Source: Myxococcales bacterium (GTDB taxonomy: Bacteria > Myxococcota_A > Polyangia > Haliangiales > SHYZ01). From it: a stretch of 38,653 nt of DNA. The stretch's first letter is position 1; every line of letters starts with the position of its first letter. The notes under the pieces were generated by a model. That model had not been told where the DNA came from. It saw nothing but the letters and a program-made list of their open reading frames with translations, and did not search any database. This document shows, piece by piece, positions 1 through 38,653 of this stretch. The translations under genes were made by a program, and so were the position numbers. The stretch spans positions 1-38,653 of the forward strand of contig SHYZ01000010.1 of assembly GCA_009692535.1 (NCBI GenBank), given 5' to 3'.

Positions 1-1
1 C

Positions 2-190
2 GATGCCGGCCCACCCGATCCCACGGGCGACGGCGGTCGTCGTGACGGCAGCGTTGTCGACGGCGGCGGCGGTGGTGGTCCCGGTCCCGGCTGCGGCTGC
101 GGCGTCAGTCTGCTCGCCGGGATCTTCGTGCCCTGGCTGCCGCTCGGACCGCGAAGGCCGCGAAGGCCGCGAAGGCCGCGCACGCGATAG
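2..190 (+). CDS. 3' end of a surface protein gene with a MYXO-CTERM-like tail (partial)
   Basis: Only the last 62 codons are inside the window; the gene enters from the left edge. The visible part is an Asp/Gly/Pro-rich linker with a run of six glycines, then a GCGCG cysteine motif, a hydrophobic stretch (LLAGIFVPWLPL) and an Arg-rich end with three RRP repeats before TAG at 188-190. Cys motif, membrane span and basic cluster in that order are the hallmark of MYXO-CTERM sorting tails, which anchor exported proteins in myxobacteria. The rest of the protein, and so its function, cannot be seen. Its 3' end overlaps the opposite-strand gene (105-1118) by 86 bp, and that gene also ends in a MYXO-CTERM-like tail. 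The call rests on composition and motif order only; an open frame without function is the alternative. Confidence 0.6.
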   Translation, partial: DAGPPDPTGDGGRRDGSVVDGGGGGGPGPGCGCGVSLLAGIFVPWLPLGPRRPRRPRRPRTR

Positions 191-1118
191 TCGTAAGCCC
201 CGCAGCGCCGGCGTTCCCGCCGCGCGCGCCACGCCCGCCGACGCGACAGTCACAAGGTCCGGGCGGTGCGCCAGGTTCGCTCGCAGCGTCGGCCGCCACG
301 ACGCCACCGTCGAGAATCGGCGCGGCCCCGCAGCTCGCGGGCGGACCAGCGTCGGTGGGGCGAGGATCGCGATAGACCACCACCGAGCTCGGGCTCCACG
401 CTGCGTGCGTGCGCGCTGCGGCGTCGGTGACCGTGACGCGCACGTAGTAGTAACCGGGCGGCTCGTCGAAGAGGTCCCACACGAAGCAGCCGCGATGCAG
501 CCCATCGTCGCCTTCTGACATGGCGAGGCCGAGCGCGAGCGGCTCGAGCGGCGCGTCCCCTTCGGCGGCGCGCCACTCGATGGTGGCGGTGAGCGGCCCT
601 TGTCCGCTCGCGGTGAACTGGACCGCGAACGCATCGGCGACGGTGTCACCGAGTCCGTCGGGCTCGGTGACGACCACCGCGGGGAAGAGCGCGTCGCCTG
701 CGTGGCGCACCGTCACCACGCCGCGCGTCATCGACCAGATCGGCGGGATCGGCGGGTCCTCGGTGATCTCGTAGACGAAGTAGGAGCCCGACGGCACCGC
801 TGTGAGGTCCCACGCGAAGCGGTTGGTGATCTCGCTGATCGGAAAGTCCTGCGCCGCAGGGATCGGCGTGCCGTCGAGCGCGCAGACAAAGGTGCCGTCG
901 CAGTTCATGAAGTTGAAGTCGGGCGGGAGGTTGGTCGGCTGGTAGAAGAAGTCGAAGAGGCCGGTCAGGTCCTCCTGGTTGTCGAGCCAGACGACCTCGA
1001 AGCTGGCGTCCACCACGTTGCCGACGCCGACTGGCGTCTCGAAGCGCGCGCGCGTGGGGATGCCGCCGACGTGCGGCGCGAGCGTGGCGCCAAGCAGCAG
1101 CGGGGCGAGCAGGTGCAT
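105..1118 (-). CDS. Exported surface protein with MYXO-CTERM-like C-terminus
   Basis: A protein of 337 residues from ATG at 1118. It has an N-terminal signal peptide (MHLLAPLLLGATLAPHVGG) and a body rich in aromatic and beta-forming residues, including paired stretches ending in PSGSYFVYEITEDPP and EPPGYYYVRVTVTDAA that look like two Ig-like/beta-sandwich repeats. An Asp/Ala/Pro linker follows, then a CDC motif, an Ala/Phe-rich hydrophobic segment with three AAF repeats, and an Arg-rich end. That order fits a MYXO-CTERM sorting tail. I do not recognise a catalytic domain; an anchored cell-surface protein is the best description. The frame is open further upstream into the neighbouring gene, but the ATG at 1118 is the start that places the signal peptide at the N-terminus. 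It lies downstream of the lipoprotein gene at 1175-1996 on the same strand, 56 bp away. Confidence 0.75.
   Translation of the reverse strand: MHLLAPLLLGATLAPHVGGIPTRARFETPVGVGNVVDASFEVVWLDNQEDLTGLFDFFYQPTNLPPDFNFMNCDGTFVCALDGTPIPAAQDFPISEITNRFAWDLTAVPSGSYFVYEITEDPPIPPIWSMTRGVVTVRHAGDALFPAVVVTEPDGLGDTVADAFAVQFTASGQGPLTATIEWRAAEGDAPLEPLALGLAMSEGDDGLHRGCFVWDLFDEPPGYYYVRVTVTDAAARTHAAWSPSSVVVYRDPRPTDAGPPASCGAAPILDGGVVAADAASEPGAPPGPCDCRVGGRGARGGNAGAAGLTTIACAAFAAFAAFAVRAAARARRSRRAD
151..177. repeat. Three tandem 9-bp repeats (GCGAAGGCC) inside two overlapping genes
   Basis: GCGAAGGCC occurs three times head to tail at 151-159, 160-168 and 169-177. Read on + it encodes RRP repeats in the basic tail of the left-edge gene. 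Read on - it encodes AAF repeats in the hydrophobic segment of the opposite gene. A gain or loss of one unit would keep both frames and change both tails by three residues. Confidence 0.9.
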
Positions 1119-1174
1119 GAACTGACGATAGGCGAGCGCACCGGCGAGGGCAACGCGGCGCGTCGTGCCGTGGG

Positions 1175-1996
1175 TTAGTCGTCCGCGAGGTTTCCGAGCA
1201 CGACGAGCCGCGTGATCCGCTCGCTGGCGTCGGGCTGCGCGGCGGCTGCGGGTGTGGCCGTGCTCGTGCCGACGAGGACTACGCCCGGAAGGTCGGAGAG
1301 GATCCACCCACGACGCGCGGTCGTGGCGCGGCGCGAGTTGGCGAGGGAACCCTTGCCGCGTGGCGCGCCCGCGAGGTCGCTCTTGGCGTGCAGCGAGCTC
1401 GTGAGCTTGCCGGCGTCGCGCGCCTCGCCGTGCGCGCGGATCGCCTCGTCGAACGTGCTGCCCGGACCGATGCCGCCGTCGGTGAGGTAGCGCGGATCGC
1501 GCGCGACGATGTGCACCGCCGCGAGCCGACCGCCGACGATCACGAGCTCGAGGAGTGGGCCTCCATCGGCGCCGGAGAGCGTGGCAGTCGCGAGCGTGGC
1601 CGGTGCGCCCGGTGCGGCGGTCTGCTCGAGGCGCGCGCTGCCGAGCAGCGCTGCGACGGTCGCGTGGGGCGCGCCGAGCGCGAATGCGCCTGCGCCGCGG
1701 GCATGCACGCCGGTGGTCGGCGTGCCGGGCGCCGCGTCGGGCGCGGGCTGCGCAGCGAGGATCGCCTCTGCCTCGGCACCTTCGATCATCGCGCGCGCAC
1801 CGAGTGGCTCGGCGTCGAGCTCGCGCGCTGCGTCCCGCGGCGCGGCGTCGTGCGGCGCCGTGACCGCCTGCGCGCCCATCGCTGCGCCGCCCACGCCCGA
1901 CGCGGCAGCCGCCTGCGTCGCCGGCTGCGTTCCACCACGGTCGCCGCACGCCGCCACGACCAGCACCGCCAGCGCCAACACGCGCGCGCGCTTCAC
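1175..1996 (-). CDS. Predicted lipoprotein of unknown function
   Basis: 273 residues from a GTG start at 1996. The N-terminus ([18 protein letters not shown]) is a lipoprotein signal peptide with lipobox VAAC, so the mature protein would begin at Cys17 and be membrane-anchored. A low-complexity Ala/Gly/Thr linker follows, then a compact C-terminal domain from about residue 100 with beta-rich segments such as [16 protein letters not shown] and a [16 protein letters not shown] stretch typical of small periplasmic domains. I do not recognise the family. The GTG is preferred over an ATG seven codons upstream because it forms a GTGA overlap with the stop of cutA, implying translational coupling, and gives a normal-length signal peptide. 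The link with cutA is positional only. Confidence 0.8.
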
Positions 1997-2310
1997 TCGA
2001 CCGACTCGTCGAGCCACGCCAGATACGGCTCGTGCCCCGCCACCACGTCGAGCACGACCAGCTCGGGCAGCTCGTAGGGATGCAGCGCGACGAGCCGCGC
2101 CCGAAGCGCCTCGACTCGATCACGCCGCGTCTTGATCACGCAGAGCACCTCGCCGTCCACCGCCAGCTCGCCCCGCCAGCGGTAGAACGAGCGCACGCCC
2201 GGCACGACGTTCACACACGCCGCGAGCCGCTCCTCGACCAGCGCACGTGCGAGCACCTCGGCCTGCTCGGCCGACGCCACGGTGGAGAGCGCGACGACGT
2301 GCTCGGACAT
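1993..2310 (-). CDS. cutA: Divalent-cation tolerance protein CutA
   Basis: 105 residues, the usual CutA1 length. The family pattern is clear: the early helix with [20 protein letters not shown], the middle strand [11 protein letters not shown], and the C-terminal [24 protein letters not shown]. CutA1 forms very stable trimers in the cytoplasm and has been linked to copper tolerance, though its biochemical role is unsettled. The start is the ATG at 2310 ([10 protein letters not shown]). The frame is open upstream but runs into the divergent aspartokinase gene. The stop overlaps the GTG of the downstream lipoprotein gene. The 52 bp to the divergent lysC must hold the promoters for both directions; no clear -35/-10 pair is visible there. 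Confidence 0.93.
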
Positions 2311-2362
2311 CGCGTCATCATAGCCGTTGCTCGTCCGGCCGGCGCCGGTAGACTCGGCCCCG

Positions 2363-3607
2363 ATGCTGGTGGTGCAAAAGTACGGCGGCACGTCGGTCGG
2401 CACCATCGCGCGCATCAAGCGCGTCGCGCGGCGCTGCCTGGCAACCCAGCGACAGGGGCACGAGGTCGCCGTCGTGGTCTCGGCGATGTCAGGCGAGACC
2501 AACCGGCTGCTCGGGCTTGCGCGCCGCATCCACAGCGATCCCAGCGACCGCGAAGTGGACGTCATCATCGCCACCGGCGAGCAGGTCTCCGTCGGGCTGC
2601 TCGCGCTCGCGATCCGCGCGCTCGGCGGCGACGCGGTCTCGTTCCTCGGGCATCAGGTGAAGATCACCACCGACAGCGCGTTCTCGCGCGCGCGCATCCG
2701 CTCGATCGACGCCGAGAACGTCCGCATCGCGTGCCGCGCTGGAAAGATCGCCGTCATCGCGGGCTTCCAGGGGATGGACGAGCAGGGGAACATCACCACG
2801 CTCGGCCGAGGTGGCTCCGACACCACCGGCGTCGCGATCGCCGCCGCGCTCAAGGCCGATGTCTGCGAGATCTACACCGATGTGGACGGCGTCTACACCG
2901 CCGATCCCAACGTCTGCCTGACCGCGCGCAAGATCGAGCGCGTGACCTATGAGGAGATGCTCGAGCTCGCGTCGCTCGGCGCCAAGGTCCTCCAGATCCG
3001 CAGCGTAGAGCTCGGCATGAAGTACGGCGTGCCGATCCACGTGCGTTCCAGTTTCCACAAACGCGAGGGCACCTGGGTGGTGCCGGAGGAGTCGTCGATG
3101 GAGCATGTCGAGGTCGCAGGCGTCACCGCCAGTCGTGATGAGTGCAAGGTCACCGTGTTCATGGTCCCGGATCGTCCCGGCGTCGCCGCGTCGATCTTTC
3201 GACCGCTCTCGGAGCACGGGATCGTCGTGGACATGATCATCCAGAGCGCGTCGTCGGAGGGGCACACCGACATGACCTTCACCGTGCCGCGCTCCGACGT
3301 CGGGCGCGCGATGCAGCTGCTCGAGGTGCACCTCGCCGAGCTCATCGCCGGCGGTGCGCACCTAAAGTCGACCGAAGGGCTCGCCAAGGTGAGCGTCGTC
3401 GGCGTCGGCATGCGCTCGCATGCGGGCGTGGCGCAGAAGATGTTCGAGCTGCTCGCGCGTGAGCGGATCAACATCCTTCTCATCAGCACCTCCGAGATCA
3501 AAATCTCGGTGGTCGTCGAGACCAAGTACGCGGAGCTCGCGGTGCGTGTGCTCCACGATGGCTTCGGTCTCGATCTGCCACCAGCCGCGCGCGCGCCCAC
3601 CGCCTGA
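2363..3607 (+). CDS. lysC: Aspartate kinase
   Basis: 414 residues. Aspartokinase phosphorylates L-aspartate, the first committed step to lysine, threonine, methionine and diaminopimelate. The N-terminal KYGGTS motif (residues 6-11), the ATGEQVS segment, the [16 protein letters not shown] nucleotide-binding segment and [12 protein letters not shown] are all present in the kinase domain. The C-terminal third has two ACT domains: the first begins near [16 protein letters not shown] and the second near [18 protein letters not shown]. These domains bind the feedback inhibitor (lysine and/or threonine) in this family. Start is ATG 2363, which places the KYGG motif at the expected distance; an in-frame start 12 codons upstream adds no conserved sequence. 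It stands alone here, divergent from cutA and not in a lysine operon. Confidence 0.96.
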
Positions 3608-3667
3608 GCGCGCCGAGGGCCGTCGGCCGGGGCGCAACCGGCCGCGCGCCGGACCGACCTCGCGCCC

Positions 3668-4135
3668 ATGTCCGAGTCACACGCCCCCGCTTCCGCCGCG
3701 CTGCTGCTCGTCGCGCTCGCCGCTGTCGTCGCCGCTCAGCGCGGTCACGGTGCGCGGCCGCAGCTGCCCACGCCCGCGCTCCGCCCGGCCCCCGGTGCGC
3801 CGGCCGCCGCTGCATTCCTCTTCGCGGCGCGGCTTGATCTCGATGCCATCGACGCGGCCGCGCTCGAGGCGGTTCCGACGTTCGGCCCGGCGCGCGCCGC
3901 ACGCGTGCTCGAGGCCCGTGCTGCTCGCGCCGGACACGTCACGCTCGCCGAGCTCGCAGCGACACCGGGCCTGGGCGCATCCATCGCCAAGCGGCTCGCC
4001 GCGTACGTCTTTGCCAGCGACGGCGCCAGCGTCAGCGTCAGCGTCAGCGCGCGCGACGCGGCGGCCGAGTCCGACGCTGCGCGAGTGACGCGATCGCCAC
4101 CCGCTCGCGCAGGAAGCGCGCGATCCGCTCGTTGA
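3668..4135 (+). CDS. Small membrane-anchored helix-hairpin-helix protein (ComEA-like)
   Basis: 155 residues. An N-terminal hydrophobic segment (about residues 9-23) would anchor it in the membrane or act as a signal peptide. An Ala/Pro linker follows, then from about residue 57 a tandem helix-hairpin-helix unit: LDAIDAAALEAVPTFGPARAARVLEAR and TLAELAATPGLGASIAKRLAAYV. This arrangement matches ComEA-type DNA-binding proteins, where anchored HhH domains bind DNA during uptake; no other competence gene is nearby, so the role is inferred from the domain only. The last 40 residues are a low-complexity SVSVSVS and Ala/Arg tail encoded by a GTCAGC microrepeat. This tail overlaps the 3' end of the convergent hydrolase gene by 92 bp, so the tail may be a recent read-through extension. 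Confidence 0.75.
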   Translation: MSESHAPASAALLLVALAAVVAAQRGHGARPQLPTPALRPAPGAPAAAAFLFAARLDLDAIDAAALEAVPTFGPARAARVLEARAARAGHVTLAELAATPGLGASIAKRLAAYVFASDGASVSVSVSARDAAAESDAARVTRSPPARAGSARSAR

Positions 4136-4985
4136 CCAGCTCAGGACGCTCGATCGGCGAGGTGTGGGTGCCGCCCTCGATCACGCACAACTCCGAGCCG
4201 GGGATCGTCGCCGCCATCTCGTCGGAGAGGGACCGCGGCGTAAAGCCGTCATGCTCGCCGGCCACGATCAGCGTCGGCACATTCACCGCGGGGAGATGAT
4301 CTTTCGCGCTGTGCGCTGCGGTCTCGCTGAGCAGGTCGAGGAAGAGCAGGGGATCGATAGCGGCCATGTGCTCGAGGTACGGCATGAAGTCCTCGACGCG
4401 CGCGAGATCGGAATTGATCTCGGTGTGGGCCGCGACCTCATACGCAAGACGCGTCGGCAGCAGCACACGCCAGAGCGCGGCGGTCAGGCGCGGCGCGCGG
4501 TTCACGCCGAACGCGATGTACGGCAGCGCGGTGTCGGCAAAGCTCGATCCCTTGAACGTGCGGAGCGGATTGCCATGCGACCCGCAGACCAGCACCAGCC
4601 CCGAGACGCGCTCTGCGTGACGACGGTGTGCCTCGAGACAGACCTGCACGCCCATCGAGTGGCCGGCGAGCACCGCGCGACCGATGCCGGCTGCGTCGAG
4701 CACCGCCACGAGGTCATCGGCCAGCTCGGGAATGCCGATCCCGCCCCGTCGTCGCGGCGCAGGCGTGCGCCCGTGGCCACGGTAGTGCCAGTGCAGCACC
4801 TGCGACTCGATCGCGAGGGCAGGGTGCAGGTAACGCCACACATACCCGTCGCAGCCGATGCCATCGGAGAGCACGACAGTCACCGCCGCGTCAGCAGCAC
4901 CGGTGACCCGAAAGTAGAGCGGCGCACCGTCGGATGCGACGGCAAATCCGTCCCGCCCCGTGGGCGCGACCTCCGACACCTTCAC
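4044..4985 (-). CDS. Alpha/beta-fold hydrolase
   Basis: 313 residues. The alpha/beta hydrolase triad can be placed: nucleophile Ser110 in AGHSMG, acid Asp246 in GEHDGFTP and His274 in GGTHTSPIE. The oxyanion region before it (SDGIGCDGYVWRYL) and the HYRGHGRT loop are typical. The cap region between residues 140 and 225 is helical. No signal peptide is seen, so it is probably cytoplasmic. The substrate cannot be told; esterase, lactonase and C-C hydrolase activities all occur in this family. It lies 9 bp downstream of the small RHH gene at 4995-5198 and probably shares its transcript. Its last ~30 codons run antisense to the tail of the HhH gene. Confidence 0.9.
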   Translation of the reverse strand: MKVSEVAPTGRDGFAVASDGAPLYFRVTGAADAAVTVVLSDGIGCDGYVWRYLHPALAIESQVLHWHYRGHGRTPAPRRRGGIGIPELADDLVAVLDAAGIGRAVLAGHSMGVQVCLEAHRRHAERVSGLVLVCGSHGNPLRTFKGSSFADTALPYIAFGVNRAPRLTAALWRVLLPTRLAYEVAAHTEINSDLARVEDFMPYLEHMAAIDPLLFLDLLSETAAHSAKDHLPAVNVPTLIVAGEHDGFTPRSLSDEMAATIPGSELCVIEGGTHTSPIERPELVNERIARFLRERVAIASLAQRRTRPPRRAR

Positions 4986-4994
4986 GTCGTCACG

Positions 4995-5198
4995 TCACTC
5001 GGCGGCTTCGCGCGTGTCGTCGGGGCCAGGAGACTCGTTGACGCTCGCGTACTTCATGATCTCTTTGCGCGCGATCTTCCAAGCCTTCTGGACAATCCAA
5101 GAGAGCGACCGATCTTGCCGGGTCGCCTCGTCTTGGATCTCCTTGAGCATCTCTTCGGGAAAGTACAGGGACTGTTTGCGCTTGTCGGAACCGGCCAT
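4995..5198 (-). CDS. Small ribbon-helix-helix-like protein, myxobacterial type
   Basis: 67 residues. The core KRKQSLYFPEEMLKEIQDEA reads as a beta strand plus first helix of a ribbon-helix-helix fold, followed by RQDRSLSWIVQKAWKIAR as the second helix. This strongly resembles a small protein family common in Myxococcota that I know as TIGR04563; I could not check it. RHH proteins usually bind DNA as dimers, but members of this family have no proven role. The start is ATG 5198, preceded by GGGAG six bases upstream. The tail (SPGPDDTREAAE) is acidic and disordered. It sits just upstream of the alpha/beta hydrolase, and divergent from the TetR gene across 139 bp. Confidence 0.85.
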   Translation of the reverse strand: MAGSDKRKQSLYFPEEMLKEIQDEATRQDRSLSWIVQKAWKIARKEIMKYASVNESPGPDDTREAAE

Positions 5199-5260
5199 CG
5201 CGGACTCCCGGGCTAGATGCGAGCGAGCTGTGTGAGGGATTGTAGTGAGGTCTGCGCCTA

Positions 5261-5307
5261 GCAGTCAACGGGCACGCAGTAACACGGGCCCGCAGTAACA
5301 CGGGCCC
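5261..5307. promoter_or_regulatory. Tandem repeat with CGGGCCCG palindromes upstream of a TetR gene (possible operator)
   Basis: The 16-bp unit CGCAGTAACACGGGCC occurs twice head to tail at 5275-5290 and 5291-5306. A degenerate third copy (GCAGTCAACGGGCAC) precedes it at 5261-5275. Each full copy ends in the perfect palindrome CGGGCCCG (5284-5291 and 5300-5307). The repeats lie 31 bp before the TetR start and between divergent genes, where a TetR autoregulatory operator would be expected. Binding is inferred, not shown. Confidence 0.45.
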
Positions 5308-5337
5308 GCCGCGACCCCATGCTACCGTGCTGCCACC

Positions 5338-6021
5338 ATGGCCCGCGCCGCCGTCCCCTCGAAGTCTCGCGGGCGCGTCGCGCTGGTCGACGGACGCGTC
5401 CTCCGCGCCAGCCGGCTCCGCGTAGCGCGGCGCGAGCAAATCCTCCTCGCGGCGCGCCGGGTGTTCGCGCGGCGCGGCTTCCACGCCACGCGCGTCGCCG
5501 ACCTGCTCGACGCGACCGGCATCGCGCGCGGCACCTTCTACCTTTACTTCGACGGTAAGCGCGCCATCTTCGCGGCGCTCCTCGACGACGTCCTCGTGCG
5601 GCTGCGCGCGCCGATCCACGCCGTGGACGTTCGCCCCGGCGCAGTGCCGCCGCGCGTGCAGCTGCAGAACATGGTGCGCTCGATCCTCGGCGCCATCGTG
5701 GCCGACCGCGACCTCGCGTTCATTCTGCTGCGTGAGGCGCCGCACGCCGAGCCGGAGTGCGCCGCGCGCGTCGAGCAGTTCTATGCGGACATTCTCGCGA
5801 TGATCACCAGCGCACTCGCCCACGGGTGCGCGCTGGGGTTCCTGCGTGCCTGTGACCTCGCGACCACCGCCGCGTGCCTGCTCGGCAGCGTCAAGGAGGT
5901 GGTGGATCGGCGCATTCTCGCCGCGCCGGTTGCCTCGGGGCTCGACCTCGACGCGCTCACCGAGCAGCTGCTCGAGTTCAGTCTGACCGGACTATTGCAG
6001 TCTGCCTCCCTGCGGAGGTGA
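5338..6021 (+). CDS. TetR/AcrR family transcriptional regulator
   Basis: 227 residues. The N-terminal helix-turn-helix covers about residues 32-79: REQILLAARRVFARRGFHATRVADLLDATG, then IARGTFYLYFDGKRAIFAALL, the canonical TetR recognition helix with FYLYF. A basic 30-residue extension precedes it. The C-terminal ligand-binding half is all helical and carries no recognisable specificity. TetR proteins usually repress their own gene and neighbours, releasing DNA on ligand binding. Candidate targets are the divergent RHH/hydrolase pair or itself, because a tandem repeat with palindromes lies in the shared upstream region. ATG 5338 is used because the ORF has no better start before the HTH. A short CCTCC/GGAGG hairpin ends at the stop codon and a T-rich run follows at 6035. 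Confidence 0.92.
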   Translation: MARAAVPSKSRGRVALVDGRVLRASRLRVARREQILLAARRVFARRGFHATRVADLLDATGIARGTFYLYFDGKRAIFAALLDDVLVRLRAPIHAVDVRPGAVPPRVQLQNMVRSILGAIVADRDLAFILLREAPHAEPECAARVEQFYADILAMITSALAHGCALGFLRACDLATTAACLLGSVKEVVDRRILAAPVASGLDLDALTEQLLEFSLTGLLQSASLRR

Positions 6022-6054
6022 CCGTCGTTACTGGCTTTTTTCGGCATTTCTGGC

Positions 6055-6083
6055 TTGACCCTCAAGAACGGCCCGCGTAGAGT
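6055..6083 (+). promoter_or_regulatory. Predicted sigma-70 promoter of the dksA-like gene
   Basis: TTGACC at 6055-6060 and TAGAGT at 6078-6083 are separated by 17 bp, close to the vegetative consensus. The -10 ends 24 bp before the gene's ATG, and a GAGGGG ribosome binding site lies at 6096-6101. Pattern only, no mapped start. Confidence 0.6.
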
Positions 6084-6107
6084 TTTTCGCTCACTGAGGG
6101 GTACGGA

Positions 6108-6491
6108 ATGGCCGAAGCCGCGCTGAAGCTGAAGAAAAAAGACCTGAAGAAATTCCGCGAGGTCCTCGAGGAGAAGCGTGACGAGCTCCTACGGAGCGCG
6201 AAGCGCACGCTGAACGAAGATATGACGATGGACACGGACGACCTGCCCGACGAGATGGACCAAGCGTCGAGCGAGTACCTCCAGTCGTTCATGTTCCGCC
6301 TGCGCGGCCGCGAGAAGACCTTCCTCAAGAAGATCGACCACGCGCTCGCGAAGATCGACGGCGGCACGTTCGGTGTCTGCGAGGACTGCGACGAGCCGAT
6401 CTCGATGAAGCGGCTCGAGGCGCGCCCCGAGACCACGCTCTGCATCCGCTGCAAAGAGGATCAGGAGCGGACTGAGAAGTCGTTCGGCTGA
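6108..6491 (+). CDS. dksA: DksA/TraR C4-type zinc finger protein
   Basis: 127 residues. DksA inserts its coiled coil into the RNA polymerase secondary channel and acts with ppGpp to reset transcription of rRNA and amino-acid genes. The coiled coil spans about residues 10-80 with the acidic tip motif DEMDQAS (Asp48 and Asp51 correspond to the functional tip aspartates). The zinc site is Cys91-x2-Cys94 and Cys112-x2-Cys115, all four cysteines present. The segment RLEARPETTLCIRCK is highly typical. It has its own predicted promoter and a good RBS. Myxobacteria often carry several DksA paralogues, so the gene name marks the family and not a proven one-to-one orthologue. Confidence 0.93.
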   Translation: MAEAALKLKKKDLKKFREVLEEKRDELLRSAKRTLNEDMTMDTDDLPDEMDQASSEYLQSFMFRLRGREKTFLKKIDHALAKIDGGTFGVCEDCDEPISMKRLEARPETTLCIRCKEDQERTEKSFG

Positions 6492-6562
6492 TCGAGCGCA
6501 TGCTGCTTGCCGTGCACCGGTCGACCTTTGCTCGCCGCGGTCCCGCTTCATCCTAGCTCCCG

Positions 6563-7075
6563 ATGCTGAATCGACGAGGGCTGCTCAAGCTCGCCAGTGC
6601 CATCATCGGTGGCGCGATCACCGCTGCGATGGCGGTGCCGGCGGTGCGCTACCTCGTCTTCCCGGTGCGTGAGCGCATCGTCGGCGGCACGACCGGTCCG
6701 CTCGCGGTGGCCGATCTTCACGACCTCCCCGACGGCACGCCGGTGCGCGTGCCGGTACGCGCACCCGACCAGCGCGACGCGTGGAGCCGTTCGCCGCTGG
6801 TCACGCTCGGCGCAGTCTGGCTGCTGCGCAAGGGCGACACCGTGACCGCGCTCTCGGCGACCTGCCCGCACCTCGGCTGCTCCGTCGACTTTGACGCGGG
6901 CGCCGGCCAGTACCGCTGCCCCTGCCACACCAGCTCCTTCGCGCTCGACGGCGCGCGCAGCACCGGCCCCGCCAAGCGCGGCATGGACCCGATCTCGGTG
7001 AAGCTCGACGGCACGCGCGTGCTGGTGGAGTTCCGCCGGTTCACGCTCGACATCGCTGCCCGCGTGGCGGTCTAG
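6563..7075 (+). CDS. qcrA: Rieske iron-sulfur protein of a bc-type complex
   Basis: 170 residues. An N-terminal twin-arginine-like start (NRRGLLKLASAIIGG) leads into one membrane anchor (about residues 8-32), with the 2Fe-2S domain outside. Cluster ligands are Cys101 and His103 in CPHLGC and Cys119 and His122 in CPCHTS; the second cysteine pair Cys106/Cys121 would form the stabilising disulfide. In the complex it takes one electron from quinol and passes it to cytochrome c. Only two bases separate its stop from the GTG of the cytochrome b/c gene, so the two form an operon. The short length and the motif spacing fit QcrA/PetC proteins of bacterial bc complexes. Confidence 0.95.
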   Translation: MLNRRGLLKLASAIIGGAITAAMAVPAVRYLVFPVRERIVGGTTGPLAVADLHDLPDGTPVRVPVRAPDQRDAWSRSPLVTLGAVWLLRKGDTVTALSATCPHLGCSVDFDAGAGQYRCPCHTSSFALDGARSTGPAKRGMDPISVKLDGTRVLVEFRRFTLDIAARVAV

Positions 7076-7077
7076 GC

Positions 7078-8862
7078 GTGCGGCGCGCACTCGACTGGCT
7101 CGACGAGCGCACCGGCTATCGCAGCGCGCTCGGCCACGCGCTCGACGAGCCGGTGATCGGCGGCGCGTCGTGGCTCTACGTCTTCGGCTCGGTGCTCACG
7201 TTCATCCTCGTGCTGCAGATCGTCACGGGGATCCTGCTCGCGATGTACTACAGCGCGTCGGCGTCGGATGCGTGGGCCTCGGTCGCGTACATCCAGGACC
7301 GCGTCCCCTTCGGCTGGTTCGTGCGCGGACTCCACGCACACGGCGCGTCGGCGATGGTGATCGTCGCCGGGCTCCACCTCATGCAGGTGGCGACCTACGG
7401 CGCGTACCGACGCCCGCGCGAGGTCACCTGGTTGATCGGCGTGCTGCTGCTCGGGCTGATCCTTGCGTTCGCGCTCACCGGCTACCTGCTGCCGTGGGAT
7501 CAGAAGGGCTACTGGGCCACCAAGGTCGCGACCGGCATCATGGGCTCCTCGCCGGTGATCGGCGGCGCGCTGCAGCAGTTCGTGCAGGGCGGCAACGAGT
7601 ACGGCAACCTCACGCTGACGCGCTTCTTCGCGCTGCATGTCTTTGTGCTGCCCGCGCTCGTCATCGTCGGCGTCGTGGCGCACATCGCGCTCTTTCGCCG
7701 TCACGCCGTGACGCCGCGCTGGGGACGTGACGAGACCTGGCTGGCCGCGCGCACGACGCCGTTCTGGCCGACGCAGGCCACCTACGACATCGCCGCGATG
7801 GGTGCAGCATTCGCGGTGCTGGCCGCGATCACCATTTCGACCGGCGGCGTCGGCCTCGAGGCGCCTGCGGATCCGGGGAGCGGCTTCGACGCGCGCCCCG
7901 AGTGGTACTTCCTGCCGCTGTTTCAGATGCTGAAGTACTTCCACGGCCCGATGGAGACCTTCGCGGCGCTCGGCGTGCCGGCGATCGTCGGCGGGGTGTT
8001 GCTCTCGCTACCGTTCGTGGACCGCTCGCCTGATCGCTCGCCGTGGCGTCGCACGCCGTACCTCGGCGCGCTCTGCTGCATTGTTCTCGGTGCCGGCGCA
8101 CTCATCTACCTCGCGCGGGCCGACGATGCGGCCGATCGCGCGCTCGCGGCGCGGGTCGAGCAGGCCGGTGTGCAAGCCCGACTCGCGCGCAAGCTCGCGG
8201 CCGACGGCGTGCCGCCGCAGGGCGGGATGGCGGTGTTCGAGAATCGCGGCTACGCAGCGCAGCGGCTGTTCGTGCAGCACTGCGTCTCCTGTCACGGCGC
8301 GCCGAGCGCACTCATGCCGGAGCTCGCCGACGAGGCTCGGTTGCTCGAGCCGGCCGCACGCAGCGCACCCGATCTCGACGCCGGCTACGGTTCGCGTGCG
8401 TGGCTCCGCGGCTTCCTCGCGAACCCCGATGCGCCCGAGTACATGGGCCGCGTCAAGAAGGTGCAGGCGCTCGGCGAGAACCGGATGCCGCCGGCCGGGC
8501 TTGCGGGCGCCGAGCTCGACGCGGTCGTCGAGTGGCTCTATGCGCAGACCGGCGCACGCGACGCCAAGCCGGAGCTGGTCGCGCAGGGCTACACGCTGAT
8601 CGAAGAGGGCAAGTGCACCGACTGCCACATGGTCGACGGCGAGACACCGGACATCGCGCCGAACCTCGGCGAGCGGGGCAGCCGCGAGTACCTCGAGTCG
8701 TTCATCGCGCGGCCGGACCGGCTGCGGCACTTTGGCAAGGCGAACGAGATGCCGGTGTTCCACGGCAAGCTCAGCGAGGAAGAGATTCGCGCGCTCGCCG
8801 GCTTCGTACACTCGCTCTCGTCCATGCCAGCCGCCACCGGCAAAGTCGTCGCTAAACCGTGA
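7078..8862 (+). CDS. Cytochrome b / subunit IV / diheme cytochrome c fusion protein
   Basis: 594 residues from GTG. Residues 1-210 are a cytochrome b6-like half with four membrane helices; heme ligands are His86/His100 and His187/His202. The 14 residues between the latter pair is the b6 spacing, not the 13 of mitochondrial-type cytochrome b. Residues 228-345 resemble subunit IV, with the quinol-site motif PEWY at 274-277. From about 385 two cytochrome c domains follow, with heme motifs CVSCH (402-406) and CTDCH (513-517) and likely Met ligands near 470 and 558. Together with the Rieske gene just upstream it would make a complete quinol:cytochrome c reductase from two genes, with the c domains on the outer face. 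It may be cleaved after synthesis, as in some rhizobial b/c1 precursors, but no cleavage site is evident. Confidence 0.93.
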   Translation: MRRALDWLDERTGYRSALGHALDEPVIGGASWLYVFGSVLTFILVLQIVTGILLAMYYSASASDAWASVAYIQDRVPFGWFVRGLHAHGASAMVIVAGLHLMQVATYGAYRRPREVTWLIGVLLLGLILAFALTGYLLPWDQKGYWATKVATGIMGSSPVIGGALQQFVQGGNEYGNLTLTRFFALHVFVLPALVIVGVVAHIALFRRHAVTPRWGRDETWLAARTTPFWPTQATYDIAAMGAAFAVLAAITISTGGVGLEAPADPGSGFDARPEWYFLPLFQMLKYFHGPMETFAALGVPAIVGGVLLSLPFVDRSPDRSPWRRTPYLGALCCIVLGAGALIYLARADDAADRALAARVEQAGVQARLARKLAADGVPPQGGMAVFENRGYAAQRLFVQHCVSCHGAPSALMPELADEARLLEPAARSAPDLDAGYGSRAWLRGFLANPDAPEYMGRVKKVQALGENRMPPAGLAGAELDAVVEWLYAQTGARDAKPELVAQGYTLIEEGKCTDCHMVDGETPDIAPNLGERGSREYLESFIARPDRLRHFGKANEMPVFHGKLSEEEIRALAGFVHSLSSMPAATGKVVAKP

Positions 8863-8910
8863 CGCGCCCCACGCGACGGTCACCGTTGACAGCCGCAAAG
8901 TGCCGCGCCA

Positions 8911-8936
8911 CCATCCGAGCCTGAGTTTTCGGATGG
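8911..8936 (+). promoter_or_regulatory. Inverted repeat between the cytochrome gene and the WXXGXW gene
   Basis: CCATCCGA at 8911-8918 pairs perfectly with TCGGATGG at 8929-8936 around a 10-base loop. There is no T run after it, so it may be a weak terminator for the cytochrome operon or a regulatory hairpin. A TTGACA hexamer lies just upstream at 8886-8891, without a convincing -10 at 17 bp. Confidence 0.45.
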
Positions 8937-8981
8937 CGCATGCCGTCCCCGATTCAGACCGTTCCCAAGGAGACTCGATAC

Positions 8982-9584
8982 ATGAAACGAAATGTCATCG
9001 CCTTTGTGGTTGCAGGGTTTGTGGCCGTTGGCGCACTCACGGCCTCGACCGGTTGCGTGATTCGCCTCGCCCCGCCCACGCTCGTCGTGGATGTGGACCC
9101 GCCGCCGCCGAGAGTGGTCGCGAGGCCCTTGGCGCGCCCCGGCTACAACTGGGTCGAAGGCCGTTGGGTTCGTCGCGGTGGGCAGTGGCAGTGGAAGGCA
9201 GGGCACTTCCAGCGGGGGCGCTCGGGTCACGGCTGGGTCGACGGCCACTGGGAGCGTCGCGGCAACCGGCACCACTGGGTCGAGGGCCGCTGGGTGGTTG
9301 GCGCCGCGATCAGTGGTGGTGGCGTCGTGATTGTCGGGCCGTCGCCGATCGTGGTGCCGCCGCCGATCGTGGTGCCGCCGCCGGTCGTGGTGCTGCAGCC
9401 GGTCGTGGTGCCGCCGCCGGTCGTGGTGCGCGATCACCGCGGTGGCGGCGCGCCGCCTCCAGTCGCGGCCGAGGCGCCCCATCACGAGCACGCGCACCCG
9501 CACCCGCATGCGGCGGGTGATCACCACCACCACGAGCACGCGCACCCGCACCGCTCCGGTGGCAATCACCACCACCCGTTCTAG
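8982..9584 (+). CDS. WXXGXW-repeat lipoprotein with His-rich tail
   Basis: 200 residues. A lipoprotein signal ends at Cys25 (lipobox STGC). Residues 55-110 hold WXXGXW-type repeats (WVEGRW, WVDGHW, WVEGRW and relatives), a motif of small envelope proteins with unknown biochemical role. A valine/proline repeat (VVPPPIVVPPPVVV and so on) forms an extended stalk encoded by an imperfect GTGGTGCCGCCGCCG repeat. The C-terminal 40 residues are dominated by His with Glu, Ala and Pro, which suggests metal binding or buffering. Start ATG 8982 is supported by AAGGAG at 8967-8972; the frame is open further upstream without an RBS. It is followed 42 bp later by a porin-like gene whose mature N-terminus also begins with a His cluster. 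Confidence 0.85.
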   Translation: MKRNVIAFVVAGFVAVGALTASTGCVIRLAPPTLVVDVDPPPPRVVARPLARPGYNWVEGRWVRRGGQWQWKAGHFQRGRSGHGWVDGHWERRGNRHHWVEGRWVVGAAISGGGVVIVGPSPIVVPPPIVVPPPVVVLQPVVVPPPVVVRDHRGGGAPPPVAAEAPHHEHAHPHPHAAGDHHHHEHAHPHRSGGNHHHPF

Positions 9585-9626
9585 TTCGGCTGGTTCGGCC
9601 GAAATCCCTGCTATCGTGCGCTCGTC

Positions 9627-11126
9627 ATGCGAGCGCACGCTTCCTTCCTCCTTCGACTTCTTGTCCTGGTGATCTTGGCGGCGCGGGCACTCCCCGCGCA
9701 CGCCCATGAGCACCGCGATCTTGAGGCGCGTCTCGTCGACCTCGAGAAGCGCGCGGTCACGAGCGACGCGCAGGCGTCGACCATCGCCGACCTTTCGGCC
9801 CAACTCGAGTCGCTTCGGCAGGGGCTCGAAGCGGCGCGGGGCGCGGGCGTCGGGCAGGGCGCGTCGGTCGAGGCCCTCGCGCAGCGAGTCGATGCGCTCG
9901 AGACTCGCGTAGGGAACGTGCGCGAGGAGGTCTCCACCGCGAAGTCGATGGCACAGGCGGCACAGGCGCCTGAGTCGGTCGCGCCTGGCGCTGGCACCTA
10001 CGACGACGGCTTCGTGCTCGGCACCGACGACGGTCGTTTTCGCCTGCGCACCAAGAGCTACGTCCAGGTGCGTCACGTCGCGCGCGCCGACGACGACGGG
10101 CTCGCTGAGAGTTCGTTCCTGCTGCGCCGTGCGCGGCTCAGCTGGGATGGCCATGTGTACGCGCCGACGCTCAAGTTCAAGGTGGTCACCGAGCTCGCGA
10201 GCTCACAGGCCGAGCTCCTCGACTACCTCATCGAAGGCAAGCTCGGTCCGGTCGCACTCCGCGCGGGACAGTTCAGGGTGCCGTTCACAGCGACTGAGCT
10301 CGCAGGCGATGACACCGCGCTCTTCGTCGACCGCTCGGTGGCGAACGACGAGTTCAACTACGGCCGCGACGTCGGCGTGATGGCGAGCCTCTTCGCGGGG
10401 TCGCGCGTCGAGCTTTCGCTCGGCATCTGGAACGGCGCCGGGCGCGGCGTGAAGGCCAACGACAACGTCGACCCGCTGGTGGTAGCGCGGGCGACCGTCG
10501 GTGTGCTGGGCAAGGCGTGGCGGCGCGAGGAGGGGGACCACGATCAGGTCGGCAGGCCGGGGCTCATGCTCGGCGTGGCCGGCTCGTTCGAGAACGCGCC
10601 GGTGCCCGATACCTTCTTTCACAGCACCATCAGCACGGTGCTCGACGACACCGACATCGACGACGACGGCGAGCGCGACAACGTGCAGGTGATGCAGGCC
10701 GAGCTCGACCTCGCATTTCGTTGGCAGGGGATCGCAGTCGAGGCCGAGGGGTACGTGCGGAAGGAAGCGTGGGGCGTCATCGGCGAGGCGCAGGCCGATC
10801 CCGAGCACCGCTTCACGCCCGACGGCACGCTCCTCGGCTACTTCGCGCAGGCGAGCTGGTTCGTGCTGCCCACGCGGTTCGTGGTCGGTGCGCGCTATGC
10901 GTTCGCCGAGCTCTCGCCGGTGACGATCGGTGGGCGCAAGCGCGCGACGGTGCCGCTCGGCGACGAGCGGACCGAGCTGAGTGTGGTCGCCGCCTACCAT
11001 CGCTTCCGCCACGGCGTGAATCTCACCGCGATGTACTCGTGGCTCAACTGGGGCATCGAGCACGCGAGCGATCCCGAGGGGCTCTCGGAGCACCGCACGA
11101 TCCTCGAGATGCAGGTCGGCTTCTAG
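9627..11126 (+). CDS. Porin O/P-like outer membrane channel
   Basis: 499 residues. A signal peptide of about 26 residues ends near PAHAHEH. Residues 29-110 form a heptad-rich coiled coil (DLEARLVDLEKRA and VEALAQRVDALETRV), as in trimeric porins with a periplasmic coil. The rest alternates polar and hydrophobic residues in beta strands and ends in Phe (EMQVGF), the outer membrane insertion signal. Segments FRLRTKSYVQVRHVARAD, LRRARLSWDGHVY and LRAGQFRVPFTATEL match the phosphate-selective porin O/P family. Transport specificity cannot be read from sequence. No Shine-Dalgarno is evident before ATG 9627; coupling to the upstream His-rich lipoprotein gene is likely. Confidence 0.88.
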   Translation: MRAHASFLLRLLVLVILAARALPAHAHEHRDLEARLVDLEKRAVTSDAQASTIADLSAQLESLRQGLEAARGAGVGQGASVEALAQRVDALETRVGNVREEVSTAKSMAQAAQAPESVAPGAGTYDDGFVLGTDDGRFRLRTKSYVQVRHVARADDDGLAESSFLLRRARLSWDGHVYAPTLKFKVVTELASSQAELLDYLIEGKLGPVALRAGQFRVPFTATELAGDDTALFVDRSVANDEFNYGRDVGVMASLFAGSRVELSLGIWNGAGRGVKANDNVDPLVVARATVGVLGKAWRREEGDHDQVGRPGLMLGVAGSFENAPVPDTFFHSTISTVLDDTDIDDDGERDNVQVMQAELDLAFRWQGIAVEAEGYVRKEAWGVIGEAQADPEHRFTPDGTLLGYFAQASWFVLPTRFVVGARYAFAELSPVTIGGRKRATVPLGDERTELSVVAAYHRFRHGVNLTAMYSWLNWGIEHASDPEGLSEHRTILEMQVGF

Positions 11127-11183
11127 CGGGTCGTCGCGTCGGCGGCGCGCCGGCGTTGGCGCGATGGGAGCAGCGCGGTGGCG

Positions 11184-12581
11184 TCAGCGTGCCGCGAGGC
11201 CGCGGGCAGCGGCGACACGGACCTTCGGCGACGGGTCGGCGAGCGCGTCAAGCAGCGCGGCGGGCACGCGGCCGCGCGTTGCTGCGAGTGCGCTGACCGC
11301 GGCGATGCGCACGAGGGGCGAGCTCGCGTGCGCGAGGGGCTCGAGCGGGCTGCGGTCGCCGTTGGCGCGAACCAGGAGCAGCGCGGCGTCGAGCCGGAGC
11401 GCGTCCTCGGCGAGCAGGAGGACGCGCGTGAGCACCGGGAGCGCGGCGTCGGTGCGGCCGAGGGCGAGCAGTGCGCGCGCCGCGGCGAGTTGCACGGTTG
11501 GGTCGACGTCGACCGCGAGACCGGCGAGCGCGCGGGGGGCGTCGGTGCCAACGAGGTCGGCGGCCGCGCCGGCGGCTGCAACGCGCACGGTGGGATCGCC
11601 CGCGGCGAGCGCGCTGGCGAGCACCGATGCGGCAGTGGTGCGGTCACCGCTACGCGCTCGCGCGGTGGCGGCGGCGAGCGCGAGGTGCAGGTCTGTCCCG
11701 GCTGCGGCACGGTCGAGCGCGGCGCGGCGCTCGTCGGGCTGCGCCCCGGTACTACGCGCGGCAAGCACGACCGCGGCGAGGCGTACGCCGAGGAACGGAT
11801 CGGCGAACGCCGGCAGCGCTGCCTCGGCGTGCGCGCCGAAATCGGCGAGTGCGCGGAGCGCGGCGGCGCGAACCGGTCCTGACGGATCGCGCTGCGCTAG
11901 CGCTAGGAGCGCGGCGGCGCGCTCGTGCAACCCCGCGCGGACCAGGGCCTGCACGCCGGCGCGGCGCACGCTCGCGTCTGGATCATCGAGTGCGGCGACG
12001 AGGTCGGCAGCCGCGTGCCGCCCAAGGCGCGCAGCGAGTGCGCCGACGGCGAGTGCGCGTGCGGCCGGCTCATCGGAGGCGAGCGCGAGCGCGAGGATTT
12101 CGGGCGCGTCGGGGTGAGCGGTGAGCAGCGCGGCGGCGGCGCTCGCGCGTACCACCTCGTCGTTATCCGCGAGCAGGGCCGCGACCGGGTCGGCGAGTTC
12201 CTCCTCGTCGAGCGCCACCGCGGCCTCGACGGCGGCCCGTCGCGCATCGGCGCTAGGCGAGGCGAGCGCCTGCCAGAGCGTGGCGATAGCGAACGCGCGC
12301 AAGGTCACGGACTCGTCGCTGCCGAGGCGCGTGGTGAGCTCGCGGTAGGCCGCGACCGCGCCGGCTGCGTCGCCCGAGAGCAGCCGCGCGCCGATGCGCA
12401 CGCGGTAGAGCAGCGGCTCGCGCGGGTGTCGCGGCAACTCGGCGGCGACCAGCGCTTCGGCGCCGACGACATCGCCAGCCACGAGCAGCGCCTCGGCCCT
12501 GCGCGCTGCAGCGGGCGGTCCGCCGCAACCGGCGTTGGCGAGCGCGGCGAGCAGCGCGAGGAGAGCGGGGGGCAGGCGCAT
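11184..12581 (-). CDS. HEAT-repeat lipoprotein
   Basis: 465 residues. A lipoprotein signal peptide ends at Cys19 (ANAGC). Residues 25-100 resemble a TPR-like helical start (GDVVGAEALVAAELPRHP, GDAAGAVAAYRELTTR). The remainder is a series of roughly 30-residue HEAT/PBS-type repeats with the pattern D-P-x-x-x-V-R-x-A-A-x-x-A-L, for example DPDASVRRAGVQALVRAG, DPSGPVRAAALRALADFG and DPSPKVRVAAARGLAAR at the very end. Such solenoids are protein-binding scaffolds; the partner is unknown. It follows the NlpC-like lipoprotein gene by 32 bp on the same strand, so the two are probably co-transcribed. It converges on the porin gene. Confidence 0.9.
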   Translation of the reverse strand: MRLPPALLALLAALANAGCGGPPAAARRAEALLVAGDVVGAEALVAAELPRHPREPLLYRVRIGARLLSGDAAGAVAAYRELTTRLGSDESVTLRAFAIATLWQALASPSADARRAAVEAAVALDEEELADPVAALLADNDEVVRASAAAALLTAHPDAPEILALALASDEPAARALAVGALAARLGRHAAADLVAALDDPDASVRRAGVQALVRAGLHERAAALLALAQRDPSGPVRAAALRALADFGAHAEAALPAFADPFLGVRLAAVVLAARSTGAQPDERRAALDRAAAGTDLHLALAAATARARSGDRTTAASVLASALAAGDPTVRVAAAGAAADLVGTDAPRALAGLAVDVDPTVQLAAARALLALGRTDAALPVLTRVLLLAEDALRLDAALLLVRANGDRSPLEPLAHASSPLVRIAAVSALAATRGRVPAALLDALADPSPKVRVAAARGLAAR

Positions 12582-12613
12582 GCGCGGAGCGTAGCGCGCA
12601 GCTGGCGTCGCTG

Positions 12614-13459
12614 TCAGCGGATGAGACTGGCCGCAGCGAGACGGCCGACGAAGAGCTCGCCCGCGAGGTGCCGCTGTGCGGAACGGTCCGACGCTGAGTA
12701 GGGGCGCACGAAGGTGTTGAGGACGCGGCCGGCCTCGTCGCGCTGGCGCGACGGCTCGACGACGTGGAGCCAGCCGCGCCGCACGACCTTGCGCTGCGCG
12801 TAGACGAATTCGATCGCGCCGCTCGCGCCGCGCCCGGTGATGACGCCGATGGTGTCGCCGCCATCGAAGAGGAGTAGGTCGCCGACCTCGGCGCCGTCGA
12901 CGCTCAGGAGTCGCGGACGGAGTGCGGCGAGGAGCGCGGAGCCGTCGGGCAGCGAGGCGAGGTCACCACCCACGCGCGCGCCGAGCTCTGTAAGGAGGAG
13001 TCGTGCGAACGGCCACGCACCGAGTGGCGTTCGTACGCCGACGTGGGCAAGGGGGGCGGTGCGGTCCGACTCAGTCGTGGTCGCGGCGCGGCTCGTGACG
13101 ATGGGCACCTTGGGGCTGGAGCCGAGTGAGCGGGCGTCACGTGGGCGAGCAGCCGATGCCGTCGCGCGTGGCGCGCCCGTGGCGGTTGCGTACGGCGCTG
13201 AGACCGGGATGCGCGGGCGGCGTGCTGTGGCGCTTGCGTGCCGGGCGTCGGCGGCGCCGACACCGAGACGGTGCGCAGTCGGTAGCGTGTGTGCGGCGGC
13301 CACACGCCCGGCGTTGGGCTGTGCGGGTTCGGCGGCGCCACGCGGTTCGGCGGCCGCCACGCCCCCGAGCACCGGAGCGCGGAAGCGATACGGCATCGCA
13401 CGCGGCGCGCACGCTGTCGTGGCCAGCACCACGCCGGCGAGCATCATCACTGCGCGCAT
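12614..13459 (-). CDS. Lipoprotein with NlpC/CHAP-like C-terminal domain
   Basis: 281 residues. A lipoprotein-like signal ends at Cys17 (TTAC). A long Ala/Arg/Pro linker of low complexity covers about residues 20-135. The C-terminal domain includes EVGDLLLFDGGDTIGVITG (about 191-209) and IEFVYAQRKVVRRGWLHVV, resembling the central strands of NlpC/P60 or CHAP peptidoglycan hydrolases, where the catalytic His sits in such a segment. No Cys is found where the nucleophile should be, so it is probably a non-catalytic relative if the fold is right. It precedes the HEAT-repeat lipoprotein gene and is divergent from the gene at 13528. An alternative ATG four codons in would also retain the signal peptide. 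Confidence 0.75.
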   Translation of the reverse strand: MRAVMMLAGVVLATTACAPRAMPYRFRAPVLGGVAAAEPRGAAEPAQPNAGRVAAAHTLPTAHRLGVGAADARHASATARRPRIPVSAPYATATGAPRATASAARPRDARSLGSSPKVPIVTSRAATTTESDRTAPLAHVGVRTPLGAWPFARLLLTELGARVGGDLASLPDGSALLAALRPRLLSVDGAEVGDLLLFDGGDTIGVITGRGASGAIEFVYAQRKVVRRGWLHVVEPSRQRDEAGRVLNTFVRPYSASDRSAQRHLAGELFVGRLAAASLIR

Positions 13460-13527
13460 GGAACCAGCTTCCGGTGCACCGCCGCGCTGGGCAAGAATCC
13501 GACGACGCTGCTAGGTTGTCGGCCTTC

Positions 13528-13905
13528 GTGCGTGCTCGCCTCCGCCGCCTCGCAGGACTCATCCTGCTGCTCGTCCTGATCTTCGTCGGCGGGCGTCTGC
13601 TGCTCGGCAGCGACCGACCGGTCAGCGTCACGATCGTCTACCGCTTGGCCGAAGGCACTCCGGCCGACGAGCTCGAGGCCACGCTGCGCCCCGAGGCCGG
13701 TGGTGAGCCGGCGGCGCACTTTCGCTCGCGCCGGATCGCGTCCGAGGTCGTGCAGACCACGCGCCTGCGCCCGGGCGTCTATCGCGTGGAGCTGGTGGTG
13801 CGCGGCCCGCTCGGTGCCGCCCACGCCTCGCGTCGGCTCGCCGTCGAAGCAGGCACGCGCAAGATCGTCGTCGAGCTCGCCGGGCTCACTCCGCGACCTC
13901 GCTGA
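13528..13905 (+). CDS. Small membrane-anchored protein of unknown function
   Basis: 125 residues from GTG 13528. Basic N-terminus (RARLRRL), one hydrophobic helix (AGLILLLVLIFVGGRLLL), then a periplasmic beta-rich domain of about 95 residues with PVSVTIVYRLAEG, EVVQTTRLRPGVYRVELVVRGP and RKIVVELAGL. This looks like a single carboxypeptidase-regulatory or Ig-like beta sandwich on a membrane stalk, but I cannot name the family. A TTG four codons upstream is a possible start. Its end overlaps the end of the convergent Kelch-like gene by 20 bp. No enzyme signature. Confidence 0.7.
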   Translation: MRARLRRLAGLILLLVLIFVGGRLLLGSDRPVSVTIVYRLAEGTPADELEATLRPEAGGEPAAHFRSRRIASEVVQTTRLRPGVYRVELVVRGPLGAAHASRRLAVEAGTRKIVVELAGLTPRPR

Positions 13906-15802
13906 GCGGACAGAACGCGACCGGCTGGCCGGCGGCGTTGCGTGCGACATCGCCCGGGGCGCGCGTGGCGCCGGGCGGCAGCGCGTCGAGCAGCGGATCG
14001 ATCGTGCCGTCGTGCGGGTTGTAGAGCTCGGCTTCGGGCACGCCGATCAGTGCGCCCTCGGCTGCGCGCCATGCGAGCCCACCCGTGAGCAGCACGCCGC
14101 CGCCGGCGAGTGTTGCGCTGCGGTGCGCGAAGCGCGGCTCGAGCAGCCCGGTGAGCAGCGCGAAGGTCGCGGTGCGCGCCGACCACCGCCACGCGTCACG
14201 CACGGCACAGTGGTGAGTGGCGAGCGCGCCATCAGGACAGGGCACACCGGCGCGTGCCGTCATCGGGCTCCCGCCGGTGACCAGCACGTCGCCGCCGACG
14301 ATCGCGATGGCGTCGTGGTAGGCGACCGGTTGCGCGTCCACCGGCCCAACTGGGGTCCACGCGGGGAGCGTGCCGCCCGGGGCATAGGTGAGCACCATCG
14401 CGAGCGGCCCGGTCGGCTCGGCGGTGACCCCGCTCGTGACGGCAAAGCCCCCGACAACGAGCAGCTGCCCGGCGTTGAGCGCGGTGCTGGTGTGGAACGC
14501 GCGGGCGGGCAGCGGCGGGCCGTCGGGCGTCCATGCGGTCGGGCTCACCAACGGCGCGTCGCCCGCAAGCCCGGTGACCACGAGCGTGCTCTCGATCGCT
14601 TCCGAGCCCAACCCGCTGCCGAGGTTGCCGCCGAGCAGTAGCGCGACGTCCTCGTCGAGGCGCGTGAGGGTCGCCCCCGCGCGGAGCGACGGCAGCACTG
14701 CGGTCCCGGCGCGGCGTGCGCCGGTGCGCGGGTCGAGCAGGTCGAGCGTCGTGTCGGGCAGGCCCGGGTAGTCGGTCCAGCCGCCGGCGGCAAGCGGCGG
14801 CGAGCCGTCGTGCGTCGTTGCACCGAAGAGGCGCGCTGACGCGCTGTTCGCGCCGGCCGGCTCGACGGTCAGGCTGTCGTGCGACGGATCGTAAATGATG
14901 ATCTCGCTCGGCGCCGAGATCGCCCCGGGAGCAGGCACGAAGCGGAACGGCTGCTTTGACTCGTCCTCGCGGACGCCATCGGCCGCCGGGATGCGCGTGG
15001 GATCGCCGACCACGGCGACGCCACCGGTAAGCAGCAGACGAAACGTGCCATCGGTTGCACTGGTGAGCAGGAGCGCGTCGTGGAAGGCGCGCGCGACGAG
15101 ACCGGGCGCTTGGAGCTCGCGAAATACGCCACGGCGCGCGTCGTAGAGTTCGACCGAGTCGGTCGCGTAGAAGCCCCCGGTCGGCTCGCCGCCCGCGTTC
15201 ACGCCGAGATCGAACGCGGCGCCCGACGGCACGAGTCCGCCGATCAGCAACACGTCGCCATTGGGCAGCGGCGTGGCCGAGTGAAACGCGCGTGGTCGAA
15301 CCAGACGCCCGGGCGCGCAGCGAAATCGCCCCGCGTCAGAGAGCAGCACGCTGATCTCGCCTGTCAGCTCGTCGCGCGCGAGTGCCGTCACGGTGCCCGA
15401 CGCATGCAGCCGCGTGTTGGCGTCGCGATCGCGGCGGTAGAGTTCGACCACCAGCTCGACCTCGCCCGCGCCGTCGGGGAGCGCGATCGATCGGGCGCGC
15501 CCGTCGCGCGCCATCACGGCATCGCAGAGCAGCGGTCCGCCCGGGATGCGCCACGACAGGCGCAAGGTCTCGATGTCGTCCGGCGCCTGGGCAGGCGTCT
15601 CACGCGGTGGATCGAGCGGGCACCTGCCGCTCGAGTCGGGCGCCGGCGCCTGGTGCACGCGCAGTTGAAACGAGTCGCCTTCCGGGAGACAAGCGCCCAC
15701 AAACGTGAGCGCGAGCAGGGCACAGCGTCGGGCGACGCGATGCGTGAGCGTCTCTGGTCGAAGGGCTCGGCTTGACAGTCGAGCGGCGCGTGGAATAAGC
15801 AT
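13886..15802 (-). CDS. Kelch-like beta-propeller lipoprotein
   Basis: 638 residues. A long basic N-region leads to a lipoprotein signal ending at Cys38 (FVGAC). After an N-terminal domain of about 140 residues, at least five Kelch/galactose-oxidase-type blades follow, each with the signature P-R-A-F-H-S-A-T-x-L-x-x-G-x-V-L-x-x-G-G: LVRPRAFHSATPLPNGDVLL, VARAFHDALLL, PARAFHTSTALNAGQLLVV, VAYHDAIAIVGGDVLVTGG, PRFAHRSATLAGGGVLLTGG. This predicts a surface-exposed beta-propeller for protein or glycan binding. The start ATG 15802 is the only ATG close to the signal peptide. The gene is divergent from the thiolase gene with 69 bp between them. Confidence 0.88.
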   Translation of the reverse strand: MLIPRAARLSSRALRPETLTHRVARRCALLALTFVGACLPEGDSFQLRVHQAPAPDSSGRCPLDPPRETPAQAPDDIETLRLSWRIPGGPLLCDAVMARDGRARSIALPDGAGEVELVVELYRRDRDANTRLHASGTVTALARDELTGEISVLLSDAGRFRCAPGRLVRPRAFHSATPLPNGDVLLIGGLVPSGAAFDLGVNAGGEPTGGFYATDSVELYDARRGVFRELQAPGLVARAFHDALLLTSATDGTFRLLLTGGVAVVGDPTRIPAADGVREDESKQPFRFVPAPGAISAPSEIIIYDPSHDSLTVEPAGANSASARLFGATTHDGSPPLAAGGWTDYPGLPDTTLDLLDPRTGARRAGTAVLPSLRAGATLTRLDEDVALLLGGNLGSGLGSEAIESTLVVTGLAGDAPLVSPTAWTPDGPPLPARAFHTSTALNAGQLLVVGGFAVTSGVTAEPTGPLAMVLTYAPGGTLPAWTPVGPVDAQPVAYHDAIAIVGGDVLVTGGSPMTARAGVPCPDGALATHHCAVRDAWRWSARTATFALLTGLLEPRFAHRSATLAGGGVLLTGGLAWRAAEGALIGVPEAELYNPHDGTIDPLLDALPPGATRAPGDVARNAAGQPVAFCPLSEVAE

Positions 15803-15871
15803 TTCGAGGCTTTGAGGCGGAGTCGTCGACCTCCGGGCCAGCTTAACACCAACCTGCCGAGGCTGAAAAAG

Positions 15872-17050
15872 ATGCGTGACGTCGTTATCGTGGGTGCTGC
15901 GCGCACCGCGATCGGATCTTTTCAGGGCGTGTTTGCGCAGGTCGCCGCGCCCGAGCTGGGCAAGGTCGCGATCCGCGCAGCGATCGAGCGCGCGGGCGTG
16001 GCGCCCGATGCCGTACAGGAGGCGTACCTCGGCTGCGTGCTCCCCGCCGGCGTTGGGCAGGCCCCGGCGCGGCAAGCGGTGCTCGGCGCGGGTCTGCCGC
16101 CGTCGGTGCCGGCGACGACCGTGAACAAGGTCTGCGGCTCGGGGCTCAAGGCGGTGTTGCTCGGCGCGCAGTCGATCCAGTCGGGCGACGCCGAGGTCGT
16201 TGTGGCCGGCGGCTTCGAGTCGATGTCGCAGGCGCCGTACCTGCTGCCACGCGCGCGCGAGGGCTACCGGATGGGGCACCAGCAGGTGCTCGACTCGATG
16301 ATTCACGACGGCCTCTGGGATCCGTACGGGCAGGTACACATGGGCAGCTGTGCCGAGCTCTGCGCGCGCGAGCGAAAGATCTCGCGTGAGGCGCAGGACG
16401 CGTTCGCCGCCGAGAGCTACCGTCGCGCGCTCGCGGCGCAGCGCGAAGGGCGCTTCGACGCGGAGATCGCGGCGGTGGAGCTCGCGCAGAAGAAGGGTCC
16501 GCCGAAGCTTGTCACGGTCGACGAGGAGCCGGGGCGCGGCGACATCGAGAAGCTCGGGTCGCTGCGGCCGGCGTTCCAGAAGGACGGCACGATCACCGCC
16601 GGCAACGCATCATCACTCAACGACGGCGCGGCGGCGGTGGTGCTGATGGCCGCCGACGTGGCGCGTGAGCGAGGCATCAAGGTGCTGGCGCGCGTGGTGG
16701 CGTGGGGGCAAAAGGCGCAGGCGCCCGAGTGGTTCACCACCGCGCCGGCAGGAGCGATCGAGCATGCGTGTCGCCGTGCCGGGTGGGCGCCGAGCGAGGT
16801 CGATCTCTGGGAGATCAACGAGGCGTTCTCGGTGGTGGCGCTCGCCAACAACGAGCTGCTCGGGCTCGACGCTGCGCGCGTGAACGTGAACGGCGGCGCG
16901 GTCGCACTCGGCCACCCGATCGGTGCGTCGGGCGCGCGCGTGCTGGTCACGCTGCTCTACGCGATGGCGGCGCGCGGCGCAGCGCGGGGCGGCGCTTCGC
17001 TCTGCATCGGCGGTGGCGAGGGGATCGCTCTGCTCGTGGAGCGGGTCTAG
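15872..17050 (+). CDS. Acetyl-CoA acetyltransferase (thiolase)
   Basis: 392 residues, standard thiolase length. The nucleophile Cys88 is in NKVCGSGLKA, His348 in GHPIGASGAR and the second catalytic Cys378 in CIGGGEG. Thiolases of this type cleave acetoacetyl-CoA (or longer 3-ketoacyl-CoA) to acetyl-CoA, or run in reverse. Placement at the head of a cluster with hydroxyacyl-CoA dehydrogenase, crotonase and acyl-CoA dehydrogenase, and with a CoA transferase further on, favours a degradative role in short-chain or ketone-body catabolism. No good Shine-Dalgarno is visible; ATG 15872 gives the canonical MRDVVIVGAARTAIG start. It could equally serve polyhydroxybutyrate synthesis, but no phaB/phaC is in the window. 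Confidence 0.95.
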   Translation: MRDVVIVGAARTAIGSFQGVFAQVAAPELGKVAIRAAIERAGVAPDAVQEAYLGCVLPAGVGQAPARQAVLGAGLPPSVPATTVNKVCGSGLKAVLLGAQSIQSGDAEVVVAGGFESMSQAPYLLPRAREGYRMGHQQVLDSMIHDGLWDPYGQVHMGSCAELCARERKISREAQDAFAAESYRRALAAQREGRFDAEIAAVELAQKKGPPKLVTVDEEPGRGDIEKLGSLRPAFQKDGTITAGNASSLNDGAAAVVLMAADVARERGIKVLARVVAWGQKAQAPEWFTTAPAGAIEHACRRAGWAPSEVDLWEINEAFSVVALANNELLGLDAARVNVNGGAVALGHPIGASGARVLVTLLYAMAARGAARGGASLCIGGGEGIALLVERV

Positions 17051-17052
17051 CC

Positions 17053-17928
17053 ATGAGCATGATCATTCAGCGGATCGGCGTCGTCGGCGCCGGACAGATG
17101 GGGGGCGGCATCGCGCAGATCGCCGCGCAGGCCGGACTCGACGTGGTGCTGGTCGATGCGAGGGCGGAAATCGCCGAAAAGGGGCGCGCGCGCGTCGGCG
17201 AACAGCTCGCCAAGTTGGTCGCCAAAGGGAAGCTCGATGCGGCCGCGCAGGCGCAGACGATGGAGCGACTGCGCACGGCGGGCGACGTGTCGGCGCTTGC
17301 CGACTGCGACCTGGTGGTCGAGGCGGCGCCCGAGTCGGAGGCGATCAAGCGGTCGATCTTTAGTGCGGTCGATCGCGTGCTTCGTCCCGGCGCGATCCTC
17401 GCGTCGAACACCTCGTCGATCTCGATCACCAAGCTCGCCGCTGCGACCGCGCGCCCCACGCTCGTGATCGGCATGCACTTCATGAACCCAGTGCCGGTGA
17501 TGAAGCTCGTCGAGGTCATCCGCGGCCTGGCCACCTCCGATGAGACGCTCGCTGCCACGCTGGCGCTGGCGCAGCGGCTCGGCAAGACCACCGTCACCGC
17601 GCGCGACGTGCCGGGCTTCATCGTGAACCGCGTGCTGATCCCGCTGCTGAACGAGGCCTGCTTCGCGCTCTACGAGGGGATCGGCACCGAGGTCGACATC
17701 GACACCGGCATAAAGCTCGGGCTGAACCACCCGATGGGTCCACTCGAGCTCGCGGATCTCATCGGCCTCGACACCACGCTCGCGATCGCCGAGGTGCTGC
17801 ACCGCGAGCTGGGCGAGGACAAGTACCGACCCTGCCCGCTGCTGCGGCAGTACGTCGCTGCGGGTTGGCTCGGCCGCAAGTCGGGCCGGGGATTTTATCG
17901 CTACGAAGCCGGCGTAAAGGTCGGCTGA
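17053..17928 (+). CDS. 3-hydroxybutyryl-CoA dehydrogenase
   Basis: 291 residues. NAD-binding motif GAGQMGGG starts at residue 12. Catalytic residues can be placed: Ser118 in ASNTSS, His142 in GMHFMNPV, with the following Glu in LVEVI and Asn in GLNHPMGP. The enzyme oxidises (S)-3-hydroxybutyryl-CoA to acetoacetyl-CoA with NAD(P)+, the step before thiolase. The start is two bases after the thiolase stop, so the two are translationally close; a second ATG two codons in is equally possible. Length fits single-domain HBD/PaaH-type enzymes and not the fused FadB. Confidence 0.95.
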   Translation: MSMIIQRIGVVGAGQMGGGIAQIAAQAGLDVVLVDARAEIAEKGRARVGEQLAKLVAKGKLDAAAQAQTMERLRTAGDVSALADCDLVVEAAPESEAIKRSIFSAVDRVLRPGAILASNTSSISITKLAAATARPTLVIGMHFMNPVPVMKLVEVIRGLATSDETLAATLALAQRLGKTTVTARDVPGFIVNRVLIPLLNEACFALYEGIGTEVDIDTGIKLGLNHPMGPLELADLIGLDTTLAIAEVLHRELGEDKYRPCPLLRQYVAAGWLGRKSGRGFYRYEAGVKVG

Positions 17929-17966
17929 GCCGCCCGACGTCCTAGGCTGGAGAAGGACAGACGAGC

Positions 17967-18752
17967 ATGACCACTACGACGAACGTGCGCAGCGAGCGCG
18001 AGGGCGCGATCTGTCTGCTCACCATCGACCGGCCCAAGGCGCTGAACGCGCTCGACGAGGCGACGCTCGACGAACTCGCGGCACTCGCGGCCGAGCTCGA
18101 GCAGGCCCACGAGCTGCGTGCGGTGATCCTGACCGGCGGCGGCGAGAAGGCGTTCGTCGCCGGTGCGGACATCGCGGCGATGGCCGAGTTGTCGCCCGCG
18201 CGTGCGCATGCACTCTCGCTCAAGGGCGGCGCGTTGGCGGCGGCGCTCGAGTCGTCGCGCCTGCCTTGGATCGCTGCGGTGAACGGCTTCGCGCTCGGCG
18301 GCGGCTGTGAGCTCGCGCTTTCGTGCGACTTCATCTACGCCGCGCGCGGCGCGCGTTTCGGCCAACCGGAGGTGAACCTCGGGGTGATCCCGGGCTTTGG
18401 CGGCACGCAGCGGCTCGCGCGTCGCGTCGGGCTTGGCAAGGCGCGCGAGCTCATCTTCACCGGCGAGGTGATCGGCGCGGACGAGGCCTATCGGATCGGT
18501 CTCGCGGATCAAGTGGTCGAGGCGGCAGAGCTGTTGCCGCGGGCGCGCGCGACGGCGGAGAAGATCGCGCAGAAGGGTCCACTCGCAGTAGCGGCGGCGA
18601 AGCGGGTCATGCACGCGGGGCAATCGCTTCCGCTCGCGGAGGCGTGTGCGCTCGAAGCACAGGCGTTCGCGCTGCTCTTCGACAGCGCCGATCAGAAGGA
18701 GGGCATGCGCGCCTTCCTGGAGAAGCGAGCCGCGCGCTTCGAGGGAGGATAA
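17967..18752 (+). CDS. Enoyl-CoA hydratase (crotonase family)
   Basis: 261 residues. The oxyanion-hole segments AGADIAAM and GFALGGGCELALSCDF are present, and both catalytic glutamates are conserved: Glu115 in GGCELA and Glu135 in GQPEVNLGVIPGFGGTQRL. It hydrates 2-enoyl-CoA (probably crotonyl-CoA) to 3-hydroxyacyl-CoA. A GGAGAAGGA ribosome binding site lies at 17949-17957. It lies between the dehydrogenase and acyl-CoA dehydrogenase genes, giving the reverse order of the beta-oxidation steps along the operon. Confidence 0.95.
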   Translation: MTTTTNVRSEREGAICLLTIDRPKALNALDEATLDELAALAAELEQAHELRAVILTGGGEKAFVAGADIAAMAELSPARAHALSLKGGALAAALESSRLPWIAAVNGFALGGGCELALSCDFIYAARGARFGQPEVNLGVIPGFGGTQRLARRVGLGKARELIFTGEVIGADEAYRIGLADQVVEAAELLPRARATAEKIAQKGPLAVAAAKRVMHAGQSLPLAEACALEAQAFALLFDSADQKEGMRAFLEKRAARFEGG

Positions 18753-18754
18753 TC

Positions 18755-19897
18755 ATGGATTTCTCGCTCACCGACGAGCAGCAGCAAGCACAGGCGGTCG
18801 CCAAGGACTTCGCCACGCGCGAGGTGTTGCCGAAAGCTGCCGAGATCGATGCCGAGCACCGCTTCCCCAAGGAGCTCGTCGCGCGCCTCGGCGAGCTCGG
18901 CTTCCTCGGCGTCGCCGTGCCGGAGGAGTGGGGCGGCGCGGGGCTCGACACGGTCGCGTATGTGCTCGCGATGGAGGAGATCTCTCGCGCCTGCGCGTCG
19001 ACCGGCGTGATCATGAGCGTGAACAACTCGCTGGTCTGCGATCCGATCCTCAAGTTCGGCACCGACGCGCAGAAGCGGCGCTGGCTCACGCCGCTCGCGC
19101 AGGGAAAGATGCTCGGCTGCTTCGCGCTCTCCGAGCCGGAGGCTGGCTCCGACGCGGCGGCGCAGAAGACGACCGCGCGGCTCGTCGGGGACGAGTGGGT
19201 GATCTCGGGCACGAAGAACTGGATCACCAACGGTCCGAACGCGAACGTAATCGTGCTGCACACGATGAACGACGCCGCGCTTGGGCACAAAGGGATCACC
19301 ACGTTCCTCTGCCCGACCGACGTCAAGGGGCTGACGCTCGGGCCGCCCGACAAGAAGCTCGGCATCCGTGGCTCGCAGTCGTGCCAGATGTTCTTCGACG
19401 AGGTGCGGCTTCCGACTGATGCGCTCCTCGGCGAGGTGGGCGGCGGCTTCAAGGTCGCGATGAGCACGCTCGATGGCGGACGGATCGGGATCGCGGCGCA
19501 GGCGCTCGGCATCGCGCGGGCGTGTCTCGAGGACTCGGTCGCGTACGCGTCGGTGCGCAAGACCTTCGGCACGCTGATCGCGAATCACCAGATGATCCAG
19601 TGGAAGGTGGCCGACATGGCCGCTGAAATCGACGCGGCAAGGTTGCTGACGCTGCGTGCCGCGGCGATGAAGGATCAGGGCGCGCGTCACGGCAGCGAGT
19701 CGGCGATGGCGAAGCTCTACGCGTCGGATGTGGCGAACCGCGCGGCGCGCGAGGCGGTGCAGATCTTTGGCGGGTACGGCTACATGACCGACTACCCGGT
19801 GGAGCGGCACTTTCGCGACGCGAAGATCACCGAGATTTACGAGGGGACGAGCGAGATTCAGCGGCTCGTGATTGCGGCGGGGCTGCTCAAGGACTAG
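18755..19897 (+). CDS. Acyl-CoA dehydrogenase (short-chain/butyryl-CoA type)
   Basis: 380 residues. The full acyl-CoA dehydrogenase pattern is present: N-terminal helical domain, middle domain CFALSEPEAGSDAAA and WVISGTKNWITNG for FAD contact, and the C-terminal domain with the base Glu at about 363 in [14 protein letters not shown] Glu in this position is shared by short-chain and glutaryl/isobutyryl types, while isovaleryl and long-chain types place it elsewhere. FAD-dependent oxidation of acyl-CoA passes electrons to electron-transfer flavoprotein. It starts three bases after the crotonase stop, with GAGGGAGG before it, and completes a four-enzyme butyryl-CoA to acetyl-CoA set. Confidence 0.95.
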   Translation: MDFSLTDEQQQAQAVAKDFATREVLPKAAEIDAEHRFPKELVARLGELGFLGVAVPEEWGGAGLDTVAYVLAMEEISRACASTGVIMSVNNSLVCDPILKFGTDAQKRRWLTPLAQGKMLGCFALSEPEAGSDAAAQKTTARLVGDEWVISGTKNWITNGPNANVIVLHTMNDAALGHKGITTFLCPTDVKGLTLGPPDKKLGIRGSQSCQMFFDEVRLPTDALLGEVGGGFKVAMSTLDGGRIGIAAQALGIARACLEDSVAYASVRKTFGTLIANHQMIQWKVADMAAEIDAARLLTLRAAAMKDQGARHGSESAMAKLYASDVANRAAREAVQIFGGYGYMTDYPVERHFRDAKITEIYEGTSEIQRLVIAAGLLKD

Positions 19898-19923
19898 GTG
19901 GACGGGAGCGCGAGGAGGACACC

Positions 19924-20352
19924 ATGCGGAGCTTCGTGATTGGGTGGATCGGCTGGGTCGCGTTTGCCGCGTGCGGCGGTGCGGCGGTGCGTGGGGCCGA
20001 GGAGCCGGCGGGGCCTGTGGAAACGGAACCTGCTGGCGAAGCGGTGGTTGCAACGCCGGATCCGGCGCAGCTCGACGACATCGACGCCGAGTTTGAGGCC
20101 AAGCAAAAGATGGTCGTGCGTTGCTACGTGGAGGCGCTCGAGTCGGGGCAGGTCGTGAAGGGTTCGCGTGGCAAGGTGTTGCTCACGATGGTGGTGAGCG
20201 CCGACGGCCATGCGCGCGACGTGAAGGTCGTGAGCGATACGCTCGGCTCGGCCGACGTGGCGCGCTGTGTCGTCGCGCGCGTCCTGGCGTGGGACCTCCC
20301 GGCACCGGGCGCCGACGTGGCGTTCACCTACCAATACTCGTTCGATCCGTAG
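19924..20352 (+). CDS. Lipoprotein with one AgmX/PglI-C-like domain
   Basis: 142 residues. A lipoprotein signal ends at Cys17 (FAAC), followed by an acidic Glu/Pro linker. From about residue 55 the domain reads: a helix ending RCY (Cys67), strands KVLLTMVVSADGHARDVKVVSDTLG, a helix with RCVVARVLAW (Cys115) and a final strand FTYQYSF. This order (CY, then G-x-V-x-L, S-x-L-G, C-V, W) is that of the AgmX/PglI C-terminal domain, seen in myxobacterial gliding-motility and TonB-like envelope proteins. The two cysteines probably form a disulfide. The RBS AGGAGG is at 19913-19918. It is inserted between acyl-CoA enzyme genes and is probably co-transcribed. Confidence 0.8.
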   Translation: MRSFVIGWIGWVAFAACGGAAVRGAEEPAGPVETEPAGEAVVATPDPAQLDDIDAEFEAKQKMVVRCYVEALESGQVVKGSRGKVLLTMVVSADGHARDVKVVSDTLGSADVARCVVARVLAWDLPAPGADVAFTYQYSFDP

Positions 20353-20367
20353 GCACCGCAGTAGCGG

Positions 20368-21132
20368 ATGGTCGCGTTGGCGTGGAACTCGTGGAGGACG
20401 GTCGCGCTGGTCGCGCTGATCACTTCCTGTGGCGGCGCGCCGCACGGCGACTCTGAGACCATGCGCGCGCCGACGCCGACGCCGACGCCGGATGCCGCGC
20501 CGCCGTCGGTGGTAGCGCCTGCAGGTGACCCCTATGGCGACGGACTCGAGGTCGCGGGCACGCTCGGACGGATGGACCCCGACGCTGTGACCCCGGTGGT
20601 GGCGGCGGCGTTCGATGACTTGGTCGGCTGCTGGCAGCGCGCCACAGCGCAGGTGCGCTGGCTGGCCGGCGACGTGGAGCTGAAGGTGCGCGTCGACCGT
20701 GCCGGGCGCGTTGTGCGCGCGCACATCGCCGTGTCGGATCTCGGCTCATGGCCGACGGAGCGCTGTCTGCTCACGCGGATCCGTGAGCTCACCTTCCCGC
20801 GCCCTGAGGGAGGCGCGGAGGGGGAGTTCGTCTTTCCGCTCGAGTTCCCGGCGCAGGGGCGGGTTCTGACGCTGCCAGCGCCGCGCGCTGCGCGTGAGCT
20901 CGCGCAGCCGATCGGCGCGCTCGCCGCGTGTGCCGGGGGACCCGACCGTGCGCGGGTCACGGTCTATGTCGGTCCGGGGGGCGCGGTGCTCTCGGCCGGC
21001 TTTGCTGCCGATGGCGGCGAGGCGCCGAGCGACGGATGGCTCGAGTGTGCGCACGCGCGCGCTCTCGCGTGGCAGCTCGAGGACCCGCTCGGCACGGTGA
21101 CCAAGCTGTCGGCCGCGTGGGTGAGACCATGA
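20368..21132 (+). CDS. Lipoprotein with two AgmX/PglI-C-like domains
   Basis: 254 residues. A lipoprotein signal ends at Cys21 (ITSC), then a TPTPTPTP linker. The first domain (about 75-162) has Cys88 before a Trp, strands [25 protein letters not shown], and Cys133 in [12 protein letters not shown], closely parallel to the preceding protein. A second, shorter copy (about 183-252) has Cys188, [17 protein letters not shown] and Cys227 in [12 protein letters not shown]. The repeat within one protein is seen directly; family membership is inferred from the pattern. The stop TGA overlaps the ATG of the next acyl-CoA dehydrogenase (ATGA at 21129-21132), so it is translationally coupled to a metabolic enzyme. 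Confidence 0.75.
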
Positions 21133-22283
21133 CCATGCGCTTCGAGCCGACCGAGGAGCAGACGCTGATTCAGAAGACCGCGCGTGATGTCGCCACGCGG
21201 CTGCTCGCGCCTCGTGCGGCCGAACGCGACCGGAGTGAGCGGTTCCCCGTCGAGGAGCTCAGTGAGCTCGCGCGCCTCGGGCTGCTCGGCATCGCGCTGC
21301 CGGCATCGCTTGGCGGCGCCGAGGCGGGCACGGTCGCGTTCGCGCTCTCGATGATCGAGCTCGCGCGCGCCGATGCGTCGGTCGCCGTCGCGGTGAGCGT
21401 GACCCACATGGCGGCGGAGCTGATCACGCGCTGGGGCACCGACGCGCAAAGGCAGCGACATGTGCCGCGGCTCGTCGGTGGCGAGTACCTGTGCGGGTCG
21501 TTCGCGCTCTCCGAGCCGCAGGCCGGCTCCGACGCAGGCGCACTCACCACCACGGCGACTCGCACCGCGCGGGGCTGGCGGCTCGACGGTGCCAAGCAGT
21601 GGATCACCAGCGGCTCGCACGCCGGCCTGTTCGTGGTCTGGGCGCGGACTGCGCCGCTTGGCGCTGGTACGCGTGGGCTGTCAGCGTTCCTCGTCGAGCG
21701 CGGCACGCCGGGGCTGTCTGCGGGGCGGCCCGAGGAGAAGCTGGGGCTGCGTGGCTCCTCCACCGTGCCGCTCGTGCTCGACGGCGTGGAGGTCGGCGAG
21801 GACGCGCTGCTTGCGCGCCCCGGGGACGGCTTTCAGATCGCGATGACCGCGCTCGATAGCGGTCGAATCGGCATCGCGGCGCAGGCGGTCGGCATTGCGA
21901 CCGCGGCGCTCGAGGCCACGACGAGCTACGTGAAGGCACGCGTCCAGTTCGGCGTGCCGCTGGCCCAACACCAGGCGACCCGGGCGACGCTCGCCGACCT
22001 CGCGACCGCACGCGATGCCGCTCGGCTCCTCGTGCTCTTCGCGGCGTGGAAGAAGCAGTCCGGCCTGCAGTTCTCCGGCGCCGCCGCGCGTGCCAAGCTC
22101 GTCGCCAGCGAGACCGCCTCGCGCGTGTGCGACGCGGCGATCCAGCTCCACGGCGGCTACGGCTACACCCGCGACTTCCCCGTCGAACGCTACCTGCGCG
22201 ACGCGCGGGTCACGCGCATTTACGAGGGGACGAGCGAGATTCAGCGCATCGTGATCGCCCGCGAGCTGCTTCGCCCGCGCTGA
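21129..22283 (+). CDS. Acyl-CoA dehydrogenase
   Basis: 384 residues. Motifs match the family: [34 protein letters not shown], the FAD/tetramer region [25 protein letters not shown], and the base Glu at about 366 in [13 protein letters not shown]. It differs widely from the other two acyl-CoA dehydrogenases of the cluster, so a distinct substrate such as isobutyryl-, 2-methylbutyryl- or longer acyl-CoA is likely; the sequence does not settle which. Starts within the stop of the AgmX-like lipoprotein gene, followed 40 bp later by the mutase small subunit. Confidence 0.93.
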
Positions 22284-22323
22284 CCAACAGCCCCACTCCG
22301 TGCCACATGAAACGAGGAACCTC

Positions 22324-22755
22324 ATGACGAGCCCCGCGCGCACCGTAAAGAAGCTCCGCATTCTGGTCGGCAAGCCTGGCCTCGACGGCCACGATCGCGG
22401 CGCCAAGGTCGTCGCGCGCGCCCTCTCGGACGCGGGCTACGAGGTCGTCTACACCGGGCTGCACCAAACGCCCGAGATGATCGCCGCCACGGCGGTGCAG
22501 GAGGATGTCGACGCAGTCGGCCTCTCGATCATGTCGGGCGCGCACCTCACGCTCTTTCCAGCGGTGATGGCGGCGCTGCGCGAACGTGGTGCGGGCGATG
22601 TGCTGGTGTTTGGCGGCGGCATCGTCCCCGACGACGATCTGCCGGTGCTGGCAGCACAAGGAGTGGCGGCGATCTTCAAGCCGGGCACGACCACGCAGGA
22701 GATCGTGGAGTGGGTGGAGCGCGTCGTGCGCCCGCGGGCCGAGGCGCGCGTGTGA
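22324..22755 (+). CDS. Methylmalonyl-CoA mutase, B12-binding (small/C-terminal) subunit
   Basis: 143 residues. A stand-alone cobalamin-binding domain: [10 protein letters not shown] supplies the D-x-H-x-x-G motif with His23 as the lower cobalt ligand, followed by the Ser-containing strand [13 protein letters not shown] and the GGGIVPDDD and FKPGTTTQE segments. It pairs with the large subunit at 28509-30107, which lacks this domain. The mutase converts (R)-methylmalonyl-CoA to succinyl-CoA. Start ATG 22324 has GAGGA at 22314-22318; an ATG eight codons upstream is possible. The stop overlaps the GTG of the AgmX/cupin gene (GTGA). Confidence 0.93.
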
Positions 22756-23921
22756 CCCACACTCGCCTCGCGTGGCTCGCGCTGGCCTGCGTGGCGTTGC
22801 TCCCCGCGGCTGCGGATGCTGCGCCGCCGCTGCCTGCTGTGTCGGCCGCGCCCGACGACGACCCGATTTCCGTCGTGCTCGAGGGCGCGCGCGTCGCGCT
22901 GCACCGCTGCTACGAGAAGGGCGCGGCTGACGACTACCGTCTCGCGGGCGAGCTCCTGCTGCGGCTCGAGCTCGCCGAGAGTGGCGCCGTACGCGGCGTG
23001 GAGCTCTTGCGTGACAGCGTCGGGGACGCGGCACTCGCGGCCTGCGTGAAAATGCTCGCGGCCAGTTGGACATTTGCGGGGCTCAGTAGCTCAGCGCTCG
23101 AGCTGCCGCTGCGTTTTGACAGTCCGGGCTGGCAGCACACAGTGCGCGTCGAGGACGCCACGCGGCACGGTGATCGGAAGAGCGCGCTGCGCGTGCTGCT
23201 CGATGGCGCGTCGGTGGCCGCCGATCGCGCGTCGCTGCTGCTGCTCGAGCTCGGCCCGCGTCGCGACGTGCCGCTGCATCGCCACACCAGCGCCGAGGTG
23301 ATCTTTCTGCTCGAAGGGGAGGGGCGGGTGCGCGACCTTTCCGGCGGCAAGGGGCACAAGCTGCGCGCGGGCGACGCGGTCTATGTGCCCGCCGGCGTCG
23401 CGCACGGCCTGACCGCGACCTGCTGCAAGCGGAGCCCGTCGCGCTTTCTCGTGCTCTACGCTCCCGCCGGGCCGGAGCGCGCCATCGTCGATCCCGCCGC
23501 CCGCGGCGACGGCGCGACCGTGATGCTCGCGAAGGCGGAGCGCACGCCTGACCGGTCGGCGCCCGTGCCGCGGGTGGTCGGCGGCGAGTCGGTGCCCGCG
23601 CTGCCGATCCTCGGCGGCAAGGGCGCGGCCCGAATCCTGTTTGACGCCGCGGCGAGTGGCGACCGTGAGGCTGCGCTCACTCGGCTGAGCCTCGACGCGG
23701 AGGCCGTCGTTCCCGAGCACGTTCATGCCGGCGCGGCGGAGCTGCTGTTCGTGCTCGCCGGCCGAGGCACGATGACCATCGCTGGACGGCACGTCCCGAT
23801 CGAGCCGGGCATGGCCGTGTACATTCCGCCCGACACACCGCACTCGTTCCGCTGCGACAGCAAGCTCGACGCGGTGCAGTTCTATACGCCGGCCGGCGCC
23901 GAGCAGCGCTTCAGGAGATAG
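22752..23921 (+). CDS. Exported AgmX-like domain / bicupin fusion protein
   Basis: 389 residues from a GTG that overlaps the stop of the mutase small subunit. A cleavable signal peptide ends near ADA-APP (residue 23). Residues 45-122 form an AgmX/PglI-C-like domain with HRCY (Cys53), strands [25 protein letters not shown] and Cys98 in ACVKML. Two cupin domains follow. Cupin 1 has metal ligands His176, His178, Glu182 and His218 in canonical motif spacing. Cupin 2 has His323, His325, Glu330 and His364. Both look metal-competent. The location would be periplasmic or extracellular, unlike the cytoplasmic enzymes on either side. Function is unknown: a small-molecule binding or modifying enzyme brought to the envelope by the AgmX-like domain is one possibility. 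Confidence 0.8.
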
Positions 23922-23928
23922 TGACGCC

Positions 23929-25083
23929 ATGAACTTCGAGCTTTCCGAGGAACAGCGACTGCTGCAAGCGACCGTGCGCGAGTTCTGTGCGCGCGAGGTC
24001 ACGCCGAACGCGCGGCGCTGGGACGAGGCCGAAGCCTTTCCACACGAGGTGGTCCCCAAGCTCGCCGAGCTCGGCCTGCTCGGGATGAACATCCCCGAGG
24101 AGTACGGCGGCACCGGGATGCCGCTCGCCGATCAGGCGATCGTGATCGAGGAGCTCGCACGCTCCGACGGTTCGGTCTGTCTCACGGTCGCGTCGCACAA
24201 CTCGCTCTGCTCGGGACACATCAAGATCGCCGGCTCCGAGGCGCAGAAGCAGCGCTACCTGCCGCGGCTCGCGTCGGGCGAGGCGCTCGGCGCGTGGGGG
24301 CTCACCGAGCCGGGCTCTGGCTCCGACGCGTCCGCCGCACGGACCAGCGCCGAGTGGCGCGGCGATCGCTGGGTGCTCAACGGGCAGAAGACGTTCATCA
24401 CGCAGGGGTCGGTCGGCGGCGTGTTCGTGATCCTCGCGTCGACCACGCCCGAGAAGAAGCAGCGCGGCATGACCGCGTTCATCGTCGAGAAGGGGCAGCG
24501 CGGATTTCGCGCCGGGAAGAAGCTCGAGAAGCTTGGGCTCCACGCCTCGGATACGGCCGAGCTGATCCTCGAGGAGGTCGAGTTGCCCGATGAGCAGCGG
24601 CTCGGCGCGCTGGACCACGGCTTCACCGACACGCTTCGCATCCTCGAGCGCGGCCGGATCGGCATCGCGTCGATGGCCGTGGGCCTCGCGCGCGGCGCGC
24701 TCGAGGAGGCGGTTGCCTACGCCAAGCAGCGCGTTCAGTTCGGCGTGGCGCTCGCGAAGCACCAGGCGATCCAGGCGATGCTGGCCGACATGGCGACACA
24801 GGTCGACGCTGCGCGGCTGCTGGTGCGGCGCGCGGCGTGGCTGCAGGACCAGGGTGTGCGCACGCCGAGCGAGTCGTCGATGGCCAAGCTCATCGCAGCG
24901 CGCATGGCCACGCGGGTCTGCGACACGGCGATCCAGATCCTCGGCGGCTACGGCTACACGCGCGAGTTTCCGGTGGAGCGCTACTTGCGCGATGTGAAGC
25001 TGTGCGAGATCGGCGAGGGGACCAACGAGGTGCAGCGGATCCTCCTCGCGCGGCACCTCTTCGGCCCGACGGTCACGGGCTGA
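23929..25083 (+). CDS. Acyl-CoA dehydrogenase
   Basis: 384 residues. Typical motifs are GAWGLTEPGSGSDASAA, WVLNGQKTFITQGS, YAKQRVQFGVALAKHQAIQAMLADMA and the base Glu at about 363 in GEGTNEVQRILLARHL. Here the usual YEGTSE is GEGTNE, a variant common in short/branched-chain and glutaryl-CoA-like groups. It is followed 13 bp later by meaB and preceded by the bicupin gene with AGGAG at 23913-23917. Position between mutase and MeaB suggests a role in branched-chain amino acid or propionyl-CoA-generating pathways, which is inference from context. Confidence 0.94.
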   Translation: MNFELSEEQRLLQATVREFCAREVTPNARRWDEAEAFPHEVVPKLAELGLLGMNIPEEYGGTGMPLADQAIVIEELARSDGSVCLTVASHNSLCSGHIKIAGSEAQKQRYLPRLASGEALGAWGLTEPGSGSDASAARTSAEWRGDRWVLNGQKTFITQGSVGGVFVILASTTPEKKQRGMTAFIVEKGQRGFRAGKKLEKLGLHASDTAELILEEVELPDEQRLGALDHGFTDTLRILERGRIGIASMAVGLARGALEEAVAYAKQRVQFGVALAKHQAIQAMLADMATQVDAARLLVRRAAWLQDQGVRTPSESSMAKLIAARMATRVCDTAIQILGGYGYTREFPVERYLRDVKLCEIGEGTNEVQRILLARHLFGPTVTG

Positions 25084-25096
25084 GCATGGCGCGCCG

Positions 25097-26047
25097 ATGA
25101 GCCGCATCGACGAGATCCTCGCCGGCAACGAGCGTGCGGCGGCGCGGCTCATGCGTGACCTCGATGATCGGCTCCCCTCGGCCATCGCCGAGCTCCGGCT
25201 GCTCTACCCGCACACCGGTCGAGCGCGTGTGATCGGCGTGACGGGTAACCCCGGCGCCGGCAAGTCGACCGTCGTCGACGGGTTGATCGAGCGCTACCGC
25301 GGCGCGGGCAAGAGGGTCGGCGTGGTCGCCGTCGACCCGACCTCGCCGTTCACCGGCGGCGCGATCCTCGGCGACCGGATCCGCATGCAGCGCCACGCGA
25401 CCGACCCGGGCGTCTTTATCCGCTCGCTGGCGACGCGCGGGCACCTTGGCGGCTTGTCACGCTCGACCTGCGACGTGGTCTCGGTGCTCGACGCGATGGG
25501 CTGCGATGTGGTGCTGGTCGAGACCGTCGGCGTCGGGCAGGACGAGATCGACGTGATGGCCGCGACCGACACCACCGTGGTGGTCACCGTGCCTGGCCTC
25601 GGTGACGACATCCAGGCGATCAAGGCCGGCATCCTCGAGATCGCCGACGTGCTCGTCGTCAACAAGGCCGACCGCGAGGGCGCCGACCGCGCGGTGCGAG
25701 ATCTGTTGCACATGCTCGAGCTCCGCCACGGCTCCGGTGCGCGCGAGGTCGAGATCGTGAAGACGATCGCGCTGCGCGGGGACGGTCTCGAGCTGCTCGT
25801 CGCAGCGATCGATCGGCACCGCGTCGAGACTGCGGGGGCGGACGGCCGTGAGCGTGGTCGCAGGCGCGCCGCGGCCCAGCTTGCCGAGTTGATCGAGGAG
25901 GGGTTGGCCGAGGTCACCCGAGCCGCCTTCGTCGAGCGCGGCGGGATCGACGCGCTGGCCGACGACATTGCTGCCCGACGGACCGATCCCTACGGCGTGG
26001 CGCATGAGATCATCGCCGCCTTGCTGAGCGGCGCGCACCGTCGGTGA
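25097..26047 (+). CDS. meaB: MeaB/ArgK-type G-protein chaperone of methylmalonyl-CoA mutase
   Basis: 316 residues. The P-loop GNPGAGKST lies at about residues 50-58, followed by VGVVAVDPTSPFTGGAILGDRIRM, the switch region VETVGVGQDEIDVM and the base-recognition motif VVNKADREGADR. MeaB proteins use GTP to gate loading of adenosylcobalamin into the mutase and to protect it from inactivation. The length is typical. Its gene lies 13 bp after the third acyl-CoA dehydrogenase gene and 2.3 kb downstream of the mutase small subunit; the large subunit is on the opposite strand. Confidence 0.96.
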   Translation: MSRIDEILAGNERAAARLMRDLDDRLPSAIAELRLLYPHTGRARVIGVTGNPGAGKSTVVDGLIERYRGAGKRVGVVAVDPTSPFTGGAILGDRIRMQRHATDPGVFIRSLATRGHLGGLSRSTCDVVSVLDAMGCDVVLVETVGVGQDEIDVMAATDTTVVVTVPGLGDDIQAIKAGILEIADVLVVNKADREGADRAVRDLLHMLELRHGSGAREVEIVKTIALRGDGLELLVAAIDRHRVETAGADGRERGRRRAAAQLAELIEEGLAEVTRAAFVERGGIDALADDIAARRTDPYGVAHEIIAALLSGAHRR

Positions 26048-26123
26048 TCCGGGTCACGGCGCCGCGCGCGCGCCGGGGCATACTTGACCCGCATGTTACG
26101 CTTCCGCCTTGGAGGATCTTCCG

Positions 26124-26804
26124 ATGTCTCGCCTAGTTCCTGCCTTGGTCGCGGTGCTATTTGCCGGATGTGGACTCATCGATCTCGACGTCACCGCCTT
26201 TGATCTGCGGCTGCCCGAAAAGGCGTTCACCGTCGACACCGCGGCGTGGCAGGTCCAGGGCATGGGCACGATTCCCGCGGTGCCCTGTCCCCCCGCTGAC
26301 TGCGCTGCCAGCACCGCTGAGTTGTGCGCCGGCGCCGCCTGCTCGGTGGCGTGCGGCGCCGCCGGGACCTGCGAGGCGACCGTGTCGATGTCGATGCGGC
26401 ACATGTTCGACCTCGCACAGGAGTCGGCCGAGCTGTCGGTGGTCGACGACAAGCCGCTGATCGAGGTGACGGTCGAGACGATCGCCTTCAAGGTCACCGA
26501 GAACACGCTCAACGTCGCCACGCCGGAGCTCACCGTCTACCTCGCGCCGATCGACGTGACTGACGCGAGCGATGAACGCGCCGAGCCGGTGGGGCTGATC
26601 CCGAGCATGCAGGGGGGCGAGGTTGGCACCTTCACCGTCGGCTTCACGGCCACGGGTCGCGATGTGCTCGAGCTCTACATGGGGAACTTTCGCACCGCGT
26701 TCAACGTGATCGTCGGCGGAAAAACTACGATCGCTGCCGGCACGCTGGTGCCGATGGGGAAGCTGGTTGGCGCGGTCACCGTCGAGGCGCACGTCGCACC
26801 GTAG
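26124..26804 (+). CDS. Cysteine-rich predicted lipoprotein
   Basis: 226 residues. A lipoprotein signal ends at Cys16 (FAGC). The N-terminal half has a cysteine cluster (six Cys within about 35 residues, around CPPADC, LCAGAACSVAC and TC) that would form disulfides outside the cytoplasm. The rest is beta-rich, with strands such as PLIEVTVETIAFKVTENTL and TPELTVYLAPIDV. I do not recognise the family. Start ATG 26124 has a strong GGAGGA at 26111-26116. It is probably read as a unit with the following FG-GAP gene, which starts 7 bp after its stop. Confidence 0.85.
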   Translation: MSRLVPALVAVLFAGCGLIDLDVTAFDLRLPEKAFTVDTAAWQVQGMGTIPAVPCPPADCAASTAELCAGAACSVACGAAGTCEATVSMSMRHMFDLAQESAELSVVDDKPLIEVTVETIAFKVTENTLNVATPELTVYLAPIDVTDASDERAEPVGLIPSMQGGEVGTFTVGFTATGRDVLELYMGNFRTAFNVIVGGKTTIAAGTLVPMGKLVGAVTVEAHVAP

Positions 26805-26811
26805 GGATGCC

Positions 26812-28482
26812 TTGAGGCCACGCGGCGCCACGGCGGAATGGGCCGCACTGCTCGTGATCGGCGCCTGTTCGGGACCGCCCGGTTTGACCCGGGCCACCGA
26901 TGCTGCGCAGCTCCCAGGCGATGCCGGGCTCCCGGACACCGCCATACCGCTGCCCGACGCCGTGCCGCTGATCCCAGTCGAATTCGGCGACGAGACCTTG
27001 GGAGCTGGCCTACCGAACACCGTCGTGGATTGTCTGATCTTCGAGGACTTCGACGACGACGGTCTCCCGGATCTGCTCGCCGCCGTCAACAGCGACGGCA
27101 TCTGGCTCTATCGCAACCGTGGCGACGGGACGTTCGTGCCGGTGCGGATCACCGAGCCGCTGACCTTTGCCGATGACTGTGTGGCGGGCGACTTCGACGA
27201 GGACGGCAAGATGGACGTCGCCATCGCCACCGGCAGCGACCAGATCCGGCTGTTCCGCGGTATCGGCGATGGTCGTTTTCAAGACGTCTCGAACCGCGTG
27301 CCGTCGCTCGCGGCAAAGACGACCGCGGGCGTGCACCGGGTGGCGTTCCTCGACTATGACGGCGACGGTCGTCTCGATCTCCTCGCCACATCTTTCCCCG
27401 GCGGCTTCGTCGGAGCGGGCGAGCTCGTGTGCGACTTCATCGCCGATGGCGACATCCGCTGCGATGCGCTCCCTAACGAGGCGATGGCCGCGCCGGAGCT
27501 GCTGCACAACGACGGGGCGGCGTTCTCCATCGTGCCGGGGGCGTTCGCGGCGTCGGATGCGCGGGGCGTCAACGGGCTCGCGACGGTCGATTGGGACCAA
27601 GACGGCTACGTCGACATCTTCGCGAGCATCGACTTTGAGGTGAACGCGCTCTGGCGCAACGTCGACGGGACCGGCGTGTTCGAGGACATCCTGCCCGCCC
27701 TCGGCGCTGGCGAGTACAACCACGGCATGGGCGCCGCAATCGCCGACTTCGACGAGGATGGCGTGCTCGACATTTATGTCGCCGACCTCGGCGCGAACCA
27801 ACTCTGGCTGTCGCGTGACGGGCTGCTCGAGAACCACGCAGTCGCGACCGGCATCGCGGACGCGACCCGACTGACCTCGTCGTGGTCGCCGGTCGCGGCG
27901 GACTTCGATCGCGATGGTCACCTCGACATCTTTCTCGTGCTCACGCTCCTCGAGATGACCGAGGAGATGTTCATGAACGGGTTGCGGATGGAGGTGCTGC
28001 TCGAGTCGGACGTCGTGCAGCGCGATCTCCTGTTCGCGCGTTTCGGAGCGACCTACAAGCTTCAGGAGTTCCTCCGGCCGGGGACGTTCCCGACGGTGGG
28101 GCAGGGGGCGAGCGCGGTCGCCGACTACGACTTTGACGGCGACCTCGACCTGTTCGAGGCGTATGCGTGGCCGAGGGAGTCGCGCCTGCTGGTGAACAAC
28201 TCGCCATCGACCGGACACTGGCTTCAGGTGCGGCTCGAGCCGTTCGGTTCGGCGCGCACCGACGCTGCGCTCGTGGAGCTGGAGGCCTGCGGTCGGCGGC
28301 AGATTCGGCTCTCCACCAGCGCCCCGGGCGGCGTGGGGCACGGTACGCGCACGCTCCACTTTGGCCTTGGCCCATGCGCGGTGATCGAGCGCGTGAGCGT
28401 CACGTGGCCCGGTGGCGACGTGACCGACGCGCCCGGCACCTTGGCGATCGACAGCCTCCTGGTTGTCACCCGGCCCGGCTGA
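26812..28482 (+). CDS. FG-GAP/VCBS-repeat lipoprotein with ASPIC/UnbV C-terminus
   Basis: 556 residues from a TTG at 26812. A short hydrophobic segment ends at Cys19 (VIGAC). After an Asp/Pro linker, at least seven calcium-binding D-x-D-x-D-G loops recur: DFDDDG, DFDEDG, DYDGDG, DWDQDG, DFDEDG, DFDRDG, DYDFDG. These are FG-GAP/integrin-alpha-like beta-propeller repeats. The C-terminal 90 residues (GHWLQVRLEP to SVTWPGGDV) match the ASPIC/UnbV domain often fused to them. A secreted, Ca-dependent adhesion or scaffold protein is likely. The TTG is chosen because it gives the shortest N-terminus that keeps the lipobox; another in-frame TTG lies 45 bp upstream inside the previous gene. Confidence 0.88.
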   Translation: MRPRGATAEWAALLVIGACSGPPGLTRATDAAQLPGDAGLPDTAIPLPDAVPLIPVEFGDETLGAGLPNTVVDCLIFEDFDDDGLPDLLAAVNSDGIWLYRNRGDGTFVPVRITEPLTFADDCVAGDFDEDGKMDVAIATGSDQIRLFRGIGDGRFQDVSNRVPSLAAKTTAGVHRVAFLDYDGDGRLDLLATSFPGGFVGAGELVCDFIADGDIRCDALPNEAMAAPELLHNDGAAFSIVPGAFAASDARGVNGLATVDWDQDGYVDIFASIDFEVNALWRNVDGTGVFEDILPALGAGEYNHGMGAAIADFDEDGVLDIYVADLGANQLWLSRDGLLENHAVATGIADATRLTSSWSPVAADFDRDGHLDIFLVLTLLEMTEEMFMNGLRMEVLLESDVVQRDLLFARFGATYKLQEFLRPGTFPTVGQGASAVADYDFDGDLDLFEAYAWPRESRLLVNNSPSTGHWLQVRLEPFGSARTDAALVELEACGRRQIRLSTSAPGGVGHGTRTLHFGLGPCAVIERVSVTWPGGDVTDAPGTLAIDSLLVVTRPG

Positions 28483-28508
28483 GCGGAGCCGTAGCGATAG
28501 CGTCGCAG

Positions 28509-30103
<1,595 letters not shown>

Positions 30104-30107
<4 letters not shown>

Positions 30108-30763
30108 GCGGCGATCTCGCAGAGCCGTGGCGCGATCAACAGTCGCGGCTCAGTCAGCCGCTGGATCTCGTCGACCGACACGCCGGGCGCGTGCTCGACG
30201 AGGAGCAGCCCCGCCGGCGTCACGTCGATCACGGCCAACTCGGTGAAGATCCGGTGCACGCAGCGCAGGCCGGTGAGCGGCAGATCGCAGGCGAGCTTGA
30301 TCTTGTAGCCGCCGTCCTTGGTCGCGTGGTCCATCATCACGAGCACGCGGCGCGCGCTGGCGACGAGGTCCATCGCGCCGCCCATGCCCTTGATCATCTT
30401 CCCGGGGATCATCCAGTTCGCGAGATCACCGACCTCGGAGACCTCCATCGCGCCGAGCACGCACATGTCGATGTGCCCGCCGCGGATCATCGCGAACGAC
30501 TCGGCGGAGGAGAAGTACGAGGAGCCGGCGAGCTCGGTGATCGTCTGCTTGCCGGCGTTGATGAGGTCGGCGTCCTCCTGCCCCTCTTCGGGGAACGGGC
30601 CGATCCCGAGCATGCCGTTCTCCGACTGCAGCACGACGTCGATTCCGGGCGGGATGTAGTTCGACACCAGCGTCGGCATGCCGATGCCGAGGTTCACGGT
30701 GAAGCCGTCTTTGAGCTCGGCGGCGACACGGCGCGCGAGCGCCTCACGAGAGAGCGCGGCCAT
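30104..30763 (-). CDS. scoB: 3-oxoacid CoA-transferase subunit B
   Basis: 219 residues. The catalytic Glu48 lies in [22 protein letters not shown] and [24 protein letters not shown] are family signatures. Together with subunit A it moves CoA from succinyl-CoA to acetoacetate, or between similar acids, without ATP, opening ketone-body use and feeding the thiolase. Its stop overlaps the mutase start by four bases and it follows scoA by 2 bp, so the three genes form one unit. Acetate/acetoacetate specificity cannot be separated from succinyl-CoA specificity by eye. Confidence 0.95.
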
Positions 30764-30765
30764 GG

Positions 30766-31476
30766 TCAGCTCCTCTTCCCCTGGTGCTTCTGCACGGTGC
30801 GCTGCTCGATCGGCTTCTCATAGCTCGCGCCGACGAGGATGCGCTGCACGTAGACGCCCGGCGTGTGGATCCCGTCGGGATCGAGCTGCCCTGGCTCCAC
30901 CAGCTCTTCGACCTCGGCGATGGTGATGCGGCCGGCGGCGGCGATCATCGGGTTGAAGTTCCGCGCGGTCTTTCGGTAGACGAGGTTGCCCCAGCGGTCG
31001 CCCTTCCACGCCTTCACCAGCGCGAAGTCGGCGCGGAGCGCGGTCTCGAGGACGTGCGGCTTGCCGTCAAAGACGCGCGTCTCTTTGCCCTCGGCGACCT
31101 TGGTGCCGTAGCCGGTCGGCGTGTAGAACGCCGCGATGCCGGCGCCACCGGCGCGGATCCGCTCGGCGAGCGTGCCCTGCGGGTTGAGCTCGACCTCGAG
31201 TTTTCCGTCGAGAAAGAGCCGCTCGAACACCTTGTTCTCGCCGACGTAGGACGACACCATCTTCCGCACCTGTCCGGCGGCGAGCAGGATGCCGAGCCCC
31301 TTGTCGGTGGTGCCGCAGTTGTTCGAGATCAGCGTGAGGCCGGTGACGCCGCGGGCGTGAAGCGCGCGAATCAAGTTCTCCGGGTTGCCACACAGCCCGA
31401 AGCCACCTGACATGAGCACGGCGCCATCGGGAATGTCGGCAACAGCAGCCTCGGCCGAGGACCAGACCTTGTTCAT
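30766..31476 (-). CDS. scoA: 3-oxoacid CoA-transferase subunit A
   Basis: 236 residues from the ATG at 31476 ([18 protein letters not shown]), the usual start for the family. An ATG three codons upstream (31485) is equally possible. The [13 protein letters not shown] segment, [30 protein letters not shown] and the loop [15 protein letters not shown] are characteristic of subunit A, the CoA-binding half. First gene of the scoA-scoB-mutase unit. Divergent from the methyltransferase gene at 31533, with about 50 bp in between, which must contain both promoters. Confidence 0.94.
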
Positions 31477-31532
31477 GCGCGGCATCGTGTCTGCTGGCGG
31501 GCGGGGCTGTCAAACCGTGGGATGCTGCCGCC

Positions 31533-32783
31533 GTGAGTTGCAAGCGCACCGCGCGGAGACCGCCGACGCGGCTGCGCATTTCGATCGACTCGATGGCGTT
31601 CGGCGGCGAAGCGGTTGGGCGGGAGCCCGATGGCCGGGTGGTCTTCGTGGCGGGCGGGGCGCCTGGCGATGTCGTGAGCGCGCGGGTCGTCGAGGAGCAT
31701 CGGGGCTGGCTGCGCGCAGAGCTCGAGCGGGTGATCGAGCCGGGGGCCGGGCGGGCGGAGGCGCCGTGTCGACATTTTCGCGAGGCCGCGTGCGGCGGCT
31801 GCCAGTGGCAGCAGGTCACTTGGGCGGCGCAGCGGCTGGCCAAGCAGGAGATCGTGGCGCGCGCACTCCGGCGCGAGCTCGCTGCCGTCGAGCCGATCGG
31901 GTCGCCGGTGCCGCCTGAGCGTTGGCGTCGGCGCGCTCGGCTGCGACTCCGCTCGGGCGCGCTCGGCTATCGCGCGTGGCGCTCGCATCGGCTCGTGGAC
32001 GTCGAGTCGTGCCTCCAACTCGAGGCGGTGCTCGAGGCTGCGCTCGAGCCGATTCGCACGGTGATCGCGGCGCGACTTGCCGGCGGCGGCGAGGTCGAAC
32101 TGCTCGCCACCGGGCGCGGCGAGGTCCACGCGCTCGTCGAGGCGCGCGGCGCGCGGGCGCTGGCGGCGGAGCTCGCTGCCGGCGCCTGTGGGCTCGCCGG
32201 TGTGATTTTGCGCGAGCCGGACCAACCCGACCTTGTCGTCGGCGCTGCCGAGGTCGACCTCGCCGATGACGCGCGTCCATTCCTCGCGCGTGCGGACCTG
32301 TTCGCGCAAGCGTCGAGCGCCGGCAACGCAGCGCTGCGCCAGCTCGTCGCCACCGAGGCGCGAACCGATGGGCGGGTGCTCGAGCTCTTCGCGGGGAGCG
32401 GTAACTTCACGCGCGACCTCGTCGGCGCCGAGGTGGTCGCAGTGGAGGGGGACACACGTGCGGCCGCAGTCGGCGCGCGCAACGCACCTGGCGCGCGTTG
32501 GCTCGGCGAGCCGGTCGAGCGCGTGCTCGCCGCACTTGCAGGACCTTGGGACGTGCTCGTCGTCGATCCGCCACGCGGCGGGTTCACCGAGGGCTTGGCT
32601 GAAAAACTCGCGACCGTCGGTGCGCAAAGGATCGTGTACGTGTCGTGTGATCCCGCAACGCTCGGCCGCGACCTGGCTACCCTGCGTGAGGCGGGCGGCT
32701 ACAAGACCCTGCGCGCGTGGCCGCTCGACCTGATGCCGCAGACGTTTCACGTCGAGACGGTGGCCGTGCTCGAGCGCGCCTGA
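31533..32783 (+). CDS. RNA (uracil-5-)-methyltransferase, RlmD/TrmA family
   Basis: 416 residues from GTG. An N-terminal TRAM domain (SIDSMAFGGEAVGREPDGRV) is followed by an iron-sulfur cysteine set (Cys79, Cys87, Cys90, plus one in VDVESC), the SAM-binding motif ELFAGSGNFT, DPPRGG, the nucleophile Cys in YVSCDPATLGRDL, and the general base Glu in TFHVETVAVLE. The enzyme methylates C5 of a uridine in 23S rRNA or tRNA. Whether it targets position U747, U1939 or tRNA U54 cannot be assigned from sequence. The 4Fe-4S site favours an RlmC/RlmD-like role. Confidence 0.92.
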   Translation: MSCKRTARRPPTRLRISIDSMAFGGEAVGREPDGRVVFVAGGAPGDVVSARVVEEHRGWLRAELERVIEPGAGRAEAPCRHFREAACGGCQWQQVTWAAQRLAKQEIVARALRRELAAVEPIGSPVPPERWRRRARLRLRSGALGYRAWRSHRLVDVESCLQLEAVLEAALEPIRTVIAARLAGGGEVELLATGRGEVHALVEARGARALAAELAAGACGLAGVILREPDQPDLVVGAAEVDLADDARPFLARADLFAQASSAGNAALRQLVATEARTDGRVLELFAGSGNFTRDLVGAEVVAVEGDTRAAAVGARNAPGARWLGEPVERVLAALAGPWDVLVVDPPRGGFTEGLAEKLATVGAQRIVYVSCDPATLGRDLATLREAGGYKTLRAWPLDLMPQTFHVETVAVLERA

Positions 32784-32809
32784 CGGCGGGGGCGGCTGAC
32801 GGCGAGCGG

Positions 32810-33391
32810 CTACGCGATGCGACCGAGGCGTCGGTTCACGATCTCGGCGATTCGGCGAGGGTCGTCCTCGCCGCCGAACCAGCTGCGCGGGTAGACAAAG
32901 AGATCGTCACGCAGTTTTCCGGCGGTGGCGCTGATGCCCACGCCACCGCCGCTCACCTCGACCACCAGCACCGGCCCGGCGCCGGTGAGCGAGAAGCCGC
33001 GATGGAGGTGGTATGCGTGCCGCACTCGGTCCCACGGCACCGCCAGCGTCAGGCCCGAGCAGAGGGCTGTCGGCAGCGCGAGCCCGTCGTCCCCGACGAC
33101 GATCACGCCCGGCGCGTGGCGGAAGGTCGCGACGAAGCCTGCGAGCGCGCGCACGCCGAGGAGGCCGAAGAGCGCGGTGAGGGTCCAGCCGACCGGGCCG
33201 CCGCCGCGGACACAGAGCAGGGCGAGCGCGAGCGCGACTGCGCCCCACAGGAGGCCTGCCCAGCGTGCATGCAGGAGGGGCACCTCGCACGAGGTCGGCG
33301 CGACGCTGCGCCCCGCGTGCGTGTCGACGACCGGTTCAGTCTCGGCATCAGCCACGGCGCCATCCCCGGGTGAGATCTCGGACGCGTTCAT
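32810..33391 (-). CDS. Two-helix membrane protein with PH-like domain
   Basis: 193 residues from ATG 33391, overlapping the end of the upstream amidohydrolase gene by 44 bp; an in-frame GTG at 33355 would nearly abolish the overlap. A disordered N-terminus is followed by two closely spaced transmembrane helices (WAGLLWGAVALALALLCV and GWTLTALFGLLGVRALAGFV). The cytoplasmic domain that follows reads GVIVVGDDGLALPT, LAVPWDRVRHAYHL and GPVLVVEVSGGGVGISA, the pattern of bacterial PH-like (bPH) membrane proteins. It ends with a short helix. Role unknown. Confidence 0.75.
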   Translation of the reverse strand: MNASEISPGDGAVADAETEPVVDTHAGRSVAPTSCEVPLLHARWAGLLWGAVALALALLCVRGGGPVGWTLTALFGLLGVRALAGFVATFRHAPGVIVVGDDGLALPTALCSGLTLAVPWDRVRHAYHLHRGFSLTGAGPVLVVEVSGGGVGISATAGKLRDDLFVYPRSWFGGEDDPRRIAEIVNRRLGRIA

Positions 33392-34664
33392 GAATTTCCT
33401 CGAGCGCAACGTTCACCAAGCGACGGTCGCGCACCACGAAGTCCCCGTCTACCAGCACGTCGGTGACCGCGCGCGCCGAGAGAGCGTACACGACGTTTTT
33501 TGCGAGTGACAGGTTCGGCCAGAGCGAGAGGTCACTTAGGTCGAGCGCGACGAGGTCGGCGCGATAGCCCGGCGCGATCCGGCCGACCGGCAGGTCAAGC
33601 ACCTCGCCGCCGAGCCGCGTGCCGAGCGCGAAGCACTCCTCGGCGGTGATCGCGCTCCCGTCGAGGCGCTTTACCTTTTGCAGCAGCGCGCAGCTGCGCA
33701 TCTCGTCGAGCACGGAGACGCGGCTGTTCGAGCAACCGCCGTCGGTGCCGAGCGCGACCTTGACGCCACGGGCGCGCAGGTCGACCACGTCGGTCACACC
33801 GTCGCCGAGGAACATGTTCGACCCCGGGCAGTACGCGAGCGAGGCGCCTCGCTCGGCGAGCAACGCACGCTCGCTGTCGTCGAACCAGCAGCCGTGGACA
33901 GCGACAGTACGTGCGTCGAGCGCGCCCATCGCCGCGAGCGCGTGGAGTGGCCGCTGGCCGTACCGTGTGAGCGCGTCGCCGACTTGGTACTCCTCCTCGG
34001 CGAGGTGGATGTGCATCGGCAAGCCGGCGTCGCGGGCGCAGCCGGCCGCAGCGAGGATCATCGCTTGCGATGCGCCGTGAAGGCTGTGCGGCGCCGGCTG
34101 CACGACGACGCGCGTCGAACCCGCATGCGCGCGTGCCAGCGCCGAGAAATTGCGGACCGCCTGCGCCGGGGTCTCGCGGTACGCGGCCGGCGCGCCGTCC
34201 CAGTCGTAGAAGCTGCGCGCGAGCACGATGCGGATGCCGAGTCGCTCGGCCGCGGCGATCACGGCCGCCGCGTTCTCGTTGGCGCCGTCGTTCACATAAA
34301 AGAAGTCGCAGACCGTCGTGACGCCTGACAGCAGCATCTCGCCGAACGCGAGCAGCGCGCCGGCGTGCAGTCCATCGGCGCCGAGGCCAGGCGAGTAGCG
34401 ATAGAGCGCGCGGTCACGCCACTCGAGGAACGGCAGGTCGTCGCCGAGTCCGCGCAGCAGCGACTGGAACGAGTGCGCGTGGGCGTTCACCGGGCCCGGG
34501 ATGAGCGCGCGCCCCGGCAGGTCGATGCGCCGCATGTCGGCGGTGGCGGGTAGTTCTTCGGGCGAGCCCACCGCGACGAACAGGCCGTCCTGCACCAAGA
34601 GCGCCGTCGGTCCGCGCTCCACGCCCTCGACGAGCGCCGCATCGCTGGTGATGCGCGTGAGCAC
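33348..34664 (-). CDS. Metal-dependent amidohydrolase (TRZ/ATZ, deaminase-like)
   Basis: 438 residues from GTG. Metal ligands of the amidohydrolase barrel are visible: His62 and His64 in NAHAHS, His in MHIHLAEEE (with the Glu that activates water), His in VAVHGCWFD, and Asp in GTDGGCSN. This set matches the deaminase/chlorohydrolase branch, which includes S-adenosylhomocysteine/5-methylthioadenosine deaminase, guanine and cytosine deaminases and N-formimino-glutamate hydrolases. The specificity loops do not allow me to choose. Cytoplasmic. It is the first gene of a - strand pair with the PH-like membrane protein, and divergent from holA by 36 bp. Confidence 0.9.
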   Translation of the reverse strand: MLTRITSDAALVEGVERGPTALLVQDGLFVAVGSPEELPATADMRRIDLPGRALIPGPVNAHAHSFQSLLRGLGDDLPFLEWRDRALYRYSPGLGADGLHAGALLAFGEMLLSGVTTVCDFFYVNDGANENAAAVIAAAERLGIRIVLARSFYDWDGAPAAYRETPAQAVRNFSALARAHAGSTRVVVQPAPHSLHGASQAMILAAAGCARDAGLPMHIHLAEEEYQVGDALTRYGQRPLHALAAMGALDARTVAVHGCWFDDSERALLAERGASLAYCPGSNMFLGDGVTDVVDLRARGVKVALGTDGGCSNSRVSVLDEMRSCALLQKVKRLDGSAITAEECFALGTRLGGEVLDLPVGRIAPGYRADLVALDLSDLSLWPNLSLAKNVVYALSARAVTDVLVDGDFVVRDRRLVNVALEEIHERVRDLTRGWRRG

Positions 34665-34700
34665 CGCGCTCGATCTTTACCACATGCTAGAAATGGGGCG

Positions 34701-35738
34701 GTGGCCGGGCTCGAGGATGACATCCGTGGCGGGAAGATCGCGCCGGTCTATGTCTTCGCCGAGGGCGAGCGACTGCTCTGTGATCGCGTCGTCCAGGCGC
34801 TGACGCAGGCGATCGTCACGCCGGTCTCCCGGGCCTTCAACCTCGATCTGATCGAGGGGAAGGGCAGCACCGCGCAGGGGATTATGAACGCTGCGCGGAC
34901 GATCCCGATGCTCGGCAAGCAGCGCCTCGTGGTCGTGCGTGATGCTGAGGGGCTCGGCGCAGAGTCGCTCGCGGCGCTGGCGCCGTACCTTGCCGCGCCG
35001 GCGCCGCACGCGGTGGTGGTGCTGCTGTTCGGCAAGGCGGACAAGCGGCTCAAGTTCTTCCTCGCTGCGAAGAAGGCGGGGTGCATGCATGAGCTCGCCG
35101 CGCCCAAGCAGCTCGTTCCGTGGGTCGAGGCCGAGGCCCGGCGCGCGGGGGTGACGCTCGCCGGAGGCACGGCGCGGCGGCTCGCCGATGTCGCGGGCGA
35201 CGATCTTTCGCGCCTCGCGATGGCGATCGAGCAACTCGCGCTCTATGCCGAGGAGGGGCGGCCGGTGTCGGTCGCCGATGTCGATGTCCTGGTCGCCGAC
35301 ACCTCGGAGGAGACGGTCTTCCAGCTGACCGACGCGGTCGGGCAGGGCGATCGCATCGGCGCGCTCAAGACCGTTGGCAAGCTCACGCGCCAGCGTGAGA
35401 GCGCGATCGGCGTGACGCTCATGCTCGCCCGACATTTTCGCCAACTCGCGCTGTTTCATCACCTCGTGGAGCGGCGCGTCTCCGGCGGGGACATGGCGCG
35501 CGAGCTCGGCGTGCCGCCGTTCGTGGTCGACAAGATCGGCGTGCAGGCGCGACGGCTCTCGTCCGACGCGGTCGCCAAGGCGATGCGTCTGCTTGCGCGT
35601 GCCGACCGTGATCTAAAGAGCGGCGTGAAGGCCGCGCTTGGTGAGGAGCTGGTGCTCGAGCGGCTGGTCGACGCGCTGACGAACCTCGGCGCGCCCCGCG
35701 GCAGCGCACCAGACAGTTCCTCCGCGCCTAGGCGCTAG
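34701..35738 (+). CDS. holA: DNA polymerase III delta subunit
   Basis: 345 residues from GTG. The protein fits the clamp-loader delta family: N-terminal APVYVFAEGERLLCDRVV, the RTIPMLGKQRLVVVRDAE stretch, LKFFLAAKKAG, the conserved ALYAEEGRPVSVADVDVLVADTSEETVFQLTDAVGQGD, and a helical C-terminal collar domain. Delta opens the beta clamp in the replication complex. Its neighbour rpsT is convergent on the other strand, an arrangement also seen in other bacteria (yqeN-rpsT), which supports the call. A 12-bp palindrome GCGCCTAGGCGC lies just before the stop (35724-35735). Confidence 0.93.
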   Translation: MAGLEDDIRGGKIAPVYVFAEGERLLCDRVVQALTQAIVTPVSRAFNLDLIEGKGSTAQGIMNAARTIPMLGKQRLVVVRDAEGLGAESLAALAPYLAAPAPHAVVVLLFGKADKRLKFFLAAKKAGCMHELAAPKQLVPWVEAEARRAGVTLAGGTARRLADVAGDDLSRLAMAIEQLALYAEEGRPVSVADVDVLVADTSEETVFQLTDAVGQGDRIGALKTVGKLTRQRESAIGVTLMLARHFRQLALFHHLVERRVSGGDMARELGVPPFVVDKIGVQARRLSSDAVAKAMRLLARADRDLKSGVKAALGEELVLERLVDALTNLGAPRGSAPDSSSAPRR

Positions 35739-35746
35739 CCAGCTCA

Positions 35747-35760
35747 CCGCCGCGAGGCGG
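35747..35760. terminator. Small hairpin between convergent holA and rpsT
   Basis: CCGCC at 35747-35751 pairs with GGCGG at 35756-35760 around GCGA. It lies in the 75-bp gap between two convergent genes, where a bidirectional terminator would be expected. The stem is short and there is no T run, so it is a weak call. Confidence 0.3.
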
Positions 35761-35813
35761 GAGCGATAGGCAGCGTCGGCAAGGCGGCGCACGCGCGCCG
35801 CGCGGAGACCGAG

Positions 35814-36095
35814 CTACTTGGCGGACGCCGCAGCCGCGACGGCCGCGTTGACGCGCTTGGTGAGGCGCGAGATCGTGCGCGAGGCTTTCTTGGCCTTGAT
35901 GGCGCCCTTCTGGGCCGCCTTGTCGAGCAGCTTGATGGCGATCGCGAGGGCGACCGTCGGCTCGGCCTTGGGATCGGCGATGGCGACGACTACGCGCTTC
36001 ACGAAGGTGCGGGTCTTCGACAGCACTGCGACATTGCGGGCGCGACGGCGGATGCGCTGCCGGTTGCGCTTCTCAGCGGACTTGATATTGGCCAC
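35814..36095 (-). CDS. rpsT: 30S ribosomal protein S20
   Basis: 93 residues, usual S20 size. The start MANIKSAEKRNRQRIRRRARN and the second half KLLDKAAQKGAIKAKKASRTISRLTKRVN are diagnostic. S20 binds 16S rRNA early in 30S assembly. The start codon is GTG at 36095 with AAGGAG six bases upstream; a non-ATG start also occurs in other S20 genes, where it supports autoregulation of translation. A sigma-70-like promoter lies upstream. Confidence 0.97.
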   Translation of the reverse strand: MANIKSAEKRNRQRIRRRARNVAVLSKTRTFVKRVVVAIADPKAEPTVALAIAIKLLDKAAQKGAIKAKKASRTISRLTKRVNAAVAAAASAK

Positions 36096-36398
36096 GAACG
36101 TCTCCTTGGAAACTCCGAAAAACGGGCCTCTTCCTACCGTGCGCCGATGGGGGTGTCAATGCTTTGTCCGACGCTCGATGTGGCGGCCGCTGCTCCGGAT
36201 GGCGGGGTGCGTTGCGCTATCCACATGCTGTACCCAGGGAGCGATTCTCCGTCGGAGACACATGTAGGTCTGTAAATCCGGCACTCCGTCGTCGTCCTAG
36301 TTTCAGCTACTTGGGTCCGTTCGCCAGTTCGGGCCTTGCGACCCCCTCGGCGAGCCTCCTGTGGACAACATGTGCAGACCGGCCTCGCCTCGGCAGGC
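36096..36398. other. Intergenic region between rpsT and mazG (no gene seen)
   Basis: About 300 bp of visibly lower GC than the neighbours. It holds the rpsT promoter and RBS at its left end. It also contains a perfect inverted repeat TCTCCG-T-CGGAGA at 36246-36258 and two DnaA-box-like nonamers: CTATCCACA at 36217-36225 on +, and TTGTCCACA on - (TGTGGACAA at 36360-36368). No convincing ORF, tRNA or small-RNA structure is visible. Frames that cross it are low-complexity or antisense to mazG. Confidence 0.7.
36131..36159 (-). promoter_or_regulatory. Predicted sigma-70 promoter of rpsT
   Basis: On the - strand TTGACA (36159-36154) and TAGGAA (36136-36131) are separated by exactly 17 bp. The -35 is a perfect consensus, the -10 is weak. 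The -10 ends about 35 bp before the GTG start of rpsT. Highly expressed ribosomal protein genes normally carry such promoters. Confidence 0.65.
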
Positions 36399-37178
36399 TC
36401 ACACTCCCGGCGGTGCGAGGGTTTTGGCCTCGTCCCACAGCCCGTCGAGCTCGGCCAGCGTGGCGTCTTTGGGCGTACGGCCAGCCTCGGCGAGCCGGTC
36501 CTCCACATGCTCGAAGCGAGTGCGAAAACGTCGTGTGGCCTCGGCCAGCGCCGCCTCAGCGTCGATGCCGAGCTTGCGTGAAACATTGACCACCGAGAGC
36601 AGGAGGTCGCCAAGTTCGCCGCGCAGGCGCTCGGGATCGGCAGAGGTCATCGCTTCGTCGAGCTCGCCGAGCTCTTCGTCCACTTTGGCGCGCGCGCCCG
36701 CGACGTCCGGCCAGTCGAAGCCGACGATCGCCGCGCGCTCAGTCAGCTTGTGAGCGCGCGCGAGTGCCGGAAGCGTGCGTGGCACGCCGTCGAGCGTGCG
36801 GCGCGGTTTCTCCGTCTTCTTGATTTCATCCCATTGCGTCAGCACCTCGGCAGCGGTGCCGGCCTTGGCGTCGCCAAAGACGTGCGGGTGGCGCCGGCGC
36901 AGCTTGGTGTCGATCGAGGCGACGACGTCGTCGATCGTGAACTCGCCGCGCGCGGCACGGAGCTCGGCTTGGAAGACGATCTGCATCATCAGGTCGCCGA
37001 GCTCCTCGCAGTGTCCCGCGGCTGCGCCGTCGATCGCCTCGAGTACCTCGTACGTCTCCTCGAGGAGAAACGGCTTGAGCGTCTCGAGCGTCTGCTCGCG
37101 ATCCCATGGACAACCGTCAGGCGCGAGCAGGCGCTGCATGGTCGCGACGAGGTCAGCGAGGCTCTCACCGTTGCGCAT
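36399..37178 (-). CDS. mazG: Nucleoside triphosphate pyrophosphohydrolase MazG
   Basis: 259 residues. Two MazG domains in tandem: the first with CPWDREQTLETLKPFLLEETYEVLEAID and HCEELGDLMMQIVFQAEL, the second with VDEELGELDEAM and RGELGDLLLSVVNVSRKLG. The E-E-x-x-E and E-L-G-D-x-x-x clusters bind Mg. The middle segment RRRHPHVFGDAKAGTAAEVLTQWDEIK is typical of full-length MazG. The enzyme hydrolyses NTPs, including damaged or ppGpp-related pools, to NMP and pyrophosphate. Divergent from phoH with 30 bp between the starts. Confidence 0.96.
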   Translation of the reverse strand: MRNGESLADLVATMQRLLAPDGCPWDREQTLETLKPFLLEETYEVLEAIDGAAAGHCEELGDLMMQIVFQAELRAARGEFTIDDVVASIDTKLRRRHPHVFGDAKAGTAAEVLTQWDEIKKTEKPRRTLDGVPRTLPALARAHKLTERAAIVGFDWPDVAGARAKVDEELGELDEAMTSADPERLRGELGDLLLSVVNVSRKLGIDAEAALAEATRRFRTRFEHVEDRLAEAGRTPKDATLAELDGLWDEAKTLAPPGV

Positions 37179-37208
37179 GGCGCGCAGAATAGGCGGTGCT
37201 GACCGGTC

Positions 37209-38270
37209 GTGCTACACCGCTCCTGCTTGGCGGAGCGCGACGAACACTCCGACGCTCAGGGCGCGCAGAAAGCGGCGACGGAGCGGCTCGTGCTCGACGA
37301 CGCGGCGACGATGGTCGCGCTGCTCGGGACCGCGTACGCGAACCTCAAGGCGGTCGAGCGCGAGACCGGCGTCGTCGCGCGCGTGCGCGGCAACGAAGTC
37401 ACGCTCACCGGCGAGGCGGCGGCGGTCGCGCTGGCGCGCGCGCTGCTCGAGCAGCTCTACGCCCTCGCACGTCGCGGTGGCGCGCTGGGCGACGCCGATG
37501 TCGTGCGTGCCGCTCGGGCACTCGCCGCCGATCGGCACGCTGATCTGCGCACGATGTTCGGCGAACCGGTGCTCATCACCGGGCGCGCGCGGCCGATCAC
37601 GCCGAAGGGTGCGGCGCAGAAACGCTACGTCGACGCGATCCGGAGCCACGACATCGTGTTCGGCATCGGCCCCGCCGGCACCGGCAAGACCTACCTCGCG
37701 ATGGCGCTCGCGGTGCGTGCGCTCGTCGACAAGCAGGTGAAGCGGATCATCCTCACGCGTCCCGCGGTCGAGGCGGGCGAGCGGCTCGGCTTCCTCCCTG
37801 GCTCGATGGAGGAGAAGGTCAACCCCTACCTTCGTCCGCTCTACGATGCGCTGCACGACATGCTCGACTTCGACCGCGTCGAGGCGCTGATGACGAAGGG
37901 GGCGATCGAGGTCGCGCCGCTGGCGTTCATGCGCGGCCGCACGCTCAGCGACTCGTTTGTGATTCTCGATGAAGCGCAGAACACGACCTGCGAGCAGATG
38001 AAGATGTTCCTCACACGGCTCGGCTGGGGCTCGAAGGCGGTCGTGACGGGTGATGTCACGCAGGTTGATCTCCCGACCAGCGCCAAGAGCGGCCTCATCG
38101 AGGCGCGTGAGGTGCTTGCGGGGATCAACGGCATCCGCTTTTGCTACTTCACCGACGTAGACGTCGTGCGCCACCCACTGGTGCAGGAGGTCGTGCGCGC
38201 CTACGAGCGTCGCGGCGGCACGCGCCACATCGCGTCACCGACCGCTGATCCCGACCCTGCTGCCCGCTAG
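37209..38270 (+). CDS. phoH: PhoH family ATPase
   Basis: 353 residues from GTG. An N-terminal KH-like region ([31 protein letters not shown]) precedes the P-loop ATPase domain with Walker [12 protein letters not shown] and Walker [28 protein letters not shown] and [11 protein letters not shown] are PhoH signatures. The architecture is that of PhoH-like (YbeZ) proteins, RNA-linked ATPases often beside ybeY. No ybeY follows; a minisatellite and a convergent gene do. The GTG at 37209 is the only near start, and the first ~25 residues are not conserved-looking. Confidence 0.94.
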
Positions 38271-38285
38271 TTCGTCGCCGTCGCT

Positions 38286-38378
38286 GGTCACGTCGCCGGT
38301 CACGTCGCCGGTCACGTCGCCGGTCACGTCGCCGGTCACGTCGCCGGTCACGTCGCCGGTCACGTCGCCGGTCACGTC
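38286..38378. repeat. 12-bp minisatellite between phoH and the asparaginase gene
   Basis: GGTCACGTCGCC is repeated seven times without change from 38286 to 38369, with an eighth truncated copy GGTCACGTC at 38370-38378. It begins 15 bp after the phoH stop. The last copy contains the TGA stop of the opposite-strand asparaginase gene (38374-38372). As the unit is a multiple of three, each copy offers the same TGA in that frame. Confidence 0.95.
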
Positions 38379-38653
38379 AACGTCGTCGTCGACGGCGACG
38401 CAAAGGTTGACGTGATCGCTACCGGTCGCTCCCTCGCGACGGCCGCCCAAACCCCGTCCTCCGCTGCCCCCCCCGCCTCCGCTGCCCCCTCCGCGCTCGC
38501 CCAGGCATGCGGCATCCGCACCGTGTTGTGCGCCACCCCAATCCGCCCTCGCGCATCCACGCAAATCACCCCGCCGCCCCCCGCCCCCCGCGTTGCCAGC
38601 TCATCCACCGCTCCCCAAGCCGCCTCCTCCGCACTGCTCCCCGCACGCATCCG
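38372..38653 (-). CDS. C-terminal part of an isoaspartyl peptidase/L-asparaginase (partial)
   Basis: 93 codons are visible; the 5' part lies beyond the right edge. The segment SAEEAAWGAVDEL followed by GGGGVICVDARGRIGVAHNT and VRMPHAWA matches the end of the beta subunit in plant-type (Ntn-hydrolase) asparaginases, where the sequence reads GG-x-I-A-V-D-x-x-G-x-x-x-x-x-F-N-T and M-x-R. These enzymes cleave themselves before a Thr, which is not visible here, and then hydrolyse isoaspartyl dipeptides or asparagine. About 40 extra residues of Ala/Gly/Ser/Thr-rich tail follow. The ATG at 38650 is internal, not the start. Confidence 0.75.
   Translation of the reverse strand, partial: RMRAGSSAEEAAWGAVDELATRGAGGGGVICVDARGRIGVAHNTVRMPHAWASAEGAAEAGGAAEDGVWAAVARERPVAITSTFASPSTTTLT

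Follow-up and report, generated by a model that had tools for sequence, protein, structure and literature searches.

The window, 38,653 nucleotides from a Myxococcales draft genome (235 contigs, 80% complete), is contig C149 read from its first base, and it probably begins where two convergent surface-protein genes overlap at their 3' ends, the products of both carrying MYXO-CTERM-type tails. This reading builds on features that can be observed directly: the reading frames and their phase, the abutting membrane spans, the codon usage, and the homology of the minus-strand gene to MYXO-CTERM proteins. Its best support is that the arrangement recurs: it occurs independently at least twice elsewhere, in one case conserved between two species. 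On balance, we favor the view that, within this bacterial order, convergent MYXO-CTERM genes recurrently share tail DNA and that the window locus exemplifies this. Among these instances the window is the weaker and less certain case, and its phase differs from that of the clear cases, so that it represents a different solution.

Two gene ends on opposite strands

On the plus strand, a frame cut by the contig start is open from base 2 and ends with a TAG stop at 188-190; on the minus strand, a gene runs from 1118 to 105 and ends with TGA at 107-105. These stops bear out an earlier note on this DNA, which had proposed that the convergent genes overlap by 86 bp; the overlap lies near one end of the contig. 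The relevant features are as follows.

105-190, both strands: doubly coding shared stretch of 86 bp, phase 123:132
2-190, plus: 3' end of the plus gene, with a D/G/P-rich linker, Cys motif, short span, Arg-Pro cluster and TAG at 188-190
92-100, plus: Cys motif C-G-C of the plus tail, outside the overlap
104-148, plus: membrane span VSLLAGIFVPWLPLG of the plus tail, its antisense being the minus Arg cluster
149-187, plus: Arg cluster PRRPRRPRRPRTR of the plus tail, antisense to the minus membrane span
105-1118, minus: gene of 337 amino acids with a hydrophobic N-terminus, a predicted beta-sandwich body and a MYXO-CTERM-type tail
246-254, minus: Cys motif C-D-C of the minus tail, the second Cys being C291 (248-246)
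147-197, minus: membrane span LTTIACAAFAAFAAFAV of the minus tail, helix 306-332 in the structure model
108-146, minus: Arg cluster RAAARARRSRRAD of the minus tail, antisense to the plus membrane span
149-180, both strands: 9-bp tandem repeat CCGCGAAGG in 3.6 perfect copies, (PRR)n on plus and (AAF)n on minus

In phase 123:132, as found in the window, the first codon base of one frame lies opposite the first codon base of the other. The membrane spans of the two tails meet at 148/149, and each Arg cluster, together with each stop codon, is antisense to the span of the partner gene. The plus gene ends in the order DAGPPDPTGDGGRRDGSVVDGGGGGGPGPGCGCG, VSLLAGIFVPWLPLG, PRRPRRPRRPRTR and the minus gene in the order CDCRVGGRGARGGNAGAAG, LTTIACAAFAAFAAFAV, RAAARARRSRRAD; each frame encodes a C-x-C motif, then a hydrophobic segment, then an Arg cluster. 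All three elements had been claimed for both strands, and all three are present, except that the Cys motifs of both tails (92-100 on plus, 254-246 on minus) lie outside the overlap.

The same note had derived both tails from one 9-bp repeat. Its readings of the repeat, Arg/Pro on the plus strand and AAF on the minus strand, agree with the PRR and AAF units found here, and a gain or loss of 9 bp in CCGCGAAGG would indeed leave both frames intact. The idea that the repeat encodes both tails has to be given up: its contribution is limited to the plus Arg cluster and, within the minus membrane span, the second half, and the minus Arg cluster is antisense to the non-repetitive plus span (108-146). 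The 9-bp repeat is unique in the genome except for one site elsewhere with a single mismatch. Two further repetitive stretches were observed in the window. Positions 168-202 and 227-261 form an imperfect direct repeat (25 of 35 bases identical, spacing 59), the second copy of which contains the codons for the CDC motif of the minus gene; only 1 of 300 shuffles matched this duplication, yet 6 of 124 other window stretches did so, and we do not rely on it. A 16-bp tandem repeat, ACGGGCCCGCAGTAAC (2.6 copies with 96% matches), occupies 5268-5309; shortly after it, at 5338, begins a plus-strand frame that resembles a TetR-type regulator.

The predicted structure of the minus protein has a mean pLDDT of 68; a fold assignment by structure search was discarded, as it yielded generic beta-sandwich matches only (TM-scores near 0.2). 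In G001, the only other genome of the same family examined, the homologue of the minus gene shows 41% identity over most of its length, and its tail scores 21.8 bits on the MYXO-CTERM model, above the cut-off of 20. The homologue in G132 also passes (21.5 bits), and five more distant genomes contain homologues with Cys, span and Arg ends; a search of a second sequence collection returned one relative. C291 is invariant in seven homologues and forms one of 26 invariant columns. Judged by this comparison, the minus gene is real. Its own tail has the signature motif of MYXO-CTERM (TIGR03901), a CDC with the invariant Cys, and the expected span followed by an Arg-rich end (LTTIACAAFAAFAAFAV then RAAARARRSRRAD); the curated TIGR03901 model gave no match to it at E 10, and the tail thus stays short of the cut-off.

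The overlap itself is absent at the distance of G001. There, the homologue overlaps its convergent neighbor by 22 bp at the 3' ends (L004, G001:C25, 2355-2376), and this neighbor was identified from its sequence as recG. Homologues that keep only one of the two tails had been named beforehand as a warning sign, and G001 is such a case, since its tail is kept and faces recG.

Convergent tail pairs in related genomes

We examined the MYXO-CTERM matches listed for five related genomes (294 tails; for G006 and G009 to about E 0.8). Among the matches listed there are exactly three convergent pairs within 2.5 kb, and all three overlap: the model matches overlap by 16 bp, and both partners score above 20 bits in the genome search. 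Random placement would yield about 0.03 pairs at up to 60 bp and 1.4 at up to 2.5 kb, a rough yardstick, as genes are not randomly placed and the three pairs include two that are orthologous to each other. A pattern scan of 593 kb of loci (97 tail motifs, some loci repeated) revealed no further convergent tail pair.

The pair in G002 (L136, G002:C3, 1985-2024) is a 40-bp palindrome (36 of 40 positions) that encodes YALARRRRRARA and a stop on the plus strand and YALARRRRRASA and a stop on the minus strand. It joins a trypsin-family gene on the plus strand and a convergent frame of 1040 codons through nearly identical tails, with each TAG stop antisense to a Tyr codon of the other tail. In a whole-protein scan the plus tail scored 17.8 and the minus tail was not listed at E 0.01, so that the pair is borderline by model and plain by eye. 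The orthologous pairs each consist of convergent genes for a VWA protein and an SCE4755-family protein (L135, G004:C43, 2252-2471; L137, G006:C78, 1392-1476), located well inside their contigs. In the protein scan these four tails score between 20.0 and 25.2 bits, and the overlapping pair is conserved, with each of the two genes about 70% identical between G004 and G006. Past its Arg cluster, the VWA protein continues into sequence antisense to the partner's span and further, which gives whole-frame overlaps of 85 bp in G006 and 220 bp in G004.

All three pairs are in phase 123:213, unlike the 123:132 of the window. In phase 123:213, the antisense of N-CG is CG-N', so that a run of CGN Arg codons stands opposite a run of CGN Arg codons with a shared wobble base; such a run reads as Arg on both strands as a direct consequence of the genetic code. 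When folding was compared with that of shuffled sequences, the G002 palindrome, a strong hairpin, folded somewhat better (z about -2), and the window overlap showed no excess (z 0.2 to 0.4), nor did those of G004 and G006. A terminator or hairpin role for the window overlap was rejected on these grounds. The proposal that two sorting signals share DNA on opposite strands thus stands as far as sorting-type tails are concerned, and more clearly in the relatives than in the window; the repeat as the source of both does not.

Codon usage, tail quality and alternative readings

The Arg clusters of the window differ in their codons from those of other tails. Rare Arg codons (CGA, AGA, AGG) account for 12 of 14 in the window clusters versus 11 of 82 in the other tails of the genome (Fisher p 1.5e-7). 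Codons are rare in the plus cluster (z -3.1; 7 of 8 Arg codons rare in the last 14 codons) and in the minus cluster (z -5.0; 5 of 6 Arg codons rare), whereas both spans show ordinary usage (plus, z -0.8; minus, within 150-191, z 0.65). With ordinary codons in the spans and rare ones in the Arg clusters, the spans look primary and the Arg clusters derived, which would follow from each gene having lost its end and run on into its partner. The phase offers a route for such a derivation: in 123:132, codons with a middle T and a G/C wobble base (Leu, Val, Phe) feed antisense N(G/C)A codons, i.e., CGA, GCA, GGA, CCA, TCA and TGA, for Arg, Ala, Gly, Pro, Ser and stop. When 17 genuine tails of this genome were read in antisense, the residues opposite the spans were 31.5% Arg in phase 123:132 versus 17% in the other two phases, and a stop was present in 12 of the 17. 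When the ends of genuine tails were joined in silico in phase 123:132, one tail was acceptable in 8% of cases and both in 0.4%; in the other two phases, no join had both tails acceptable.

Both window tails are poor by the models. The plus tail has a CGC motif, the span VSLLAGIFVPWLPLG and the Arg-rich end PRRPRRPRRPRTR as in TIGR03901; its span is short and lacks the usual spacer after the Cys motif, and the curated model gave no match at E 10, leaving this tail, too, below the cut-off. Both tails, called MYXO-CTERM-like in the note, show the tripartite pattern, and neither reaches the curated model. With a local model built from 37 related tails, the minus tail obtained 1.8 bits and the plus tail was not reported, while genuine tails had a median of 34. 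Either the overlap has pushed both tails off the consensus with the essentials kept, or decay is under way in one or both. At least 11 tails of the genome lie above the cut-off of the MYXO-CTERM model. The genome also encodes a MrtX-like CPBP protease (L110, G000:C44:3091-3768) with E 3e-42 and 145.6 bits against a family cut-off of 180; in a genome rich in MYXO-CTERM tails, this protein is possibly a divergent myxosortase. In a different genome of the same order, the 1.6-Mb G005 (estimated 98% complete), only two MYXO-CTERM matches were present at E 1; among its relatives of 5 Mb or more, most have tens.

The overlap might be real and the tails be by-products of 3' read-through that have decayed, with proper sorting lost by one or both proteins and the Arg residues being simply the antisense of a span. 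We consider this rather unlikely, though it is the strongest of the competing explanations. It would account for the low model scores and for the 46 residues that follow the Cys in the minus tail (31 to 41 in six homologues), a length that fits a 3' extension; the antisense of a span is Arg-rich without selection, and 124 of 178 convergent overlaps longer than 60 bp have been ascribed to a 3' extension that arose through error or through loss of a stop (PMC2478687). It sits less well with the retention of all three tail parts on both strands and the stops soon after each Arg cluster, with the rarity of two acceptable tails among random joins, and with the clear, conserved tail pairs in relatives.

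A second explanation concerns the plus frame, which could be open merely by chance, in intergenic DNA that is GC-rich and repeat-like, with the minus gene alone being real. Only part of the plus gene is present, GC-rich DNA often contains long spurious frames, and the linker is Gly-rich and simple; a protein search with the gene end gave weak low-complexity matches only and no informative homologue. Synonymous usage in its 34 non-overlapping codons (z -1.55) lies between that of antisense controls (average -2.4) and real windows (0.1). We nevertheless judge a chance frame improbable. A codon model was trained on the linkers that precede the 37 genuine related tails, and all six frames were compared; in leave-one-out trials it chose the true frame in 35 of 37 cases with a median margin of 24 bits. 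For the non-overlapping linker and Cys motif, the plus frame obtained 21.6 bits and the next best frame 2.5, a preference of 19 bits that falls within the range of genuine linkers. Furthermore, a scan of 387 kb gave 3,279 stop-ended frames with 60 codons or more, 37 of which have the tripartite pattern; the pattern-matching frames other than the two of the window resemble genuine MYXO-CTERM tails ending long frames, and no clearly spurious frame has C-x-C, span and Arg cluster together. Both frames of the overlap can accordingly be regarded as coding, the minus frame by homology and the plus frame by the codon model outside the overlap.

An assembly error, in which the contig end falsely joins two unrelated tails or an indel creates the overlap, is very improbable: the overlap does occupy bases 105-190 from the contig end in a fragmented draft, but a random join rarely gives two in-frame Arg clusters with stops, no other contig of the genome shares the first 21 bases of the window, and the same arrangement lies inside contigs in G004 and G006.

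A proposed shared, disposable tail

Under the favored reading of overlapping MYXO-CTERM-type gene ends, both tails would act as sorting signals. The Cys motif would be lipidated, the span would keep the precursor anchored in the inner membrane, the Arg cluster lying on the inner side, and a myxosortase-like protease would remove the span and the Arg cluster. In Myxococcus xanthus, myxosortase removes the span and the Arg end after a Cys predicted to be lipidated (PMC11980579). Since these parts are removed, the region need only be hydrophobic and then basic, and known biology favors such tolerance; the shared part may tolerate coding on two strands because it is discarded. As to history, the original gene ends may have been lost by deletion or stop loss, after which the frame of each gene would have continued into sequence antisense to the partner's span, where GC-rich hydrophobic codons in phase 123:132 would then supply Arg residues as well as a stop.

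Long antisense overlaps in bacteria are frequently set aside as annotation errors, and a role can seldom be assigned to each part. In the window, the overlapping part of each strand has a known, simple and separately testable job. With the MYXO-CTERM/MrtX system (TIGR03901; PMC11980579), the window shares the Cys motif, span and Arg-rich end, the family of the minus gene and a tail-rich genome; it differs in that known tails have their own DNA, whereas the window tails share opposite strands and deviate from the consensus. Prokaryotic genes with long convergent overlaps (PMC2478687, PMC2174442) likewise overlap at their 3' ends, in phase 123:132 as in the window or 123:213 as in the relatives, but the overlapping parts there have no common function, while here the same functional element lies on both strands. 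Internal or extended MYXO-CTERM motifs such as that of MXAN_5598 (PMC11980579) resemble the G004 and G006 proteins in that the chain continues past the Arg cluster, in MXAN_5598 into a fused domain and in G004 and G006 into the antisense of a partner gene. The Rodin-Ohno sense-antisense hypothesis (PMC4082485) also lets the code link the chemistry of proteins from opposite strands; it concerns ancient enzymes with codon set against anticodon, in contrast to the short, present-day sorting tails in shifted phases described here. In a limited search of the open literature, we found no description of an antisense or convergent overlap of sorting tails.

For the myxobacteria at large, we see the case as evenly balanced that convergent MYXO-CTERM genes repeatedly share the DNA for both tails and keep it because the tail is discarded. 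Such sharing would be cheap, because a CGN Arg run mirrors itself in phase 123:213 and a span reads Arg-rich in phase 123:132. Overlapping sorting tails can escape standard models, as both window tails do, and dual tails of this kind would let the effect of the code, the phase and a disposable tail on the sharing of DNA be measured directly.
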